The notes under the pieces: generated by a model
The model's database searches: none
The model's input: the letters and a program-made list of their open reading frames with translations, nothing else
Told to the model about the DNA's origin: nothing
Assembly (NCBI GenBank): GCA_017510335.1
Contig: JAFWNM010000004.1
Span: 1-64,000 of the forward strand
Reading direction: 5' to 3'
DNA from: Paracoccaceae bacterium
GTDB lineage: Bacteria; Pseudomonadota; Alphaproteobacteria; Rhodobacterales; Rhodobacteraceae
Length of the DNA stretch: 64,000 nucleotides
Program-made: the position numbers and the translations under genes
Shown: piece by piece, positions 1 through 64,000 of the stretch
How positions within the stretch are numbered: the stretch's first letter is position 1
Layout: each line of letters starts with the position of its first letter

Positions 1-29
1 CCACTGCTCGACCCCTGAGCTACCCGGGC
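1..29 (-). tRNA. 5' part of a tRNA, cut by the window edge (possibly tRNA-Phe)
   Basis: Read on the minus strand, the sequence begins with a 7-nt acceptor strand GCCCGGG, then TAGCTCAG and GAGCA, the standard order of acceptor strand and D-arm. The anticodon lies outside the window, so the identity cannot be read. A tRNA-Phe is suggested by the GCCCGGG acceptor strand and by my recollection that tRNA-Phe follows yacG in Rhodobacteraceae. This is inference only. Confidence 0.7.
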
Positions 30-138
30 ACGGGTGTGTGTGTGTCACACGACACGCAACTTGTTTGCGTTGGGTGGGCGCTTCTTATGTCAGGGAAATC
101 GCACTGTCCAGAGGGTTGTTGAAAAAACGCGCGGATAA

Positions 139-327
139 TCATCGGGAATAATCCGGGGGCCTGTCGGACGGGTCCATATCGGGCACGTCCTCTTGCTCTG
201 ACACGGGGATGGCATAGCCGCCGCCCAGCCAGCGCGCCAGATCGACATCGGCGCAGCGCTGCGAACAAAACGGCCTGAGCGCCGGCGTGGGCTTGCGTTT
301 ACAGATGGGGCAGCGTGCTACAGACAT
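139..327 (-). CDS. yacG: DNA gyrase inhibitor / zinc-binding protein YacG
   Basis: A 62-residue protein beginning [12 protein letters not shown] with a second pair FCSQRCADVDLARW. This C-x2-C ... C-x3-C arrangement is the zinc-finger pattern of the YacG family, and the conserved DLARWLGG and YAIP segments follow. In E. coli YacG binds GyrB and inhibits gyrase. The ATG chosen gives the family N-terminus; longer readings add an unrelated extension. It overlaps the 3' end of rng by 10 nt, so the two are probably translationally coupled in the infA-maf-rng-yacG operon. Confidence 0.93.
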   Translation of the reverse strand: MSVARCPICKRKPTPALRPFCSQRCADVDLARWLGGGYAIPVSEQEDVPDMDPSDRPPDYSR

Positions 328-1352
328 GCCGACAATGCCACGCGGTCGCGCTTGCGCGTCAATTCGAAATTGCCAAGTGGTGTCCACCCGGCCAGCACTG
401 TATCGCGCCCATCGCGCCGGAATGCCGCTTGCAGGGACTGTTCCAGAACCTGCCTGTCCTTCTTGGCGCAAGGGGCGAAATCAATCATCACCTGCCCGCC
501 CAAACCGCGCAGGCGCAACTGCCGGGGCAGATCGCGCACACAGGCAATATTGGCCTTCAGCCCGGCAGCGGGGCTGGTGTCGGGGCCAGTGTTGACATCG
601 ACCGTCACAAAAGCGCGCGTCACCTCAATATGCATATGTGCGCCCCCTGACAGGGGCACATGGGCGCGTTGCAAGGTGTCGATGGCCTCGATCACATTAT
701 GGCGCTGGAAACTGCCCGCGGTATCATCCAGTGTGTCGGGCATGGCCCAGTCCCGCCAGGCGGCCATATGCGGCCCGACCGCCGCGACAAGGCATTCCGG
801 CACGCCTGCATGATCGGCCAGCACCTGTTCGGCCAGGCCGCGCATCTGGGCAATATCTTCGATGATGGTCTGATCATCCGCATCCGCGCAGGCCGACCGC
901 AGAATAAGCCCCATATGCGTTTGGGCGCCCGCCATCGCGCTTTGGGCCAGGTCTGTCAGAACGGCGCGGATCGCATCATCGCCAATCTGGCGGGAAATAT
1001 TCAGGCCCGGTGCGTCAGGTGTTACAATCGCATACCGGCTTTTGAACAGCAGGCGGGTTGTCACGGGAATTGCCTTGCCCTGTTCGGCCAGTCCCGACAC
1101 CTGAACCAGCACCGGATCACCGGGGCGCAGGCCCTTGGTCTGGCGCAAAAAGCCGCGCAGGCCATCCGGCAAATCCACAAACGCGCCGCCCAACCCCTTG
1201 ACGGGGCGCCCCATCTTGCCGCGCAAAATGGTTTCTGGCGCCAGCACCCCATCGGGCAGCGCCACAACAATATCTTCCAGTTGCCCGTCAATCATCAGGG
1301 CGGCGGCTTCCTTGCCATGAATATGGTCAAGGGCAATCACACTGCCTTTCAT
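318..1352 (-). CDS. rng: Ribonuclease E/G family protein (short form)
   Basis: A 344-residue RNase E/G family endoribonuclease, acting on structured or A/U-rich single-stranded RNA. The catalytic-core signatures are present: VTVDVNTG carries the first metal-binding Asp, and [18 protein letters not shown] the second conserved Asp. The protein is much shorter than E. coli RNase E or RNase G. It lacks the C-terminal scaffold and a clear Zn-link CPxC motif, a reduced architecture I recall from other Rhodobacteraceae. It overlaps maf by 4 nt and yacG by 10 nt. It is probably not the main RNase E, which would be encoded elsewhere. Confidence 0.9.
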
Positions 1353-1924
1353 GGCGCATCCCTTGTGTCATAGCCCGCCGCATGCAGCAGCGTCATGGTT
1401 TCTGCCGCGGGCAACCCCATAACACCCGTATAAGACCCCGATATCCAAGAAATGAACGCCCCGCCACGGCCCTGAATGGCGTATCCGCCTGCCTTGCCCT
1501 GCCATTCGCCGGACGCAAGATACCCATTGAGGTCATCATCGGACAAACGCTTCATCTTCACACTGGTCACCTGGGTGCGCAGCCAATGGCGGTCACCGCG
1601 CCGCAGGGCGACTGCAGTAATCACGCTATGGCGTCGTCCGCCAAGTTTCAGCAAAAACTCGGCTGCCTGTGCAGCATCGCGCGGTTTGCCCAGAATGCGG
1701 CGCCCAAGGGCCACAGTCGTATCGGCGCAAAGGACGATGTCATCGGGGTCAGACGCGAGTGCATCCAGCTTGGCGCGCGTGACCCGTTCACAATAGGGCC
1801 GCGGCAATTCCTGTGCATGCGGGGTTTCGTCAATATCAGCCGCGGTTATCGCATCAGGCACAATACCAAGCTGCGCCAGAATTTCGCGTCGTCGCGGACT
1901 TGCAGACCCAAGAATAAGGCGCAT
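1349..1924 (-). CDS. maf: Maf family nucleoside triphosphate pyrophosphatase
   Basis: A 191-residue Maf-like protein. It opens with [14 protein letters not shown], the family signature SxSPRR, and carries CADTTVALG and ILGKP, the usual nucleotide-binding segments. Maf proteins hydrolyse non-canonical or modified NTPs to NMPs and have been linked to septum control. It sits 3 nt downstream of infA and overlaps rng by 4 nt (ATGA), so it is in the middle of a tight operon. Confidence 0.95.
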
Positions 1925-1927
1925 GCC

Positions 1928-2146
1928 TTATTTGAAACGGTAGTTGATACGACCCTTGGTCAGGTCATAGGGGGTCATTTCAACTTGAACCTTGTCGCCG
2001 ACCAGAACACGGATGCGGTTCTTGCGCATCTTGCCTGCCATATGTGCGTTGATCTCATGGCCGTTTTCCAGCTCGACCCGAAACGTCGCATTTGGCAGGA
2101 GCTCCTTCACGACGCCTGGGAATTCGAGCAGTTCTTCCTTGGCCAT
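1928..2146 (-). CDS. infA: Translation initiation factor IF-1
   Basis: A 72-residue protein with the single OB-fold sequence of IF-1: [13 protein letters not shown] at the start, [22 protein letters not shown] in the middle, and [13 protein letters not shown] at the end. The length is exactly that of the family. IF-1 binds the A site of the 30S subunit during initiation. It is the first gene of infA-maf-rng-yacG and is preceded by a recognisable promoter. Confidence 0.98.
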
Positions 2147-2188
2147 GGTGACTCCGTACTTAAAGACAGCGCAGAATTGCGCGTCGCT

Positions 2189-2217
2189 TAGATGATCCCA
2201 ATTCGGGCCTTTTTCAA
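2189..2217 (-). promoter_or_regulatory. Sigma70-type promoter of the infA operon
   Basis: On the minus strand TTGAAA is followed by a 17-nt spacer and CATCTA, a good -35/-10 pair. It lies about 43 nt upstream of the infA start codon. The -35 box overlaps the last codons of the nitrilase gene, so infA-maf-rng-yacG probably has its own promoter in addition to any read-through. Confidence 0.55.
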
Positions 2218-3110
2218 GCGCTATATGGCGGTTTCACCACCTGTATTCCAGACAAAAGGCGGTTTTTCTGTTCATTCCAATGCGCGTGGTTCAAAACCGC
2301 ACCTTCGCGGCGCACCCGCGAGATAGTGGCGGAATCGATTTGCGCGCACGCCCAGCCGGGCTGGTTCAGTGCCGTTTGCGCCAGTATTCCGGTTTCAGGA
2401 AAGCCCAGGTCAGGCGGGCCATAGACCGCCGCAGCGCCGGTGTTCATGTCCACAGCAGGGCACCACGGGGCCGCGCCCACAGTTGGCGCATGCACCACGA
2501 TGCACTGGTTTTCCAGCGCGCGCGCCATTGCCCCCACCTTCACGCGTGTATATCCCGCCAGTGCTTCGGTGCAGGACGGGGCCAGCAGAATTTCCGCGCC
2601 CGCCTCCACCAAGGCGCGCGCCAGAAGGGGGAATTCGCTGTCATAGCAGATGATGATCCCGATTTTCCCCAAGGCTGTGTCGAAGACCCAAAGCCCCTGC
2701 CCCGGCACAATGTCCCAGTCTTCGCGTTCAAACCGCGTCATGATCTGTTTGTCCTGATGGCCGATGACCCCATCAGGCCCATACAGAACCGCCCGGTTGA
2801 CTGGCCGCGCGCCCCCCGCCATGGCAGGGCCACTGCCCCCAAGGATATGCACGCCATACTGTGCGGCCAAACGGCAATGCAACGCCGTGACCGCTGCGTG
2901 ATGGGACATGACCTCATGCAACCCCGCTTCCAGATCGGCGGCAACAGCGGCGCCCCCAAGGCTGGCCAGTTCCATGGCCGCGTATTCCGGAAATACCAGC
3001 AAATCCGCACCATGGGCCACCGCGCGTGCAACCCAGTCCGTCAGTTTGCGGTCATAGGCGTCCCAATCGGGCAGAAAATCCAGCGGATAGGCGGCAGCCG
3101 CAATTTTCAT
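2214..3110 (-). CDS. Carbon-nitrogen hydrolase (nitrilase superfamily)
   Basis: A 298-residue nitrilase-superfamily enzyme, hydrolysing a C-N bond in an amide or nitrile. The catalytic triad is visible: Glu in [12 protein letters not shown], Lys in [12 protein letters not shown], and the nucleophile Cys in [13 protein letters not shown]. There is no signal peptide, so it is cytoplasmic. The start overlaps the stop of the GNAT gene by 4 nt. Nitrilase and GNAT domains are known to occur side by side or fused, so the two may modify and hydrolyse the same small molecule. The substrate cannot be read from sequence. Confidence 0.9.
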
Positions 3111-3694
3111 AAGCGTTTCATCCAGAATTGCAGGGGTTTGGCGCTTTCATCCTGTTGCCCGACATCGCGCCAGTGAAACTGCGCAACGACCCCGGGCAAG
3201 GGGGCATAGCCACGCTTGCGCCAAAAGCCGTCCAGCGGTGTGTAACTTGCAGGGCGCGCGGGGTGATCGTGGGGTCGCACCACACTGCAAAACGCCACCG
3301 CCCGAAGGCCCAGGGCGCGCGCATGCGCTTCGCGCAGGTCAAAGAAAAGGTGCCCTGCCCCCTGCCTGCGATATTGCGCCAACAATACCGATTCCGCACA
3401 ATAGAAGATTTGCGACATGTCCTGCGCACTGTCCGCGAAGGCCGCCGCAAATTCGTCATCCGCATCAGCCATGGGCAGGCCGGTTGCCGCCCCCACAAGG
3501 GCCGCCCCGTCAAAAGCCGCAACCACAACAGCGCGCGGATTGTCACGATACACACGCAAATAGCCGCGTTCATAGTCCAGATCGCCATCGTATAAATAAG
3601 GCCAGTCGCGGAACACCCTGATACGCAACGCCGCCAGCCCCTCAATAACCGGGTCAATATCAGCCCCGGACAATGCCAGACACCGAAGGCTCAT
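3107..3694 (-). CDS. GNAT family N-acetyltransferase
   Basis: A 195-residue GNAT protein. The acetyl-CoA-binding motif A appears as LAQYRRQGAGHLFFDLRE, following a beta strand ending in CAESVL, and the C-terminal part contains the GFWRKRGY segment seen in GNATs. It overlaps the upstream SnoaL-like gene and the downstream nitrilase gene by 4 nt each, so all three are translationally coupled. It resembles the GNAT partners of nitrilases rather than ribosomal-protein acetylases. The acceptor substrate is unknown. Confidence 0.85.
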   Translation of the reverse strand: MSLRCLALSGADIDPVIEGLAALRIRVFRDWPYLYDGDLDYERGYLRVYRDNPRAVVVAAFDGAALVGAATGLPMADADDEFAAAFADSAQDMSQIFYCAESVLLAQYRRQGAGHLFFDLREAHARALGLRAVAFCSVVRPHDHPARPASYTPLDGFWRKRGYAPLPGVVAQFHWRDVGQQDESAKPLQFWMKRL

Positions 3695-4089
3695 GCGGAA
3701 ACCTGTGAAATCCAGTCCTGAAGGTTGTAATAGGTCGTAATGCGCGTGATCTTGTCGCCCTTCAGCGTAAAGAACGACCCCGCCGGCAGAACATATGTCT
3801 GCCCCGTGGCCTCTGGCAGGCCGGGATCGGTTTGCAGGTATTCGCCGTGCACTGTGAATTCAGCCGCCGCGCGCGTGCCGTGGTCATTGACGAAAATCAC
3901 CATATCGCGCAGCTGTTCCCGGTAGCTGACCCCCATATGCGCGCAGAATTCGGCAAACAGGGCGCGGCCCTTGCGCATCTCGCCTTGATTGACGAAATGT
4001 TCCACATCATCGCTGACCAGCGCCAGCATGGTGTCAGTGTCGCCTGTGTTGAACGCTTCGAAATAGCGGTTAATGATTTCCCGGCTCAT
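3691..4089 (-). CDS. SnoaL-like / ketosteroid-isomerase-related protein
   Basis: A 132-residue protein of the NTF2-like fold: an N-terminal helix (REIINRYFEAFNTGDTDTMLALVSDDVEHFVNQG), then a mostly beta C-terminal half ending with TTYYNLQDWISQV. This matches SnoaL_2-type, ketosteroid-isomerase-related proteins, which either catalyse reactions on small hydrophobic substrates or only bind ligands. It is the first gene of a coupled trio with the GNAT and nitrilase genes. No catalytic residues can be assigned with confidence. Confidence 0.82.
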   Translation of the reverse strand: MSREIINRYFEAFNTGDTDTMLALVSDDVEHFVNQGEMRKGRALFAEFCAHMGVSYREQLRDMVIFVNDHGTRAAAEFTVHGEYLQTDPGLPEATGQTYVLPAGSFFTLKGDKITRITTYYNLQDWISQVSA

Positions 4090-4092
4090 GGT

Positions 4093-4551
4093 CTACCTTT
4101 CTGTTGGTGGCCCAAATCTGGCCAGCAGGCGCTCCTTGATCTGGTCGCGGGTCTGGCGGTACGCGTCCAGCTTGGCCTCTCGCGTTTCGCCCAGACCTGA
4201 CGGGTCCATGATCGGCCAGTATTCCACATCGATATGGGCAAAGCGCGTCAATTCCAGCGCCTGGCGCTGGCTGGCGGGGGACAGCGCGATAATCAGGTCA
4301 AACCCGCCCAGATCATCGCCCCATTCGATCATTTCATCAAAAGACCGTGCACGATGGTGGTCCAGTTCAACCCCGTCTTCTGCACTGACCGCAATGGAAA
4401 AGCCGTCAATGTCACGGTCGCTTTTGACGCCCGCAGATTGCACATAGGCGCGCTGCCCATACATTTTTTTCATCAATCCTTCTGCGATGGGCGAACGCAC
4501 GGAATTGTGGTCGCAACAAAACAATATCGAAGAAGGAATGCAATGCACCAT
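4093..4551 (-). CDS. Low-molecular-weight phosphatase family protein
   Basis: A 152-residue protein with the CX5R loop of LMW protein tyrosine phosphatases near the N-terminus (CDHNSVRSPIAEG, nucleophile about Cys13, Arg19) and the general-acid segment MDPSGLGE. The second Cys of the usual CxGNxCR loop is replaced by Val, as in the phosphatase/arsenate-reductase-like subfamily found in alphaproteobacteria. Its ATG directly follows the TGA of the UPF0262 gene. A protein phosphotyrosine substrate is possible, but the substrate is unproven. Confidence 0.87.
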   Translation of the reverse strand: MVHCIPSSILFCCDHNSVRSPIAEGLMKKMYGQRAYVQSAGVKSDRDIDGFSIAVSAEDGVELDHHRARSFDEMIEWGDDLGGFDLIIALSPASQRQALELTRFAHIDVEYWPIMDPSGLGETREAKLDAYRQTRDQIKERLLARFGPPTER

Positions 4552-5031
4552 TCAGCCCCCGAAATGCAGAACACAAACCAGGGTAAACAGGCGGCGCGCG
4601 GTCGGGGTGTCCATCTCGGCCTTGCCTTCAAGGCGTTCTTGCAAAATGCGCGCGCCTTCGTTGTGGATGCCGCGCCGCGCCATGTCGATGGCTTCTATCT
4701 GGCTGGGTGGCAGGCGTTTGACCGCATCAAAATAGCTGCCGCAAATCTGGTAGTAATCCTTGACCACCTGCCGGAACGGCCCAAGTGACAGTTGCAATTC
4801 GCCCAGTTGCGCGCCACTTTCGTCCTTGATTTCTATGACAAGCCGCCTGTCACGAATACCAAGCCGCATCGCAAATGGGCCTTCGGGCGCGGCCTTGCCA
4901 TCGCGGGCAATCAGGCAAAAGCTGTTGTCTTCCAGCAGGTCGAACACTGCAACCTTGCGTTCCTGCTCAACCTCTGGTGTGGGGGTCGGCAATCCGCAAT
5001 CATCGATATCTATCTGGCAAATCCGGCTCAT
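4552..5031 (-). CDS. UPF0262 family protein
   Basis: A 159-residue protein recognised as the alphaproteobacterial UPF0262 family, which has no known function. Characteristic segments are ERKVAVFDLLEDNSF, GPFAMRLGIRDRRLVIEI and LGPFRQVVKDYYQICGSYF. No signal peptide or membrane segment is visible. It usually lies between hisD and the LMW phosphatase gene. Here the phosphatase follows directly, but no hisD lies upstream; an ArsR regulator takes its place after a gap of about 170 bp. Confidence 0.9.
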   Translation of the reverse strand: MSRICQIDIDDCGLPTPTPEVEQERKVAVFDLLEDNSFCLIARDGKAAPEGPFAMRLGIRDRRLVIEIKDESGAQLGELQLSLGPFRQVVKDYYQICGSYFDAVKRLPPSQIEAIDMARRGIHNEGARILQERLEGKAEMDTPTARRLFTLVCVLHFGG

Positions 5032-5198
5032 CGTCGCTCTTTACACTGGTGCATGGCAATTAGATGCCCCGTCCTGACACCATGTGCAAGACGCTAAACC
5101 AGTTCCAGCACCGACGCAGCCGGGATTTGGGCACCCCAAAACCTTGTACCGTCCCTGCAGGCGCAGCCCCCACAATGCGCCCCGCATGACCTGCGCGC

Positions 5199-5567
5199 CT
5201 ATTTCTTCGCGTTGGCGCAGAACATGTCATAGACAACTTCGATAATGCGCGCGGCGCGCTGGTCGTGCAGCGAATAATAGATGGTCTTGCCATCCCGCCG
5301 GCACGACACCAGACCTTCCAACCGCAAACGCGCCAATTGCTGGCTGACTGCGGCCTGTCGGGACTGCAAAAGCTGTTCCAGCTCTGTCACCGATTTTTCG
5401 CCAGAGGACAGGTGGCACAAAATCATCAGCCGCCCCTCATGGGCCAGCGCCTTCAGGAAATTCGACGCCGCCTGCGCCTGTTCGTTCATATCCAGAGGGG
5501 CGACCCCCTCGGGGCTGTCATCGCGCATCTCAAGCAGATCGTCTGCGATGGTGCTGTCAAGCTTCAT
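5199..5567 (-). CDS. ArsR/SmtB family regulator, SqrR/BigR-like thiol sensor candidate
   Basis: A 122-residue winged-helix regulator: the core ASNFLKALAHEGRLMILCHLSSGE is followed by the recognition helix SRQAAVSQQLARLRLEGLV and the wing SCRRDGKTIYYSL. Cys51 (ILCHL) and Cys117 (YDMFC) are 66 residues apart, the spacing of the two redox cysteines of SqrR (Cys41/Cys107), a persulfide sensor in Rhodobacter. There is no metal-binding ELCVCDL motif, so an arsenic or metal sensor is less likely. No sulfide-oxidation gene is adjacent, so the target is unknown. A third Cys (89) sits in the wing. Confidence 0.85.
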   Translation of the reverse strand: MKLDSTIADDLLEMRDDSPEGVAPLDMNEQAQAASNFLKALAHEGRLMILCHLSSGEKSVTELEQLLQSRQAAVSQQLARLRLEGLVSCRRDGKTIYYSLHDQRAARIIEVVYDMFCANAKK

Positions 5568-5750
5568 GGCTCACCTCTAGGACCCCGACAAAGGCTGGCC
5601 GGGTCGCAGCCGCACGCGACATTGCGCACAACAATTGCATTAAAACGAATATGTAGGGAATTCCCCGCCGAATGCAAGCAACACAGAAGAACATGCGCAG
5701 AACCTGGCCCAAAATAGCCGCTATTGTCCGAAATCATGCAATCGCTAACG

Positions 5751-5783
5751 AAAAGCGCCCGCCGAAACCTGTTCAGCGGGCGC
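5751..5783 (-). terminator. Rho-independent terminator of the rpsF-rpsR-rplI operon
   Basis: An 8-bp perfect stem, GCGCCCGC paired with GCGGGCGC around a 13-nt loop, is followed on the minus strand by TTTT. It lies about 20 nt past the rplI stop codon, the expected place for the end of this ribosomal protein operon. Confidence 0.8.
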
Positions 5784-5804
5784 CCCGGTCACATCAAGAC
5801 GATC

Positions 5805-6392
5805 TTAGTCTTCGCGGGAATCGTCATCATCCATACCGGCAGCGCCGATATCGTCAAACAATTCCGAGATTTCGAATTCGGCAGCGGCTTCTTCTTCAGC
5901 AGCCAGTTCCTGAATCGATTTACCCGATGCCTGCAGCGTTGCTTCTTCAACCGAACGGGCCACGTTCAGCTGAATTGTCGCTTCAACTTCAGGGTGCAGC
6001 GACAATGTTGCCGCATGCAGACCAAGCGATTTGATCGGCGTGGGAATGACAACCTGACGGCGTTCAATGGTAACGCCAGCTTCAGCCAGCAGGTCGGTCA
6101 CATCGCGCGGGCTGACAGAACCATACAGCGCGCCGCCATCAGACGCCTGACGGATCACGACATAGGTTTCGCCATCCAGACGCTCGGCCACGGCCTGTGC
6201 TTCCTTGCGGGTCTCAAGGTTCTGCACTTCCAGTTCCGCCTTGCGGGACTCGAAGGATTTGATGTTGTCATCAGACGCGCGAAGCGCCTTGCCTTGCGGC
6301 AGCAGATAGTTACGCGCGTAACCGGGCTTGACGTTCACAACGTCGCCCATCTGGCCCAGCTTGGCCACGCGTTCAAGAAGGATCACTTGCAT
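5805..6392 (-). CDS. rplI: 50S ribosomal protein L9
   Basis: A 195-residue L9. It starts [34 protein letters not shown], the N-terminal rRNA-binding domain, followed by the long helix and a C-terminal domain. Compared with the 149 residues of E. coli L9 it has an acidic tail rich in Glu and Asp ([19 protein letters not shown]), an extension common in alphaproteobacteria. It is the last gene of rpsF-rpsR-rplI. Confidence 0.97.
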
Positions 6393-6404
6393 GTCTCGTT
6401 CTCC

Positions 6405-6632
6405 TTATTTCACAGCGTAAGGCAGAAGTGCCAGGAAGCGGGCGCGCTTGATGGCGCGGGCCAGTTCACGCTGTTTCTTTGCAGAAACGGCCGTGATACG
6501 CGATGGCACGATCTTGCCGCGCTCCGAGATGTAGCGCTGAAGCAGGCGTGTGTCCTTGTAGTCGATCTTGGGCGCATTCTCGCCAGAGAAGGGGCACACT
6601 TTGCGACGGCGGAAAAATGGTTTTGCAGCCAT
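6405..6632 (-). CDS. rpsR: 30S ribosomal protein S18
   Basis: A 75-residue S18: [17 protein letters not shown] at the N-terminus, then [43 protein letters not shown], the conserved rRNA-binding helix region. S18 heterodimerises with S6, whose gene lies 19 nt upstream, on the platform of the 30S subunit. Confidence 0.98.
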
Positions 6633-6651
6633 GTCTTATACTCCTACTGAA

Positions 6652-7005
6652 TCAGGACGCACGACGACGCGGTTCGCGCTCGTCACGTTTCTGCATCTGG
6701 GCAGAAGGCCCTTCTTCATGGGCTTCGACCTTGACTGTCAGAACCCGCATCACGTCATCATGCAAACGCATCAGGCGTTCCATTTCCTGCACGGCGCTGG
6801 CAGGCGCATCGGTGCGCAGGAAGGCATAATGCCCTTTGCGGTTCTTGTTGATCTTGTAGGCCATCGTCTTGACGCCCCAATACTCGTGTTCCACGAGTTT
6901 TCCGCCATTATCGGCCAGAATTGCGCCAAAATGTTCGATCAGCGCTTCGGCCTGTGTGTTCGACAGATCCTGACGCGCGATCATGACATGCTCGTATAGC
7001 GGCAT
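6652..7005 (-). CDS. rpsF: 30S ribosomal protein S6
   Basis: A 117-residue S6: MPLYEHVMIARQDLSNTQAEALIEHF, then EYWGVKTMAYKINKNRKGHYAFLRTDAP, and a basic tail (KRDEREPRRRAS). The ATG was chosen because GGAG lies at good spacing upstream and homologues begin MPLYEHV; a longer reading would add about 68 unrelated residues. It is the first gene of the S6-S18-L9 operon. Confidence 0.97.
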   Translation of the reverse strand: MPLYEHVMIARQDLSNTQAEALIEHFGAILADNGGKLVEHEYWGVKTMAYKINKNRKGHYAFLRTDAPASAVQEMERLMRLHDDVMRVLTVKVEAHEEGPSAQMQKRDEREPRRRAS

Positions 7006-7266
7006 GCGATCTCCAATCATATATGTGGTGCATTTCAAAAGGCGGGCCATCTTTCCACCCCCACCTACGAGAGCTGCACCGGTTCCATTGCTCGTGGAAA
7101 GACTGGGTTGCCTTACGGCAGTTGGTCTGGCCATGCAAGGGGCATTCACCCCGACCACAGCGCGAAGGTGGCATGTATTGGCGCTAACGCAGATTGCGCC
7201 GCTTGCCATACCGGCGAAGTTTCAGCATAACCAACAGCAACGGTTTGCAAACAAGAGGGGTCCATC

Positions 7267-7842
7267 ATGGCTCATACTACACCCTTGGTCACGGCACTTG
7301 GCGGCAATGACACCATTGCGCGCAAGGTGGCGATGGTTCTGTTCGGTTCGGTTCTGGTGGCCATGTCCGCACAGATCAGCGTGCCGATGTTTCCGGTGCC
7401 TATGACCCTTCAGACACTTGTTATCTCTCTGATCGGGCTGACCTATGGCTCGCGGCTGGCGGCGGCAACGCTGGTCACCTATCTGGCGCAAGGCGCGATG
7501 GGCTTTCCGGTGTTTGCAGGTGGCGCGGCAGGGGCTGTGCATCTGGTTGGTCCCACCGGCGGCTTTCTGGTGGGTTTTGTGGCCATGGCATGGCTGACAG
7601 GTTTTCTGGTGGAACGCGGCATGAACCGTGGTTTCGCGCGCTTGTTCCTTGCTGCACTGGTTCCAGCGCTTTTGCTGTTCATCCCCGGCGTTTTGTGGCT
7701 GTGGGTCATCACCCCGCTTGACCTTGAAGCGGCCTTCATGGCGGGTGCGCTGCCGTTCCAGTTAGGCGGCGTCGTGAAATCTGCTGTGGCTGCGCTGATT
7801 GCCACAGGCGCATGGGCGGCGCTGAAATCGCGCGTTGGCTAA
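7267..7842 (+). CDS. bioY: Biotin transporter BioY (S component)
   Basis: A 191-residue polytopic membrane protein with about six hydrophobic segments. BioY hallmarks are QISVPMFPVPMTLQTLVISLIGLTYG near the N-terminus and the GxxGFPVFAGGAAG / VGPTGGFLVGF loop. It takes up biotin, alone or with an energising ECF module; no bioMN genes are adjacent here. It is transcribed away from rpsF and ends in a strong terminator, so it is a single-gene unit. I see no BioR-type operator upstream. Confidence 0.95.
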   Translation: MAHTTPLVTALGGNDTIARKVAMVLFGSVLVAMSAQISVPMFPVPMTLQTLVISLIGLTYGSRLAAATLVTYLAQGAMGFPVFAGGAAGAVHLVGPTGGFLVGFVAMAWLTGFLVERGMNRGFARLFLAALVPALLLFIPGVLWLWVITPLDLEAAFMAGALPFQLGGVVKSAVAALIATGAWAALKSRVG

Positions 7843-7864
7843 GGTATTGCAAAAAAACACAAAA

Positions 7865-7890
7865 GGCGGGCCATGTGCCCGCCTTTTTTA
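7865..7890 (+). terminator. Rho-independent terminator after bioY
   Basis: A 7-bp perfect stem, GGCGGGC / GCCCGCC with loop CATGT, is followed by TTTTTT. A run of A before the stem could make it work in both directions. It starts 22 nt after the bioY stop codon. Confidence 0.88.
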
Positions 7891-7898
7891 TACCGAAC

Positions 7899-8145
7899 TT
7901 GGCCTATTGCGGACATTCGCGCTTGGATCAAGCCCGCACCAGCGGCGGGCCGGGGTCTGCCGGTCCCACGCTAGAGAAATTCATTTTATGCAGGCGGCAT
8001 ACTCCTGAGTTGAAAGGCTTGGCATGTCGCTGGCGAAATCGGCAGGCCGCGGGACGGCCCGCCGATGGTGCGGCGGCCTTTGCTCCGCACCTTGGGCATT
8101 CCCCAATTTCAGCTTCGGGCCATTCCTTCCCGCATTTCCGCATCC
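7899..8145. repeat. Dispersed repeat, copy 1, with imperfect terminal inverted repeats
   Basis: About 247 bp that reappear, about 75-80 % identical by eye, in the same orientation at 42531-42785. Long identical blocks include TTGGATCAAGCCCGCACCAG, AGGCGGCATACTCCTG, GCTGGCGAAATCGGCAGGCC and GACGGCCCGCCGATGGTGCG. The ends carry TGCGGACATT (from 7908) and a partly matching inverted TCCGCA (to 8142). Minus-strand reading frames in the two copies share a 50-residue C-terminal block, but a 7-nt insertion breaks the frame further upstream, so I do not call a gene. It fills most of the 315-bp gap between bioY and the DUF1284 gene. Confidence 0.85.
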
Positions 8146-8157
8146 CGGCACCCTGCC

Positions 8158-8571
8158 CTAGTCCCGATGCAGTGCAGACAATGCTGCCTCGCATAACCCG
8201 AATTCCAGCCACTGACACCCTGCGCATAGATCACTTAGTGAACCGGGCGGAACATGCTTTCGGATACGCGATTGCGCCTCGGCCCAGGTCAGGCACTGGC
8301 CAGGCTCCAGCCCCAATGCCTGCGCATGGCGTTCGTCCAAGGCGGCAATCTGCGCGGCCTTGACACAGGACTGGCCGCGCCGGTGCGGGCAAGGCGCGCA
8401 CAGGCTGTCGGCCTGCCCTGTCACCGCAATCCGCGTGTCGCCGCCAGCGGGGCCACGCAACTGCGCAACCACACCGGCCATGTTTTGCGTGAAACTGTCC
8501 GAATACCCTTTGCCCTGAAACCCCAGGGCACATAAAAAATGATGCGGGCGAAACCGGACAGGCTGGTTCAT
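8158..8571 (-). CDS. DUF1284 domain-containing protein
   Basis: A 137-residue protein with the DUF1284 signature near the start (RFRPHHFLCALGFQGKGYSDSF). It holds at least eight Cys, several in short-spaced pairs (CAPC...SC, CAGC...LC), an arrangement that could bind an iron-sulfur cluster or zinc. The function is unknown. The gene overlaps the stop of purF by 4 nt (ATGA), so it is co-translated with the purine enzyme, although no link to purine synthesis is established. Confidence 0.85.
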   Translation of the reverse strand: MNQPVRFRPHHFLCALGFQGKGYSDSFTQNMAGVVAQLRGPAGGDTRIAVTGQADSLCAPCPHRRGQSCVKAAQIAALDERHAQALGLEPGQCLTWAEAQSRIRKHVPPGSLSDLCAGCQWLEFGLCEAALSALHRD

Positions 8572-10019
8572 TCCGCCGCTTTGGGAATAAACCCGCGTTC
8601 AATCATGTCCTGCGGGGCAACCGGATATTCGCCTGAAAAACACGCGTCGCAATATTGCGGGCAGGCATTGTTGCGCCCGTCTGGTTCGCCTGCAGCCCGA
8701 TACAACCCGTCCAGCGACACAAACCGCAGACTGTCCACCCCGATATGGTCGCGCATTTCATCTTCGGTCATGGTGGCCGCCAGCAATTTTTCGCGTTCCG
8801 GCGTATCGACCCCATAAAAACACGGCCAGGCCGTGGGCGGGGACGCAATGCGGAAATGCACTTCGGCCGCGCCCGCTTCAAGGATCATTTCCTTGATCTT
8901 CTGGCTGGTGGTGCCGCGCACGACCGAATCATCCACCAGAATGATACGCTTGCCACGGATCAGCGCGCGGTTGACATTCAGCTTCAACCGCACCCCCATG
9001 GACCGGATCTGTTGCGACGGTTCAATGAAGGTCCGCCCCATATACTGGTTGCGCGTAATCCCCAGTGCGAAAGGTATGCCCGATTCCTGACTGAACCCGA
9101 TGGCCGCAGGCGTGCCGCTATCGGGCACAGGGCAAACCATGTCAGCGTCAACCGGCGCTTCACGCGCCAGTTCAACCCCGATCTGGCGGCGTGTTTCATA
9201 AACCGACCGCCCCGCAAAAAAACTGTCAGGCCGCGAGAAATAGACATGTTCAAAGATGCAAAAGCGCGGCTTTTTCAGGCCGAAAGGGCGCATGCTTTCC
9301 ACGCCCTTGGCGCTGATGACAACCATTTCACCGGGGTCAATCTCGCGTTCGAATTCCGCACCGATAATGTCCAGCGCGCAGGTTTCCGACGCCAGCACCC
9401 AACCATTGGCCAAACGCCCCAGCACCAGCGGGCGCACGCCCAGCGGGTCGCGCACCCCGATAAGTTTGGTGCGCGTCATGGCCACAATGGAAAACGCCCC
9501 TTCTGCACGGCGAAGCGCGTCCTTCATGCGTTCGGGGATGGTTTTCTGGAAGGACCGCGCCATCAGGTGGATCAGGCATTCGCTGTCGGAACTGGACTGA
9601 AAAATCGAGCCGCGTTCGATCAGTTCGCGGCGGATGCTTTCGGCATTGGTGATATTGCCATTATGCGCCAGCGCCGCGCCCCCCATGGCAAATTCGCCAA
9701 AGAAGGGTTGCACATCACGAATCTGTGTGGCGCCTTTGGACCCGGCGGTGGAATAGCGCACATGCCCTATCCCGATCGATCCTGGCAGCCCTTCGATAAC
9801 GCCAGCCTTGGTGAAATTATCGCGCACAAGGCCGAATCTGTGGGCAGAATGAAAGCCCGATTCGGGGTGATGGGTGATGATCCCGCCAGCTTCCTGGCCC
9901 CTGTGCTGCAAGGCGTGAAGGCCAAGGGCCACGAAATTTGCGGCATCTTCCAGACCGATGCAACCAAACACACCGCATTCTTCGCGTAGCTTGTCATCAT
10001 CGAAAGGGTGGCTGAGCAT
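8568..10019 (-). CDS. purF: Amidophosphoribosyltransferase
   Basis: A 483-residue enzyme of the first committed step of purine synthesis (PRPP + glutamine to phosphoribosylamine). A short propeptide ends before the N-terminal nucleophile Cys15 (EECGVFGCIG), the Ntn-hydrolase glutaminase site. The phosphoribosyltransferase domain carries the PRPP loop IILVDDSVVRGTTSQ. Length and domain order are normal. It lies downstream of cvpA, an old association (cvpA-purF) also seen in E. coli, with a gap of about 110 nt. Confidence 0.97.
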   Translation of the reverse strand: MLSHPFDDDKLREECGVFGCIGLEDAANFVALGLHALQHRGQEAGGIITHHPESGFHSAHRFGLVRDNFTKAGVIEGLPGSIGIGHVRYSTAGSKGATQIRDVQPFFGEFAMGGAALAHNGNITNAESIRRELIERGSIFQSSSDSECLIHLMARSFQKTIPERMKDALRRAEGAFSIVAMTRTKLIGVRDPLGVRPLVLGRLANGWVLASETCALDIIGAEFEREIDPGEMVVISAKGVESMRPFGLKKPRFCIFEHVYFSRPDSFFAGRSVYETRRQIGVELAREAPVDADMVCPVPDSGTPAAIGFSQESGIPFALGITRNQYMGRTFIEPSQQIRSMGVRLKLNVNRALIRGKRIILVDDSVVRGTTSQKIKEMILEAGAAEVHFRIASPPTAWPCFYGVDTPEREKLLAATMTEDEMRDHIGVDSLRFVSLDGLYRAAGEPDGRNNACPQYCDACFSGEYPVAPQDMIERGFIPKAAE

Positions 10020-10128
10020 GGGCGCATGTGCTCCTGTCTGCTATGTCGCGCACCCTCTATCGTATCGGGGGGGCACTGTCACGCCTTGATGCACAAAAGC
10101 CGCCCCCGAAAATGCGCGCCTGCCCGGT

Positions 10129-10680
10129 TTAGTTACACACCGCCACCAGGTCTTCGTATTTCTGGACAAGCCAGTTCGGCGCATCATGGGGCACAGCGTC
10201 GTTCAGGTTACCCGACAACTGACCGAACACTGCCGCAGACCGCGAATTTTCAACCATATCGACAGACCCTGCGGGAACTGCGCGGTCAAACACCAATAGC
10301 GCAATCGCCACCAGCAGCACCCCGCGCGCCACACCAAACAAAAAGCCCAGCGCCTGATCCAGCCCGCCCAGCGCCGAATTGCGCACGAAGGACGAAAACA
10401 GCGGCGTGAACAGCGACGCCAGCAACAACGCCACCGCGAACACCACCGCAAATGCGGCAATCACCGACAATTCGCAGCTATCGCCCAGAAAGCCCCCCAC
10501 AAACGGGATTTCGCGCACCAGCGGTTGTGCGGCAGGTGCCAGCACATAGGCCAGAACCGCCGCCGCCACCCAGCCCAATATGGCCATCGCTTCGCGCATG
10601 AAACCGCGCGAATAGGCCAGAATGCCCGATACGATGATAATGACCGCAACACCGCCGTCGATAATCGTAAAGCCTTCCAT
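10129..10680 (-). CDS. cvpA: CvpA family inner-membrane protein
   Basis: A 183-residue protein with four hydrophobic segments within the first 130 residues and the family start FTIIDGGVAVIIIVSGILAYSRGFMREAMAILGWVAAA. CvpA is required for colicin V production in E. coli and has been linked to envelope integrity; its molecular role is unclear. It lies between radA and purF on the same strand. Confidence 0.93.
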   Translation of the reverse strand: MEGFTIIDGGVAVIIIVSGILAYSRGFMREAMAILGWVAAAVLAYVLAPAAQPLVREIPFVGGFLGDSCELSVIAAFAVVFAVALLLASLFTPLFSSFVRNSALGGLDQALGFLFGVARGVLLVAIALLVFDRAVPAGSVDMVENSRSAAVFGQLSGNLNDAVPHDAPNWLVQKYEDLVAVCN

Positions 10681-10725
10681 GACTGTCTCCCTGTGGGCAC
10701 TTATGGATGGCCCTGACGTTTCTGT

Positions 10726-12084
10726 TCAGCCTGCACCGAAAATCTGGCCGACCACTTCGGCCAGATCCGGCATTTGTCGCAATCTCATTTCGTCCACGCC
10801 CAACGGTTTTGCAAGCGTCGGCGCGATTGCTGCGCAGAAACCAAGTTTTTGCGCCTCTTTCAACCTGTTTTCGGTCTGACTGACGGGGCGCAGCGCCCCT
10901 GACAGGCTGATTTCCCCGAAAACCACAGTATCAGCGGGAAGGGCAATGTCTTCGCGCGCCGACAAAAGCGCGCAGGCCACGGCCAGATCGGCAGCGGGTT
11001 CATGCACCCGCATCCCGCCTGCGACATTCAAAAACACGTCCATTCCTGCAAACGGGATACCACAGCGCGCTTCCAGCACCGCCAGAATTGTGGACAGGCG
11101 CGCCGAATCCAGCCCCACAACCGTGCGGCGCGGTGTGCCAAGTGGGGATGGCGCGACCAATGCCTGAATTTCCGTCAGCATGGGGCGTGTGCCCTCAATC
11201 CCTGCAAAAACCACAGAACCGGGCGCAGGCGTGCCACGTTCGGACAGGAACAATGCAGACGGGTTTGCCACTTCGGCCAGCCCCATACCCGTCATTTCAA
11301 ACACGCCAATTTCATCAGCAGGCCCAAAGCGGTTCTTGACCGCGCGCAGAATGCGGAACTGGTGACCGCGCTCGCCTTCGAAATACAGCACGGTATCGAC
11401 CATATGTTCCACCACACGCGGGCCGGCAATCTGCCCTTCCTTGGTGACATGGCCCACAATGATGACCGACACGCCCCGCCGCTTGGCGAAGCTGACAAGT
11501 TCGTGTGCCGCCGCGCGCACCTGCGAAACCGACCCCGGCGCGCTGTCCACGCTGTCCAGCCACATGGTCTGGATCGAATCGATCACCACCAGATCGGGGC
11601 GTTCGCTGTCAACGGTGGTCAGAATATCGCGCAGGTTGGTTTCCGCCCCCAACTGCACCGGCGCGTGTGACAGCCCAAGGCGCGATGCGCGCAGCCGCAC
11701 TTGCGCGGCCGCTTCCTCGCCCGAGATATACATGCAGTTCAGCCCGGAATTGGCGAAGGCCGCAACCGCCTGCAACAACAGCGTTGATTTGCCTATGCCG
11801 GGGTCCCCCCCCACCAGAATTGCAGACGCCGCAACCAGCCCGCCCCCCAGCACGCGGTCCAATTCAGCAATGCCAGAAGTGCGCCGGGGTGGCGGCGCTT
11901 CGGAATCCGCCAGCGTGGACAGCGCGATCTGCCGCCCCTTGGTGGTGCGCGGGCCGGGTCCGGCTGAAATCGGGGCTTCTTCAATGATGCAATTCCAGCC
12001 CCCGCAGGCATCACAGCGCCCCGCCCATTTGCGATGCGTTGCGCCACAGGCGGTGCAGGTGAACTGAGGAAGTGCTTTTGCCAT
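10726..12084 (-). CDS. radA: DNA repair protein RadA
   Basis: A 452-residue RadA: an N-terminal C4 zinc finger (CTACGATHRKWAGRCDACGGW), a RecA-like ATPase with Walker A GGDPGIGKSTLL, the RadA-specific KNRFGPADEIGVF motif, and a C-terminal Lon-protease-like domain from about residue 260. It acts as a branch-migration helicase in homologous recombination. The length is normal, and it sits 45 nt upstream of cvpA. Confidence 0.97.
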   Translation of the reverse strand: MAKALPQFTCTACGATHRKWAGRCDACGGWNCIIEEAPISAGPGPRTTKGRQIALSTLADSEAPPPRRTSGIAELDRVLGGGLVAASAILVGGDPGIGKSTLLLQAVAAFANSGLNCMYISGEEAAAQVRLRASRLGLSHAPVQLGAETNLRDILTTVDSERPDLVVIDSIQTMWLDSVDSAPGSVSQVRAAAHELVSFAKRRGVSVIIVGHVTKEGQIAGPRVVEHMVDTVLYFEGERGHQFRILRAVKNRFGPADEIGVFEMTGMGLAEVANPSALFLSERGTPAPGSVVFAGIEGTRPMLTEIQALVAPSPLGTPRRTVVGLDSARLSTILAVLEARCGIPFAGMDVFLNVAGGMRVHEPAADLAVACALLSAREDIALPADTVVFGEISLSGALRPVSQTENRLKEAQKLGFCAAIAPTLAKPLGVDEMRLRQMPDLAEVVGQIFGAG

Positions 12085-12108
12085 GACCGCCGTTATTGCA
12101 GGGCCGGG

Positions 12109-13254
12109 CTAGTCGCGCAAGCCGGTGCTGACACGGTGCAGGCGCAGAACCGCCACTTCCGGCAAGGCATGGGTCAGGGTTTCGGCCAGATGCGCTTCGG
12201 TCTGGCGCGGGTCCGCATCCGGGTGCAACTGCGCCAGCAATTCCACATGCAGCCCATCGTCAAAATACCCCAATCGAAGGGTGTCCAGCGCCACAACCAT
12301 GGGGTGCGCCTGCGCAAGCGTCATGATCATGCCTTCCACTTCGGCGCGCAGGGGGGCGGACTGGGCGCCGAACCCTTCGAAATGGCCCGCAGGTTCCACA
12401 TGGATGACCAGATCGGACAGCGCGTCGATGTCATCCAATGCGCGGGCACGGGCCACTTCGGCAATGCGGTGCCCTTCGGTAACGCTGATCTGGGGGTCCA
12501 CCATGACCGACACATCAGCCAGCGTCTGCGCGCCGTGCCTGCGCATGCGCAGATCGCGCAACCCCTCGACCCCGGGGGTGGCGGTCAGCTTGCGTTCCAG
12601 CGCATGGCGCAAATCATCCGGGGCCTGCGTGTCCACCAGTTCGGCAGCCGCGGTTTTCCCGAACCCCCAGCCTGCATGCAGAAGCATCAATGCAATGATA
12701 ATGGCGGCCAGCGGGTCCCCCCAGCCAAGGCCGAATTGCGCCGCCCCAATGCCCGCCAGTGCCACCACCGACGACAGCGCGTCCGTGCGATGATGCCATG
12801 CATTGGCTTCCAGCAACGCTGACCCTGTCACCCGCCCCACCCGCATGGTGTAGTGATACAGCCCTTCCTTGACCACGATGGACAGCCCCACAACCACCAG
12901 CGCCAATGCGCCCGGCGCAAATTGCGCAGCGCTTGACAGCCTGCCCACTGCATCCCAGATAACCCCCGCCCCGGTCAGCGCCAGCACAACCGCAAGCGCC
13001 AGTGTCGCCAATGTCTCGAAGCGTCCATGGCCATAAGGGTGGTCTGCATCCGGGGCGCGGGCGGAATGGCGCAAGGCCCATAAAACCATGATATCCGACG
13101 CCATATCCCCAAGGGAATGGAACCCGTCCGCCACCAGTGCAGGACTGGCCAGTGCAAAGCCTGCCACAATTTTCAGGGCGGACAGCACAAGGTTGATCGC
13201 AGCCCCCGCCAGCGTGACACGGGTTTTGGCCTTGGTGTGTCTGGGGCTGGTCAT
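12109..13254 (-). CDS. Cation diffusion facilitator transporter
   Basis: A CDF protein of about 380 residues with six transmembrane helices: LVADGFHSLGDMASDIMVLWALR carries the HxxxD metal site of TM2, and WHHRTDALSSVVALAG the HxxxD site of TM5. A large cytoplasmic C-terminal domain follows, about twice the usual size, suggesting two ferredoxin-like repeats. It exports a divalent metal (Zn, Fe, Mn or Co; not resolved). I took the ATG with GGA upstream. A GTG at 13365 behind a strong GAGGGG sequence is a real alternative that would add 37 residues. Confidence 0.87.
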   Translation of the reverse strand: MTSPRHTKAKTRVTLAGAAINLVLSALKIVAGFALASPALVADGFHSLGDMASDIMVLWALRHSARAPDADHPYGHGRFETLATLALAVVLALTGAGVIWDAVGRLSSAAQFAPGALALVVVGLSIVVKEGLYHYTMRVGRVTGSALLEANAWHHRTDALSSVVALAGIGAAQFGLGWGDPLAAIIIALMLLHAGWGFGKTAAAELVDTQAPDDLRHALERKLTATPGVEGLRDLRMRRHGAQTLADVSVMVDPQISVTEGHRIAEVARARALDDIDALSDLVIHVEPAGHFEGFGAQSAPLRAEVEGMIMTLAQAHPMVVALDTLRLGYFDDGLHVELLAQLHPDADPRQTEAHLAETLTHALPEVAVLRLHRVSTGLRD

Positions 13255-13374
13255 TGGCATCAATCCGGCAAGGCGCGACAGGGGCGCGCGCTTTTGCCCA
13301 TCATATCGGGCCTGACAATCCTGTGGCAAGCTGTAATGCAGGCCGCGCCACGCAAGTCCAGTCACGCCCCCCCC

Positions 13375-14289
13375 TCATGCAAAAACCCCGTCATCGCGCG
13401 TAACCTCGGTCATCAGCCAATCCCGAAAGGCGCGCACGGCAGCGCCCTGACGGCCCTGTTCGGGGGTCATCAGCCAATAGCCTGACCCGTTCCCCCAATC
13501 CGGCCCAAGCGCCACCAGATCGCCAGCCGCCAGTTCCCCGCGAAACAGAAAAGGCGGCAACAAGGCAATACCCAGCCCAGCAATACAGGCTTGTGCCAGC
13601 GTGGCCAGATGTTCGAACACCATGTCAGGGGCGGGCGCGGGCGGCACATCCTGCGCAGCGGTCCAGCGGTCCCATTCCTGCGGGCGTGTGGTCAGCGCAA
13701 GGCGTGGCAGGCGTGCAATATCCGATGGCGGCGGGTATCCGCGCCGCATATCAGCCGCGGCCACCAGCGCGGGCGCCGCCATTGGCTGCACACGGTCGGC
13801 AAACAATTCCAGCGCATGCGCCCCCGGCCAGTCGGGCCGACCAGCGTGAACAGCCGCGTCCACCCCTTCGGCCAGCAGGTCAAATTGCCCGATGCGCGTG
13901 GTGAAATGCAACGTCACTTCAGGGTGCATACGCAGGAAACGCGGAATGCGCGGAATCAGCCAGCGCGTGCCGAATGTGGGCAGAATGGCCAGCGTCAAAC
14001 GCCCCTTGTCCTGCGCACCCTGCACGGCCAGCGCGGCCTGCTGCAATTGCTGCAGCACCGCTTGCGCGGCGCTGGCGTAAACCTGCCCTTCTGCTGTGGG
14101 GGTGACCGACCGCTTGCCGCGCAGCAAAAGCGCCTGACCCAACTGCGCCTCCAGTGCGGCCACCTGCCGCGACACAGCCGATTGCGTCAATGCCAGGTCC
14201 TGCGCCGCAGCCGTGAAACTGCCCAGCCGCACCACCGCGTCAAACGCCTGCAAGGATTGCATCGAAGGAAGAAACCGCCGAGAGATCAT
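13375..14289 (-). CDS. LysR family regulator, divergent from gcdH
   Basis: A 304-residue LysR protein: an N-terminal helix-turn-helix (SLQAFDAVVRLGSFTAAAQDLALTQSAVSRQVAALEAQLGQALLLR) and a substrate-binding C-terminal domain. Divergent placement 105 bp from glutaryl-CoA dehydrogenase strongly suggests that it controls that gene and senses a lysine or tryptophan degradation intermediate. It resembles the GcvA/GcdR branch. Two palindromes lie in the shared promoter region. Confidence 0.9.
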   Translation of the reverse strand: MISRRFLPSMQSLQAFDAVVRLGSFTAAAQDLALTQSAVSRQVAALEAQLGQALLLRGKRSVTPTAEGQVYASAAQAVLQQLQQAALAVQGAQDKGRLTLAILPTFGTRWLIPRIPRFLRMHPEVTLHFTTRIGQFDLLAEGVDAAVHAGRPDWPGAHALELFADRVQPMAAPALVAAADMRRGYPPPSDIARLPRLALTTRPQEWDRWTAAQDVPPAPAPDMVFEHLATLAQACIAGLGIALLPPFLFRGELAAGDLVALGPDWGNGSGYWLMTPEQGRQGAAVRAFRDWLMTEVTRDDGVFA

Positions 14290-14294
14290 GATCT

Positions 14295-14319
14295 ATTCCA
14301 TTTTGGAATGCATATATGC
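14295..14319. promoter_or_regulatory. Two adjoining palindromes in the LysR-gcdH promoter region
   Basis: ATTCCATTTTGGAAT (15 nt, arms of 6) is followed directly by GCATATATGC (10 nt). They begin 6 nt from the LysR start codon and lie about 75-100 nt upstream of gcdH. The position fits autoregulation of the LysR gene and activation of gcdH. Binding is not shown. Confidence 0.5.
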
Positions 14320-14394
14320 AAGATAATCCATTTATATTTGCAAAACCAGCGCGTATTTAATGCGTAATCGGAATAGAAAAGCAGGACGAACACC

Positions 14395-15618
14395 ATGCCC
14401 CTGGACAAGCCCGCCTTGAAAGCCACAGACACCCCCGATCTGGGCAAATTCACTTGGGACGACCCGCTGCGACTGGAAACCCAGTTGTCCGAGGATGAAC
14501 GCATGCTGCGCGATGCGGCGCAGGATTTCGCGCAATCCACGCTTCAGCCGCGCGTGATTGGAGCCTATCGCGACGAACGCGCCGACCCCGAATTGTTCCG
14601 CCTGATGGGGGGCGCGGGCCTGTTGGGCGCCACCCTGCCCGAAGAATATGGCGGGTTGGGCGCGTCCTATGTCACCTATGGCCTGATCGCGCGCGAGATT
14701 GAGCGCGTGGATTCAGGCTACCGCTCCATGATGTCGGTGCAATCGTCGCTGGTGATCTACCCCATCTATGCCTACGGGTCTGAAGAACAGCGGCAGAAAT
14801 ACCTGCCCGGCCTGTGTTCAGGCGATCTGATCGGCTGTTTCGGGCTGACCGAACCTGATGCAGGGTCCGACCCTGCAGGCATGAAAACCCGCGCCGAAAA
14901 AACCGCCAATGGCTACCGCCTGAGCGGTTCCAAGATGTGGATATCCAACAGCCCCTTTGCAGATGTGTTCGTGGTCTGGGCCAAATCTGACGCCCATGGC
15001 GGGCGCATTCGCGGCTTTGTGCTGGAAAAAGGCATGAAAGGGCTGTCTGCCCCCAAGATTGACGGCAAGCTGAGTCTGCGCGCCTCTACCACCGGCGAGA
15101 TTGTCATGGACGGGGTCGAGGTCAGCGAGGATGCCCTGCTGCCCCATGTCGAAGGGCTGAAAGGGCCGTTTGGCTGCTTGAACCGCGCGCGCTATGGCAT
15201 TGCATGGGGCGTGATGGGTGCTGCAGAATTCTGCTGGCACGGCGCGCGCCAGTATGGGCTGGACCGCAAGCAATTCGACAAGCCACTGGCGCAAACGCAA
15301 CTGTTCCAGAAAAAACTGGCCGATATGCAGACCGAAATCGCCCTTGGCCTGCAAGCGGCGCTGCAGGTGGGGCGCCTGATGGATGCAGCCCGGGCGGCGC
15401 CCGAAATGATTTCCCTGATCAAGCGCAACAATTGCGGCAAGGCGCTGGACATTGCCCGCATGGCCCGCGACATGCATGGCGGCAATGGCATTTCAGAAGA
15501 ATATCAGGTCATCCGGCACATGATGAATCTGGAAACCGTCAATACATATGAAGGCACCCATGATGTGCATGCGCTGATCCTTGGGCGCGCGCAAACCGGG
15601 CTTCAGGCATTTTTCTGA
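14395..15618 (+). CDS. gcdH: Glutaryl-CoA dehydrogenase
   Basis: A 407-residue acyl-CoA dehydrogenase that oxidises and decarboxylates glutaryl-CoA to crotonyl-CoA in lysine and tryptophan catabolism. Visible signatures are [15 protein letters not shown] (FAD/substrate loop), the C-terminal [19 protein letters not shown], and [20 protein letters not shown], where the Glu at about 386 is the catalytic base. This C-terminal pattern is specific to the GcdH clade. It is transcribed away from the LysR gene and ends in a terminator. Confidence 0.95.
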
Positions 15619-15646
15619 ACCTCGTGCGGGAATTTGCGGAATTGAA

Positions 15647-15675
15647 AACGCCGGGCTGACGCCCGGCGTTTTTTT
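15647..15675 (+). terminator. Rho-independent terminator after gcdH
   Basis: A 10-bp perfect stem, AACGCCGGGC / GCCCGGCGTT with loop TGAC, runs into TTTTT. It starts 29 nt past the gcdH stop. Confidence 0.9.
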
Positions 15676-15697
15676 GAGTATTTGGGGCAAGATGAAA
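15676..15697 (+). repeat. Short dispersed motif GAGTATTT-NN-GGCAAGATGAA, copy 1
   Basis: GAGTATTTGGGGCAAGATGAA directly follows the gcdH terminator. The same motif, 19 of 21 identical, is present in the opposite orientation at 32816-32836, across the 3' end of the D-lyxose isomerase gene. I recall similar sequences in gene-end regions of other Rhodobacteraceae; their role is unknown. Confidence 0.5.
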
Positions 15698-15739
15698 TAT
15701 ATCAGTGACACACGCCCGCCCCCGTTGAAAGACAGCCCC

Positions 15740-16438
15740 ATGCCCGACCGCCTGCCCGCCCACCAGCTTGCGTATATCGCGCTTCGGGATATGGTTTTAT
15801 TCGGGGAACTGGCACCGGGCGATGCGGTGACCATCGAAGGGCTGGTGGCGCGACTGGGGCTTGGCATGACCCCCGTGCGCGAGGCCATACGCCGCCTGAT
15901 TGCCGAAGGGGCCTTGCAATTGCAAGGCAACCGGCGCGTATGCGTGCCCCGGCTGAGCGAACCTGCATTGGACGATCTGGGCTATGCGCGCGAAGCCGTT
16001 GAAACCCGGCTGGCCGAACAGGGTGCCAGCCGTTGCGACGGGGCCGTGATAGACAGGCTGCGCGCCATCGACATGCGTTTGGACAGGGCGATTTCGGCAG
16101 GGGACATACCTGCCTATCTGCGGGCGAATCATGAATTTCATTTCGCACTGTATTCCTGCGCGGGGTCGGATGTTCTGCAGGCCTTGGCCGCATCCTTGTG
16201 GTTGCGCTTCGGCCCGTCATTGCGGGTGGTGTGCCATGGGCCGGACGGCGCAGACGCGCGCGGGGCGGATGGCGGGATATTGCACATGCCAGATCATCAC
16301 AAACGCGCCCTTGCCGCATTGGAAACAGGCGACAGTGCGGCGCTGACATCCGCGCTGCGCGACGATATTGCCCAAGGTGTTGCCAATATCCGCGCGGGGC
16401 TGCGGGGGGGCGTGTTCGGACCACCTGCCAAAATTTGA
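15740..16438 (+). CDS. GntR family regulator (FCD domain)
   Basis: A 232-residue GntR/FadR-type protein. An N-terminal winged helix (YIALRDMVLFGELAPGDAVTIEGLVARLGLGMTPVREAIRRLIAEGAL) is followed by an all-helical FCD ligand domain with NHEFHFALYSCAG and the C-terminal DHHKRALAALETGD, whose His residues usually bind a metal. The ATG gives the usual family start; an upstream ATG at 15692 would add 16 residues. It lies directly upstream of, and on the same strand as, the aminotransferase gene, which it probably controls. Confidence 0.88.
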   Translation: MPDRLPAHQLAYIALRDMVLFGELAPGDAVTIEGLVARLGLGMTPVREAIRRLIAEGALQLQGNRRVCVPRLSEPALDDLGYAREAVETRLAEQGASRCDGAVIDRLRAIDMRLDRAISAGDIPAYLRANHEFHFALYSCAGSDVLQALAASLWLRFGPSLRVVCHGPDGADARGADGGILHMPDHHKRALAALETGDSAALTSALRDDIAQGVANIRAGLRGGVFGPPAKI

Positions 16439-16445
16439 TCAAATT
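16432..16445. promoter_or_regulatory. Perfect 14-bp palindrome, candidate GntR operator
   Basis: AATTTGATCAAATT is a perfect palindrome that includes the stop codon of the GntR gene and ends 3 nt before the -35 box of the next promoter. GntR/FCD regulators bind short palindromes of this kind, so it is a good candidate operator for the aminotransferase. Confidence 0.55.
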
Positions 16446-16448
16446 CCC

Positions 16449-16476
16449 TTGACGCCCCCTTGCCCCTGCGTATCCT
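16449..16476 (+). promoter_or_regulatory. Promoter of the aminotransferase gene
   Basis: TTGACG, a 16-nt spacer and TATCCT form a good sigma70-type promoter ending 32 nt before the start codon, which has GGAG upstream. The adjoining palindrome suggests regulation. Confidence 0.6.
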
Positions 16477-16508
16477 TGGCCCCGAACCCGAAATTTGGAG
16501 CCTTGCAG

Positions 16509-17903
16509 ATGACATTGCGCAATACCCCGCCCACCGCTGAGTTGCAGGCACTGGATGCCGCCCATCACATGCACCCGTTCACGGCCAACACCGCCCTTGG
16601 CCACAAAGGCGCGCGCGTCATCACCCGTGCGCAGGGCGTGCGGCTGACCGACAGTGACGGACAAGAACTGATTGACGGCATGGCGGGGCTGTGGTGCGTC
16701 AATATCGGCTATGGCCGCGCGGAACTGGTCGAAGCGGCCGCCCGCCAGATGCGCGAATTGCCCTATTACAACACGTTTTTCCAGACCACCCATGTTCCCG
16801 CGCTGCAACTGGCCGCGAAGCTGGCAGAACTGGCACCCGGCGACCTGAACCATGTGTTTTTCGCCAGTTCCGGATCAGAAGCGAATGACACCAACATCCG
16901 CATGGTGCGCCAGTATTGGGCGCTGAAGGGGCAGCCCGCGCGCCGCACCATCATCGCGCGCCATAACGGCTATCACGGGTCCACCATGGGGGGCGGGTCG
17001 CTTGGGGGAATGGCCGGGATGCATGCGCAAGGCGGTCTGCCCATTCCCGGCATCGTGCATATCGACCAACCCTATTGGTATGGCGAAGGCGGTGACATGA
17101 CCCCCCATGATTTCGGCATTGCCCGCGCGCGCCAGCTGGAAGACAAGATACTTGAACTGGGCGTGGAAAATGTCGCGGCCTTTATTGCGGAACCTGTGCA
17201 AGGCGCAGGCGGGGTCATCATTCCGCCTGAAAGCTACTGGCCGGAAATCAGCCGGATCGTGGAAAAATACGGCATTTTGCTGATCGCGGATGAAGTGATC
17301 ACGGGTTTCGGGCGCACGGGGTATTGGTTCGGGTCGCAAAGCTATGGCATTACACCCCATATCATGACCATCGCCAAGGGGCTAAGTTCGGGCTACCAGC
17401 CCATTGGCGGGTCCATTGTCTGTGACGAGGTGGCGCAGACCATCGGGCAGGATGAATTCAACCACGGCTATACCTATTCCGGCCATCCGGTGGCCGCCGC
17501 AGTCGCGCTGGAAAACCTGCGCATCTTGCACGAAGAAGGCATTATTGAGCGCGTGCGCACCCACACAGCGCCCCATCTGGCGCAGGCCTGGGGCAGTCTG
17601 GCCGATCATCCGCTGGTGGGCGAGGCCGTGTCGCGCGGCATGATGGCCAGCCTTGCGCTGACACCGGACAAGGCGCGGCGCGCACGCTTTGCGGCCGATG
17701 CGGGCACTGTGGGGTATATCTGCCGGGAATATTCCTTTGGCAACAACCTGGTCATGCGCCATGTGGGGGACCGTATGATCATCGCGCCGCCGCTGGTCAT
17801 TACAGCTGCAGATATTGATGAACTGGTGGCGCGCGCGCGCAAGACACTGGACCAGACGCTGGACCACCTGCACCGCGAAGGGCTGTTTCAGGCAGCGGCC
17901 TGA
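16509..17903 (+). CDS. Class III aminotransferase (amine/putrescine-pyruvate type)
   Basis: A 464-residue PLP-dependent class III aminotransferase. Signatures are HMHPFTANTALGHKGARVITRAQG, SSGSEANDTNIRMVRQY, the cofactor Asp in LLIADEVITGFGRTG, and the PLP Lys at about 290 (TIAKGLSSGYQP). The start has GGAG 8 nt upstream. The sequence resembles omega-amino-acid/putrescine:pyruvate transaminases (SpuC-like). The neighbouring GntR regulator and PuuB-like FAD oxidase support a role in diamine or related amine breakdown. The exact donor cannot be settled from sequence. Confidence 0.87.
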   Translation: MTLRNTPPTAELQALDAAHHMHPFTANTALGHKGARVITRAQGVRLTDSDGQELIDGMAGLWCVNIGYGRAELVEAAARQMRELPYYNTFFQTTHVPALQLAAKLAELAPGDLNHVFFASSGSEANDTNIRMVRQYWALKGQPARRTIIARHNGYHGSTMGGGSLGGMAGMHAQGGLPIPGIVHIDQPYWYGEGGDMTPHDFGIARARQLEDKILELGVENVAAFIAEPVQGAGGVIIPPESYWPEISRIVEKYGILLIADEVITGFGRTGYWFGSQSYGITPHIMTIAKGLSSGYQPIGGSIVCDEVAQTIGQDEFNHGYTYSGHPVAAAVALENLRILHEEGIIERVRTHTAPHLAQAWGSLADHPLVGEAVSRGMMASLALTPDKARRARFAADAGTVGYICREYSFGNNLVMRHVGDRMIIAPPLVITAADIDELVARARKTLDQTLDHLHREGLFQAAA

Positions 17904-17911
17904 CGCCCCCC

Positions 17912-19234
17912 CTACCCGACCGGGCGCACCGGACCGTCGCGCAGCGCCGCAGCCATCATGCCAAGGCGTAACGCGGCCTTGCGCGGGATCAAGAACCGCG
18001 ACGGGGCGCGGCGCGACAAGGCGGGCGGGGCCGACGCCTCGCCCATAAGGGCGCGGGCCACCCGCCTGCCCCCTTCGGATGCGGCGGCCACGCCATTGCC
18101 ATGCCAGCCCAGCGCCAGCCACAGCCCGCCCGCGCCGGGCACCGGGCCGATATAGGGTGCCAGCGATCCCGTCAGACACACCAGACCATTCCAGCAATAT
18201 TGCGTTTCGGCCTGCGCGAAGGCGGGAAAGATCACCTCGAATTCGGCGCGCGCCCGCGCGGCAAAACGCGCCACGGCATCGGGTGCGAAGGACAGCCCCC
18301 CGCGCGCGCCGAACAGAAACCGCCCGTCAGGCAGCAGCCGGAAATAATGCAGCATGATCCGCGCGTCATAGGCCATCAGCTGGCGCGTCCAGCCTTGCGC
18401 GGCCAGTTCGGCGCGCGACAGCGGGCGCGTGACCATGACATTGGACAGCGCGGGCAGAATGCGCCGCGCAATCCAGCGTGGCAGGCGTTCGTCACTATAC
18501 CCATTTGTCGCAATCAGCACCTGTTTTGCATGAACCCGCCCTGTGGCTGTGTCCAGAACCCAGCCGCCGCCATCGGGTTGCAGCGCGGTGACACGGCTAT
18601 TGCCGAAAATGCACACACCTGCCGCCCGCGCGGCGCGCGCAAGCCCTGCGGCATAGGCCATCGGATGCAGGCCAAAGCCATGGGGCACATACACCCCGCC
18701 ATGATAGGCGGCTGTGTTCAGCCCCTGATCAAGCAGGGCCTGCCGGTCCCATAGCACGGCGGCTTCATCCTGTGCAGCGTCGCGCTGCATTCTGGCCCAG
18801 GCATTGCGCGAATGGGACAGAAGCACCTCGCCGGTTTCGGTGGCGTGGGCGTCAATGTCATAGCGTTGCAGGTTGTCGCGCACCCGCGCAATCGCGGCCA
18901 GTTCGAAATCCTGCCAGGCGCGCGCGCCGTCCTGTCCTGTGCGGCGCGCAATGGTGGCTGCGTCCAGTTTGGCGCCCCCCAGACAGCAAAACCCGCCATT
19001 GCGCCCCGACGCCCCCCAACCGGGCTGCGCGGCGTCCAGCACTGCCACGCGCAGGCCAAAACGCTCCACCAGTTCCAGCGCGGCGTTCAGCCCCGCATAC
19101 CCCGCCCCGATGACCGCCACATCGGACCGGACAGCGCCCTGCACGGCCTGGTGGGAAAGCTGCGCGGGAGTGGATGCCCGCCAATAGCTGTCGGGCCACT
19201 GGGCCGTGTCATATCCGGCAAATTCATAAAGCAT
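17912..19234 (-). CDS. FAD-dependent oxidoreductase (PuuB/DadA-like amine oxidase)
   Basis: A 440-residue DAO-family flavoprotein. The Rossmann FAD motif is DVAVIGAGYAGLNAALELVERFG, preceded by the PuuB-like N-terminus with DSYWRAST, and GASGRNGGFCCLGGAKLD carries the RNGG motif of gamma-glutamylputrescine oxidoreductases. The C-terminal GLVCLTGSLAPYIGPV and LGWHGNGVAAASEGGR segments close the FAD site. It converges on the aminotransferase with only 8 nt between stops, so each needs its own promoter. It probably oxidises an amine or gamma-glutamyl amine. Confidence 0.87.
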   Translation of the reverse strand: MLYEFAGYDTAQWPDSYWRASTPAQLSHQAVQGAVRSDVAVIGAGYAGLNAALELVERFGLRVAVLDAAQPGWGASGRNGGFCCLGGAKLDAATIARRTGQDGARAWQDFELAAIARVRDNLQRYDIDAHATETGEVLLSHSRNAWARMQRDAAQDEAAVLWDRQALLDQGLNTAAYHGGVYVPHGFGLHPMAYAAGLARAARAAGVCIFGNSRVTALQPDGGGWVLDTATGRVHAKQVLIATNGYSDERLPRWIARRILPALSNVMVTRPLSRAELAAQGWTRQLMAYDARIMLHYFRLLPDGRFLFGARGGLSFAPDAVARFAARARAEFEVIFPAFAQAETQYCWNGLVCLTGSLAPYIGPVPGAGGLWLALGWHGNGVAAASEGGRRVARALMGEASAPPALSRRAPSRFLIPRKAALRLGMMAAALRDGPVRPVG

Positions 19235-19394
19235 ATGGGCAACCCTGCGCGATCATGTCAAAAGGGTACAGGACACCACGCCAAAGGGAAATATTCATGG
19301 CACGCCCTATCCACGTTCCGCCCGTCAAATCCTTAGGCGTTGGCGCAAAGGATATGGACGCACCCCGTTTTCCGGCAATCGGGAACATTATGCC

Positions 19395-19859
19395 ATGCTG
19401 AAACTTGGATTGATTGTTCTTGTGGTTCTGGCCGTGGCCGTGGCGGCCTATATCCGGCTGGCCCCGTCCGACCCGGCAACATGGCACGAAGACCCCAGAC
19501 TGGTCGCGCGCCCGAAAACACCAAACTTCCACCTGATCCGCATGGTGGGTGGCGATGCCATGCCCCCCATGTTCCAGATCCCCCCTGCGGACCTTGCCGC
19601 GCGTGTCGATGACATTGCCCGCAGCGCCGGGGCGCAGTTGCTGGCAGGGTCCGTGGCACAGGGCCACATGACCTATATCACCCGCACCGCCATCATGGGT
19701 TTCCCGGATTATACGACTGTCATGATTGAACCCGCCGGTGACGGGGCGGCGCTGCTGGCATTTGCGCGCGCCCGTTTCGGGCATTCGGATCTGGGCAACA
19801 ACCGCGCACGGCTGCAGGCGTGGATCGCAGCGTTGCAGGCCCTGCCGGTCAAGGACTAA
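19395..19859 (+). CDS. DUF1499 domain-containing membrane-anchored protein
   Basis: A 154-residue protein with one N-terminal hydrophobic helix (LKLGLIVLVVLAVAVAAYIRL) and a DUF1499-type body: DPATWHEDPRLVARPKTPNFHLIRM, then VAQGHMTYITRTAIMGFPDYTTVMIEP, and the family's RSRFGHSDLGxNRARLxxW-like end (here RARFGHSDLGNNRARLQAW). The function is unknown; it is likely anchored in the inner membrane and faces the periplasm. Its last 11 nt overlap the convergent downstream gene. Confidence 0.88.
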   Translation: MLKLGLIVLVVLAVAVAAYIRLAPSDPATWHEDPRLVARPKTPNFHLIRMVGGDAMPPMFQIPPADLAARVDDIARSAGAQLLAGSVAQGHMTYITRTAIMGFPDYTTVMIEPAGDGAALLAFARARFGHSDLGNNRARLQAWIAALQALPVKD

Positions 19860-20466
19860 GGCTGCAACACCCGGTCAACAATGGCGCAGACGGGCCAGCC
19901 ATCAGCCCGATTGACAGACCATAGGCACGATCGCTCATGCCGTCATTGCACATTTCGGGGTAAATATACGCTGTTGCAGGCCCGTCCGGCCCCGTCAGGC
20001 GCACCATGCGCCGGAAATCCTGCGCAATACCGCTATCCTGCGCAATCTCGATGGTCAGGTCTTCAGCACCGCCATCAACGCTGTCAAAGTGCCATACACC
20101 CCCCTCATTGCGGATGGACCAGAACGGTTCGGTGCCAAAACACCGCAACCCGACAGGCATATTGTAATGGTCTATCGGCTGGCCCTGCCCGCGCAGATAG
20201 CGCATGAACACCCACCCTGTCCCTTCGCCCGTATTCACCAACCCCCAGCGCTGTGTCGAATTCAGCGTCATCACTTCTATGCCGGTGGCATCGGCGGCAA
20301 AACTGCCCAGAACATCACCACTGCTTGACGGCTCGTGCCGGATGTTCAGGACATCATCCGCAGACACATCCACCACATCAAACAGTTGCGGATACTCCTG
20401 CGCCGAAAGCGGCACAGCGGCCAGCACCCCCACCGCCACGACAACGCGTTTCAGAATACGCAACAT
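19849..20466 (-). CDS. Exported SH3-domain / COG3650-type protein
   Basis: A 205-residue exported protein. It has a signal peptide (LRILKRVVVAVGVLAAVPLSAQEYP), a bacterial SH3-like segment (DVLNIRHEPSSSGDVLGSFAADATGIEV ... WVFMRYL), and a C-terminal domain with RCFGTEPFWSIRNEGGVW, YIYPEMCNDGMSDRAYGLSIGLM, as in COG3650 predicted envelope proteins. The conserved Cys pair suggests a disulfide. The start was chosen for the GGAGG 5 nt upstream and the signal peptide. The function is unknown. Confidence 0.85.
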   Translation of the reverse strand: MLRILKRVVVAVGVLAAVPLSAQEYPQLFDVVDVSADDVLNIRHEPSSSGDVLGSFAADATGIEVMTLNSTQRWGLVNTGEGTGWVFMRYLRGQGQPIDHYNMPVGLRCFGTEPFWSIRNEGGVWHFDSVDGGAEDLTIEIAQDSGIAQDFRRMVRLTGPDGPATAYIYPEMCNDGMSDRAYGLSIGLMAGPSAPLLTGCCSLSP

Positions 20467-20504
20467 CTGTCCCTCCTGTTTGTCTGCCATGCGCGCGGCG
20501 CGGG

Positions 20505-20981
20505 TCACAAGCCGTCTTCATCCATCGAAAAGATCGTGGTCGCCTTGATTTCTTCCATCGACAACAAGGCCGTTACGTTATGGATGCTGACTTCGGAAAT
20601 CAGCGCCTGATAGAACCTGTCATAGGCGCGCGCATTCGCCACGCGCACCTTCAGAATATAGTCGATATCCCCCGCAAGGCGGTGGGCTTCCATCACCTCG
20701 GGGCGGGCGCGGACTGCATGCAGGAAACGGTTTTGCCAATCCGCCTCATGGGCGGCCGTGCGCACCAGAACGAAGAAGCAGGCCTCCAGCCCCAGCGATT
20801 CGGGGTCCAGAAGCACAGTCTGGCGCGTGATAACGCCCGCAGCACGCAATTTGCGCACACGATTCCATACTGGCGTCTTGCTGGACCCGACCTTGCGCGC
20901 AATTTCGTCCAGCGACTGGCTTGCATCGTCCTGCAATTCGCGCAGAATACGCCTGTCCAGATCATCCAGATTGTTTGTCAT
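20505..20981 (-). CDS. Lrp/AsnC family regulator
   Basis: A 158-residue feast/famine regulator: an N-terminal HTH (LDDLDRRILRELQDDASQSLDEIARKVGSSKTPVWNRVRKLRAAGVI) and a C-terminal RAM ligand domain with AGDIDYILKVRVAN. It is divergent from fpr, with 208 bp between. The sensed amino acid and the targets are unknown; autoregulation is usual for the family. The 5' extension in the longer reading frame lacks family similarity, and MTNNLDDLDRRIL is the natural start. Confidence 0.92.
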   Translation of the reverse strand: MTNNLDDLDRRILRELQDDASQSLDEIARKVGSSKTPVWNRVRKLRAAGVITRQTVLLDPESLGLEACFFVLVRTAAHEADWQNRFLHAVRARPEVMEAHRLAGDIDYILKVRVANARAYDRFYQALISEVSIHNVTALLSMEEIKATTIFSMDEDGL

Positions 20982-21107
20982 TGGTCCAATTTCTCCGAAA
21001 TACAGAATATGGTGGGACAGTTTCCCAAATTCCCGTTTTCGCATCCTATGAAATGGAAATATCTTCTGCAACAGGATATGTGCTGCGGCAATTCGCACCG
21101 ATTGATA

Positions 21108-21121
21108 TTGATCGGCATCAA
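21108..21121. promoter_or_regulatory. FNR/FnrL-type box upstream of fpr
   Basis: TTGATCGGCATCAA is a perfect match to the FNR/FnrL consensus TTGAT-N4-ATCAA. Its centre lies 75 nt upstream of the fpr start codon. If the start of transcription is near 21156, with a GATACG -10-like sequence at 21142-21147, the box would be at about -41.5, the classical activating position. Confidence 0.7.
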
Positions 21122-21127
21122 GGTATA

Positions 21128-21142
21128 CCCTTGGCCCAAGGG
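21128..21142. promoter_or_regulatory. 15-bp palindrome in the fpr promoter
   Basis: CCCTTGGCCCAAGGG is a perfect inverted repeat around one central base, placed between the FNR box and the proposed -10 region of fpr. It could be a repressor operator; the binding protein is unknown. Confidence 0.4.
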
Positions 21143-21189
21143 ATACGCGATACTGGGCGCAAGCCCCGCTGGCAGACAGGAAAGAACGC

Positions 21190-21999
21190 ATGATGGATCA
21201 AATCGCACCCGCAGCAAAAGCCACGCCAACCTTGCCGGATGCACAGACCGTCACATCGGTCACGCATTATACCGACCGCCTGTTCGCCTTTCGCTGCACA
21301 CGCCCGCTTAGCCTGCGGTTCCGGTCGGGCGAATTTGTCATGATCGGGCTGTTGGGCGACAATGGCAAACCCTTGCTGCGCGCCTATTCCATCGCGTCCC
21401 CGTCCTGGGACGAAGAACTGGAGTTTTATTCGATCAAGGTTCCCGACGGTCCGCTGACATCGCGCCTGCAGCATATCCAGCCCGGCGACAAGATTATCTT
21501 GCGCCCCAAACCCGTGGGAACCCTTGTTCTGGATGCGCTGCTGCCGGGCAAACGGTTGTGGATGCTGGCCACCGGCACCGGAATTGCCCCGTTCGCGTCA
21601 TTGCTGCGCGACCCCGATACATGGGAAAAATACGAACAGGTCATTGTCATGCACACTTGCCGCGAACAGGCAGAACTGACCTATGGGCGCAATCTGGTCG
21701 AAGCCCTGCCCGATGACCCGCTGATTGGCGAGTTGGTGGGCGACAAGCTGCTGTATTACCCGTCCACGACACGCGAAGCCGGGCAATATACCGGCCGGGT
21801 CACCGACAACCTGTCTTCGGGCAAGGTGTTTGCCGATCTGGGCATCCCCCCGCTTGACCCCGCCACCGACCGCGCCATGGTCTGCGGGTCGCTGGCGTTC
21901 AATCTGGACATCAAGAAGGTTCTGGAAGATGCGGGCCTGACCGAAGGGGCCAACAGCGCCCCTGCCGAATATGTGGTCGAAAAGGCTTTTGTGGACTGA
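21190..21999 (+). CDS. fpr: Ferredoxin/flavodoxin-NADP+ reductase
   Basis: A 269-residue FNR of the bacterial subclass I. The FAD motif is LRAYSIASPSWDEELEFYSIKVPDGPLTSRLQHI, the NADP-binding segment LWMLATGTGIAPFASLLRDP, and then AMVCGSLAFNLD. It ends VEKAFVD, a C-terminus like that of Rhodobacter capsulatus FPR. It transfers electrons between NADPH and ferredoxin or flavodoxin, for instance in oxidative stress or Fe-S assembly. AGGAAAG lies 5 nt before the ATG; a second ATG follows immediately. The FNR-type box suggests oxygen control. Confidence 0.95.
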   Translation: MMDQIAPAAKATPTLPDAQTVTSVTHYTDRLFAFRCTRPLSLRFRSGEFVMIGLLGDNGKPLLRAYSIASPSWDEELEFYSIKVPDGPLTSRLQHIQPGDKIILRPKPVGTLVLDALLPGKRLWMLATGTGIAPFASLLRDPDTWEKYEQVIVMHTCREQAELTYGRNLVEALPDDPLIGELVGDKLLYYPSTTREAGQYTGRVTDNLSSGKVFADLGIPPLDPATDRAMVCGSLAFNLDIKKVLEDAGLTEGANSAPAEYVVEKAFVD

Positions 22000-22116
22000 T
22001 CGTCAACAGCGCTGGACCACGTTGTTCAAATGTGCGACCCGGCTTCAAGCGTCTCGGACATGCGGAATTAACACGTCAGACCATGTCGCGTGAATGCCAG
22101 TGCAACGCGCCATGGT

Positions 22117-24144
22117 CTATTGCATTTCAATGCGTGCCCGCGCGGCCAGCCCGTCTGCATCCACCACCGACAGGCTGAAAAAGCCCGGACCGTGCAGGGG
22201 CAACACGGTGCTGCGGTCATGGCTGCGCAACACCACCGGAACCCCATTGGCAAACCAGCTAAACGGCGCGCGCCCGCGGTCCACACGCGCCACCAACCCG
22301 CCCTGTCCCGCCATCATCACGGCCCCGTCAGGCGGAAAGGCCAGTTCGGGCGCGTCCTGCGACTGTCCGGCACGCTGGCCGAAATGGCGCAGCGGGGCGG
22401 GCAATTCCGCATGGGTCACGACCAGCGCATCGGGCGGGGCGGGCGCCAGCGGCACCGGGCGTGGCCCCAGCCGGGCAAACACATCAAACAAAAGCGGCGC
22501 AGCAACATCGCCGCCATACATGCCCGGAACTGGCACCCCGTCCGCGCGCCCGACCCACACACCGGCCACATGCCGCCCATCAAAACCAATGGCCAGCGCG
22601 TCGCGGTGCCCGTAGGACGTGCCCGTTTTGAACGCCAGGGGCCAGTCCGGCAAAACCGGCGCGCGCGGGGTTGCGGCCAGAATGTCGCCCACATGCCACG
22701 CGGCCTGTGGTGTCAGAACACGCCGGCGCAGTGCAGGTGCCTGCGGGGCAAGCGACAGCGCCACCCCTTCCCCCCCGCGCGCGATGGCCGCATAAAGCTG
22801 CACCAACCCTTCCAGCGTGACCCCCAACCCGCCCAGACTGACCGCCAGCCCCGCCACATCGCCGGGAATATCGGCCGCAATGCCCGCCTGCCGCAACGCC
22901 GCCATCACCCGCGCCGGTCCCAGCGCCTGCGTCAGGTCCACAACAGGCAGGTTCAGCGACAGGTGCAGCGCTTCGCGCGCCGTGACCGGGCCACGAAAGC
23001 TGCGGTCGAAATTCTGGGGCGCATAGCCGCCAAAACTGGCGGGGCGGTCGTTCAGAACGGTTTCAGGATGGGCCAGCCCATCGGAAAACGCCAAGCCAAA
23101 GACCAGCGGTTTCAGCGTGGACCCCGGCGAACGCGGCGCCTGGGTCATATCCACAAACCCGCGCCGCGCCACAGACGTATAATCGCCCGACCCCACCAGC
23201 GCACGAATGGCCCCGCTTTCGTGATCTGCCACCAGAAATGCGACAGTGGCCTGCGCGGGCAACGATGGCAGCGCGCGCGTAGCCAGGTCTTCAAGCGCGG
23301 CCTGTAAGCGGGCATCAATTGTGGTCAGGTGCAGGCGGGCATCAGGTGCGGCCACACGCAGCCTGTCGGCCAGATGCGGCGCATGGGCCGGAAAGGCGCT
23401 GCGCTGCACGGGCAGGGCTTCGCGCAGCGCAGCGCCAGCCTGATCGGCAGAAAGGACGCCAGCACGCTGCGCGCGGGCCAGCACCCGCGCCCGCGCGGCT
23501 TGGGCGCGTTCGGGGTGGCGGTCGGGGCTGCGCAGCGCAGGCGCTTGCGGCAGTGCCACAAGCAGCGCCGCCTGTGCCGGCGTCAGGCGTGCAGGGTCGC
23601 GCCCGAACCACGCAACACTGCCCGCACGCACCCCTTCCAGATTGCCGCCCATAGGCGCGTGATGCAGATACAGCGACAGGATCGCGGCCTTGTCCATCCT
23701 GCGTTCAAGCGCCAGCGCCAACCGAATCTGGCGCCATTTTCCGGCCCATGTCCCTGTTGGCCCGTCTTCAATCAGGCGAGCCACCTGCATGGTCAGTGTG
23801 GACCCGCCCGACACCACACGCCCGTTAACCACCACCTGCCCCACTGCCCGCAACAGGGCCACCATATCCACACCGGAATGGCGGTAAAACCGCCGGTCCT
23901 CATAGGCGATCAGCATGTTCAGGTAGGCGGGGTCCACGCGGTCCGGGTCAACCGCCAGCCGCCAGCGCCCGTCATCAACCATGAAGGCGCGCAACAACTG
24001 CCCGTCATGGGCCAGCACTTCGGTCGCGGTGGCGGGGCGCAGGTCGGCGGGCATGGGTGTCATGGCCACCCAGCGGTCGAACCCCGCCCATAGCACCACA
24101 GCCAGAACCGCCACGCCCAGCAGCGCGCGCGCGCCCCCCCTCAT
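22117..24144 (-). CDS. pbpC: Penicillin-binding protein 1C
   Basis: A 675-residue bifunctional class A PBP. It has an N-terminal membrane anchor (ALLGVAVLAVVLWAGF), a glycosyltransferase domain with EDRRFYRHSGVD and SGGSTLTMQVARLIED, and a transpeptidase domain with SPGSTLKPLVFGLAF (SxxK), the SLN motif and KTGTSYGHRDA (KTG). A C-terminal BiPBP_C domain completes it. It polymerises and cross-links peptidoglycan in the periplasm. The ATG overlaps the stop of the alpha-2-macroglobulin gene by 4 nt, the standard pairing of these two genes. Confidence 0.95.
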   Translation of the reverse strand: MRGGARALLGVAVLAVVLWAGFDRWVAMTPMPADLRPATATEVLAHDGQLLRAFMVDDGRWRLAVDPDRVDPAYLNMLIAYEDRRFYRHSGVDMVALLRAVGQVVVNGRVVSGGSTLTMQVARLIEDGPTGTWAGKWRQIRLALALERRMDKAAILSLYLHHAPMGGNLEGVRAGSVAWFGRDPARLTPAQAALLVALPQAPALRSPDRHPERAQAARARVLARAQRAGVLSADQAGAALREALPVQRSAFPAHAPHLADRLRVAAPDARLHLTTIDARLQAALEDLATRALPSLPAQATVAFLVADHESGAIRALVGSGDYTSVARRGFVDMTQAPRSPGSTLKPLVFGLAFSDGLAHPETVLNDRPASFGGYAPQNFDRSFRGPVTAREALHLSLNLPVVDLTQALGPARVMAALRQAGIAADIPGDVAGLAVSLGGLGVTLEGLVQLYAAIARGGEGVALSLAPQAPALRRRVLTPQAAWHVGDILAATPRAPVLPDWPLAFKTGTSYGHRDALAIGFDGRHVAGVWVGRADGVPVPGMYGGDVAAPLLFDVFARLGPRPVPLAPAPPDALVVTHAELPAPLRHFGQRAGQSQDAPELAFPPDGAVMMAGQGGLVARVDRGRAPFSWFANGVPVVLRSHDRSTVLPLHGPGFFSLSVVDADGLAARARIEMQ

Positions 24145-27100
24145 GGCGCAATCGTCACGCGCCCCGTGCCAGTCGTCGCACGGCGGGTCGGGCGATACAT
24201 GTCCTCGACCTTGGCGGCAGGGTGGTGGAACACGCCGGGCGACACGGCCCGCACGATATAGGCCAGCCGTAAGGGCGCATCGCTGCGCCAATCCACTGCC
24301 GCAAGGAACCTGTCGGCGCGGGCCTGGGTCATTTCAGCGGCGTCATGGGTGCTCAGCCAGTCCAAAGCGCGAATATCGCCGTCGCGCAGCAAATTGGCAT
24401 TGTCGATTTCAAACCCCGCAGGCAAGGCGTCATCCACCATCAGCCGCCCGTCACCGCTGCCGCGATCGGGGCGGATGTCCAGCACGGTAACCAGCCGGTC
24501 ACCGGGGCGCAGCGCGTCCATATCAGCGGGTTGCCCGTCCATGGCGAAATAGCTGCGCGCAATCGTGTATCCCGTCCCGCCCGCGTCGGGGGGCGTTTCG
24601 GGCACGCCAAATGCCGTCAGGGTCACGGTGACCGGCTGCGCGCCGTCATTGGCAACACGCGCGGGCTGGCCATCAAGCAGATGCACCAGATGGCCCGCAA
24701 CAGGCTGGCCATTCAACGCAAGCCCCTGCACCCCGGTCTGAAGCGCTACAGCCGCCCGCAAGGACCACGCCGCTTCTTGCGGGGATAACTGCTCGGCCGG
24801 GGGGCGCGCGGACAAGGCTGCCGCGAATTGCGGGCTGTCCACAACAGCGCTGCCTGCATCCAGCGCCAGCGCCAGCACTGCGGCAGTGTCACGCAGCGCG
24901 GTCCCGTAATCGTTGCGCCAGCCCGACGGGGCCTGATCAGCCAGCGCCATATCCCGCGCGCGAGCGAACATGGCATCCGCGCGCGTTTGTTCGCCATACG
25001 CGGCCAGGGCCGCACCCAGTTGGGCGGCGGCAATCGGTGTATCGAAGCGGTCAGCAAGCGTGTCGGCGTAATAGCGCAGATCCCCGATTGCGGCTTCGCC
25101 CGCACGCGCCAGAACCTCGAACGCATAGGCATAGCCGCCCGCGCCGTCATACAGGCTGCCAGCCTGCGCGACCTGATTGCGCAGGTTGTCCAGCGCCATG
25201 CGCAGCGCGGCGGGTGCGACATCTGCCCCCTGCCCCTGCGCGCGCAACACCACATCGGTGGCATAGGCATCAAGCCACAGGTCGGACCCGCCCGCCCCCC
25301 ACAGGCCAAAACTGCCGCGCCGGTCCTGCCGTGTCAAAATCGCGTCAACGGCCGTCTGGACCTGCTGGCGCAGTTGCGCCTGCGTCATAAGCCCCATCGC
25401 CACCACAGCGTCAGAGGCCAGCAAAAGCGGCTGCATGCCAGATGCTATCTGTTCGGTGCACCCGTAGGGATAGCCGGTCAGGCGCTGGATCAAACCCGCC
25501 ATATCCAGCCCCGCAGCCCCGCCCGCCATCAACGTGGCGCGCCGCGTGCCCGCGCGCAACCCGTCCAGCGCATCCGACCCGAAGTCGAACGCCTGCCCCG
25601 GTTCAAGGACAAATTGCGAAGATCGCGCGATTTCAGGGTCGGTATATTGCACCGTCAGCGCCACCTGACGCGTCAGGATACGCCCGTCCGGCAAGGTCAG
25701 CGCAATCTGGTAGCTGTGATCGCCCGGCGCGGTCGGGCGCAGGGGCACATCCAGCACAACAGTTTCGCCCGCCACAAGGGACACATGTTCCGGCACATCG
25801 CCAAGGCCATGGCCGCTAAGTTGCAACGCCATATCGCCGGTTGCACCTGTTGCATGCGTCAGTTCCAGCCGCAAACGGCTGGCATCACCGGGGGCCATAA
25901 AACGCGGCAGGCTGGGCTGAATGACAACCGGATCACGAACCAGAACATCTGCGCTGGCCTGCCCCACGGCATCATCCGACCAGACCACCGCCATAACCCT
26001 GACCGTGCCATTGAAGGCAGGCAGGTCAAAGGCAAGTTCCGCCCGCCCGTTCACAAAACTGACAGGCCCCGAAAACAACGACAGCAGGTCTTCGGACGGG
26101 GCGGGGCCGGAACGCGCTGCGGTTTGCGCATCGCCGCCCGAACGCACCTGCCCCATGGCACCGTGCCGCGCATCGATCAGGCGGCCATAGATGTCGCGGA
26201 TCGCCACGCCAAGGCGGCGTTGCCCGAAGAAATGCGCCACCGGGTCAGGCGGGGCAAACCCTGTCAGGGTCAGCACACCCAGATCAATGACCGCCACTGT
26301 GGCATAGACCGGGCCATCCGGCGCATTTTCCAGCGTCATGACCAGCGGCAAGGGGCCGCGCGGGTCGGCCTGTTGCGGGGCATCAAGCGTCACGTCCAGC
26401 GCGCGCGGTCCGGGTTGCACGCTGGCATGCGCCAGCCCCAATGCCCGGGCCGGCATCTGCGCGGCACTGTCTGACGGGCGTATCAGGCTGGCGGTAACAT
26501 AGGCCCCTGTGCCCCAGTCATCGGTGACCGGCAATTCCACCACGGTTTCGCCGGACACGGGCACCAGCCGCATGTCAATAACGCGGTCCGACAGAACCAT
26601 GACCTGCGCCATGCCTGCCCCGTCGGGGACAATGCGCAACCGCGCCACTTCACCGGGCGCATAGGCGGGGCGGTCCAGCGCAAGGGCCAGCATGTCAGGC
26701 GTATCGCGGGCAGTGTCGGCGGCATACCACCCCGCCGCAAACCCGACCGAGGCACTGGCGAAGTCCGCACCGTCATGCGTGACGCGCAATTCGTGATTGC
26801 CCCAATCCACAGGCACCGAAATGCTGTGCGGGCCATCCTGCAGCGTGACATCACCTTGCGCAACGCGGCTGCGGCTTGTCACAGGTTCCCAGTTCCAGCG
26901 CCCGTCCAGACTGAACCACTGATAACGTGTTTCAACCTTGTCCACCTGCCAGCGCACCGCGCCGGACTGCGCGGCCCCGTCAGGCCCGACAAGCACCAGA
27001 TCAAAGCGCGCCTGCGCGTTTTCAGGCAAGGGGCCGTCAAATGCGGGGCGAATGCCCAGCACTGGCCCCACCGGACGCAAGGCCCGCGTCAGGCTGCGTT

Positions 27101-29594
27101 CGACAGGGCGTGACGCCCCGTCCAGCAAGGTGGCCGTGACGGTCGCGCCATAGGGGCGGTTTTCCAGCTGCACACCGTCCAGCGGCAGACCAATGGACAG
27201 GTGACCGGCGGCATCGGTCTGCAGGCCGCGTTCAAAACTGCGGCGCTGGGGGTCAAGGCGTTGGTCATGACGCCCGAAGCGATACCCCGCCCAGCCGTCC
27301 AGCCCGGCCACGGGGCGCAGGGTTACCGTGCCCGTCAATCCCAGCCCTGCCGCAGGGGCACCAAACAAATGGCGCGCGGCAATTTCCAGCGCGGGCGGGG
27401 CGGCAGGGTCAATCGGGCCATCTTGCGACAGGTCAAGGTCGAAATCCACGCGTTCGGGCAAGAAATCCTCGACCAGCACGGATTGCGTGGCCAGCGCGGG
27501 CGCGTCCGGGTCGGCACGCAGTTCCACCTGCCACACACCGCGCGGAACATCCCCGCCCAGCGGCAGCGCGAAAACATGGCCACCCGCATATTCGCGCGTG
27601 CTTTGGTGGCGCGCATATTCCACCCCATCAGGGCGTAACAGGCGCGCGCCCAGCGGCATGCCATGGATGGCGCGCGCGGCATGGTCGCGCACAAGCGCCG
27701 TTGCATGGATAACCTCGCCCGCGCGATAGGCACCGCGATCGGTGGTCAGGAACACATCCACCGGGCCGGGGCCGGCGCGCCCTTCCACGCCGCGATCGGA
27801 CAAATCGAATTCGGGATCGGACAGCGACAGAACCGCCATATCCTCATCCGTGGTTTCAACCAGCACCATGGCCGCTGCGCTGCTGTCACGCCCCTGCGCC
27901 AGTTCGGCGGCAAAACGGATATGGCCCTGCGCATCGGCCTGACCCTGTGCAAGAACGCGGTTGGACTGCGCCAGAAGCGACACCTGCGCGCCATCCGCAG
28001 GGGTGCCATCAGACAGATGCTGGACAACCACATGCAGGCCGTCACTGCCCTGATAGCTGCTTAGCCCCAGATCGGACACCATGAACCATTGCATCGCGGG
28101 GGGCACATCATAGGGGTCGGTATCGGGGACGGTCGCGCGCAGCACATAGACCCCGGCTTGCAGCGCGCCAGCCTCCTGCAGTGGCAGGCGCGTTGTGGTC
28201 GTGCGGTTCAGGGCGCTGTCAATATCAGCCACGCCCTGCCAGACAGGTTCGGCCAGAAGCTGCTCGAACCTGTCCCCTTCCCATTGGCTAAGGGTGCGGG
28301 CAAAATTGCCCTGCCGGATGGCCGCGACAAGGTTGCGGTCCGAAACCCGCAGCAAACGCAAATCCAGCCTGTCGGTATTGACGGTTTCCACAGGCAGCGC
28401 CCGCGGGCCGGATGCAGGCAGCACATATCCCCGCCCTGCAAAGCGCACCAGCGGCGCGCGGTCGCGCACATACACGTCCAAGGACACATCCCGCGCCAAT
28501 GAATCGCCTGACACCGATGGCAGCCCGGCGCGAAACGTCAGGCTGTAGCTTTCGCCATAGCTGATGCCGGACAGGCAAAGCTGTTGCCCTTCGACGTCAA
28601 GCGCCAACCCCTGCGCAGCACTGTGCACGAAGGGGGCGTAATCGCGCGCAGGCGACAACCCGTCCGAAAAACTGGCGCATATGCGCGGGGATGCCGTCAG
28701 CGCATCCACATCATGCGACAACAGGCGAAACCCGTATTGTTCGCGCAGTCGCATCAGGTCATCGCCTGCGGCACCGGGGCTTAGCTGGTCAGCGGCACGC
28801 AGCGCCTGCAAGGCGTCATGGCCGCGAAACACATTTTCCAGCGACCCCGCCAGTTGAAGCAGGGCCTGCACCTGCGCGGCAGTGTCAGGCGCGCGCAACG
28901 CGGCGTTTATGGCGGCACTGACTGCGCGCTGGTTCAGGTCAAACCGGGTGTTCGTGGTATTGGCGGCATGGGCGTCAAGGGCGCGCGCATGGGCAAGCCA
29001 TGCCAGCGCACTATCGGCCACAGTCACCGCAGCCCCCGTCCACAAAACGGCATCATGGCCCGTGCGGCTGCGCGCCCCGTCCAGAAGCGCGGCTTCGGTC
29101 ATACCATTGGCAAAATGCCTGTCGGCCATGGTTTGCGACATGTCGCGCGCGGCGGTCATATCGAAGCGTTCCAGAAAATCCAGATTGCCGCGCAGCGCCT
29201 GCGCCCGCGTCAGACCGGCCTGCGCCACCTGCTGGATTACGCCTGAAACAGCGCCTTCATACGGGCTGGGTGCCCCGATCCGGGATTTGGGAAAACACGC
29301 CCCGTTGCGCTGGTTGAAGGTGAACCCCGCGCAGTCCGTTATCCGCAGGCAGGTTGCATGGCAGTGCGCCAGCGTTGTGTCAAACACTGGTGTCATGTCG
29401 CCACCGGGGAAATCAGTATTTGCCTGAATTGTGGCGAAACGGTCCGGGATGGGGGCTGTGGATTGCGCATTGCCCGCGATGGGCAGCGCCAGCACCACCA
29501 GCAGCGCCGCCTTGCGGCCAGCGCGCAATGCACGGCTGCCAAAGCGCAGCAGCATGGCGCGGACCGAATGTCGGGGGTGGGACAGAACAGGCAT
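24141..29594 (-). CDS. Bacterial alpha-2-macroglobulin with N-terminal PAN domain
   Basis: An 1817-residue exported protein. A signal sequence (KAALLVVLALPIAGNAQ) is followed by a PAN/apple-like domain with paired Cys (CHATCLRITDCAGFTF...ACFPKS), a chain of MG domains, and an A2M complement-like domain. The thioester motif GCTEQ, Cys at about 1379, is intact. It is thought to trap proteases that enter the periplasm and works with PBP1C, whose gene is coupled by a 4-nt overlap. GGAGG precedes the chosen ATG; a start 14 codons upstream is less likely. E. coli YfhM is somewhat shorter and lacks a PAN domain. Confidence 0.93.
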   Translation of the reverse strand: MPVLSHPRHSVRAMLLRFGSRALRAGRKAALLVVLALPIAGNAQSTAPIPDRFATIQANTDFPGGDMTPVFDTTLAHCHATCLRITDCAGFTFNQRNGACFPKSRIGAPSPYEGAVSGVIQQVAQAGLTRAQALRGNLDFLERFDMTAARDMSQTMADRHFANGMTEAALLDGARSRTGHDAVLWTGAAVTVADSALAWLAHARALDAHAANTTNTRFDLNQRAVSAAINAALRAPDTAAQVQALLQLAGSLENVFRGHDALQALRAADQLSPGAAGDDLMRLREQYGFRLLSHDVDALTASPRICASFSDGLSPARDYAPFVHSAAQGLALDVEGQQLCLSGISYGESYSLTFRAGLPSVSGDSLARDVSLDVYVRDRAPLVRFAGRGYVLPASGPRALPVETVNTDRLDLRLLRVSDRNLVAAIRQGNFARTLSQWEGDRFEQLLAEPVWQGVADIDSALNRTTTTRLPLQEAGALQAGVYVLRATVPDTDPYDVPPAMQWFMVSDLGLSSYQGSDGLHVVVQHLSDGTPADGAQVSLLAQSNRVLAQGQADAQGHIRFAAELAQGRDSSAAAMVLVETTDEDMAVLSLSDPEFDLSDRGVEGRAGPGPVDVFLTTDRGAYRAGEVIHATALVRDHAARAIHGMPLGARLLRPDGVEYARHQSTREYAGGHVFALPLGGDVPRGVWQVELRADPDAPALATQSVLVEDFLPERVDFDLDLSQDGPIDPAAPPALEIAARHLFGAPAAGLGLTGTVTLRPVAGLDGWAGYRFGRHDQRLDPQRRSFERGLQTDAAGHLSIGLPLDGVQLENRPYGATVTATLLDGASRPVERSLTRALRPVGPVLGIRPAFDGPLPENAQARFDLVLVGPDGAAQSGAVRWQVDKVETRYQWFSLDGRWNWEPVTSRSRVAQGDVTLQDGPHSISVPVDWGNHELRVTHDGADFASASVGFAAGWYAADTARDTPDMLALALDRPAYAPGEVARLRIVPDGAGMAQVMVLSDRVIDMRLVPVSGETVVELPVTDDWGTGAYVTASLIRPSDSAAQMPARALGLAHASVQPGPRALDVTLDAPQQADPRGPLPLVMTLENAPDGPVYATVAVIDLGVLTLTGFAPPDPVAHFFGQRRLGVAIRDIYGRLIDARHGAMGQVRSGGDAQTAARSGPAPSEDLLSLFSGPVSFVNGRAELAFDLPAFNGTVRVMAVVWSDDAVGQASADVLVRDPVVIQPSLPRFMAPGDASRLRLELTHATGATGDMALQLSGHGLGDVPEHVSLVAGETVVLDVPLRPTAPGDHSYQIALTLPDGRILTRQVALTVQYTDPEIARSSQFVLEPGQAFDFGSDALDGLRAGTRRATLMAGGAAGLDMAGLIQRLTGYPYGCTEQIASGMQPLLLASDAVVAMGLMTQAQLRQQVQTAVDAILTRQDRRGSFGLWGAGGSDLWLDAYATDVVLRAQGQGADVAPAALRMALDNLRNQVAQAGSLYDGAGGYAYAFEVLARAGEAAIGDLRYYADTLADRFDTPIAAAQLGAALAAYGEQTRADAMFARARDMALADQAPSGWRNDYGTALRDTAAVLALALDAGSAVVDSPQFAAALSARPPAEQLSPQEAAWSLRAAVALQTGVQGLALNGQPVAGHLVHLLDGQPARVANDGAQPVTVTLTAFGVPETPPDAGGTGYTIARSYFAMDGQPADMDALRPGDRLVTVLDIRPDRGSGDGRLMVDDALPAGFEIDNANLLRDGDIRALDWLSTHDAAEMTQARADRFLAAVDWRSDAPLRLAYIVRAVSPGVFHHPAAKVEDMYRPTRRATTGTGRVTIAP

Positions 29595-29705
29595 GGGAAC
29601 CTCCGGCTGGGGACGGGAACGGGCGGGCAGGATCACACCCGCATCTATCCTAGCATGCGCCTTGACTGTGTTGCGTGTATTTTTCTGGCGCGCGCCACTG
29701 CATGG

Positions 29706-30605
29706 TTACGTGCCATCCCCCCACAGCTCCATCTCCCAGCGGGCGGGGGATGTGCATATCTGCGGGTCGGGCGGGGCCAGTGCGGTGTGGTCCTTGTGGT
29801 CATAGGGCAACTGCCCCAGAATATGGCGCAGCACGGCCAGCCGCGCGCGGTATTTATCCTCGGACCGGATAACGCACCAAGGGGCGACATCAACATGGCT
29901 GCGCTGAAAGGTTTCTGCAATGGCATGGGTGTAGCTGTCCCATTTTGCCAGCCCGTCAACATCGATGCGCGACAGTTTCCAGTGCTTCATCGGGTCCGAT
30001 TCCCGCGCCAGCAGGCGGCGCAATTGTTCCGCGCGGCTGACATTCAGCCAGATCTTGATCAGATGAACGCCATCGCCCACCAACATGCGTTCAAATTCCG
30101 GCACTTGGTCGAAAAAACGCGCGCGCTGATCGGGGGTGCAGAAGCCGAACACATGTTCAATGACCGCGCGGTTATACCAGCTGCGGTCAAACAGCACCAT
30201 TTCCCCGCCCGCAGGCAGGCGGGCAACATAGCGCTGGAAATACCATTCGCGCAATTGCCGGTCGGTGGGGCGCGGCAGGGCCTCGACGCGGACAGTGCGG
30301 TGATTCGTCACTTCGGTTATGCGGTTGATTGCCCCGGATTTGCCGGCAGTGTCGCGCCCCTCGAATATCACAATCACGCGCTGGCCGGTTTCAGCAATCC
30401 AGTGCTGCAACTTGACCAGTTCAAATTGCAGCGGCTTCAGGTCATCTTCGTAATCGGATTTCTTCATCCAGCGCGGATAGGGGTAATTCCCCGCCAATGT
30501 GTCGCGCTTGCGGGCGTCCAGCACCGTCTGGCGCAAGGCTTCGGGCGCGGCGTCAGTCAGGAACGCGGTAACCAGCCCGTCAAGGGGCATCGGGATTGCA
30601 CTCAT
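29706..30605 (-). CDS. ppk2: Polyphosphate kinase 2 family protein
   Basis: A 299-residue PPK2-type kinase. Walker A is IFEGRDTAGKSGAINRITE, the lid region contains ALPRPTDRQLREWYFQRYV, and Walker B is MVLFDRSWYNRAVIEHVFGF, all diagnostic. It phosphorylates nucleoside diphosphates (or monophosphates) with polyphosphate. The single-domain length suggests the class I NDP-kinase type. AAAGGA precedes the ATG. It stands alone between the A2M gene and a tRNA gene. Confidence 0.95.
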   Translation of the reverse strand: MSAIPMPLDGLVTAFLTDAAPEALRQTVLDARKRDTLAGNYPYPRWMKKSDYEDDLKPLQFELVKLQHWIAETGQRVIVIFEGRDTAGKSGAINRITEVTNHRTVRVEALPRPTDRQLREWYFQRYVARLPAGGEMVLFDRSWYNRAVIEHVFGFCTPDQRARFFDQVPEFERMLVGDGVHLIKIWLNVSRAEQLRRLLARESDPMKHWKLSRIDVDGLAKWDSYTHAIAETFQRSHVDVAPWCVIRSEDKYRARLAVLRHILGQLPYDHKDHTALAPPDPQICTSPARWEMELWGDGT

Positions 30606-30669
30606 GTCACATATTCCTTTTGCTGGTTTGACCAACAAAAGCGGTAATCACGCCCGATGCAAGTGGTTC

Positions 30670-30743
30670 TGGAGCGGGCAGCGGGAATCGAACCCGCACC
30701 AAGAGCTTGGAAGGCTCATGTGATACCATTTCACCATGCCCGC
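30670..30743 (-). tRNA. tRNA-Gly (anticodon UCC)
   Basis: The minus-strand sequence begins GCGGGCATGGTGAAATGGTA, has the anticodon loop CTTCCAA with anticodon TCC, the T-arm GCGGGTTCGAATCCCGC, and ends with an encoded CCA. The acceptor stem GCGGGC/GCCCGC is perfect. It is 74 nt long including CCA. Confidence 0.97.
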
Positions 30744-30788
30744 GCTAAGGTTGAATTATCTGAAGGACACGGCAGGGTCAAGCGCTGG

Positions 30789-31982
30789 CTAGGCCCGCAT
30801 CATGGGCCTGCGGGGCAAAAATACCGTAATGACCCCCAAGGCGGGCAACCACGCACAGGCCTGATACACCCATGCAATGCCACGATAATCGGCCACAACC
30901 CCCAGCAACGCCGCCGCAATCCCGCCAAAGCCGAAGGCCAGCCCGAAAAATATTCCCGCCACCAGCCCCACACGCCCGGGCAGCAATTCCTGCGCATAGA
31001 CCACAATGGCTGGAAAGGCTGACGCGATCACCACCCCGATCACCACAGACAACACGCCCGTGGCCACAGGGCCGACATGCGGCAACAACAGTGTGAACGG
31101 CAAAACCCCCAGAATGGACACCCAGATCACAACCAAAGGGCCGAACCTGTCCCCGATCAGCCCGCCCAGCATGACACCGGCCGCCGCCGCCGCCAGAAAC
31201 AAAAACAGCATTTGCTGCGCAGCCCCGATGCCCATGTCGAAACGGTCAATCAGGAAAAACGTGTAATAACTGCTGATGCTGGCTGTATAGGCATTCTTGC
31301 TGAAGGTCAGAATGGCCAGAATGACAACCGCCCAGACAACCCGCCCGCGCGGCAGGCCAATCTCGCGGCTGGGACGCCCGCGCGCGGCATTGGCACGGTT
31401 TATCGCGCCATACCACGCGCCCACGCGGTTCAGCAAAACCATGCCTATCAGGGCCAGAATGGCAAACCACGCCACACTTGGCCGCCCCATGGGCAGCACG
31501 ATGAACGCCGCCAGCAACGGCCCCAGCGCGGACCCGAAATTTCCACCCACCTGAAACAGCGATTGCGCTGTGCCAAACCGCCCCCCTGACGCCAGCCTTG
31601 CCACGCGGCTGGCTTCGGGGTGGAACACGGCCGACCCCACACCAATCAGCATCGCCCCCGCAAGCAGGCCACCATAGCTTTGGGCGCTGGCCAGCAGCAC
31701 CAGCCCGATCAGCGTTGCCCCCATCCCCACCGGCAGCGATTGCGGCATGGGCCTGCGGTCCGTCACCAGCCCCACAAGCGGCTGCATCAGCGACGCAGTG
31801 ACCTGAAACGCGAAGGTCATCAGGCCGATCTGCCAGAAGCTTAGCGAAAATTCCTGCGCCAGCAGCGGATACAACGCCGCCAGCAAGGATTGCATCACAT
31901 CATTGATCATATGACACAGGCTGATCCCGACCAGCACAATCCATGTTGTCGTTGCGGCGGGTGTATCTGTCGTGGCGACCAT
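30789..31982 (-). CDS. MFS transporter, fosmidomycin-resistance (Fsr) type
   Basis: A 397-residue major facilitator protein with about twelve hydrophobic helices. The start segment LVGISLCHMINDVMQSLLAALYPLLAQEFSLSFWQIGLMTFAFQVTASLMQPLVGLVTDRRP and GVGSAVFHPEASRVARLASGGRFGTAQSLFQVGGN are typical of the Fsr family. It probably exports a small hydrophilic toxic compound; the true substrate is unknown. AAAGG precedes the chosen ATG. The longer upstream reading frame has no membrane or family features. Confidence 0.9.
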   Translation of the reverse strand: MVATTDTPAATTTWIVLVGISLCHMINDVMQSLLAALYPLLAQEFSLSFWQIGLMTFAFQVTASLMQPLVGLVTDRRPMPQSLPVGMGATLIGLVLLASAQSYGGLLAGAMLIGVGSAVFHPEASRVARLASGGRFGTAQSLFQVGGNFGSALGPLLAAFIVLPMGRPSVAWFAILALIGMVLLNRVGAWYGAINRANAARGRPSREIGLPRGRVVWAVVILAILTFSKNAYTASISSYYTFFLIDRFDMGIGAAQQMLFLFLAAAAAGVMLGGLIGDRFGPLVVIWVSILGVLPFTLLLPHVGPVATGVLSVVIGVVIASAFPAIVVYAQELLPGRVGLVAGIFFGLAFGFGGIAAALLGVVADYRGIAWVYQACAWLPALGVITVFLPRRPMMRA

Positions 31983-32148
31983 GAAATCGCGCCTTTCGAA
32001 AGCAAGGGGGGCCAAGGCGGGCAACATGCGCAGCACTGCACGAAAATGCAAGTGGGTGGCGACATGCGCGCCTGCCCCAAACGCCCCCCCCTTTCCCAAT
32101 GCGCCCGCCCATGGCACAACATCGCGGTAGCGCAAACAGGAGCGGCCC

Positions 32149-32829
32149 ATGAAACGATCCAGCATCAATGACATTCTGAAATCCGCCGATGACTTCATCA
32201 CCAGCTTCAAGGTCGCCTTGCCGCCCTTCGCCCATCTGTCCCCCGACCAGCTACGCGACAGGGACCATGGCCATATCACCGACCGGCGGCTGGGCTGGGA
32301 CATTACCGATTACGGCAGCGGGGATTTCGCGCGCATGGGGCTGGCGCTGTTTACCTTGCGCAATGGCACCCTTGCGGAACTGCAACAGGGGCGCGGCATG
32401 GTCTATGCCGAAAAGCTGCTGATTTCACGCGTGCACCAGCTTAGCCCGATGCACACCCATATCGTCAAATCTGAAGATATCATCAACCGCGGGGGCGGAA
32501 CATTGGTCGTGGAACTCTACGGTTCCTCCCCCGACGGGCGGCGCGACCCATCCGCGCCTGTCACTGTCATGTGCGACGGGATTGCCCGTACCTTGCCCGC
32601 AGGCGGCAAACTGCAACTTGCCCCGGGCGAAAGCGTGACCCTAAGGCCCGGGGACTGGCATGCCTTCTGGGCCGAAGGGGCCGATTGCCTGATTGGCGAA
32701 GTCAGCACCGTCAATGATGACGAAACCGACAATATCTTTGATCCACCCCTGCCCCGCTTCGCCACCATTGACGAAGATACCGCCCCGTGGCGGCTGCTGG
32801 TCAGTGACTACCGCCTTCATCTTGCCTGA
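32149..32829 (+). CDS. D-lyxose/D-mannose isomerase family protein
   Basis: A 226-residue cupin-fold sugar isomerase of the D-lyxose ketol-isomerase family. Metal ligands can be seen: SPMHTHIVKSEDIINRGGG (two His and a Glu) and RPGDWHAFW (His). AGGAGC precedes the ATG. It would interconvert D-lyxose/D-mannose with the ketose. No sugar kinase or transporter is adjacent, so the pathway is not defined. The last codons coincide with a short dispersed motif. Confidence 0.9.
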   Translation: MKRSSINDILKSADDFITSFKVALPPFAHLSPDQLRDRDHGHITDRRLGWDITDYGSGDFARMGLALFTLRNGTLAELQQGRGMVYAEKLLISRVHQLSPMHTHIVKSEDIINRGGGTLVVELYGSSPDGRRDPSAPVTVMCDGIARTLPAGGKLQLAPGESVTLRPGDWHAFWAEGADCLIGEVSTVNDDETDNIFDPPLPRFATIDEDTAPWRLLVSDYRLHLA

Positions 32830-32836
32830 AATACTC
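32816..32836 (-). repeat. Short dispersed motif GAGTATTT-NN-GGCAAGATGAA, copy 2
   Basis: On the minus strand GAGTATTTCAGGCAAGATGAA, 19 of 21 identical to the sequence just after the gcdH terminator. It spans the last codons and stop of the D-lyxose isomerase gene, so the C-terminal residues of that protein are set by the motif. Confidence 0.5.
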
Positions 32837-32843
32837 GCGGGGG

Positions 32844-32883
32844 GACCGGCCCATCAGGGCCGGTCGGGGCGGCAGCCCCTTTC
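32844..32883 (+). terminator. Stem-loops between convergent genes, probable terminator
   Basis: A 9-bp stem GACCGGCCC / GGGCCGGTC with loop ATCA is followed by a second hairpin GGGGC-GGCA-GCCCC ending in TTT. They lie in the 84-bp gap between the isomerase and RND genes, which converge. The T-run is short, so strength is uncertain. Confidence 0.5.
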
Positions 32884-32913
32884 TGCGCCAGGATGTGGCG
32901 CGGCGGGTCAGGC

Positions 32914-35900
32914 CTATTCGGCCGCACGCAGGGGCGCTTGCGGTGGCAGCGGGTTTTCAAGCTGAAGGGGCAATTGCACCTCCAGCGGGGCGGGCGGAAC
33001 GTCCCAGATGATTTCCGTTTCGCTTATTTTCTTTAGCTTCCCGTCCAGCGCGCTGTCCCGCCGCGCAACCGATCCGCGCCGCGACAACACCCAGCGCAGC
33101 CCCAAAGCCCCGCGATAGGCCCCTTTCTCAATCCAGACCCGCAGCGCCAGCATGGCGGGTGTCAGCATCAATGTCAGGATCGTGGCGACCCCCAGACCAA
33201 ACACCACCGCTGTGCCCAACTGCTTCCACCAAAGCGAGGTGGGGTTGTCGATGGCATAGCCGCCATTGGCGAAATCTATGCTGATGCCCAGCATCATGGG
33301 CGTCAGACCTGCCATTGTGGTGGTTGTGGTCATCAAGACCGGGCGGATGCGCGCTTCGACTGTGCGGATGATCGCTTCGATCCGGGGCATGATGGCCGCA
33401 TAATTCTGATAGGTGTCGATCAGAACAATGTTGTTATTCACCACAATGCCCGCCAGCGCGACAATTCCTGTCCCCGTCATGATGACCGAAAATGTCTGGT
33501 CCATGACAATCATGCCGATCAGCACACCCGCCGAAGACAACACCACCGCCATCAACACAAGCACCGAATTGTAGAAACTGTTGAACTGCGTCAGCAAGAT
33601 GACAAACATCAGCCCCAGTGCCGCACTGAAGGCGACCATAAGGAACTGCGTGCTTTCTTCCTGATCCTGCTGCTCGCCGGTCCATTCCCAGTCCACGCCG
33701 TCTGGCAACGGGTTGTCCGCGGTCAGCCACTGCGTCAGGGTTTCGATACGTTCTGTTGCCGTGATGGGCACCATTCGCCAGCCGTTCTGGTCAATCTCGG
33801 CAAGGGTGGCTTGCGCGCGGGCATAGGCATCGCTGCCCGGCTCGTTCTCGCGCGGGATGGTCTGGGACCGCGGCACAACGCGCATGGTCTGTCCCGAGGC
33901 ATCCACCAGCCGCACCAAGGCGCCGCGCACATCGGCCTTGACGTCGAAATAGCGTTGCTGGTCCACACGGTCAATCTGGCCGCGCCGCGCCACGGGCCGG
34001 GTGGTGATGAAATTCGACAAGGGCACCATGCCGAAACTTGTCTGGACGCGCAGGGTTTCCAATGTGGACAAAAGCCTGTCACCATCGGGCAGGCGCACGC
34101 GGATGTCGATTTCCTCGTCCGAGCTGTCAACGCGCATTGTATCCAGCAACAGCCCGCGCGTGACCAGTTGCACCATTCCGCCAATGGTGGCCACATCTGC
34201 ACCAAAACGCCCTGCCATGGCCGTGTCGACATCTATTTGCCAGTCAATCCCGGGAATGGGGCGACTGTCTTCCAGATCGAACAGGCCGGGGGTGTCACGA
34301 AACCGCGCCAGCACAGTTTCCACAGCGCCTTCCAGCACGTCGAAATCCTGCCCTTTCAGGCGCAGGTGAACGGGTTTTTGCCCTGCTGGCCCACCGCTTT
34401 GCACCAGAAATTCTGTCTGCAGGCCGGGCACCTGGTCGAATTTCTGTTCCAGCCGTTCCAGAATGGCCGCGCCGCGCATCTGCGGATCACCGATGCGGGT
34501 TTGCCAATGGGTCAGTTCAAACTGGATCTGGCCGATTGCATCGCGCGGGGGGCCGGTGCCTGCGGTGTTGGTGTTCAGCCCGCCATCCCCCGCGAAGGCA
34601 AACACTGCGTCGATTCCGTCTTCGGCAAGGGCGATTTCCTCGATCTGGCGCACCAGCGCGTCCTTTTCCGTGATCGAGAAATTGCCGCGTGCGCGCACAT
34701 AGATGATGCCGCGTTCCGGTTCGGTTTCGACGAAGAATTCCACACCGCGGTTGTTTTCACCGTAATACTGGAATGTCGCCATGACGAAGGCCGCGACCGC
34801 GACGATCAACACAACCGGCATGACAGGGTTGCCCACAAAAAACCGCATCACATGGCCAGCAGGCGAATATTTGCGCCGCGCATCAATGCGGCGCGGCTGT
34901 CGTGGCGGCTTGATTGCCGCAAAGCTGACGGAAATGCCCATCGCGGCCAGCATCATCAACACGGCACCGGGCAAAAGCTGCACCGCCGATTGCGCGGCCT
35001 GTGTGCCCCCTTGCAAATAGCCGGGGTTCAGCAACAGCATCGCCCCCAGCCACATCGCCCCTGCGGCCACCACCGCAAAGGGCAGCCGCGCCAACCATGG
35101 CAGGCGGCGCAACGCCTGTGTGGCATGGTCCAGAACGCGCGCCGCACGGCCGCTAAGCCCGCCCAGAACCGGCAGGAATATAAGCGCGACAATCAAGGAC
35201 GCTGTCAGCACGAAAATCAGCGTGACAGGCAACATGCCCATGAATTCGCCCGCCACGCCAGGCCAGAACAGCATGGGCAGAAACGCGCATAGCGTGGTCG
35301 CGGTGGACGCCGTGATGGGCCAGAACATGCGCTTGGCGGCCTTCACATAGGCCTGCATCGGCCCGTCGCCCTCTTTCAGGCGCTTGTCGGCATATTCGGT
35401 CACGACGACCGCGCCATCCACCAGCACCCCCACAGCCAGAATCAGGCCGAACATCACAATATTGGACACCGCCACGCCCATGATCCCCAGCAGGATAAAG
35501 CACAGCAGGAACGACGCGGGAATGGCAAACCCCACAAGCATGGCGGACCGCGCACCCAGCGCGGCCAGCACCACGATCATGACAAGGGCAATTGCTGTCA
35601 GAACAGACCCTTCCAGCTGCCCGACCATTTCACCCACTTCCACGGATGTGTCCATCGCGGGGGTTATGCGAATGGCGGCCTGCAGTTCCTGCGGCCAGCT
35701 GGCGCGTTCGGCGGCAATGGCCGCGCGCACCTGTTCGGCAGTGTCGATCGCGTTGAAGCCCTTGCGTTTGACCACCTGAATCGCAAGGTTGGTTTCGCCA
35801 TTGAACCGCGCCGTGCCTGCGCGGTCAACGAATGTCATACGTATTTCCGCCAGGTCACCCAGCCGGACAACCGAATCGCCATTCACCTTGACCGGCAGGC

Positions 35901-36621
35901 GGTAAATATCTTCCGGCCCGGAAAAACTGGCCGGAACCGTGACCCCGAATGCCCCGGCAGATGTCGCCACCTCGCCTGCGGCGACAAGCTGGTTGTTCTG
36001 CGTCACCACACTTATCAATTCGCCTGCGGTCACGTTATAGGCTTCCAGCCGCAGCGGATTGATCAGAACCTCGACCATTTCATCGCGGGCGCCGGCAATT
36101 TCTGCCTCCAGAACGGAGTCCAGCCCTTCGATCCTGCTTTGCAAATCGCGTGTGGCGCGCAACAGGGCGCGTTCGGACACATCGCCGGACAAGGCGACAA
36201 TAATCATGGGGAATTCGGAAAAATTGATCTCGGTGATCGAATAATTCTGTGCGCCACTGGGAAAACTGCCTTCGGCGCGGCCCATCGCATCGCGCACATC
36301 CGCCAGCGTGGCGGTTTTGTCCCAGCCGAATTCAAATTCCAGAACAGCAGCGGCAAACCCGTCAGCGGAAAACGCGCTTAGCGTTTTCAGCCCGTCCAGA
36401 TCGGACAGTTCGGTTTCCATGGGGCGCACCAGCATGGTTTCGCCATCCACGGCCGAAATGCCGGGAAAGGGGACCGAAATGATAACCGCCGGAACCTCGA
36501 TATCGGGTTCGCCTTCTTTGGGCAGGTTGAAATAGGTCACAGTGCCCGCAAACAGGGTCATGACCACCAATGCCATGACCATGCGCGCATGGCTGGCCGC
36601 CCATGAAACAAGCCCGATCAT
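32914..36621 (-). CDS. RND efflux transporter permease
   Basis: A 1235-residue inner-membrane RND pump with the standard pattern: TM1, a large periplasmic loop, six helices (TAIALVMIVVLAALGARSAMLVGFAIPASFLLCF..., GVLVDGAVVVTEYADKRL in TM4), a second loop and six more helices. The GVLVDGAVVVTEYADKR and GIVVNNNIVLIDTYQNY segments match the proton-relay regions. It is somewhat longer than AcrB (1049), with extra sequence between the halves and at the C-terminus. It works with the membrane-fusion protein encoded upstream, which its start codon overlaps by 4 nt. An outer-membrane factor gene is not adjacent; the substrate is unknown. Confidence 0.95.
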   Translation of the reverse strand: MIGLVSWAASHARMVMALVVMTLFAGTVTYFNLPKEGEPDIEVPAVIISVPFPGISAVDGETMLVRPMETELSDLDGLKTLSAFSADGFAAAVLEFEFGWDKTATLADVRDAMGRAEGSFPSGAQNYSITEINFSEFPMIIVALSGDVSERALLRATRDLQSRIEGLDSVLEAEIAGARDEMVEVLINPLRLEAYNVTAGELISVVTQNNQLVAAGEVATSAGAFGVTVPASFSGPEDIYRLPVKVNGDSVVRLGDLAEIRMTFVDRAGTARFNGETNLAIQVVKRKGFNAIDTAEQVRAAIAAERASWPQELQAAIRITPAMDTSVEVGEMVGQLEGSVLTAIALVMIVVLAALGARSAMLVGFAIPASFLLCFILLGIMGVAVSNIVMFGLILAVGVLVDGAVVVTEYADKRLKEGDGPMQAYVKAAKRMFWPITASTATTLCAFLPMLFWPGVAGEFMGMLPVTLIFVLTASLIVALIFLPVLGGLSGRAARVLDHATQALRRLPWLARLPFAVVAAGAMWLGAMLLLNPGYLQGGTQAAQSAVQLLPGAVLMMLAAMGISVSFAAIKPPRQPRRIDARRKYSPAGHVMRFFVGNPVMPVVLIVAVAAFVMATFQYYGENNRGVEFFVETEPERGIIYVRARGNFSITEKDALVRQIEEIALAEDGIDAVFAFAGDGGLNTNTAGTGPPRDAIGQIQFELTHWQTRIGDPQMRGAAILERLEQKFDQVPGLQTEFLVQSGGPAGQKPVHLRLKGQDFDVLEGAVETVLARFRDTPGLFDLEDSRPIPGIDWQIDVDTAMAGRFGADVATIGGMVQLVTRGLLLDTMRVDSSDEEIDIRVRLPDGDRLLSTLETLRVQTSFGMVPLSNFITTRPVARRGQIDRVDQQRYFDVKADVRGALVRLVDASGQTMRVVPRSQTIPRENEPGSDAYARAQATLAEIDQNGWRMVPITATERIETLTQWLTADNPLPDGVDWEWTGEQQDQEESTQFLMVAFSAALGLMFVILLTQFNSFYNSVLVLMAVVLSSAGVLIGMIVMDQTFSVIMTGTGIVALAGIVVNNNIVLIDTYQNYAAIMPRIEAIIRTVEARIRPVLMTTTTTMAGLTPMMLGISIDFANGGYAIDNPTSLWWKQLGTAVVFGLGVATILTLMLTPAMLALRVWIEKGAYRGALGLRWVLSRRGSVARRDSALDGKLKKISETEIIWDVPPAPLEVQLPLQLENPLPPQAPLRAAE

Positions 36622-37715
36622 GGTTCACCCCGTTGGGTGGCCTGATCCACGGCGTCCACATAGGCCCCTTCGCGGGTGAATTCCTGCCCAAGGATGATCG
36701 CGGTAATTGTCTCTGGCAAACCTGTCAGCCACACGCCCGAATCCGTGTCGCGCAGCACAGTGGCGGGCGCGAAACTGACCAGCCCCGCATCATCCACCAC
36801 GCGCAGGCCCAATTCCCCCCTGTCATTCAGCGTCAGGGCGGAACCGGGCAGCAGGTGGCCCATTTCCGGGCGGGAGGTCACCATGATATCCGCGCTTTGG
36901 CCATCGCGTATCAGCATCTCCGCGTTGGGCACTGTTACTTCGACACGAAAGGTCCGCGTTTGCGGGTCTGCGGCACGCGACAGAAAGCTGACCACCCCCG
37001 TAACCTGATGACCGGAAGCCAGTTGCGCCTGTGCGGGTGCGCCGGAAACCAGCCTGTCAATCTGGGTTTCGGTGGCAAACCCCACAAGGCGGATGGGGTC
37101 CAGCTGGATCAGGGTGGCGCATAGCGCGCCGGGCTGCAGCAAACTGCCCAGTTCTGCAGTGTCGCTTTCCAATATGCCATCGAAGGGCGCATACATGACA
37201 AGGCGGGCCATTTCTTCTACTGCGCGGTCAACGCCTGCCTGCGCGGATTGCAGCGCCGCGCGCGCATTGGCCAGCCGCGTGTCAGATGCAAAACCGCTTT
37301 CGGACAGGCCAGATGCCGCGCGAAAGTTGATTTCGGCTTCGGTCAGGCGGGCGCGCGCTTCATCAAGGGCGGCATTGCGCACACCGGCGGCAACTTCGCA
37401 CAGGGGCGCACCAGCAGCAACCTGCGCGCCGCGCCGCAACGGGTCTGACGTGACCAGACCGGATGTTTCGGCACGCACATCAACCTGACGCGCGGCTTCG
37501 GTGCGCCCGCGCAGCACAACCGCGTTTTCGATTTCACGCGCCTGCGATGTCTGGACAACCACACGGATGCGCCCTTGCGCGGGGGTATCAGCGTCTTCTT
37601 GAACCGCATCTTCGGTGACGACCCCCGCATAGCCCAGCAGGGCGTCGCGTTCCATCACAGCAAGATAGATGACAGTCATCACCAACAGCGCGGTGAGCAG
37701 TGGAAACAGGCGCAT
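36618..37715 (-). CDS. RND efflux periplasmic adaptor subunit
   Basis: A 365-residue membrane fusion protein (HlyD/AcrA family). It has an N-terminal anchor (FPLLTALLVMTVIYLAV), a lipoyl half-motif VDVRAETSGLVTSDPLRRGAQVAAGAPLCEV, a coiled-coil hairpin (LDEARARLTEAEINF...DTRLANARAALQSAQAGVDRAVEEM), the second half APFDGILESDTAELGSLLQPG, and a beta-barrel domain. GGAGT precedes the ATG. It overlaps the RND permease gene by 4 nt. No regulator is adjacent. Confidence 0.94.
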   Translation of the reverse strand: MRLFPLLTALLVMTVIYLAVMERDALLGYAGVVTEDAVQEDADTPAQGRIRVVVQTSQAREIENAVVLRGRTEAARQVDVRAETSGLVTSDPLRRGAQVAAGAPLCEVAAGVRNAALDEARARLTEAEINFRAASGLSESGFASDTRLANARAALQSAQAGVDRAVEEMARLVMYAPFDGILESDTAELGSLLQPGALCATLIQLDPIRLVGFATETQIDRLVSGAPAQAQLASGHQVTGVVSFLSRAADPQTRTFRVEVTVPNAEMLIRDGQSADIMVTSRPEMGHLLPGSALTLNDRGELGLRVVDDAGLVSFAPATVLRDTDSGVWLTGLPETITAIILGQEFTREGAYVDAVDQATQRGEP

Positions 37716-37810
37716 GCTGATCACTCCGATCTGTGGGAAGGCACTTGCGGGTATACGCTGAACCGCAGGGTTCAGATTAAACGTGGCGACAACAAAGCAC
37801 AAGCGATGTT

Positions 37811-37825
37811 TATGTGATTAACATA
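37811..37825. promoter_or_regulatory. Inverted repeat TATGT-N5-ACATA upstream of the efflux operon
   Basis: A 15-bp inverted repeat (TATGTGATTAACATA) lies about 95 nt upstream of the adaptor start codon and 110 nt upstream of the divergent yfgM-like gene. It could be an operator for the efflux pair. It is short and AT-rich, so chance is not excluded. Confidence 0.3.
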
Positions 37826-37933
37826 CACATCGCGCAGAAGATTTCAACACTTGCGGCGCGATGTAGCGCAGGGCTTGGCAATTCCCCCCGCTTCGCGGTA
37901 TGAATGCACAGTTTTTGTCCAACGAGGTGCTGC

Positions 37934-38584
37934 GTGAGCAATCCTGACAGTTTCATTGATGAAGTCACCGAAGAACTGCGCCGGGACCGCATGACGGGCT
38001 ACCTGCGGCGATATGGCTGGATTGCCGTTCTTGCGGTCGTGCTGATTGTCGGGGGGGCCGCGTGGAACGAATGGCGCAAGGCCAGCGACCGCGCATCGGC
38101 GCAGGCGTTCGGGGATGCGATTCTTGCCGCGCTGGAAAATGACGCGCCCGCCGACCGAATACAAGCGATGGGGCAAATTGACACCAGCGGCCCGCAAAAC
38201 GGCGTCGTAAGCCTGCTTGGCGCGGGCGAGATGTTTGAAAGTGACCGCCCCGCTGCGCTTGCGGCCCTGCGCGCCGCGTCGGAAGATGACGCGCTGACAG
38301 ATGCCTATCGCCAACTGGCCGCGTTGAAATACGTCATTGCAGCGGGCAGCGATGTTCCCGCAGCAGAGCGCGAAACCATTTTGGCGGGGCTGTCGCAACC
38401 CGGTCGCCCCTTCCGGCCGCTTGCGCTGGAACAGACTGCGCTTTTGCAGCTGGAACAGGGCAATACCGAAAGAAGCATTGAAATTCTGACGGACTTACTG
38501 TCACAATCCGACGTGTCCGACACGCTTGCACGCCGGGCGTCGCAACTAATCATTGCCTTGGGTGGTGATCCCGCCGCAAACTGA
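37934..38584 (+). CDS. yfgM: YfgM-like ancillary membrane protein (TPR family)
   Basis: A 216-residue protein with a cytoplasmic N-terminus (SFIDEVTEELRRDRMTGYLRRYG), one membrane helix (WIAVLAVVLIVGGAAWNEW) and a helical TPR-like periplasmic domain. The topology and the order yfgM-bamB-der match E. coli YfgM, which associates with the SecYEG translocon and periplasmic chaperones. I chose GTG preceded by GAGGTG; an ATG 30 nt upstream would add a Cys-rich stretch that looks non-native. Confidence 0.83.
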   Translation: MSNPDSFIDEVTEELRRDRMTGYLRRYGWIAVLAVVLIVGGAAWNEWRKASDRASAQAFGDAILAALENDAPADRIQAMGQIDTSGPQNGVVSLLGAGEMFESDRPAALAALRAASEDDALTDAYRQLAALKYVIAAGSDVPAAERETILAGLSQPGRPFRPLALEQTALLQLEQGNTERSIEILTDLLSQSDVSDTLARRASQLIIALGGDPAAN

Positions 38585-38653
38585 TAAAAGGGCCTGCCGC
38601 CCCCGCGGGCATTCATTCCAAACCGGCCTTTCGGACCAGATTTATAGGAGCGC

Positions 38654-39970
38654 ATGGTGAAACTCTGGACATACGCGAGCATCCTTGCCCTTGGCACCCT
38701 TGTTGCCGCTTGTGATCGCGGGTTCATCCTGGAAGGGGAACGCTTCCCCTTGCGTGCGCCTTTTGCAGAAGGCGCGGGAGAAGCCCCTGTCAACCGGGCG
38801 GACCCCATTAGCCTGCCTGCCACCGCCAGCAATGCGGAATGGACCCACCGTCTGGGCACCCCCAGCACGCGCATTGCCCACCCTGCCCTTGCCGGCAGCC
38901 TGCAGCCTCTATGGTCGGTGCCCATCGGTTAGGGCGAAGGGCGGCGCCACAGAATCACCGCGGAACCCGTGGCCAGCGGGGGCCTGATCTATACGCTGGA
39001 CAGCCATGCACAGGTTACCGCCGTGACCACCCAGGGCGAAATTGCCTGGACGCGGGACTTGACGCCCTCTTTCACCCGCAGCGGCGACGCAGCCTCTGGC
39101 GGGGGGATGGCCGTGGCGAATGGCAGGCTTTATGTCACATCCGCCTTCGGGGTTCTGGCCGCGCTGGACCTGCGCAGCGGCAATGTAGTCTGGACCAAGA
39201 CATTTGACGCGCCCTTGTCAGGTGCCCCCACGGTTTCGGGGGACCGCGTCTATGTCGTTGCATCCGACAGCACGGCCTGGTCCATTGATGCCGCCACCGG
39301 CCAGACCGACTGGCAACTGACCGGCACGCCATCCCCGGCCAGCATGGTGGGCGGCGCCGCCCCTGCCATTGCGGGCAATCTGGTGCTGTTTCCCACCCCT
39401 GCAGGCGAACTGATTGCCGCGCGCCGCGACACAGGCCAGACCATGTGGCGCACCGTCATTGCGGGAACGCGCATCGGGGTGGCCTATGCCAAGGTCACAG
39501 ATGTGACGGGCGACCCGGTTGTTCAGGGCGATCAGGTTTTCGTCGGCAACCAGTCCGGCCGCGTCATGGCGCTGAACACCCGCGACGGTAGCCGCGTCTG
39601 GACCGCAGATGAAGCAGCCTATGGCCCGGTATGGCCAGTTGGCGGGTCCGTGTTCCTGATGTCGGACCGCAACCGCCTGATCCGGCTGGACAGCCGCACC
39701 GGCGGCTTCATCTGGGCGCAACCGCTGCCCCCGCACACAGAAACCCGCGAACGCCGCCGCGCCGAGATTTACGCCCATTACGGCCCGCTTCTGGCAGGCG
39801 GACGCCTTGTCGTTGCGTCCAGTGACGGGCGCATCCGCTTGTTTGACCCCGCATCAGGGGCATTGAACGGCGAAATCGAATTGCGGGGCGGGGCCGCCAT
39901 CAGCCCGATCGTGGTGGGCGGCACGCTGTATGTCGTGTCGCGCGACGGGCAGTTGCACGCCTATCGCTAG
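38654..39970 (+). pseudogene. bamB: BamB outer-membrane assembly lipoprotein gene split by an in-frame TAG
   Basis: A single reading frame of 438 codons, interrupted only by TAG at codon 93 (38930-38932). The first part (92 aa) has a lipoprotein signal with the lipobox LVAAC and ends LQPLWSVPIG. After the stop the same frame continues GEGRRHRITAEPVASGG and then as a PQQ-type beta-propeller with repeated LDxRSGxxxW blades to the normal end. BamB is a BAM-complex lipoprotein that helps outer-membrane protein folding. A single CAG-to-TAG change would explain it. A GTG at 38969 could restart translation, but without export. A sequencing error or read-through is also possible. Confidence 0.85.
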
Positions 39971-40075
39971 ACCCGAACAAGACCGCCAGCCCTGCGGGAC
40001 AATCCTGCAGGCCATGGCGTCCCGTTTTCCTGATGGCCCCTGTCCGGGGCCATCACGCTTTCCCCGGAGGGGCAT

Positions 40076-41536
40076 ATGAGCTTCACTCTCGCTATTGTCG
40101 GCAGGCCGAATGTTGGCAAATCGACCCTGTTCAACCGCCTTGTCGGCAAACGTCTGGCGCTGGTCGATGACCAGCCCGGCGTGACCCGCGACCTGCGCGA
40201 AGGGGCCGCCAAACTGGGCGATTTGCGGTTTACCGTGATCGACACTGCCGGTCTGGAAGAAGTCACCGATGACAGCCTGCAAGGCCGCATGCGCCGCCTG
40301 ACGGAACGTGCGGTGGACATGGCCGATATATGCCTGTTCATGGTGGACGCCCGCACAGGCATTACGCCCACTGACGAAATGTTTGCAGACATCCTGCGCA
40401 AGCGCTCCAGCCATGTCATTCTGGCGGCCAACAAGGCCGAAGGGCGGTCCACTGATGGCGGGGTGCTGGACGCCTACAGCCTTGGTCTGGGGGAACCTGT
40501 GCGCCTGTCTGCCGAACATGGCGAAGGGATGGACGAACTTTACCACATGCTGCGCCCGCTATCGGACGCCTTTGAGGAACGCGAAGAAGAAGACGCCCCC
40601 GAAACCGACCTTGATGTTGCAGATGATGACACCGACACGCCCGAAGATTTCACGCCAAGCGCCAAGCGCCCCTTGCAGGTTGCTGTCATCGGGCGGCCCA
40701 ATGCGGGCAAATCGACGCTGATCAACAAGATCCTGGGCGAAGACCGCCTGCTGACTGGTCCCGAAGCGGGCATTACCCGCGATTCGATTTCCCTGTCGAT
40801 GACATGGCTGGGCACGCCCACGCGCATTTTCGACACCGCAGGCATGCGCAAGAAGGCGCGCGTGGTGGACAAGGTTGAAAAGCTGTCTGTTGCGGACGGG
40901 TTGCGCGCAGTGCGGTTTGCCGAAGTGGTGGTGGTGCTTCTGGACGCCGCGATCCCCTTTGAACAGCAGGATTTGCGCATTGCCGATTTCGCGGAAACCG
41001 AAGGGCGTGCCGTGGTTGTCGCGGTCAATAAATGGGATCTGGAAGATGACAAGCAAGACAAGCTGAAAGCCCTGCGCACAGGGTTTGAAAAGCTTTTGCC
41101 GCAACTGAAGGGCGCACCGCTTGTCACCATTTCCGCCAAGACAGGCAAGGGGCTGGACCGCCTGCACGCCGCCGTGCTGCGCGCGCATGAGGTATGGAAC
41201 CGCCGTGTGCCCACCGCGCGCCTGAACCTTTGGCTGGCCGCCATGGTCGAGGCCCACCCGCCCCCCGCACCGGGCGGGCGGCGCATTAAGCTGCGCTACA
41301 TGACACAAGCCAAAACGCGCCCACCAGGGTTTGTGGTGATGTGTTCCAACCCCGAAGACCTGCCCGCAAGCTACAGCCGCTATCTGGTCAATGGCCTGCG
41401 CGACAGTTTCGACATGCCGGGCACGCCGATCAGAATGTTCATGCGGTCGCAATCCGACAAAAACCCGTATAAGGGCCGCAAGAAAGCGCCCCCGTCCAAA
41501 CTGCGCAAACACTTGCAGGGGCGCAAGGCAGACTGA
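40076..41536 (+). CDS. der: GTPase Der
   Basis: A 486-residue tandem GTPase required for 50S ribosome assembly. The first G domain opens with [19 protein letters not shown] (about residue 7) and has VIDTAGL; the second has [16 protein letters not shown] (about residue 205), [10 protein letters not shown] and NKWD. A KH-like domain ends with a basic tail ([22 protein letters not shown]). The linker between the G domains is acidic. GGAGG lies 5 nt upstream of the ATG. It follows bamB after about 105 nt that include a small GGCCCC/GGGGCC stem-loop. Confidence 0.97.
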
Positions 41537-41604
41537 TCCGCATGATTATTGGCTTGTTAACCAATATGGGCCATGATCAGCCTGTTCATTGAAGGGCGTT
41601 TCGG

Positions 41605-42459
41605 ATGAATTTTGTCATGCACAGACTGGGTGTCGGGCTGGCCGCAGTTTGGCTGGCGGTTGCGCAGGGGCCCGCACTTGCGGATATGGCGCTTGATGCG
41701 CGCGTTGTCATGTCCGGCCATTCGCTGACCGACCCCATCCCCGACATGCTGCGCCCCATGGTGCAGGCCACTGGCGGGCGCGGGGTGGTCATTGACCGCT
41801 CCACCATTCCTGGCAGCCCGATGGACTGGCGTTGGAACAACACCGCCCAACCCGTGGACGCCCGCAGCGCGATGGGGAATTACGACCTGCTGGTGCTGAC
41901 CGAACGCGTGCCCTTGCTGAACACCATGGGCTATCATAATTCGGCGGATGAAGCGCTGAACTGGGCGCGCCACGCATGGGAAAACGGCGCGCGCACAGTG
42001 CTGTATGCAACCTGGGTCACGCGCGACACGGGGCCAGGGTCCGGCGATGATACCACCGAAGCGCATATTCCGTTTCGTGACCGGCTGCAGGTGGAACAGG
42101 CGCGCTGGCTGGAAATCCGCGACCATGTGAACCGCAACCGGCCCGATGGCATGCCCGAAATGGTCATGATTCCCGGCCCCCGCCTTATGACAGCGCTCTA
42201 TGACGCGATTGAGGCGGGCACCGCACCGGGGCTGGCCAGCATGGATGCGCTGTTTCGCGATGATATTCATGTCAATGACCTTGGGGCCTATGTCATGGCA
42301 CTGGCGCATTACGCCGTCATCTATGGCCGCACCCCCCTGGATGTGCCCTTGGGGCTGGGACGCACGCCCACGCCCGAACCGGAACTTGCCCGCTGGCTGC
42401 AGCAGCTTGTTGCAGATGTGCTGGCGCAGACCCCCGAAGCAAAGCCCGCTGGCAGGTGA
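41605..42459 (+). CDS. Exported SGNH-hydrolase-like protein of unknown function
   Basis: A 284-residue protein with a signal peptide (LGVGLAAVWLAVAQGPALADM). The mature part begins with VVMSGHSLTDPIPDML, where GHSLTD looks like SGNH block I with its Ser. Near the C-terminus FRDDIHVNDLGAYVMALAHY contains a DxxH-like pair, as in block V. This suggests a secreted esterase or related hydrolase; blocks II and III are not clear. It is transcribed in the same direction as der, 68 nt downstream, and is followed by the second copy of the dispersed repeat. Confidence 0.72.
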   Translation: MNFVMHRLGVGLAAVWLAVAQGPALADMALDARVVMSGHSLTDPIPDMLRPMVQATGGRGVVIDRSTIPGSPMDWRWNNTAQPVDARSAMGNYDLLVLTERVPLLNTMGYHNSADEALNWARHAWENGARTVLYATWVTRDTGPGSGDDTTEAHIPFRDRLQVEQARWLEIRDHVNRNRPDGMPEMVMIPGPRLMTALYDAIEAGTAPGLASMDALFRDDIHVNDLGAYVMALAHYAVIYGRTPLDVPLGLGRTPTPEPELARWLQQLVADVLAQTPEAKPAGR

Positions 42460-42530
42460 CAGGCACAATGCACACAGGGTTGTTCAGAACCTGAGAATAG
42501 CGGGTGTATACATATCGTTGGGGTCCGGGT

Positions 42531-42785
42531 TTGGCCATTTGCGGACATTCGAGCTTGGATCAAGCCCGCACCAGCGACGCGCCGGGGTTTGCCGGTCCCA
42601 CGTTATAGGGGCGCACTTTATGTAGGCGGCATACTCCTGCGTCCATAGACCTGGCGTTTTGCTGGCGAAATCGGCAGGCCGTGGGACGGCCCGCCGATGG
42701 TGCGGCGGCCTGCGGCCTTTGCTTAGCACCTTGGGCATTCTTCAATGCCAGCGTCAGGCCAATCTCTACCAGTATCCGCATTTCA
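42531..42785. repeat. Dispersed repeat, copy 2, with imperfect terminal inverted repeats
   Basis: Second copy of the element at 7899-8145, in the same orientation. The TGCGGA end starts at 42540 and the inverted TCCGCA end finishes at 42780. Relative to copy 1 it has an extra 7 nt in the form of a GCGGCCT tandem duplication, and a central block of about 20 nt is highly diverged. It contains the near palindrome GGCCGTGGGACGGCC. It occupies most of the 427-bp gap between the SGNH-like gene and aroC; I see no gene in the remaining 100 bp next to aroC. Confidence 0.85.
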
Positions 42786-42886
42786 GTCCATGCCCCGCGC
42801 AGCGTTCTTGCCAGGCAGATTTTTTACAATAGTCCCCACACGCGCACACAGCGACACGGAACTGCGCCAATAGCGGGCAAGCAAAG

Positions 42887-44005
42887 CTACTGCGCTGCCG
42901 GGCCAATCTGCCCCACGGGGCCAAGCGCGCCGGTCTGTGCGCGGTGCATCAGCAGGTGGTCCAGCAGCACGCATGCCATCATCGCCTCGCCCACAGGGAC
43001 GGCACGAATGCCCACGCAGGGGTCATGGCGCCCCTTGGTGACCACATCGGTCGGCTCTCCAGCGCGCGTGACGGACGCGCGCGGCGTGTGAATGGAGGAG
43101 GTGGGTTTCACCGCAAAACGCACGACGATATCCTGCCCTGTCGATATTCCGCCCAGAATGCCGCCCGCCTTGTTGGAACGGTAACGCGGCCCGTCTGGCC
43201 CCATTTCAATCTCATCGGCGTTTTCAACGCCGGTCAGGGCGGCGGCGCCCATGCCTGCGCCGATTTCCACGCCCTTGACCGCATTGATGGACATCATCGC
43301 CGCCGCCAGTTCGGTGTCCAGCTTGGCGTAAATGGGCGCGCCCAGCCCTGCCGGTGCCCCTGTGGCCACCACTTCCACAACCGCGCCCACGGAATTGCCG
43401 TCCTTGCGGATCTGGTCCAGCGCCAGCGCCCAGTCCTGCGCCGCCTGCGCATCGGGCACCCAGAAGGGGTTGCGCGCGATTTCAGCCAGATCGAACCGCG
43501 CGCGGTCAATCACATGCGGCCCCATCTGCACCATATATCCCGCAATTGCCACACCCGGCACCAGTGCCGCCAGCGCGGCACGCGCCACACCCCCCGCCGC
43601 CACGCGCGCCGCTGTTTCGCGCGCCGATGACCGCCCGCCCCCGCGCGGGTCGCGCAGCCCGTATTTCTGGAAATAGGTGATATCGGCGTGGCCCGGGCGG
43701 AAAGTGTCAAGGATATTGCCATAATCCTTGGACCGCTGGTCCACATTGCGGATCATCAGTTGAATGGGTGTGCCGGTGGTGTGCCCGTCATAGACGCCTG
43801 AAAGAATCTCCACCTCGTCGGGTTCGCGCCGCTGCGTTGTGTGGCGGCTTTGGCCGGGTTTGCGCTTGTCCAGCCAGTGCTGCAACATGGCCGCATCCAG
43901 CGCCACGCCCGGGGGGCAGCCGTCAACAGTGGCCCCAAGGGCGGGACCATGGCTTTCGCCCCAGGTCGTCACACGAAACAAATGGCCAAAACTGTTATAG
44001 CTCAT
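42887..44005 (-). CDS. aroC: Chorismate synthase
   Basis: A 372-residue enzyme that converts EPSP to chorismate, the last step of the shikimate pathway, using reduced FMN. Signatures are the start [89 protein letters not shown], and [17 protein letters not shown]. The start has AGGAGT upstream and gives the universal N-terminus. It is transcribed away from the thiamine operon. Confidence 0.97.
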
Positions 44006-44100
44006 GGGCGGCACTCCTTTGGGGAAACCCTTAGCGGGAAGGCGCGCAAGGCTCAAGCACTGCCCTTGCCCGACGGGGCGAAAACACCTAAGTGCAAGGA

Positions 44101-44185
44101 ACCTCGGGGGGCTTGCTTGCAAGCTGAGATGCGACACACGCGGACCCGTTGAACCTGAACCGGTTAAGACCGGCGGAGGGAAGGT
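44101..44185 (+). promoter_or_regulatory. TPP riboswitch (THI element)
   Basis: The conserved parts of the thiamine pyrophosphate aptamer are present in order: CGGGGGGC on the 5' side, GCTGAGATG, ACCCGTTGAACCTGAACCGG, and GCGGAGGGAA. The P1 helix can form from ACCT at the start and AGGT at the end. It lies 57 nt upstream of the thiB start codon. A C-rich stretch downstream (CACTCCCCCCC) could pair with purine-rich parts to block translation or transcription; the mode is not certain. Confidence 0.95.
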
Positions 44186-44242
44186 GCGGGCACTCCCCCC
44201 CGTTTCAATCCCCGCCCGTCGTGAATGAAGGAGATTGAACAG

Positions 44243-45220
44243 ATGGCACGTTTCCATTTCGCGGCAGTGGCAGTTCTGGCTATGGCGGCCCCCGCGCAGG
44301 CCGACACATTGACAGTTCTGGCCCCTGATTATTTCGGGTCCAGTTGGGGGCCGGGGCCTGCCATTAAGCAAGGGTTCGAAGACCGCTGCGCGTGCACGCT
44401 GGAATATCGCACAGGCGACGTTCTGCCGCGCCTGATGCTGGAAGGGGAACGCCTGCAGGCCGATGTGGTCATGGGACTGGGCACGGATGAATTGCTGCGC
44501 GCGCGCCAATCGGGGCTGTTTGCCCCCCATGGGCAGGATCTGGCCCCGCTGACAGTGCCTGTTGACTGGACTGATGACATATTCATCCCGTTCAACTGGT
44601 CCTATGCGGCATTTGTCTATGACCGCACGCGGCTGGAAAACCCGCCCGCCAGTTTTGCCGAACTGATTGAACGCGATGATATTTCGGTCATCTGGCAAGA
44701 CCCCCGTTCATCAGGGGCGGGCCTGGCGCTGATGTTGTGGGTGGATCATCTGTATGGCGATGACGCGCGCGCGATCTGGCAGAACCTTGCCGCCAAGACA
44801 GTAACAGTTACCGCCGGCTGGTCCGAAGCCTATGGCATGTTCACCGATGGCGAGGCCGACATGGTGCTAAGCTACACCACATCCCCTGCCTATCACATTG
44901 CCCAAGAAGATGACGACAGCAAGGCGGCTGCAATTTTCGACGAAGGCCATTACTTCATTGCCGAAGCAGCGGGTGTTCTGGCAGGGGCGGCACAGCCCGA
45001 CGTGGCCCGCCAGTTCATGGACTACATCCTGTCGCAGGAATTCCAGTCGATGATTGCGACTGCAAACTGGTCCTACCCGTCCGCGTTGGCACGCGATGAC
45101 TGGCCGCAGGTGTTTCGGGATTTGCCGCTGCCTGAACAGGCGATTTTCCTGAATGAAGACATAGCTGATGACCGCCGCACCCCCGCCCTTGCGCATTGGC
45201 TGGATGGCATGACGCGGTGA
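44243..45220 (+). CDS. thiB: Thiamine ABC transporter, substrate-binding protein
   Basis: A 325-residue periplasmic binding protein with a signal peptide ([20 protein letters not shown]). The mature domain starts [39 protein letters not shown] and [30 protein letters not shown] match ThiB, whose aromatic and Ser residues bind thiamine or its phosphates. The chosen ATG has AGGAG 10 nt upstream; an ATG 18 nt earlier overlaps that site. The upstream TPP riboswitch confirms the substrate. Confidence 0.95.
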
Positions 45221-46788
45221 CGCGCGACGCCGCCGGGTCTGCGCGGCTGGTCACCTTGCTTGCAGGCGGGGCCGTTGCCGCGTGGTTGCTGGTGCTGAAT
45301 TTCGGGGCCGTGGGGGCAGTTGTCCTGCGCGCCGAAGGGTTCAGCGCATTGCGCGGCGCGGATTGGGCTGCAGTGCGGTTCACGCTGGTTCAGGCGGTGA
45401 TGTCGGCGGCCCTGTCGGTGGCACTGGCCGTGCCGATTGCGCGTGCGCTGGCGCGGCGGCAGTTCAGGGGGCGGGGCCTGTTGATCACGCTGATGGGGGC
45501 ACCGTTCATTCTGCCCACATTGGTGGCGGTGCTGGGGCTGCTGGCGGTGTTTGGCCGGTCCGGGCTGATCAATCAGGGGCTGGGCTGGGCAGGGCTGGCG
45601 CAGTTCAATATTTTCGGGCTGCATGGGGTGGTGCTGGCGCATGTGTTCTATAACCTGCCGCTGGCCACGCGCATTTTGTTGCAGGGTTGGGCCGCCATAC
45701 CTGCCGAAAGGTTCCGACTGGCCGCAAGCCTGGATTTCACGCCCCGCGACACGTTTCGTCACCTTGAAGCCCCCATGCTGCGCGCGCTTTTGCCCGGCGC
45801 GGTGCTGGTTATTTTCCTGATCTGCCTGACCAGTTTTTCGGTGGCCCTGACCATGGGCGGGGGGCCACGCGCCACGACAGTGGAACTGGCCATCTATCAG
45901 GCATTCCGGTTTGATTATGACATGGGGCGCGCGGCATTGCTGGCAGTGGTGCAATTCGCGTTATGCGCTGTGGCAGGGATTGTGGCGTGGCGCGTGGCCC
46001 TGCCGCAGGCGCTGGGCGGGGGGCTGGACAGGCCAGTGCACCGCTTCGACACCGGCAGCGCGGGATTACGTCTGTGGGACAGCGGGCTGATTGGCGCGGG
46101 CGCGCTGTTTTTGCTGGTGCCGCTTGCCATGATCACCTTGCGGGGGGTGCCGTATGTCGCTGGCCTGCCCGCCGAGATATGGCACGCGGCAGGTCGGTCG
46201 CTGATGGTGGCGCTGGGGGCCACGGGCGTGACATTGGCCATGACCCTGGCACTGGCCCATGCGGTGGTCGCGTCACGGGCGGGGGCATTGCTGGAATGGC
46301 TGGGGCTGGCCGCGCTGGCCGCATCGCCGCTGGTTATCGGCACGGGGCTGTTCTTGCTGATCCAGCCACTGGCCAACCCGCGCGACTTCGCGCTTTTGGT
46401 CACGATGCTGGTGAATGCGGGCATGGCGATGCCCTTCGCGTTGCGGCTGATCCTGCCCGCGCTACGCGACACTGTGGCAACGCATGGCAGGCTGTGCGAG
46501 GCACTGGGACTGCACGGGCTGGCGCGGTTGCGTATTGTCACCCTGCCCCGCCTGCGCCGTCCCTTGGGGTTTGCGGCAGGGTTGACGGCAGCGCTGTCGA
46601 TGGGGGATCTGGGCGTCATCATGCTGTTTGCAGAACGCGAAGGGGCGACCCTGCCCATGCAGCTATATCGATTGATGAGCGCCTACCGCCTGGATGACGC
46701 CGCGGGTGCCGCGCTGGTTTTGCTGGCCGCAAGCCTTGCGCTGTTCTGGATATTTGACACATGGGGGCGCCGCCATGCTGGCACTTGA
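45217..46788 (+). CDS. thiP: Thiamine ABC transporter permease
   Basis: A 523-residue fused permease with about twelve hydrophobic segments and two BPD_transp_1 domains. The EAA-like loops are EAPMLRALLPGAVL in the first half and TLPRLRRPLGFAAGL in the second. I chose the GTG that overlaps the TGA of thiB by 4 nt (GTGA), which signals translational coupling. It imports thiamine with ThiB and ThiQ. Confidence 0.94.
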   Translation: MTRDAAGSARLVTLLAGGAVAAWLLVLNFGAVGAVVLRAEGFSALRGADWAAVRFTLVQAVMSAALSVALAVPIARALARRQFRGRGLLITLMGAPFILPTLVAVLGLLAVFGRSGLINQGLGWAGLAQFNIFGLHGVVLAHVFYNLPLATRILLQGWAAIPAERFRLAASLDFTPRDTFRHLEAPMLRALLPGAVLVIFLICLTSFSVALTMGGGPRATTVELAIYQAFRFDYDMGRAALLAVVQFALCAVAGIVAWRVALPQALGGGLDRPVHRFDTGSAGLRLWDSGLIGAGALFLLVPLAMITLRGVPYVAGLPAEIWHAAGRSLMVALGATGVTLAMTLALAHAVVASRAGALLEWLGLAALAASPLVIGTGLFLLIQPLANPRDFALLVTMLVNAGMAMPFALRLILPALRDTVATHGRLCEALGLHGLARLRIVTLPRLRRPLGFAAGLTAALSMGDLGVIMLFAEREGATLPMQLYRLMSAYRLDDAAGAALVLLAASLALFWIFDTWGRRHAGT

Positions 46789-47467
46789 CGCCGTGACGGT
46801 CCGGCAAGACGATTTCACGCTGACGGCTGATCTGTGCCTTGAAGCAGGCACGCGAACCGCCGTGATTGGCCCTTCGGGGGCGGGGAAATCCACCTTGCTG
46901 GGGGCCATAGCGGGGTTTGTGCCCGTCGCAACTGGGCGGATCATGTGGAACGCGCAGGACATGACAGTGCACGCCCCGTCGCGCAGGCCCATCTCGACAT
47001 TGTTTCAGGACAACAACCTGTTTGCCCATCTGAACGTGTTTGACAATATCGCGCTGGGACTGAAGCCGTCGCTGCGGGTCACCGCGGCCGAACGCGAACA
47101 GATTGACGCCGTGATGGCGCGCGTGGGGTTGTCGGGCTATGGGGCGCGCATGCCTGCGCAGCTGTCGGGCGGACAACAAAGCCGCGTGGCGCTGGCGCGT
47201 GTCTTGCTGCGCGCGCGCCCGCTTTTGGTGCTGGACGAACCGTTTGCCGCGCTGGGACCGGCCCTGAAGGCCGAGATGCTGGCGCTTGTCGCCGATATAT
47301 GTGCGCAAACCAACGCGACGCTGTTGATGGTCACCCATGACGTGGGCGATGCGCGTGCAATTGCCGAACAAACCGTTCTGGTGGCCGATGGGCAGGCAAG
47401 CGGGCCGTTTGCGACAGCCGACCTACTGGACAACCCGCCACCGGCACTGCGCGACTATCTGGGATAG
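46775..47467 (+). CDS. thiQ: Thiamine ABC transporter ATP-binding protein
   Basis: A 230-residue ABC ATPase: Walker A GPSGAGKSTLLGAIAG, Q-loop TLFQDNNLF, signature QLSGGQQSRVALARVLL, Walker B PLLVLDEPFAALGP, and the switch His in MVTHDVGDARA. The ATG overlaps the end of thiP by 14 nt. It completes thiBPQ. It converges with pcaB, with 33 bp between. Confidence 0.95.
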   Translation: MLALDAVTVRQDDFTLTADLCLEAGTRTAVIGPSGAGKSTLLGAIAGFVPVATGRIMWNAQDMTVHAPSRRPISTLFQDNNLFAHLNVFDNIALGLKPSLRVTAAEREQIDAVMARVGLSGYGARMPAQLSGGQQSRVALARVLLRARPLLVLDEPFAALGPALKAEMLALVADICAQTNATLLMVTHDVGDARAIAEQTVLVADGQASGPFATADLLDNPPPALRDYLG

Positions 47468-47500
47468 TAGCGCCAGACCATCGCGGGTGCGGGCCTGTGA

Positions 47501-48829
47501 CTAGATTTTCCCGCGTTGTGCGAAGATGCGCCGGCGCATTGTTTCGGACGCGGCAAGCTGGGCCTGCACCGAAAGTTCCACAGACCAGTTTGCCAAGCCC
47601 CGCGATCCGTCAATAAGGTCCAGCGCCTGCGGCAATGTGATGTCATCGGCCTTCGCGCGTGCAAGCGCGTCCTTGACCAGATTTTGCGCATCAGGGCGGG
47701 GCATATGGGCGGCCAGTGCGAAACTCGCGGCTTCTGCCAATGCGGCGCCATGCCCCGCGTCAAGCTGCGCAGCCATGCGCGCGGGGTCTGCCGTCAGGCT
47801 GGTGGTCAGGTCCAGCGCATGGCGCAACGCTGCGGCAGTGGCAACGCCCATTTGCGGCAAGGCCAGCCATTCCAGCGCCCAGGCCGCACCGTCGCGTTCT
47901 TCCAGCGGGCTGGCCGCGCGGGTCAGGGCCGGTTGCAAACAGGCCGTCCAGTCGGCAAGGGTAATGACGGCTTCTGCCCCGACGGGGTTGGATTTCTGTG
48001 GCATGGTGGATGACCCGCCGCCAGTGCCCGCGCGGGCCTCGGCTATTTCGGACCGGCCAAGGGTGACCAGATCGCGCGCCGCTTTTGCCAGCGCGGCCGA
48101 AACGCCCGCCAGCCAGCCCCCAAGCGCCATGATGGCCATGCGGTCAGTATGCCAGCAGGGTGCATCTGCCAGACCCAGTTCGTGCGCCAGCGCCGCAGAC
48201 AGCGCCGCGCCATGCACGCCCACAGCGCTGGCAGACCCTGATGCGCCGCCGAACTGCACACGCAGCAGCCGCGCGCGCATGTCCGGCAAGGCCGCTTCCA
48301 GTGCAATTAACGGTTGCGCCCAGGTGGCGATCCGCAAACCAAAACTGATTGGGGTTGCCACCTGACTGCGCGTGCGCCCCGCCATCAGCGTATCTGAATG
48401 GGTATCGCTGGCATGCTGAAGTGCATCCAGCAGTTGCCCAACCCGCACCGCCAGCATGTCCAGCATGTCTCGCCATTGCAGCACATGCGCGCAATCGACA
48501 ATATCCTGACTGGTCGCCCCCCAATGCAGGAACTGCCCGTCCGGCCCCAGCCCTGCCTGCAACTGCTTGACCAGCGCAGGCACAGGCACACCGGCTGCGG
48601 CAGTGCCTGCACCCAGATCGCGCGGGTCGACATGGGTTTGCGCCAGCGCGTCCGACAGCCGCGCCGCCACGTCCTGCGGGATAAGTCCGACTGCGCCGCA
48701 CGCGCGCGCAAGCGCCGCTTCAACCGTGATCATATGCGCGACAAAGCGCGCCTCTGACAGGGTTTCGGCGGCCTGTGCGTCGCCCAGCAGGGGGCCAAGC
48801 AAGGCGCTGTCAAACGGGCCAGGTGTCAT
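47501..48829 (-). CDS. pcaB: 3-carboxy-cis,cis-muconate cycloisomerase
   Basis: A 442-residue enzyme of the fumarase/adenylosuccinate lyase superfamily, with the signature GGGSSTMPQKSNPVGAE carrying the catalytic Ser, and WGATSQDIVDCA. It converts 3-carboxy-cis,cis-muconate, the product of protocatechuate ring cleavage, to 4-carboxymuconolactone. The chosen ATG overlaps the BKACE stop by 4 nt. It is the last gene of the pca operon. Confidence 0.94.
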   Translation of the reverse strand: MTPGPFDSALLGPLLGDAQAAETLSEARFVAHMITVEAALARACGAVGLIPQDVAARLSDALAQTHVDPRDLGAGTAAAGVPVPALVKQLQAGLGPDGQFLHWGATSQDIVDCAHVLQWRDMLDMLAVRVGQLLDALQHASDTHSDTLMAGRTRSQVATPISFGLRIATWAQPLIALEAALPDMRARLLRVQFGGASGSASAVGVHGAALSAALAHELGLADAPCWHTDRMAIMALGGWLAGVSAALAKAARDLVTLGRSEIAEARAGTGGGSSTMPQKSNPVGAEAVITLADWTACLQPALTRAASPLEERDGAAWALEWLALPQMGVATAAALRHALDLTTSLTADPARMAAQLDAGHGAALAEAASFALAAHMPRPDAQNLVKDALARAKADDITLPQALDLIDGSRGLANWSVELSVQAQLAASETMRRRIFAQRGKI

Positions 48830-49659
48830 GCGCGCAAGGGCAGGTTCAGGATGTCGCGCGCCTGTTGCCATGTGGCCACCGGACGATCATATTTCGCGCA
48901 AAGGTCAGCGGCGCGCGAAACCAGCGCCGCATTGGACGGCGCCAGGCGGTCGCGGTCCAGACGGACGTTGTCTTCCAGTCCGGTGCGGGTATGGCCACCG
49001 CGCGCAATGGCCCATTCATTAACGACAATCTGGTTCGGGCCAATGCCCGCCGCACACCACAGCGCATCGGGCGCAAAGCGTTTCAGCGTTTCGATATAGA
49101 TGTCCAGAATACGTTCATCCGCGATCATGGCGTTTTTCACACCCATAACGAACTGAACATAGAGCGGATGCTTCAACCGCCCGTCGCCCGCCATTTTGGC
49201 GGCCTGAATGATGTGTGACAGGTCGAATGCCTCAATCTCGGGCATGACGTCATATTTCAGCATTTCGGAGGCCAGCCAGTCCACCAGATCCGGCGGGTTT
49301 TCATACACACGCGTGGGAAAGTTGTTCGACCCAACGGACAAGGACGCCATGTCGGGGCGCAAAAGCAACATGCCGCCACGCGCCTGTCCGGCCCCCGAAC
49401 GCCCGCCAGTGGACAACTGGATAATCATGCCCGGGCAGTGCTTTTCCAGCCCTTCTTTCAGGCGTGCGAATTTTTCGGGGTCCGATGACGGGGTTTCATC
49501 GTCGTTGCGCACATGGCAATGCGCGATGGTCGCGCCTGCCTCGAAGGCTTCTTGCGTGCTTTCGACCTGTTCGGAAATCGTCACAGGCACAGCGGGGTTG
49601 TTGGCCTTGGTCGGCACCGAGCCGGTGATGGCCACAGCGATGATGCAAGGGTTTGTCAT
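48826..49659 (-). CDS. BKACE family beta-keto acid cleavage enzyme
   Basis: A 277-residue BKACE (formerly DUF849) enzyme, which cleaves a beta-keto acid with acetyl-CoA and a zinc ion. The Zn-binding HCHVRND motif is at about residues 47-53; SLSVGSNNFPTRVYENP and the terminal segment TGLEDNVRL are family signatures. It sits between pcaG and pcaB, coupled to pcaB. In roseobacters a BKACE gene often accompanies the pca genes and may replace or supplement beta-ketoadipate processing (pcaIJF are not in this window). The substrate is inferred from context only. Confidence 0.9.
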   Translation of the reverse strand: MTNPCIIAVAITGSVPTKANNPAVPVTISEQVESTQEAFEAGATIAHCHVRNDDETPSSDPEKFARLKEGLEKHCPGMIIQLSTGGRSGAGQARGGMLLLRPDMASLSVGSNNFPTRVYENPPDLVDWLASEMLKYDVMPEIEAFDLSHIIQAAKMAGDGRLKHPLYVQFVMGVKNAMIADERILDIYIETLKRFAPDALWCAAGIGPNQIVVNEWAIARGGHTRTGLEDNVRLDRDRLAPSNAALVSRAADLCAKYDRPVATWQQARDILNLPLRA

Positions 49660-49741
49660 GGCGGCTATTGTCCTTTTCGCACGCTTTGGGGTCGCCCCCC
49701 GCCCGAATGCCACAACAGCACCAGCGGGGGGACGTTTTCTA

Positions 49742-50341
49742 TCACATGTCCAGAAACACGGTTTCGCCTGCACCCTGCAAGCGGATATCAAACCGATATT
49801 GCCCAGGGCCGGTCTTTTTGGCAATCAGCGTGTCCACGCGGGGGCGCTGTTCAATGCGCGCCAGAATGGGGTCTTTGCCGTTATCTTCGTCTTCGAAATA
49901 GATGCGGGTTTGCAGCCCGATATTAATACCGCGCGCGACAATCCACAGCGCGATATGGGGCGCTTGCAGGGTTCCGTCACGGGTGGCGACAGGGCCGGGT
50001 TTGACTGTGCGCAGGCAGAATTCACCTGTTTCAGCATCGGCCGCGAACCTGCAAAACCCCGACACATTGGGGTCCGCACCGGCCTGGCCTGCGAATTTCC
50101 CTTGCGCATCTGCCTGCCAGCTTTCGATCAGTGCGTCGCGCATGGCCCAGCCAGTGCCATCATAGACGGAACCGGTAATCTGGATCACTTCGCCTTGTGC
50201 CCCGTCCGCAATTGGGCTTGTGCCAAATTCCTCGTCGAAGGTTTCAGCGTTGCCCGCATAGGTTGGCATCATGCCGATATGCACATAGGGGCCGGCAGTC
50301 TGCGACGGGGTTTCCTGCAGCATGTCAAGTTTCTGAACCAT
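49742..50341 (-). CDS. pcaG: Protocatechuate 3,4-dioxygenase, alpha subunit
   Basis: A 199-residue intradiol dioxygenase subunit. The N-terminal TPSQTAGPYVHIGMMP and the core ITGSVYDGTGWAMRDALIESWQADAQGKF match PcaG. The alpha chain lacks the iron ligands and pairs with PcaH. It lies 2 nt downstream of pcaH. Confidence 0.96.
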   Translation of the reverse strand: MVQKLDMLQETPSQTAGPYVHIGMMPTYAGNAETFDEEFGTSPIADGAQGEVIQITGSVYDGTGWAMRDALIESWQADAQGKFAGQAGADPNVSGFCRFAADAETGEFCLRTVKPGPVATRDGTLQAPHIALWIVARGINIGLQTRIYFEDEDNGKDPILARIEQRPRVDTLIAKKTGPGQYRFDIRLQGAGETVFLDM

Positions 50342-50343
50342 GA

Positions 50344-51069
50344 TTACATCCCCTCCGGTTTGTTCTCGAACATGCTTTGGCGGCGGCCACGCAGCACAAT
50401 GTCGAATTTATAGGCCAGATAATCCAGCGGCTTGGAGGCTGCCATATCCAGCGGGGCCACCAGTCGGTCCAGCTGCGCACGGTCCTTGATGGTGGCCGCG
50501 ATCGGGCAAAGCGGGATCAGCGGGTCGCCCTCGAAATACATCTGGGTGATCAGGCGCTGGCCAAAGCTGTGGCCGAATACCGAAATATGAATATGCATCG
50601 GCCGCCAGTCATTTCCGCGATTGGGCCATGGATAGGCACCGGGGCGGATGGTCAGGAACTGGTAGCGCCCCTGTTCATCTGTCAGGGTGCGCCCGCATCC
50701 GCCAAAATTGGGGTCCAGCGGGGCCAGATAGCCGTCCTTTTTGTGGCGGTAGCGCCCGCCAGCGTTGGCCTGCCAGATTTCGACAAGCGTGTTGGGCACG
50801 GCGCGGCCGTGTTCGTCCAGAACCCGCCCATACATCAAAATGCGTTCGCCCACGGCAGGGGCCGCGCCGCGCGTCCAGTTCAGGATCAGGTTGTTGTCCA
50901 GTGCCCCGAACCGGCCATGCCCGAAGGTTGGGCCGGTTTCTTCTGACGGGGTCGAATCCAGCGACAGCAGCGGCAGGTTCGGGGACCGTGCCACGCTGGT
51001 CTTGTAGCCCGGATCATAGGGGTCGGGGTGTATCGCGCGGTTGCGCGGAATCAATGGTCCATCAAGCAT
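50344..51069 (-). CDS. pcaH: Protocatechuate 3,4-dioxygenase, beta subunit
   Basis: A 241-residue catalytic subunit that opens the protocatechuate ring between the hydroxyl groups. All four Fe(III) ligands can be placed by comparison with Pseudomonas PcaH: Tyr in DGYLAPLDPNFGG, Tyr in GAYPWPN, and the two His in RPMHIHISVFG, with the expected 13-residue Tyr-to-His spacing. The ATG, with GGAGG upstream, overlaps the end of pcaC by 8 nt. Confidence 0.97.
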   Translation of the reverse strand: MLDGPLIPRNRAIHPDPYDPGYKTSVARSPNLPLLSLDSTPSEETGPTFGHGRFGALDNNLILNWTRGAAPAVGERILMYGRVLDEHGRAVPNTLVEIWQANAGGRYRHKKDGYLAPLDPNFGGCGRTLTDEQGRYQFLTIRPGAYPWPNRGNDWRPMHIHISVFGHSFGQRLITQMYFEGDPLIPLCPIAATIKDRAQLDRLVAPLDMAASKPLDYLAYKFDIVLRGRRQSMFENKPEGM

Positions 51070-51448
51070 TGTCTGCCGCCTCCATTTCGGCAAAGGTGGC
51101 TTTCGCCAGTTTTATCGCATGGTTTGCACGCGGAACGCCCGCATAGATTGCCACATGCTGAAACGCTTCCATGACATCGCGCGCGGTTGCGCCGGTTTGC
51201 GCAGTGGCGCGGATATGCATGGGAATTTCTTCGAAATTGCCAGTTGCCGCCAAAAGCGCAAGGGTCAGCATGGACCGTTCGCGGCGGGTTATCGCATCCG
51301 ACGCCCAGACAGTGCCCCACGCACCTTCGGTAATCAATGTCTGGAAAGGCGTGTCCAGATCGGTGCGCGCAGCTTCGGCGCGGTCGACATGGGCATCGCC
51401 CAGCACGCTGCGGCGCACGGCCATTCCGGCGTCATAACGGTTTGTCAT
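51062..51448 (-). CDS. pcaC: 4-carboxymuconolactone decarboxylase
   Basis: A 128-residue CMD/AhpD-fold protein: MTNRYDAGMAVRRSVLGDAHVDRAEA at the start, then PFQTLITEGAWGTVWAS and a central ERSMLTLALLAATGNFEEIPMHIRATAQTGATARDVMEAFQHVAIYAGVPRA. The catalytic Glu and His are in the EEIPMHIRA region. It decarboxylates 4-carboxymuconolactone to beta-ketoadipate enol-lactone. It overlaps pcaD by 4 nt. Confidence 0.96.
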   Translation of the reverse strand: MTNRYDAGMAVRRSVLGDAHVDRAEAARTDLDTPFQTLITEGAWGTVWASDAITRRERSMLTLALLAATGNFEEIPMHIRATAQTGATARDVMEAFQHVAIYAGVPRANHAIKLAKATFAEMEAADNA

Positions 51449-52230
51449 GCTATCTCCTTCAGGAATGCGGTGATCAATGCGGCGACCTGCGCGGGCGATT
51501 CGACACAGGGCAGATGGCCTGCCCCGTCAATCAGGTGGAAGGGCGCATCCATCAGTGCCGCGGTGGCCTGCACCAGGTCCGGCGGGGTCGCGCCGTCCTC
51601 GCTTCCGGCCATGACAATGGCAGGCAGGGCCAGCGCGCGCGTCGAGTCTGTCAGGTCGGCGCCTGCGATGGCGGCGCAACACCCGGCATATCCGGCTGGC
51701 GTTGTGCGGCACAGCATGTTGCGCCACACGGCCAGTTCAGCAGGTTTATCGCGGTGAAAGGCGGGCGCGAACCAGCGCGCCATGACCCCGTCAGCAAGGG
51801 GCGCGATGCCGGTGTCCTGCACCGCGCGAATGCGGTCTTGCCACATCTGGGCGGGGCCAATCCGTGCGGCAGTGTCCATCAGCACAATGGCGCGCACCAG
51901 ATCGGGGCGCGCATGGGCCAGCCCCTGCGCAATCATGCCACCAATGGACAGGCCAATGACAACTGCTTTGGTGGCACCCAACTGGTCCAGAACAGCGCCC
52001 GCATCGGCCACCAGATCCTCCATGGTGTAGGGGGCGGGCGGCGCGTCTGACAGGCCATGCCCCCGCTTGTCATAGCGGATCATGCGCAACCCGTCGGGCA
52101 GCAGCGGCAGCACAGCATCCCACACCCGCAAATCAGTGCCCAATGAATTGGCAAACAACACGGGCACGCCGTCGCGCGGCCCTTCGTCACGGACATGCAG
52201 GACGATGTTATTTTGAATAACTGTTTTCAT
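51445..52230 (-). CDS. pcaD: 3-oxoadipate enol-lactonase
   Basis: A 261-residue alpha/beta hydrolase. The nucleophile Ser lies in VIGLSIGGMIAQGLA, the acid Asp in the region MAGSEDGATPP, and the His in DGAGHLPCVESP. The substrate-pocket segment RYDKRGHGLS is typical. It hydrolyses the enol-lactone to beta-ketoadipate. It is the first gene of the operon pcaDCHG-BKACE-pcaB and follows a palindromic PcaQ-type box. Confidence 0.95.
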   Translation of the reverse strand: MKTVIQNNIVLHVRDEGPRDGVPVLFANSLGTDLRVWDAVLPLLPDGLRMIRYDKRGHGLSDAPPAPYTMEDLVADAGAVLDQLGATKAVVIGLSIGGMIAQGLAHARPDLVRAIVLMDTAARIGPAQMWQDRIRAVQDTGIAPLADGVMARWFAPAFHRDKPAELAVWRNMLCRTTPAGYAGCCAAIAGADLTDSTRALALPAIVMAGSEDGATPPDLVQATAALMDAPFHLIDGAGHLPCVESPAQVAALITAFLKEIA

Positions 52231-52263
52231 GCGTCCATTTTACACATCTGCAGGTCGGATAAA

Positions 52264-52301
52264 ATTATAATTTTCCGCCACACGCATAACCCATAGGTTA
52301 T
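52264..52301 (-). promoter_or_regulatory. PcaQ-type box and -10 element of the pca operon
   Basis: ATAACC-CATA-GGTTAT at 52286-52301 is a perfect 16-bp inverted repeat matching the ATAACC-N4-GGTTA site known for the LysR protein PcaQ in rhizobia. It lies 56 nt upstream of pcaD. Nearer the gene, the minus strand has TATAAT at 52264-52269 inside a second palindrome AAAATTATAATTTT. No pcaQ gene is present in the window, so the regulator must be encoded elsewhere. Confidence 0.7.
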
Positions 52302-52353
52302 ACACCGCCCCACCCACAAACGCCCTCAAGTGCGGTTCCAAGATTATTGTTGC

Positions 52354-52368
52354 AAATGATTATCATTT
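52354..52368. promoter_or_regulatory. Fur-family (Mur/Fur/Zur) operator upstream of the metal ABC operon
   Basis: AAATGAT-T-ATCATTT is a perfect inverted repeat, embedded in TTGCAAATGATTATCATTTACA, very close to the classic Fur-type 19-mer. It ends 40 nt before the start of the binding-protein gene. In Rhodobacterales the Fur homologue usually responds to manganese (Mur), so Mn-dependent repression is the likely control. Confidence 0.65.
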
Positions 52369-52408
52369 ACATATACTGCGGACATATCGAAAACCATCAG
52401 GAGTCGAC

Positions 52409-53389
52409 ATGCACCGCCCCGTTGCTTTTGCCACCACCATTGCGCTGGGCCTGGGCCTTGCGCCCGGCGCGATGGCAGATGACGCGCCATTGCGCGTTCT
52501 GGCCACTATTGGAATGATCGCTGATGTGGCGCATAATGTTGCAGGCCCTTGCGCAAACGTGTCCACGCTGATCGGTGCAGGCACCGACCCGCATGATTAT
52601 TCGGCCACCCCGCGCGATGTGCAGGCCCTGGCAAGCGCGGAACTGATCCTGTATGTGGATGCCGCGCTGGAAGAACGGCTTGCGGGCGTGTTGCAGAATT
52701 TCACCGACCGCACGCCCACTATCGGGCTGGTCGCCGCCACGTTCGAGGGGGCCGAGCTTCTGGGGGACCCCGACGCGCCGGGAACGCTGGACCCGCATCT
52801 TTGGATGGATGTCAGCCGCTGGATGAGGATTGCCCCGGTTATCGCGGATGAAATCACCCGTTTGCGGCCCGCCTGTGAACAGGGCATTCAGGACAATCTT
52901 GCGCAATATATGGCGCGGCTGGGTGCCTTGCATGGCTGGGTTGGCGAAACCGTTGCGACCATACCACCACAACACCGCATGCTGGTGACTGCGCATGACG
53001 CCTTTGCGTATTATTCCGATGCCTACGGGATGGAGGCGTCAGAAGCCATTGAAGGGCTAAGCACCACATCCGAAGCCAGCATCCGCGACATTCGCGATGT
53101 CGCGGCCTTTGTGGTGGACAATAATGTGCCTGCGGTGTTCGTGGAAACCACCTTGAACCCGCGCACCATTGATGCCCTGATTGCAGAGGCGCGGTCGCTG
53201 GGCCATGATGTCACCCTTGGGGGCGAACTGTATTCCGACGCGATGGGCGATGACGGCACAGCCGAAGGCACCTATATCGGCATGATCCGCCACAACACGG
53301 CAACCATCGCGCAGGCCTTGGGCGGCACCGTGCCCCCGTTGCCGGACGTGTTGCACGATTGGGCCGAAACATGGGATATGGCACAGTGA
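52409..53389 (+). CDS. Metal ABC transporter substrate-binding protein (TroA/MntA type)
   Basis: A 326-residue cluster A-I metal-binding protein with a signal peptide (AFATTIALGLGLAPGAMAD). Metal ligands by family comparison are His in TDPHDYSATP, His in LDPHLWMDVS, His in TAHDAFAYYSDAYG, and Asp in GELYSDAMG. This His3-Asp set is that of TroA, which binds Zn and Mn. There is no His-rich loop as in ZnuA. AGGAG precedes the ATG. The Fur-family box and the permease pair suggest manganese, with zinc or iron as alternatives. Confidence 0.9.
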   Translation: MHRPVAFATTIALGLGLAPGAMADDAPLRVLATIGMIADVAHNVAGPCANVSTLIGAGTDPHDYSATPRDVQALASAELILYVDAALEERLAGVLQNFTDRTPTIGLVAATFEGAELLGDPDAPGTLDPHLWMDVSRWMRIAPVIADEITRLRPACEQGIQDNLAQYMARLGALHGWVGETVATIPPQHRMLVTAHDAFAYYSDAYGMEASEAIEGLSTTSEASIRDIRDVAAFVVDNNVPAVFVETTLNPRTIDALIAEARSLGHDVTLGGELYSDAMGDDGTAEGTYIGMIRHNTATIAQALGGTVPPLPDVLHDWAETWDMAQ

Positions 53390-53462
53390 TGCGCCTGTGC
53401 TATGTGCAATTGCGTTGCAGTCCGCACCGGACTGCAACACGCCGCCTTAGGAAAGACACGCA

Positions 53463-54230
53463 ATGCGCGATGACAGCCTGCACGAACCCCAATTTGCCCT
53501 GCATGTCGAGGATCTGACAGTCAGCTATGGCGCAGATCCGGCGCTGTGGGATATTGATCTTGATATTCCGCCGGGGGTTATGGCAGCCATTGTCGGGCCG
53601 AATGGGTCGGGCAAATCCACACTTCTGAAAACCGCGCTGGGGCTGGTGCGGCCTGTGGCGGGACATGTGCGGTTTCTGGGCCGCCCTGTTGAACAGATGC
53701 GCGGCAAGATCGGCTATGTCCCCCAACGCCACAGTGTTGACTGGGACTTTCCGACAACCGCGCGCGATGTGGTGGAAATGGGGCTATACCGCAAAATTGG
53801 CTGGTTCCGCCGCCCCGGCGCCGCAGACCTCGCCCGCGCAATTGATGCATTGCGCGAACTGGGCATGCAGGATTACGCTGATCGCCAGATCAGCCAGCTT
53901 TCCGGCGGCCAGCAACAGCGCGTGTTCATCGCGCGCGCCCTTGTTCAGGATGCGCCGATCCTGATCCTTGATGAACCCATGGCAGGCGTCGACGCCGCAA
54001 CCGAGGCCGTTATCATCGACCTGTTGCACCGCCTGCGCGCGCAGGGGCGCACCATCATTGTGGTGCATCACGACCTGACCACAGTGCAAAGCTATTTTGA
54101 CTGGCTGGTTATGATGAATGTGCGCATCATCGCCCAAGGGCCTGTTGCGCAAACCTATACGCCCGACAACCTGCGCGCCACATATGGCCGGCAACTTGCC
54201 ATGATTGCACAGCCGGGTGCCGTTGAATGA
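53463..54230 (+). CDS. Metal ABC transporter ATP-binding protein
   Basis: A 255-residue ATPase: Walker A GPNGSGKSTLLKTALG, YVPQRHSVDWDFPTTARDVVEMG (the SVDWDFP stretch is typical of Mn/Zn importers), signature QLSGGQQQRVFIARAL, Walker B PILILDEPMAGVD, and the switch His VVHHD. It overlaps the first permease gene by 4 nt. Confidence 0.95.
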   Translation: MRDDSLHEPQFALHVEDLTVSYGADPALWDIDLDIPPGVMAAIVGPNGSGKSTLLKTALGLVRPVAGHVRFLGRPVEQMRGKIGYVPQRHSVDWDFPTTARDVVEMGLYRKIGWFRRPGAADLARAIDALRELGMQDYADRQISQLSGGQQQRVFIARALVQDAPILILDEPMAGVDAATEAVIIDLLHRLRAQGRTIIVVHHDLTTVQSYFDWLVMMNVRIIAQGPVAQTYTPDNLRATYGRQLAMIAQPGAVE

Positions 54231-55369
54231 GTGCGCTTCTGGCAAGCAGTATCGTGCAGACCGTGCTTGTGGGCGCGGCGTTGTTGGGGGCCATCAGTGG
54301 CATGCTGGGGGCCTTCGCGGTGCTGCGCCAGCAAAGCCTGTTGGGTGATGCGCTTAGCCATGCCGCCCTGCCCGGCGTATGCCTTGGGTTCCTTGTCGCG
54401 GGGGGCCGCGATCTGGGCAGCATACTGGCAGGCGCGTTTTTCACCGGCGCGCTGGCGGCATTGGTGATGCAAGTGATCGTGCGCCGCACCACCCTGAAAA
54501 CCGATGCAGCGCTGGGAATTGTGCTTAGCGTCTTTTTCGCAGTGGGCGTTGTGGCGCTGACCCACATTCAGGGGCAAGGCGGGGCAGCATCAGCGGGGTT
54601 GATGACATTCCTGTTCGGGCAGGCCGCCGCAATCCTGCGCAGTGATCTGTGGATCATGGGCGCGGGCGGGCTGGCCGCACTGGCGCTGGTGCTGGCCTTC
54701 TGGAAGGAATTCAAACTGGTCAGCTTTGACGCGAATTTTGCCCGCGCCCAAGGGCTGCCCGTCGCATGGATCGAAGGGGCACTGACGGTCATGGTGGCGT
54801 TTGCAATTGTCATAGGGTTGCAACTGGTGGGCGTGGTGCTGATGGTTGCGTTGTTGATTGCCCCTGCCGCAGCGGCGCGGCAATGGACCAACGCGCTGGG
54901 ACCGATGGTGGTGCTGTCGGCCGCGCTGGGGGCCGTGTCGGGCGCATTGGGCGCGCTGATCAGTGCATCCGCGCGCGGGCTGGCAACGGGGCCGGTTGTC
55001 GTGTTGATTGCCACCGCTTTTGTGCTGATTTCCATGCTGGCGGCCCCGCGGCGCGGGTTGGTCTGGCAGGGGCTGGCCGCACGGGCCATGCGCGCGCGCA
55101 TCAGCGAAGGGCGCGTTCTGACCGCCCTGCAAGGGCTGGCGCAGGCGCATGGGGACACTGCCTACAAGGCAGAACGCGGCATGCTGAACACCGCTTTGGG
55201 GGCTGCACCCCATGCCATGCGAATTGACGCATTGGAACGGCGCGGTCTGATCCAGCAAGTGACCCACCCGCCCGAAACAACCCCGCATTGGGAACTGACG
55301 CAAGCCGGCCATGAAGAAGCGCGCGCCTTGTCAGGCAACGCGGCCGACAAGGACAGGAACCTGTCATGA
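54227..55369 (+). CDS. Metal ABC transporter permease with C-terminal winged-helix domain (TroC-like)
   Basis: A 380-residue permease: eight or nine hydrophobic helices over the first 280 residues, with GDALSHAALPGVCLGFL typical of the ABC-3 family. After the membrane part it carries about 95 residues resembling a winged helix of DtxR type (RARISEGRVLTALQGL ... IDALERRGLIQ ... WELTQAGHEEARAL). Such C-terminal fusions are known in TroC-like permeases. It overlaps both neighbours by 4 nt. Confidence 0.92.
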   Translation: MSALLASSIVQTVLVGAALLGAISGMLGAFAVLRQQSLLGDALSHAALPGVCLGFLVAGGRDLGSILAGAFFTGALAALVMQVIVRRTTLKTDAALGIVLSVFFAVGVVALTHIQGQGGAASAGLMTFLFGQAAAILRSDLWIMGAGGLAALALVLAFWKEFKLVSFDANFARAQGLPVAWIEGALTVMVAFAIVIGLQLVGVVLMVALLIAPAAAARQWTNALGPMVVLSAALGAVSGALGALISASARGLATGPVVVLIATAFVLISMLAAPRRGLVWQGLAARAMRARISEGRVLTALQGLAQAHGDTAYKAERGMLNTALGAAPHAMRIDALERRGLIQQVTHPPETTPHWELTQAGHEEARALSGNAADKDRNLS

Positions 55370-56514
55370 TTGACGCCTATTTCGCGTCCATCCCCGCCAT
55401 GATCCTGACAACCGGCATTCTGGTGGGGGCGTCCGGCGCGTTGCTGGGCAGCTTCCTTGTGCTGCGTGGCAATTCCATGCTGACCGACGCCATAAGTCAT
55501 TCCATTGTGTTGGGGATTATCCTTGTCTGGCTGCTGACGGGCCATTTGACCGGACCTTTCCAGATACTTGGCGCAGCGGTCACGGGACTGGTGACTGTGG
55601 CGCTGTCTGAAGCGCTGGCGCGGTCGGGGCTGGTCAAGATGGATGCGGCCATCGGACTGATATTTCCCGCATTGTTTGCCACAGGCGTTATCCTGATTTC
55701 CCTGAATGCGCGCAATGTTCATATTGACGTGGACACAGTGCTTCTGGGGGAAATCGGCTTTGTCTGGTTGCACACGCTGACATTGGGGGGGCTGCGGGTT
55801 CCGGTGGCTGTGGCAACGCTGGGGGCGGTGTTTGCGGTCAATCTGGCCTTCGTGCTGGCATTCTGGAAGGAACTGAAACTGACCACATTCGATGCAGGAC
55901 TGGCCGCAGCGCTGGGGCTGTTTCCGGGGGTGCTGCATTATGCGGTTCTGACCCTGACCAGTGTTACCGCTGTGGCGGCGTTTGATGCTGTGGGCGCGGT
56001 GTTGTTCATCGCATTCGTTATTGTGCCCCCTGCAACCGCCTATCTGCTGACGCGGCGGCTATGGCTTATGGTGGTGATGGCGGTCGCGTTTTCAGTGCTG
56101 TCTTGCGTGACAGGGTACATTCTGGCCGTGCAGTGGAATGTGTCCATCGGGGGCATGATGGCCGCGATGACCGGGCTTTGGTTTGCGCTGGCGCTGTTGC
56201 TGGCACCGGGCCGCGGGCTGATGTCACAGGCACTGCGCCGGTCGTCGGAACGGCTGGATCATGATTGCCGCACACTGGTGGCCCATCTTTATACCCACCA
56301 GAACAGCCCCGACATGCCCGAAGAAAACACCCGCCGGGCCTTGACCGACCATTTGCGCTGGCCCGAAAGCCGCGCCCGCGCTGCGATTTTGCGCGCGCTG
56401 GACCGCGACCTGATCGAACGGCGCGACGGGTTGCTGGCGTTGCGCCCCAAAGGGCAGGCCGTGGCAGAAGGCATATTCGCGCGCCATGACCGGCCGCTGA
56501 TGGGCCTTGACTAA
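55366..56514 (+). CDS. Metal ABC transporter permease with C-terminal helical tail (TroD-like)
   Basis: A 382-residue second permease of the ABC-3 family, with LRGNSMLTDAISHSIVLGIILVWL near the start and eight or nine helices. The last 75 residues (TRRALTDHLRWPESRARAAILRALDRDLIERRDGLLALRPKGQAVAEGIF) again look like a winged helix. It ends the four-gene operon; a short GACTT/AAGTC stem with T-runs just after the stop may be a weak terminator. Confidence 0.92.
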   Translation: MIDAYFASIPAMILTTGILVGASGALLGSFLVLRGNSMLTDAISHSIVLGIILVWLLTGHLTGPFQILGAAVTGLVTVALSEALARSGLVKMDAAIGLIFPALFATGVILISLNARNVHIDVDTVLLGEIGFVWLHTLTLGGLRVPVAVATLGAVFAVNLAFVLAFWKELKLTTFDAGLAAALGLFPGVLHYAVLTLTSVTAVAAFDAVGAVLFIAFVIVPPATAYLLTRRLWLMVVMAVAFSVLSCVTGYILAVQWNVSIGGMMAAMTGLWFALALLLAPGRGLMSQALRRSSERLDHDCRTLVAHLYTHQNSPDMPEENTRRALTDHLRWPESRARAAILRALDRDLIERRDGLLALRPKGQAVAEGIFARHDRPLMGLD

Positions 56515-56620
56515 TCCGACTTTTTTGATAAGTCTTTTCCTGACGCCAAGCCAGCCGACAGGTCAGCCCGGTATATAGACAATTCCGGCACAATATGCCG
56601 ACCTGTTTCGGGCGCTATAT

Positions 56621-56815
56621 ATGACCATTGCCGCATCACAGATGTCCAAGGACACGCCGCACCAGATTGCAGGCAACCGCGCAAGTTGCGATGCGCGGTG
56701 CCGCATTGATGTGCTGAACCTGTTTTGTGACGAACCCTGCACCTGTCTGGCCGAACATGCCCCGCTGACGGACTGGCTGCTGTTCCAAAGCGCAGCGCCC
56801 ACGCAAACCCAATGA
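56621..56815 (+). CDS. Small Cys-rich protein upstream of hemP (hypothetical)
   Basis: A 64-residue reading frame with five Cys in 20 residues (CDARC ... FCDEPCTC). I do not recognise the family. Reasons to think it real: its TGA overlaps the ATG of hemP by 4 nt, the usual sign of coupling; codon use fits the neighbours; and no competing frame covers it. Against: no clear Shine-Dalgarno sequence precedes the ATG. The Cys pattern could bind a metal or an iron-sulfur cluster, which would suit an iron-linked locus. Confidence 0.5.
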   Translation: MTIAASQMSKDTPHQIAGNRASCDARCRIDVLNLFCDEPCTCLAEHAPLTDWLLFQSAAPTQTQ

Positions 56816-57009
56816 CTGACAGGACCATGCCAGACGCCATGCATATCGGGTGCGCGCCGCAGGCGGGCACCGCTGCAACCGATACAGACCTGCCATGTCA
56901 TGATGCCGCCACACTGACAAACGGGGGCGCCACCGCGCATATTGCCCTTGATGGACAAATCTATACCCTGCGCATCACCCGCACCCGGAAACTTATTCTA
57001 ACCAAGTAA
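56812..57009 (+). CDS. hemP: Hemin uptake protein HemP
   Basis: A 65-residue protein whose C-terminal third, HIALDGQIYTLRITRTRKLILTK, is the HemP signature. Its N-terminal half is variable, as in the family. HemP is a small iron-regulated protein needed for heme uptake or its regulation in several bacteria. No heme receptor is adjacent. A second ATG, five codons in, is a possible start. Confidence 0.88.
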   Translation: MTDRTMPDAMHIGCAPQAGTAATDTDLPCHDAATLTNGGATAHIALDGQIYTLRITRTRKLILTK

Positions 57010-57054
57010 ACCCCAGCCAGTTGCCCCCACCGGGGCCAGTCAGGACCCCCAAGC

Positions 57055-57294
57055 ATGAGCAAGATTCCATCGCCCTGTATCGATGTATGCAAATTCAAAC
57101 GCGAAGGTCATTGCATCGGGTGTTCGATGACCAAAGCGCAGAAATCCATGTTCAAGAAGCTGAAAAAAGAAACGCACCAGAGGGCCTTTGTGGACCTTCT
57201 GGTGCATCAGCAAAACGATCTTGGCAAATACCGCCACTGGCCCGACGCCTACCGCAAACGCTGCGAGAAGAAGGGCGTCAAACCACCGCTATAG
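57055..57294 (+). CDS. DUF1289 domain-containing protein
   Basis: A 79-residue protein: PSPCIDVCKFKREGHCIGCSMTKAQKSMFKKL holds four Cys in the C-x3-C-x7-C-x2-C order of DUF1289, so it probably binds a metal or Fe-S cluster. A basic C-terminal half follows. The function is unknown. It lies 45 nt after hemP on the same strand and converges on dps. Confidence 0.9.
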   Translation: MSKIPSPCIDVCKFKREGHCIGCSMTKAQKSMFKKLKKETHQRAFVDLLVHQQNDLGKYRHWPDAYRKRCEKKGVKPPL

Positions 57295-57300
57295 CGGGGA

Positions 57301-57771
57301 TCAGCCCAGATGGGCGCGCAGAAGCCATGCAAATTTTTCATGCACCTGCCCGCGCCCGATGGCCAGATCCTGCGTCAGCAGGTCACCATGTTCTTCGGCA
57401 ATCGCGGCGGCCCCCGCAAGGGTTGCGGCCAGTGTGTCCTGTGCCTTGGCCATGGCTTCGATCATCGCCTCAGCGGGGGCATGGCCGTCATGTTCTGCCA
57501 CTTTGGAACGCTTCAGCATTGTCGCAAGCTGCCCTTCGGCGTGGCCACCAAGGGCTTTTACGCGTTCGGCCAGATCATCCTGTGCGGTAAAATGGTCCTC
57601 GTAAATCTTCTGGAACATGTCATGCAGCGGACCAAAGGCCATGCCGGTGACGTTCCAATGAAAATTCTGCGCAAGCATGGTTGTGACGGCAGTTTCGGCA
57701 ACGCATTGGTTCAATGCCTCGCAAATGGCTTCCTGGGCACTTGGGGTCAATTGCTGTGCTGTCTGGGTCAT
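57301..57771 (-). CDS. dps: Dps family iron-storage / DNA-protection protein
   Basis: A 156-residue ferritin-like protein. LAQNFHWNVTGMAFGPLHDMFQKIYEDHFTAQDDLAERVKALGG contains the ferroxidase-site residues of Dps: the His in FHWN, then the downstream D and E at the spacing seen in the family. It oxidises Fe(II) with peroxide and stores iron in a 12-mer. AGGAGG precedes the ATG. Its long leader carries an Irr box, a promoter and two strong hairpins, so expression is probably tied to iron. Confidence 0.94.
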   Translation of the reverse strand: MTQTAQQLTPSAQEAICEALNQCVAETAVTTMLAQNFHWNVTGMAFGPLHDMFQKIYEDHFTAQDDLAERVKALGGHAEGQLATMLKRSKVAEHDGHAPAEAMIEAMAKAQDTLAATLAGAAAIAEEHGDLLTQDLAIGRGQVHEKFAWLLRAHLG

Positions 57772-57808
57772 AGATGAACCCTCCTGTCATTATACAGATC
57801 ATGGGCCA

Positions 57809-57844
57809 AAGCGCTGCGGCGGTTCACAGCCGCCCAAAGCGCTT
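57809..57844 (-). promoter_or_regulatory. Hairpin in the dps leader (proximal)
   Basis: In the minus-strand RNA an outer 7-bp helix AAGCGCT/AGCGCTT encloses an inner 5-bp helix GGCGG/CCGCC with a 7-nt loop. It lies 38-73 nt upstream of the dps start codon, beyond the ribosome-binding site. Confidence 0.55.
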
Positions 57845-57861
57845 CAAGGTTTTGTATTGTC

Positions 57862-57906
57862 GCAATTTCAAACCGAAGAAGTTGATCAACTTCTTGTTGA
57901 AATTGC
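57862..57906 (-). promoter_or_regulatory. Long hairpin / nested palindrome in the dps leader (distal)
   Basis: Arms of 10 bp (GCAATTTCAA / TTGAAATTGC) surround a perfect 20-bp palindrome made of AAGAAGTTGA and TCAACTTCTT, offset by a 4-nt versus 1-nt bulge. As RNA it makes a stem of about 18 bp; as DNA it could be a pair of nested operator sites. It has no T-run, so it is not a terminator for dps. Confidence 0.6.
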
Positions 57907-57957
57907 TTCTATCAACACGGGACTGGCTTGCGACATGCTGGCTACCCGCTTGAGTAG

Positions 57958-57986
57958 AACATAAGCGACCTGCGGACGTGTTTCAA
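57958..57986 (-). promoter_or_regulatory. Probable dps promoter
   Basis: TTGAAA, a 17-nt spacer and TATGTT on the minus strand, directly downstream of the Irr box. Transcription would start near 57951, giving a leader of about 180 nt before the dps ATG. Confidence 0.5.
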
Positions 57987-57990
57987 GAAC

Positions 57991-58009
57991 TTTTAGAAAG
58001 ATTCTAAAA
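57991..58009. promoter_or_regulatory. Irr box (iron control element)
   Basis: TTTTAGAA-AGA-TTCTAAAA is a perfect 19-bp inverted repeat that fits the Irr/ICE consensus TTAGAA-N3-TTCTAA of alphaproteobacteria. It ends 4 nt before the -35 box of the proposed dps promoter. Irr is stable under low iron and usually represses iron-storage genes then, which fits dps. Confidence 0.75.
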
Positions 58010-58018
58010 TTTAGGGAT

Positions 58019-58453
58019 TCAATCGGGTTTTAGCCCGGGCAAGCGGCACATCATCTGCGCGGTCAGCCACCCCACATGACGGCGCAGGTGCAATGGTAGC
58101 CGCGCGCGCAGCAAAAACGCCGTGCTGGCGCGGTCATCGCGTGAAATGGCGTCCATCAACGCCAGAAGCCAGCTTTCGTCAAAGGAACGCTCCTGTGCGC
58201 CTGCGCGGTGAATGACCGGGCCATGCGACAGGCCCTGCACCAGAACCCGCAACAACGCATCCGCATAGGGTTGCGCGCCTTCATGCGGGGCATTTTGCAA
58301 CAATGCGCAGGCTTCAAAGGGTTCAAGCCGCGCTTTTGCACGGCATTGGCGCATCAGCACGCGCAGCAGCGTCAAGGCCGCATGGTGTTTTTCATGATGC
58401 ACGGCATGGTCTGGTGCATGCGATGCCACTGTGTGCTTTTGCAAACCCATCAA
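58019..58453 (-). CDS. Hypothetical protein, about 144 aa
   Basis: A 143-144-residue reading frame (two adjacent ATGs). The N-terminal 25 residues are rich in His (HTVASHAPDHAVHHEKHH); the rest is helical and Leu/Ala/Arg-rich (LTLLRVLMRQCRAKARLEPFEACALLQNA ... LLALMDAISRDDRASTAFLLRARLPLHLRRHVGWLTAQMMCRLP). No membrane helix, signal peptide or known motif is seen. I do not recognise the family. It lies upstream of the Irr box and dps on the same strand, so an iron-related role is possible but unsupported. Confidence 0.65.
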   Translation of the reverse strand: MMGLQKHTVASHAPDHAVHHEKHHAALTLLRVLMRQCRAKARLEPFEACALLQNAPHEGAQPYADALLRVLVQGLSHGPVIHRAGAQERSFDESWLLALMDAISRDDRASTAFLLRARLPLHLRRHVGWLTAQMMCRLPGLKPD

Positions 58454-58529
58454 AGCGCCCCCTTCATTCCTGACTGATATAGTATGGAATGCCCCGTCTG
58501 ACCAGAGGGTTCGCGCATCAGCGGGTCAG

Positions 58530-58551
58530 AAAACCGCGCCGTCAGGCGCGG
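58530..58551 (-). terminator. Rho-independent terminator overlapping the dxs stop codon
   Basis: On the minus strand CCGCGCC-TGAC-GGCGCGG is followed by TTTT. The 7-bp stem is perfect and the TGA stop of dxs is in the loop, so coding sequence forms one arm. Confidence 0.75.
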
Positions 58552-60458
58552 CGGCCAAGCTGCGCAACCCCCAGAACCGACAGAACCCGCGCTTCAATAT
58601 CCGGTGCATTCATGGCGGCCGCCGCATACATGTCATGGGGATTGGCCTGATCGATGAAGATGTCGGGCAACACCATGGAACGGTATTTCAACCCGGTATC
58701 GAACACACCTTCTTCGGCCAGCAATTGGGCGACATGGCTGCCAAAGCCGCCAATGGCCCCTTCTTCGATGGTGATCAGCGCTTCATGGTCTGCAGCAAGG
58801 CGCAAAATCAGGTCGCGGTCCAGCGGTTTGGCGAAACGCGCATCTGCAACAGTGGGCGTGATCCCCTTCGCGGCCAGCGCTTCGCAGGCCAGCAGCACTT
58901 CGGACAGCCGGGTGCCAAACGACAGGATTGCCACGCGCGCGCCTTCGCGGATTATCCGGCCTTTGCCGATTTCCAGCACCTGCCCACGTTCGGGCATGTC
59001 CACGCCGGTTCCTTCGCCGCGCGGAAAACGAAACGCGATTGGCCCGTCATCATGCGCGGCGGCAGTGGCGACCATATGCACAAGTTCCGCCTCATCCGCG
59101 GCGGCCATGACCACCATGCCGGGCAGGTTGGCCAGAAACGCCACGTCGAAACTGCCGGCATGGGTCGCGCCGTCGGCCCCCACCAGCCCCGCGCGGTCAA
59201 TGGCAAACCGCACCGGCAGGCGCTGGATGGCCACGTCATGGACAACCTGATCATAGCCGCGCTGCAAGAATGTGGAATACATCGCGCAAAACGGTTTCAT
59301 GCCCCCTGCCGCCAGCCCCGCGCAAAATGTCACGCCATGCTGTTCGGCAATGGCCACATCGAACATGCGGTTCGGGAAGCGCTGCGCAAACAGGTCCAGC
59401 CCGGTACCGTCGGGCATGGCAGCCGTGACAGCCACGATCCTGTCATCATGGCGCGCTTCGGTAATCAGCGCTTGGGCAAATACCTTGGTATAGCTTGGCG
59501 CGTTTGATGCCGCCTTGTGCTGCTTGCCGGTCACCACATCGAACTTGGCGCGCGCATGCCCGCGATCTGCGGCCCCTTCGGCGGGGGCATAGCCTTTGCC
59601 CTTCTTGGTCAGGACATGAATCAGCATCGGCTCATCCGCGCGTTCGCGCAGCGTGCGCAGCACCCACAGCAACTGGTCCAGATCATGGCCGTCAATCGGA
59701 CCAAGGTAATTGAAGCCCAGCTCCTCGAACAGGGTGCCGCCGACAGTCGCATGTTTCAGCAAATCCTTGGCGCGGCGCGCCCCTTCCTGAAACGGGCCGG
59801 GCAGCAGGCTGAAGGCATTTTTCATTGCGTGCTTGATGTCCTGCACGGGCTTTTCAGCATAAAGCCGTGACAGATAGCTGGACATTGCGCCCGTGGGAGG
59901 CGCAATCGACATTTCATTGTCATTGAGAATGACAAACATGCGCCGCCCCAGATGGCCGGCATTGTTCAGCGCTTCAAACGCCATGCCCGCGCTGATGGAC
60001 CCATCCCCGATAACGGCAATCGCGTCGCCCAGCGCGGGATCAGGCGCGCCGCCCAGTTCGCGCGCCATGGTGAAGCCCAGCGCAGCGGAAATGCTGGTTG
60101 AACTATGCGCGGCACCGAACGGGTCATAGGGCGATTCGGAGCGTTTGGTGAACCCGGACAACCCGTCTTTCTGGCGCAGGCTGCGCATGCGGTCGCGCCG
60201 TCCGGTCAGAATTTTATGCGGGTAGCATTGATGCGACACATCCCAGATAAGGCGGTCGCGGGGGGTGTCGAACACTGCGTGCAGGGCCACCGTCAATTCC
60301 ACTACGCCCAGCCCCGCGCCCAGATGCCCGCCAGTTTCGGACACAACCGCAATGGTTTCGGCGCGCACCTCATCGGCAAGCTGGCGCAACTCGCGGTCAC
60401 TCATGCCCTTCAGGTCAGCGGGCGAGGTCACTTTATCCAGAAGCGGTGTCGTTGGCAT
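58542..60458 (-). CDS. dxs: 1-deoxy-D-xylulose-5-phosphate synthase
   Basis: A 638-residue thiamine-diphosphate enzyme that makes DXP from pyruvate and glyceraldehyde 3-phosphate, the first step of the MEP isoprenoid pathway. The ThDP/Mg motif is [38 protein letters not shown]; [15 protein letters not shown] [12 protein letters not shown] and the transketolase central domain with [15 protein letters not shown] are typical. Length is normal. It follows ispA by 45 nt. Confidence 0.97.
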
Positions 60459-60503
60459 GGCGGTTCCTTTTCCAGCGCGGCGCAGTCCCCCAAGGCGCGG
60501 CCT

Positions 60504-61379
60504 TCAGGTTCGCCGTGCGATAGCGAATTGCGCGGCCTGCCGCAACATATCTGCCGGTGCACCATAGGGGTCAAGGGCCGCTTGCGCCTGCGCGACAAGA
60601 TCGCGCGCGCGTGCCTTTGCCCCATCCAGCCCCAGCAGGGACACAAATGTGGCCTTGCCCGCCGCTTCGTCCTTTTGCAGGCGCTTGCCGGCAAGGGCAG
60701 GGTCGCCTTCGACATCCAGAATGTCATCGGCAATCTGGAAGGCCAGCCCCAACGCCCCCGCATAGGCGGCAAGCGGGCCTGTATCGGCGCCCGCCATACG
60801 CGCACCCGCACAGGCGGACCATGCAATCAATGCGCCGGTCTTGCCTGCCTGCAACTGCGTGATCTGGTCCAGGTTCAGGGGCGTGGGGGCGGTTTCCGCC
60901 GCGATGTCCAGCGCCTGCCCCAAAACCATGCCCGCCGCGCCCGCCGCATGGGCCAGGCTTGCCAGCAGGTCCAGCCGCGCTTGCGGCGTTGGCGCCGCAT
61001 CCTCGCGCGCCAGCAACCCGAAGGCCAGCGCCTGCAGCGCATCGCCCACCAGAATGGCCGTGGCCTCGTCCCATTTCACATGCACCGTAGGTTGGCCACG
61101 GCGCAGGCTGTCATCATCCATCGCGGGCAAATCATCATGCACAAGCGAATAGGCATGGACAGCCTCGATCGCGGCGGCAGCCTGAACGGCCATTCCCGGC
61201 CCTACCCCATGCAAGGCCGCGCTTTCCAGCACCAGAAACGCGCGCAGCTTTTTGCCGCCCTGCGCCGCATAGGCCATGGCATCGCGCACGGAACTGGCAG
61301 GTTGGGCGGCTATTTCGGCCTGCAATCTTGCCTCGGTCATACTGGCAGCGTCGGCCAGTCGAACGGCGAAGCCTGTCAT
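60504..61379 (-). CDS. ispA: Farnesyl/geranyl diphosphate synthase
   Basis: A 291-residue short-chain trans-prenyl diphosphate synthase. The first Asp-rich motif is in LVHDDLPAMDDDSLRRGQPTVH and the second in AFQIADDILDVEGD, both complete. It condenses IPP with DMAPP/GPP to FPP. It overlaps xseB by 4 nt and precedes dxs, the typical alphaproteobacterial order. Confidence 0.95.
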   Translation of the reverse strand: MTGFAVRLADAASMTEARLQAEIAAQPASSVRDAMAYAAQGGKKLRAFLVLESAALHGVGPGMAVQAAAAIEAVHAYSLVHDDLPAMDDDSLRRGQPTVHVKWDEATAILVGDALQALAFGLLAREDAAPTPQARLDLLASLAHAAGAAGMVLGQALDIAAETAPTPLNLDQITQLQAGKTGALIAWSACAGARMAGADTGPLAAYAGALGLAFQIADDILDVEGDPALAGKRLQKDEAAGKATFVSLLGLDGAKARARDLVAQAQAALDPYGAPADMLRQAAQFAIARRT

Positions 61380-61615
61380 GCGGAAAACGGCTCCGTCCCG
61401 TCGGGGGTGCCGTTTTCGGACAAGCGGATCGCTTCAACGCGCATTTGTGCGGCATTCAGGCGTTCTTCGCATTGCTTCTTCAGTTTCGCGCCGGTTTCAT
61501 ACAGGGTGATCGACTGTTCCAGCGGCACGTCGCCACGTTCCAGTCGCGTGACAATATCTTCCAGCGCGCGCAGGGCTTCTTCAAAGCTCATTTCGGAAAC
61601 GGGTTTGTCGGTCAT
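61376..61615 (-). CDS. xseB: Exodeoxyribonuclease VII small subunit
   Basis: A 79-residue protein with the XseB pattern SFEEALRALEDIVTRLERGDVPLEQSITLYETGAKLKKQCEERLNAAQMRVEAI, a helical hairpin that wraps the large subunit. It overlaps both neighbours by 4 nt. The large subunit gene is not in the window. Confidence 0.96.
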   Translation of the reverse strand: MTDKPVSEMSFEEALRALEDIVTRLERGDVPLEQSITLYETGAKLKKQCEERLNAAQMRVEAIRLSENGTPDGTEPFSA

Positions 61616-62547
61616 GGCTGCTGCTCCATCAAGACTGCCACATGCGCTGCGACTGACGCACCAAGCGCGGGCAGATCATAGCCCCCTTCCAGCACTGACA
61701 CCACCCGCCCGTCACAATGGCGCGCGGCAATGTCACACAGCGCACCAGTGACCCATGCAAAATCCTGCTCAAGCAGGGCCAATTGCGCCAGCGGGTCATC
61801 ACGATGGGCATCAAACCCTGCCGAGATCAGCACCAGTTCAGGGGCAAAACGGTCAAGCTGCGGCAAGACGATATCTTCATACACGCGCCGGAAAGTCGCG
61901 CCATCCGTGCCCGGTGCCAAAGGCACATTCATGACATTGCCATGCGCACCGCGTTCGTCAGCGGCGCCAGTGCCGGGCCAAAGCGGCATCTGGTGGCTGG
62001 AAATGAACAAGGCGCGGGAATCGTCCCATAACAGGTCTTGTGTGCCATTGCCGTGATGCACATCGAAATCCACGACCGCGACACGCGACAGGCCGTGCTG
62101 TTCCATGGCATGGCGCGCAGCTATGGCCACAGTGCCGAACAGGCAAAACCCCATTGGCGTGGCGGTTTCTGCGTGGTGGCCGGGCGGGCGCATGCCCACA
62201 AAAGCGTTGCGCACATCGCCGCGCAGCACCATGTCCACACCCGCACAGGCCCCGCCCGCTGCGCGCAGTGCCGCGTTCAGCGACCCGTTCGACACATGCG
62301 TATCGGCATCCAGCTGGTATATGCCGGCCGCAGGAATGGCGCGGCGGATACGGTCAAGATAGGGTTCGGGATGGCAGCGCAGCAGCTGCGCATCAGTGGC
62401 CAGGGGCGCTTCATGTCGCGCAAGTGCCGCGAATTCTGCGCCGCCAAGTGCGGTTTCAATTGCGGCCATGCGCGCCACCTGTTCGGGGTGACCGGCGGGT
62501 GTCTGGTGCAGTTGCGCATCAGGATGGGTGATATATGCTGTCGTCAT
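61612..62547 (-). CDS. Histone deacetylase family protein (acetoin utilisation / acetylpolyamine type)
   Basis: A 311-residue Zn-dependent deacetylase-fold enzyme. RPPGHHAETATPMGFCLF carries the two active-site His, VAVVDFDVHHGNGTQDLLWDD the Zn-binding Asp and His, and ISAGFDAHRDDPL the second Zn Asp. Bacterial members deacetylate small acetylated amines or proteins. It is the first gene of the xseB-ispA-dxs operon. Confidence 0.93.
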   Translation of the reverse strand: MTTAYITHPDAQLHQTPAGHPEQVARMAAIETALGGAEFAALARHEAPLATDAQLLRCHPEPYLDRIRRAIPAAGIYQLDADTHVSNGSLNAALRAAGGACAGVDMVLRGDVRNAFVGMRPPGHHAETATPMGFCLFGTVAIAARHAMEQHGLSRVAVVDFDVHHGNGTQDLLWDDSRALFISSHQMPLWPGTGAADERGAHGNVMNVPLAPGTDGATFRRVYEDIVLPQLDRFAPELVLISAGFDAHRDDPLAQLALLEQDFAWVTGALCDIAARHCDGRVVSVLEGGYDLPALGASVAAHVAVLMEQQP

Positions 62548-62685
62548 GGGCGAAAGCTAGACGATTGCCCGCCAAGGGGAAAGAGCGATTTTGCGCATCG
62601 ACACGGCTTGTCCGGCCGTCGCGCCAATGGCACCTTGTATGAAACCGCGCCCACGGGCAAAGCACTGGAAGGCAGATTGCAGGCA

Positions 62686-64000
62686 ATGACAGACACCCCC
62701 CCTATTCTGACGCCCCCGCAGCATGCACACCGCACCTTCACAGACCCCGAGCAGGCGGTGGCCTGCCTTGAGGCACTTTATGGTGAAGCGCTTGATTTTC
62801 TGGTGCAAGGCTTCAACCAAGCGGCCCGCGGCGAAGGCACTGACCACAGATACCGCGCCTTCTATCCCGAAATCCGGCTGGTGACCACGCGCTTTGACCG
62901 CATCGATTCCCGCCTGAGTTTTGGCCATGTCGCGGAACCGGGCATGTATTCAACAACAGTGACCCGCCCCGACCTGTTCCGCCACTACCTGAAGCAGCAA
63001 ATCGGCCTGCTTATCCGCAACCACAACACGCCTGTCAGCATTGGCCCGTCAGACACCCCCATCCCGCTGCATTTCGCCATGACCGGGCGGGGGGATCTGG
63101 TGTTGCCCGAAAACGGGGAAATGACCCTGTCGCTGCGCGATATTTTCGACGTGCCCGACCTGTCGACCACCAATGACGACATCGTTAACGGCGACCGCGC
63201 CACAAACCCGGACGGGTCGCGGCCACTGGCATTGTTTACCGCCCAGCGCGTGGATTATTCCCTGGCGCGGCTGGCCCATTACACTGCAACCGCCCCGGAG
63301 CATTTTCAGAACCATATCCTGTTTACCAATTACCAGTTCTATGTCGATGAATTCGAAGCCTTTGCCCGCATGCAATTGCGCGACCCCGACAGCGGCTACA
63401 CCTCTTTCATCGCGCCCGGCAATGTGGAACTGACCGACCCCGACAGCGAAATACCCGCATTGGCGCGGCTGCCGCAAATGCCCACCTACCACCTGAAACG
63501 CAAGCATGGCGCGGGCATCACGCTGGTCAATATCGGGGTTGGCCCGTCCAATGCGAAAACCGCCACCGACCATATTGCCGTGCTGCGCCCGCATGCCTGG
63601 CTTATGGTGGGCCATTGCGCTGGCCTGCGCAATTCGCAGGCGTTGGGGGATTTTGTTCTGGCCCATGCCTATTTGCGCGAAGACAACGTGCTTGACGCCG
63701 ATTTGCCCGTATGGGTGCCCATTCCCGCGCTGGCCGAAATCCAGATCGCGCTGCAAGACGCCGTGGCAGAGATTACGCAACTGGACGGCTATGCGCTGAA
63801 GCAGATCATGCGCACAGGCACAGTTGCCACGATCGACAACCGCAACTGGGAATTGCGCGACCAGTCCGGCCCTGTCCAGCGGCTGTCCCAGTCGCGCGCA
63901 ATCGGGCTGGACATGGAAAGCGCGACCATCGCCGCCAATGGCTTTCGCTTTCGGGTGCCGTATGGGACGTTGTTATGTGTGTCGGACAAACCATTGCATG
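62686..64000 (+). CDS. amn: AMP nucleosidase (partial, cut by the window end)
   Basis: 438 codons are visible with no stop before the edge. The N-terminal domain begins ILTPPQHAHRTFTDPEQAVACLEALYGEALDFLVQGF; the C-terminal nucleoside-phosphorylase-like domain shows IGVGPSNAKTATDHIAVLRPHAWLMVGHCAGLRNSQALGDFVLAHAYLREDNVLD and the active-site region GLDMESATIAANGFRFRVPYGTLLCVSDKP. It splits AMP to adenine and ribose 5-phosphate. Full-length Amn is about 480-490 residues, so roughly 50 are missing. It is divergent from the deacetylase-like gene. Confidence 0.95.
   Translation, partial: MTDTPPILTPPQHAHRTFTDPEQAVACLEALYGEALDFLVQGFNQAARGEGTDHRYRAFYPEIRLVTTRFDRIDSRLSFGHVAEPGMYSTTVTRPDLFRHYLKQQIGLLIRNHNTPVSIGPSDTPIPLHFAMTGRGDLVLPENGEMTLSLRDIFDVPDLSTTNDDIVNGDRATNPDGSRPLALFTAQRVDYSLARLAHYTATAPEHFQNHILFTNYQFYVDEFEAFARMQLRDPDSGYTSFIAPGNVELTDPDSEIPALARLPQMPTYHLKRKHGAGITLVNIGVGPSNAKTATDHIAVLRPHAWLMVGHCAGLRNSQALGDFVLAHAYLREDNVLDADLPVWVPIPALAEIQIALQDAVAEITQLDGYALKQIMRTGTVATIDNRNWELRDQSGPVQRLSQSRAIGLDMESATIAANGFRFRVPYGTLLCVSDKPLH

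Follow-up and report, generated by a model that had tools for sequence, protein, structure and literature searches.

The bamB gene in the window, by which is meant the whole 64,000-nucleotide stretch of DNA from a Paracoccaceae bacterium that was analyzed, is interrupted by one in-frame TAG codon at a column where relatives encode glutamine. In all probability, a single recent point change introduced this stop into a bamB that is otherwise normal and present in single copy, and the stop belongs to a background of isolated breaks in conserved genes of the same assembly. It is very likely neither a decoding nor a regulatory feature.

The interrupted bamB gene

Translation of the frame from 38654 to 39970 showed that the TAG at 38930..38932 (+ strand) is its sole break, in agreement with the original prediction. 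The start had been placed at ATG 38654; judged from the sequence, GTG 38657 is the more likely one. The latter codon is GTG in all 36 relatives' rows, and 28 of the 36 have ATG or GTG as the codon preceding it, which is ATG 38654 in this genome. The Shine-Dalgarno-like AGGAGC (38646..38651, +) lies 5 nt before GTG 38657, which is thus served by a 5/6 match to AGGAGG, versus 3/6 for ATG 38654. With the start at GTG 38657, the in-frame TAG would be codon 92.

The TAG separates a signal peptide and lipobox from a propeller, which form a single frame in relatives. The translated 5' part (38657..38929, +, 91 codons) begins at the conserved GTG and contains the signal peptide, the lipobox and the N-terminal region; the first two were recognized by eye, the lipobox as LVAAC, which we take to fit the motif. 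No Pfam or NCBIfam family matched this piece in the profile search. The 3' part (38933..39967, +, 345 codons) encodes the beta-propeller and ends at the gene's own terminator, which in the sequence is also TAG (39968..39970, +). It matched PF13360 (BamB; PQQ_2/BamB propeller) at 8e-65, with 219.2 bits against a cut-off of 27.6, and TIGR03300 at 8e-51, with 172.8 bits, which is under the curated cut-off of 285.2. BamB structures were its best PDB matches (4hdj, 6.8e-28). When compared with the three nearest intact relatives, the identity over 25 residues was 0.84-0.92 before the stop and 0.96 after it.

The bamB gene directly precedes der, as expected of the BamB gene position. The der/engA GTPase gene is an open frame at 40076..41536 (+) with matches to MMR_HSR1 (5.8e-50) and the EngA KH-like domain (1.4e-30). 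The gene upstream of bamB (37904..38584, +) had only a sub-threshold Pfam match, DUF2659, and is presumably yfgM, a name given by its position. Just upstream of this cluster, a large RND-type transporter gene and a membrane-fusion-type partner were seen by eye on the opposite strand (32914-37802, -). Around bamB, a promoter and terminator scan gave two promoter-like sites and, on the opposite strand, a single weak terminator-like site. The identification of the gene as bamB (yfgL) is upheld by the propeller family and structures, the lipoprotein-like N-terminus and the place directly before der. The gene differs from other BamB genes in that its frame is interrupted in this assembly.

A comparison with close relatives, which the original prediction had proposed, was carried out by searching 61 genomes, namely the genome under study, 36 of the same genus and 24 of the same class, for the downstream part of bamB. 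This part, or in one genome (G036) only a weak paralogue, was found in 59 of the 61. Thirty-three of the 36 same-genus genomes gave a near full-length match within an open frame of 440-481 codons, whereas the open frame after the stop in the studied genome has only 345 codons. In two further genomes (G001 and G005) bamB is present only in pieces, and the last is G036. No second copy of bamB was found in the studied assembly. All 36 relatives' rows have glutamine at the column of the TAG, and none has a stop; these rows comprise 29 loci from the 61-genome search and seven named records, and since five contigs are duplicated they represent 31 distinct contigs. The named records are two Roseinatronobacter isolates and five MAGs called Rhodobacteraceae or Natronohydrobacter. 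A literature search on titles and the opening of abstracts found, among the matches listed, no natural bamB nonsense allele in the genus.

Apart from the stop, the frame is free of damage, as had been claimed. Before the stop, dN/dS between the studied gene and the three nearest relatives was 0.042-0.076, and among those relatives 0.064-0.094; after the stop, the corresponding values were 0.055-0.068 and, among the intact copies, 0.013-0.056. The gene has 10 private replacements, the stop included, and 47 private synonymous changes, and the G018 copy has 7 and 36. A private proline occurs at 39731-39733 where 30 of 30 aligned relatives have leucine. It is not clear damage, since the gene has two private residues at otherwise invariant columns, the stop and this proline, and other rows have 0 to 9. 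The piece after the stop thus appears constrained like intact copies, and nothing suggests long neutral drift there. Constraint that persists beyond the stop would mean that the change is either recent or absent from the cell, which fits the earlier description of the event as recent or an assembly error.

Decoding of UAG

The possibility was considered that the amber codon is decoded, by a suppressor tRNA or by efficient read-through, so that full-length BamB is made. This resembles stop-codon reassignment or amber suppression in that TAG stands where relatives have glutamine; moreover, two of the six breaks described below are TAG at a glutamine of the nearest relatives, and constraint continues past the bamB stop. 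However, a genome search gave 35 tRNA genes over the cut-off, in a list that is incomplete, and none had a CUA anticodon. A pattern of a CUA anticodon arm and T-arm, built on a skeleton that picks up 34 of the 35 known tRNAs, had six matches in the whole assembly, against 34 for the pattern read backwards as a control. Two of the six lie inside Ser and Arg tRNA genes with sense anticodons and four are without any tRNA, so that no CUA tRNA was found. The tRNA list, which has no Tyr, Phe, Ile(GAT) or Ser(GCT), owes its incompleteness either to gaps in the assembly or to genes missed by the search; relative G021 has 42 tRNAs over the cut-off, and the 30 of these that were typed include Phe, Ile(GAT) and Ala(TGC) genes missing from the list.

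Furthermore, RF1 is present over the cut-off as an open frame with its GGQ and PVT motifs. TAG is an ordinary terminator, ending 58 of 322 long open reading frames in the sampled contigs and bamB itself. The RNA after the bamB stop folded no better than shuffled sequences (z -0.45), and, as opposed to programmed read-through, the stop is not conserved in any of the 36 rows. The mixture of break types in the assembly (two TAG, TGA, TAA and frameshifts) argues against an amber-specific mechanism, as no single suppressor could serve them all. Decoding of the amber codon is therefore highly unlikely, and neither suppression nor read-through, both of which the original prediction had entertained, was borne out. 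It is even more doubtful that the strain broadly tolerates premature stops through leaky translation, with bamB and the other undecayed broken genes still yielding full-length products; this would require that UAG, UGA and UAA all be read through, with frameshifting in addition.

A functional propeller might also arise by a downstream restart, for which GTG 38969 had been suggested. Nine in-frame ATG, GTG or TTG codons lie between 38969 and 39385, and the downstream piece is open. However, the best Shine-Dalgarno match at any of these candidates is 4/6, and it is 3/6 at GTG 38969, against 5/6 at the likely true start. The product would have neither signal peptide nor lipobox and would presumably stay cytoplasmic. 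The restart is the least probable of the readings considered.

Other frame breaks in the assembly

In the survey of the studied assembly, the window's contig (C34, 136.5 kb) was compared with stretches of G018, G021 and G012, as were 240 kb and 260 kb taken from two further contigs; the union of the conserved coding sequence covered in this way was about 432 kb. The relatives, surveyed in the reverse direction, contributed 578 kb (184 kb from G018, 328 kb from G021 and 66 kb from G012). The filter left ten candidate stops in the studied assembly, four of which were judged clean interior stops; in the relatives it left 14, of which one, in the MAG G012, was judged clean, so that G018 and G021, with about 512 kb between them, had none judged clean. 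Split alignments numbered 42 in the studied assembly, where three rows, from two genes, were accepted as clean frameshifts, and 39 in the relatives, where none was accepted. A frameshift counted as clean, by eye, when a long protein was highly identical both before and after it. These counts rest on the reading of listings, and the discarded stops were taken as 5' extensions or shadow frames. By inspection, this applied to C22:46176, 87764, 87830, 123017 and 161877, to C34:108388 and to 13 of the 14 candidates in relatives; C34:108388 and C7:140321 were the sole candidates checked further by sequence.

Apart from bamB, five breaks were judged clean: one TAG, one TGA, one TAA and two frameshifts. 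The TAG lies at 33293 (L109:13293) in an OmpA-domain gene (C22:32405-34201) whose frame is open in the three nearest relatives. Among the 21 relatives' rows that reach this column, the three nearest have glutamine, 17 have glutamate and one aspartate. A coding-potential scan for interrupted reading frames gave 24 places and led to this case; the scan is insensitive, as the bamB and LivH cases are both missing from its list. The TGA is at 95566 in a LivH-type branched-chain amino acid permease gene (C34:94754-95692, -), which is on the window's contig outside the window and is 96% identical to that of G018; the column holds glycine in 19 of 22 rows, aspartate in two and asparagine in one. The TAA (C7:140321, L107:319-321, -) stands just before the conserved C-terminal tail of an AhpC/TSA-redoxin gene. 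The frame continues into this tail in all 11 of the other genomes that were inspected, in one case as extrapolated from a match that was shorter, and not counting a twelfth, weak match; the search for the gene covered 25 genomes, 12 of which had no match. One frameshift occurs at a homopolymer run in a gene that we take to be gcvP-like (C7, near 133465), 95-96% identical to relatives on both sides. The other is in a presumably clpA-like gene (C22, near 107185), where the identity on both sides is 96-98%.

The bamB stop is thus not alone: the assembly has a few such breaks at dispersed positions, which amounts to about 14 for each Mb of conserved coding sequence, and they occur in other assemblies too. 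G012 has an in-frame TAA (L210:9086, C5, +) in a gene 97% identical to its counterpart here. Outside the survey, two fragmented drafts also carry stops: in G001 five codons before the same column of the OmpA-domain gene, and in G013 a TAA in the LivH gene. If equal break frequency is assumed, the probability that all six breaks fall in the studied assembly is (432/944)^6, or about 0.009. Without bamB, which prompted the search, it is about 0.02 for five of five, and with the single G012 break in 66 kb counted it is about 0.03 for at least six of seven.

The spectrum of the stops was also evaluated. A random single change in the sampled genes creates a stop in about 2.7% of cases, and glutamine codons account for 0.18 of such stops overall and for 0.60 among transitions. 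Three of the four clean stops sit where the nearest relatives have glutamine. The probability of at least three of four is about 0.02 for all changes versus 0.52 for transitions. The better fit to transitions keeps a real mutation in play and favors mutation or damage to the DNA over random miscalls.

Origin and meaning of the stop

Two origins of the point change have to be weighed, and the choice between them, like the phenotype of a null, is one that we infer. The verdict is an ordinary one: a consensus error of assembly or base calling, the living strain having an intact bamB, is the most likely origin and has about an even chance, and a genuine young null mutation is nearly as likely. An error would account for the six breaks judged clean in this 43-contig draft (about 432 kb surveyed) when G018 and G021 together had none over about 512 kb, for the frameshift at a homopolymer run and for a bamB without relaxed constraint. 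The broken genes include very conserved ones, such as the gcvP-like and clpA-like genes, and other fragmented drafts of the genus are broken as well, as in G012, G001 and G013. However, the glutamine sites of three of the four stops are what natural transition bias gives, and the assembly is rated 99.99% complete with 0.12% contamination, although these metrics are blind to base accuracy.

If the stop is instead a young null, BamB would be lost, the BAM complex would run on BamA and its other subunits, and the outer membrane would be weaker. The stop spectrum suits this origin, and BamA is encoded here by an uninterrupted open frame of 794 codons. E. coli strains deleted for BamB are described as having permeability defects, with only BamA and BamD essential (PMC3506653), and some Neisseria are described as being without BamB (PMC3359395). 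Against a null stand the full bamB frame in nearly all same-genus genomes, the exceptions being two genomes with pieces and one with a weak paralogue, and the absence of other decay within the gene. In its single stop without further decay, and in the company of several unrelated genes hit by all stop types and by frameshifts, the case resembles isolated nonsense alleles and consensus errors in draft bacterial genomes, and no distinctive difference from these was seen.

The other isolated breaks in the same assembly make the bamB stop less remarkable, and by itself it matters little. The lesson is that, before suppression or recoding is proposed for a lone in-frame stop in a conserved gene of a draft genome, the stop should be weighed against how many other breaks the assembly has. 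BamB is described as belonging to the core BAM complex in Caulobacter (PMC2797634). As written, the gene studied here would give a 91-codon lipoprotein stub without a propeller, and hence no BamB. If the TAG is real, the organism would naturally be bamB-null, within a genus where the full bamB frame is present in 33 of the 36 other genomes searched.
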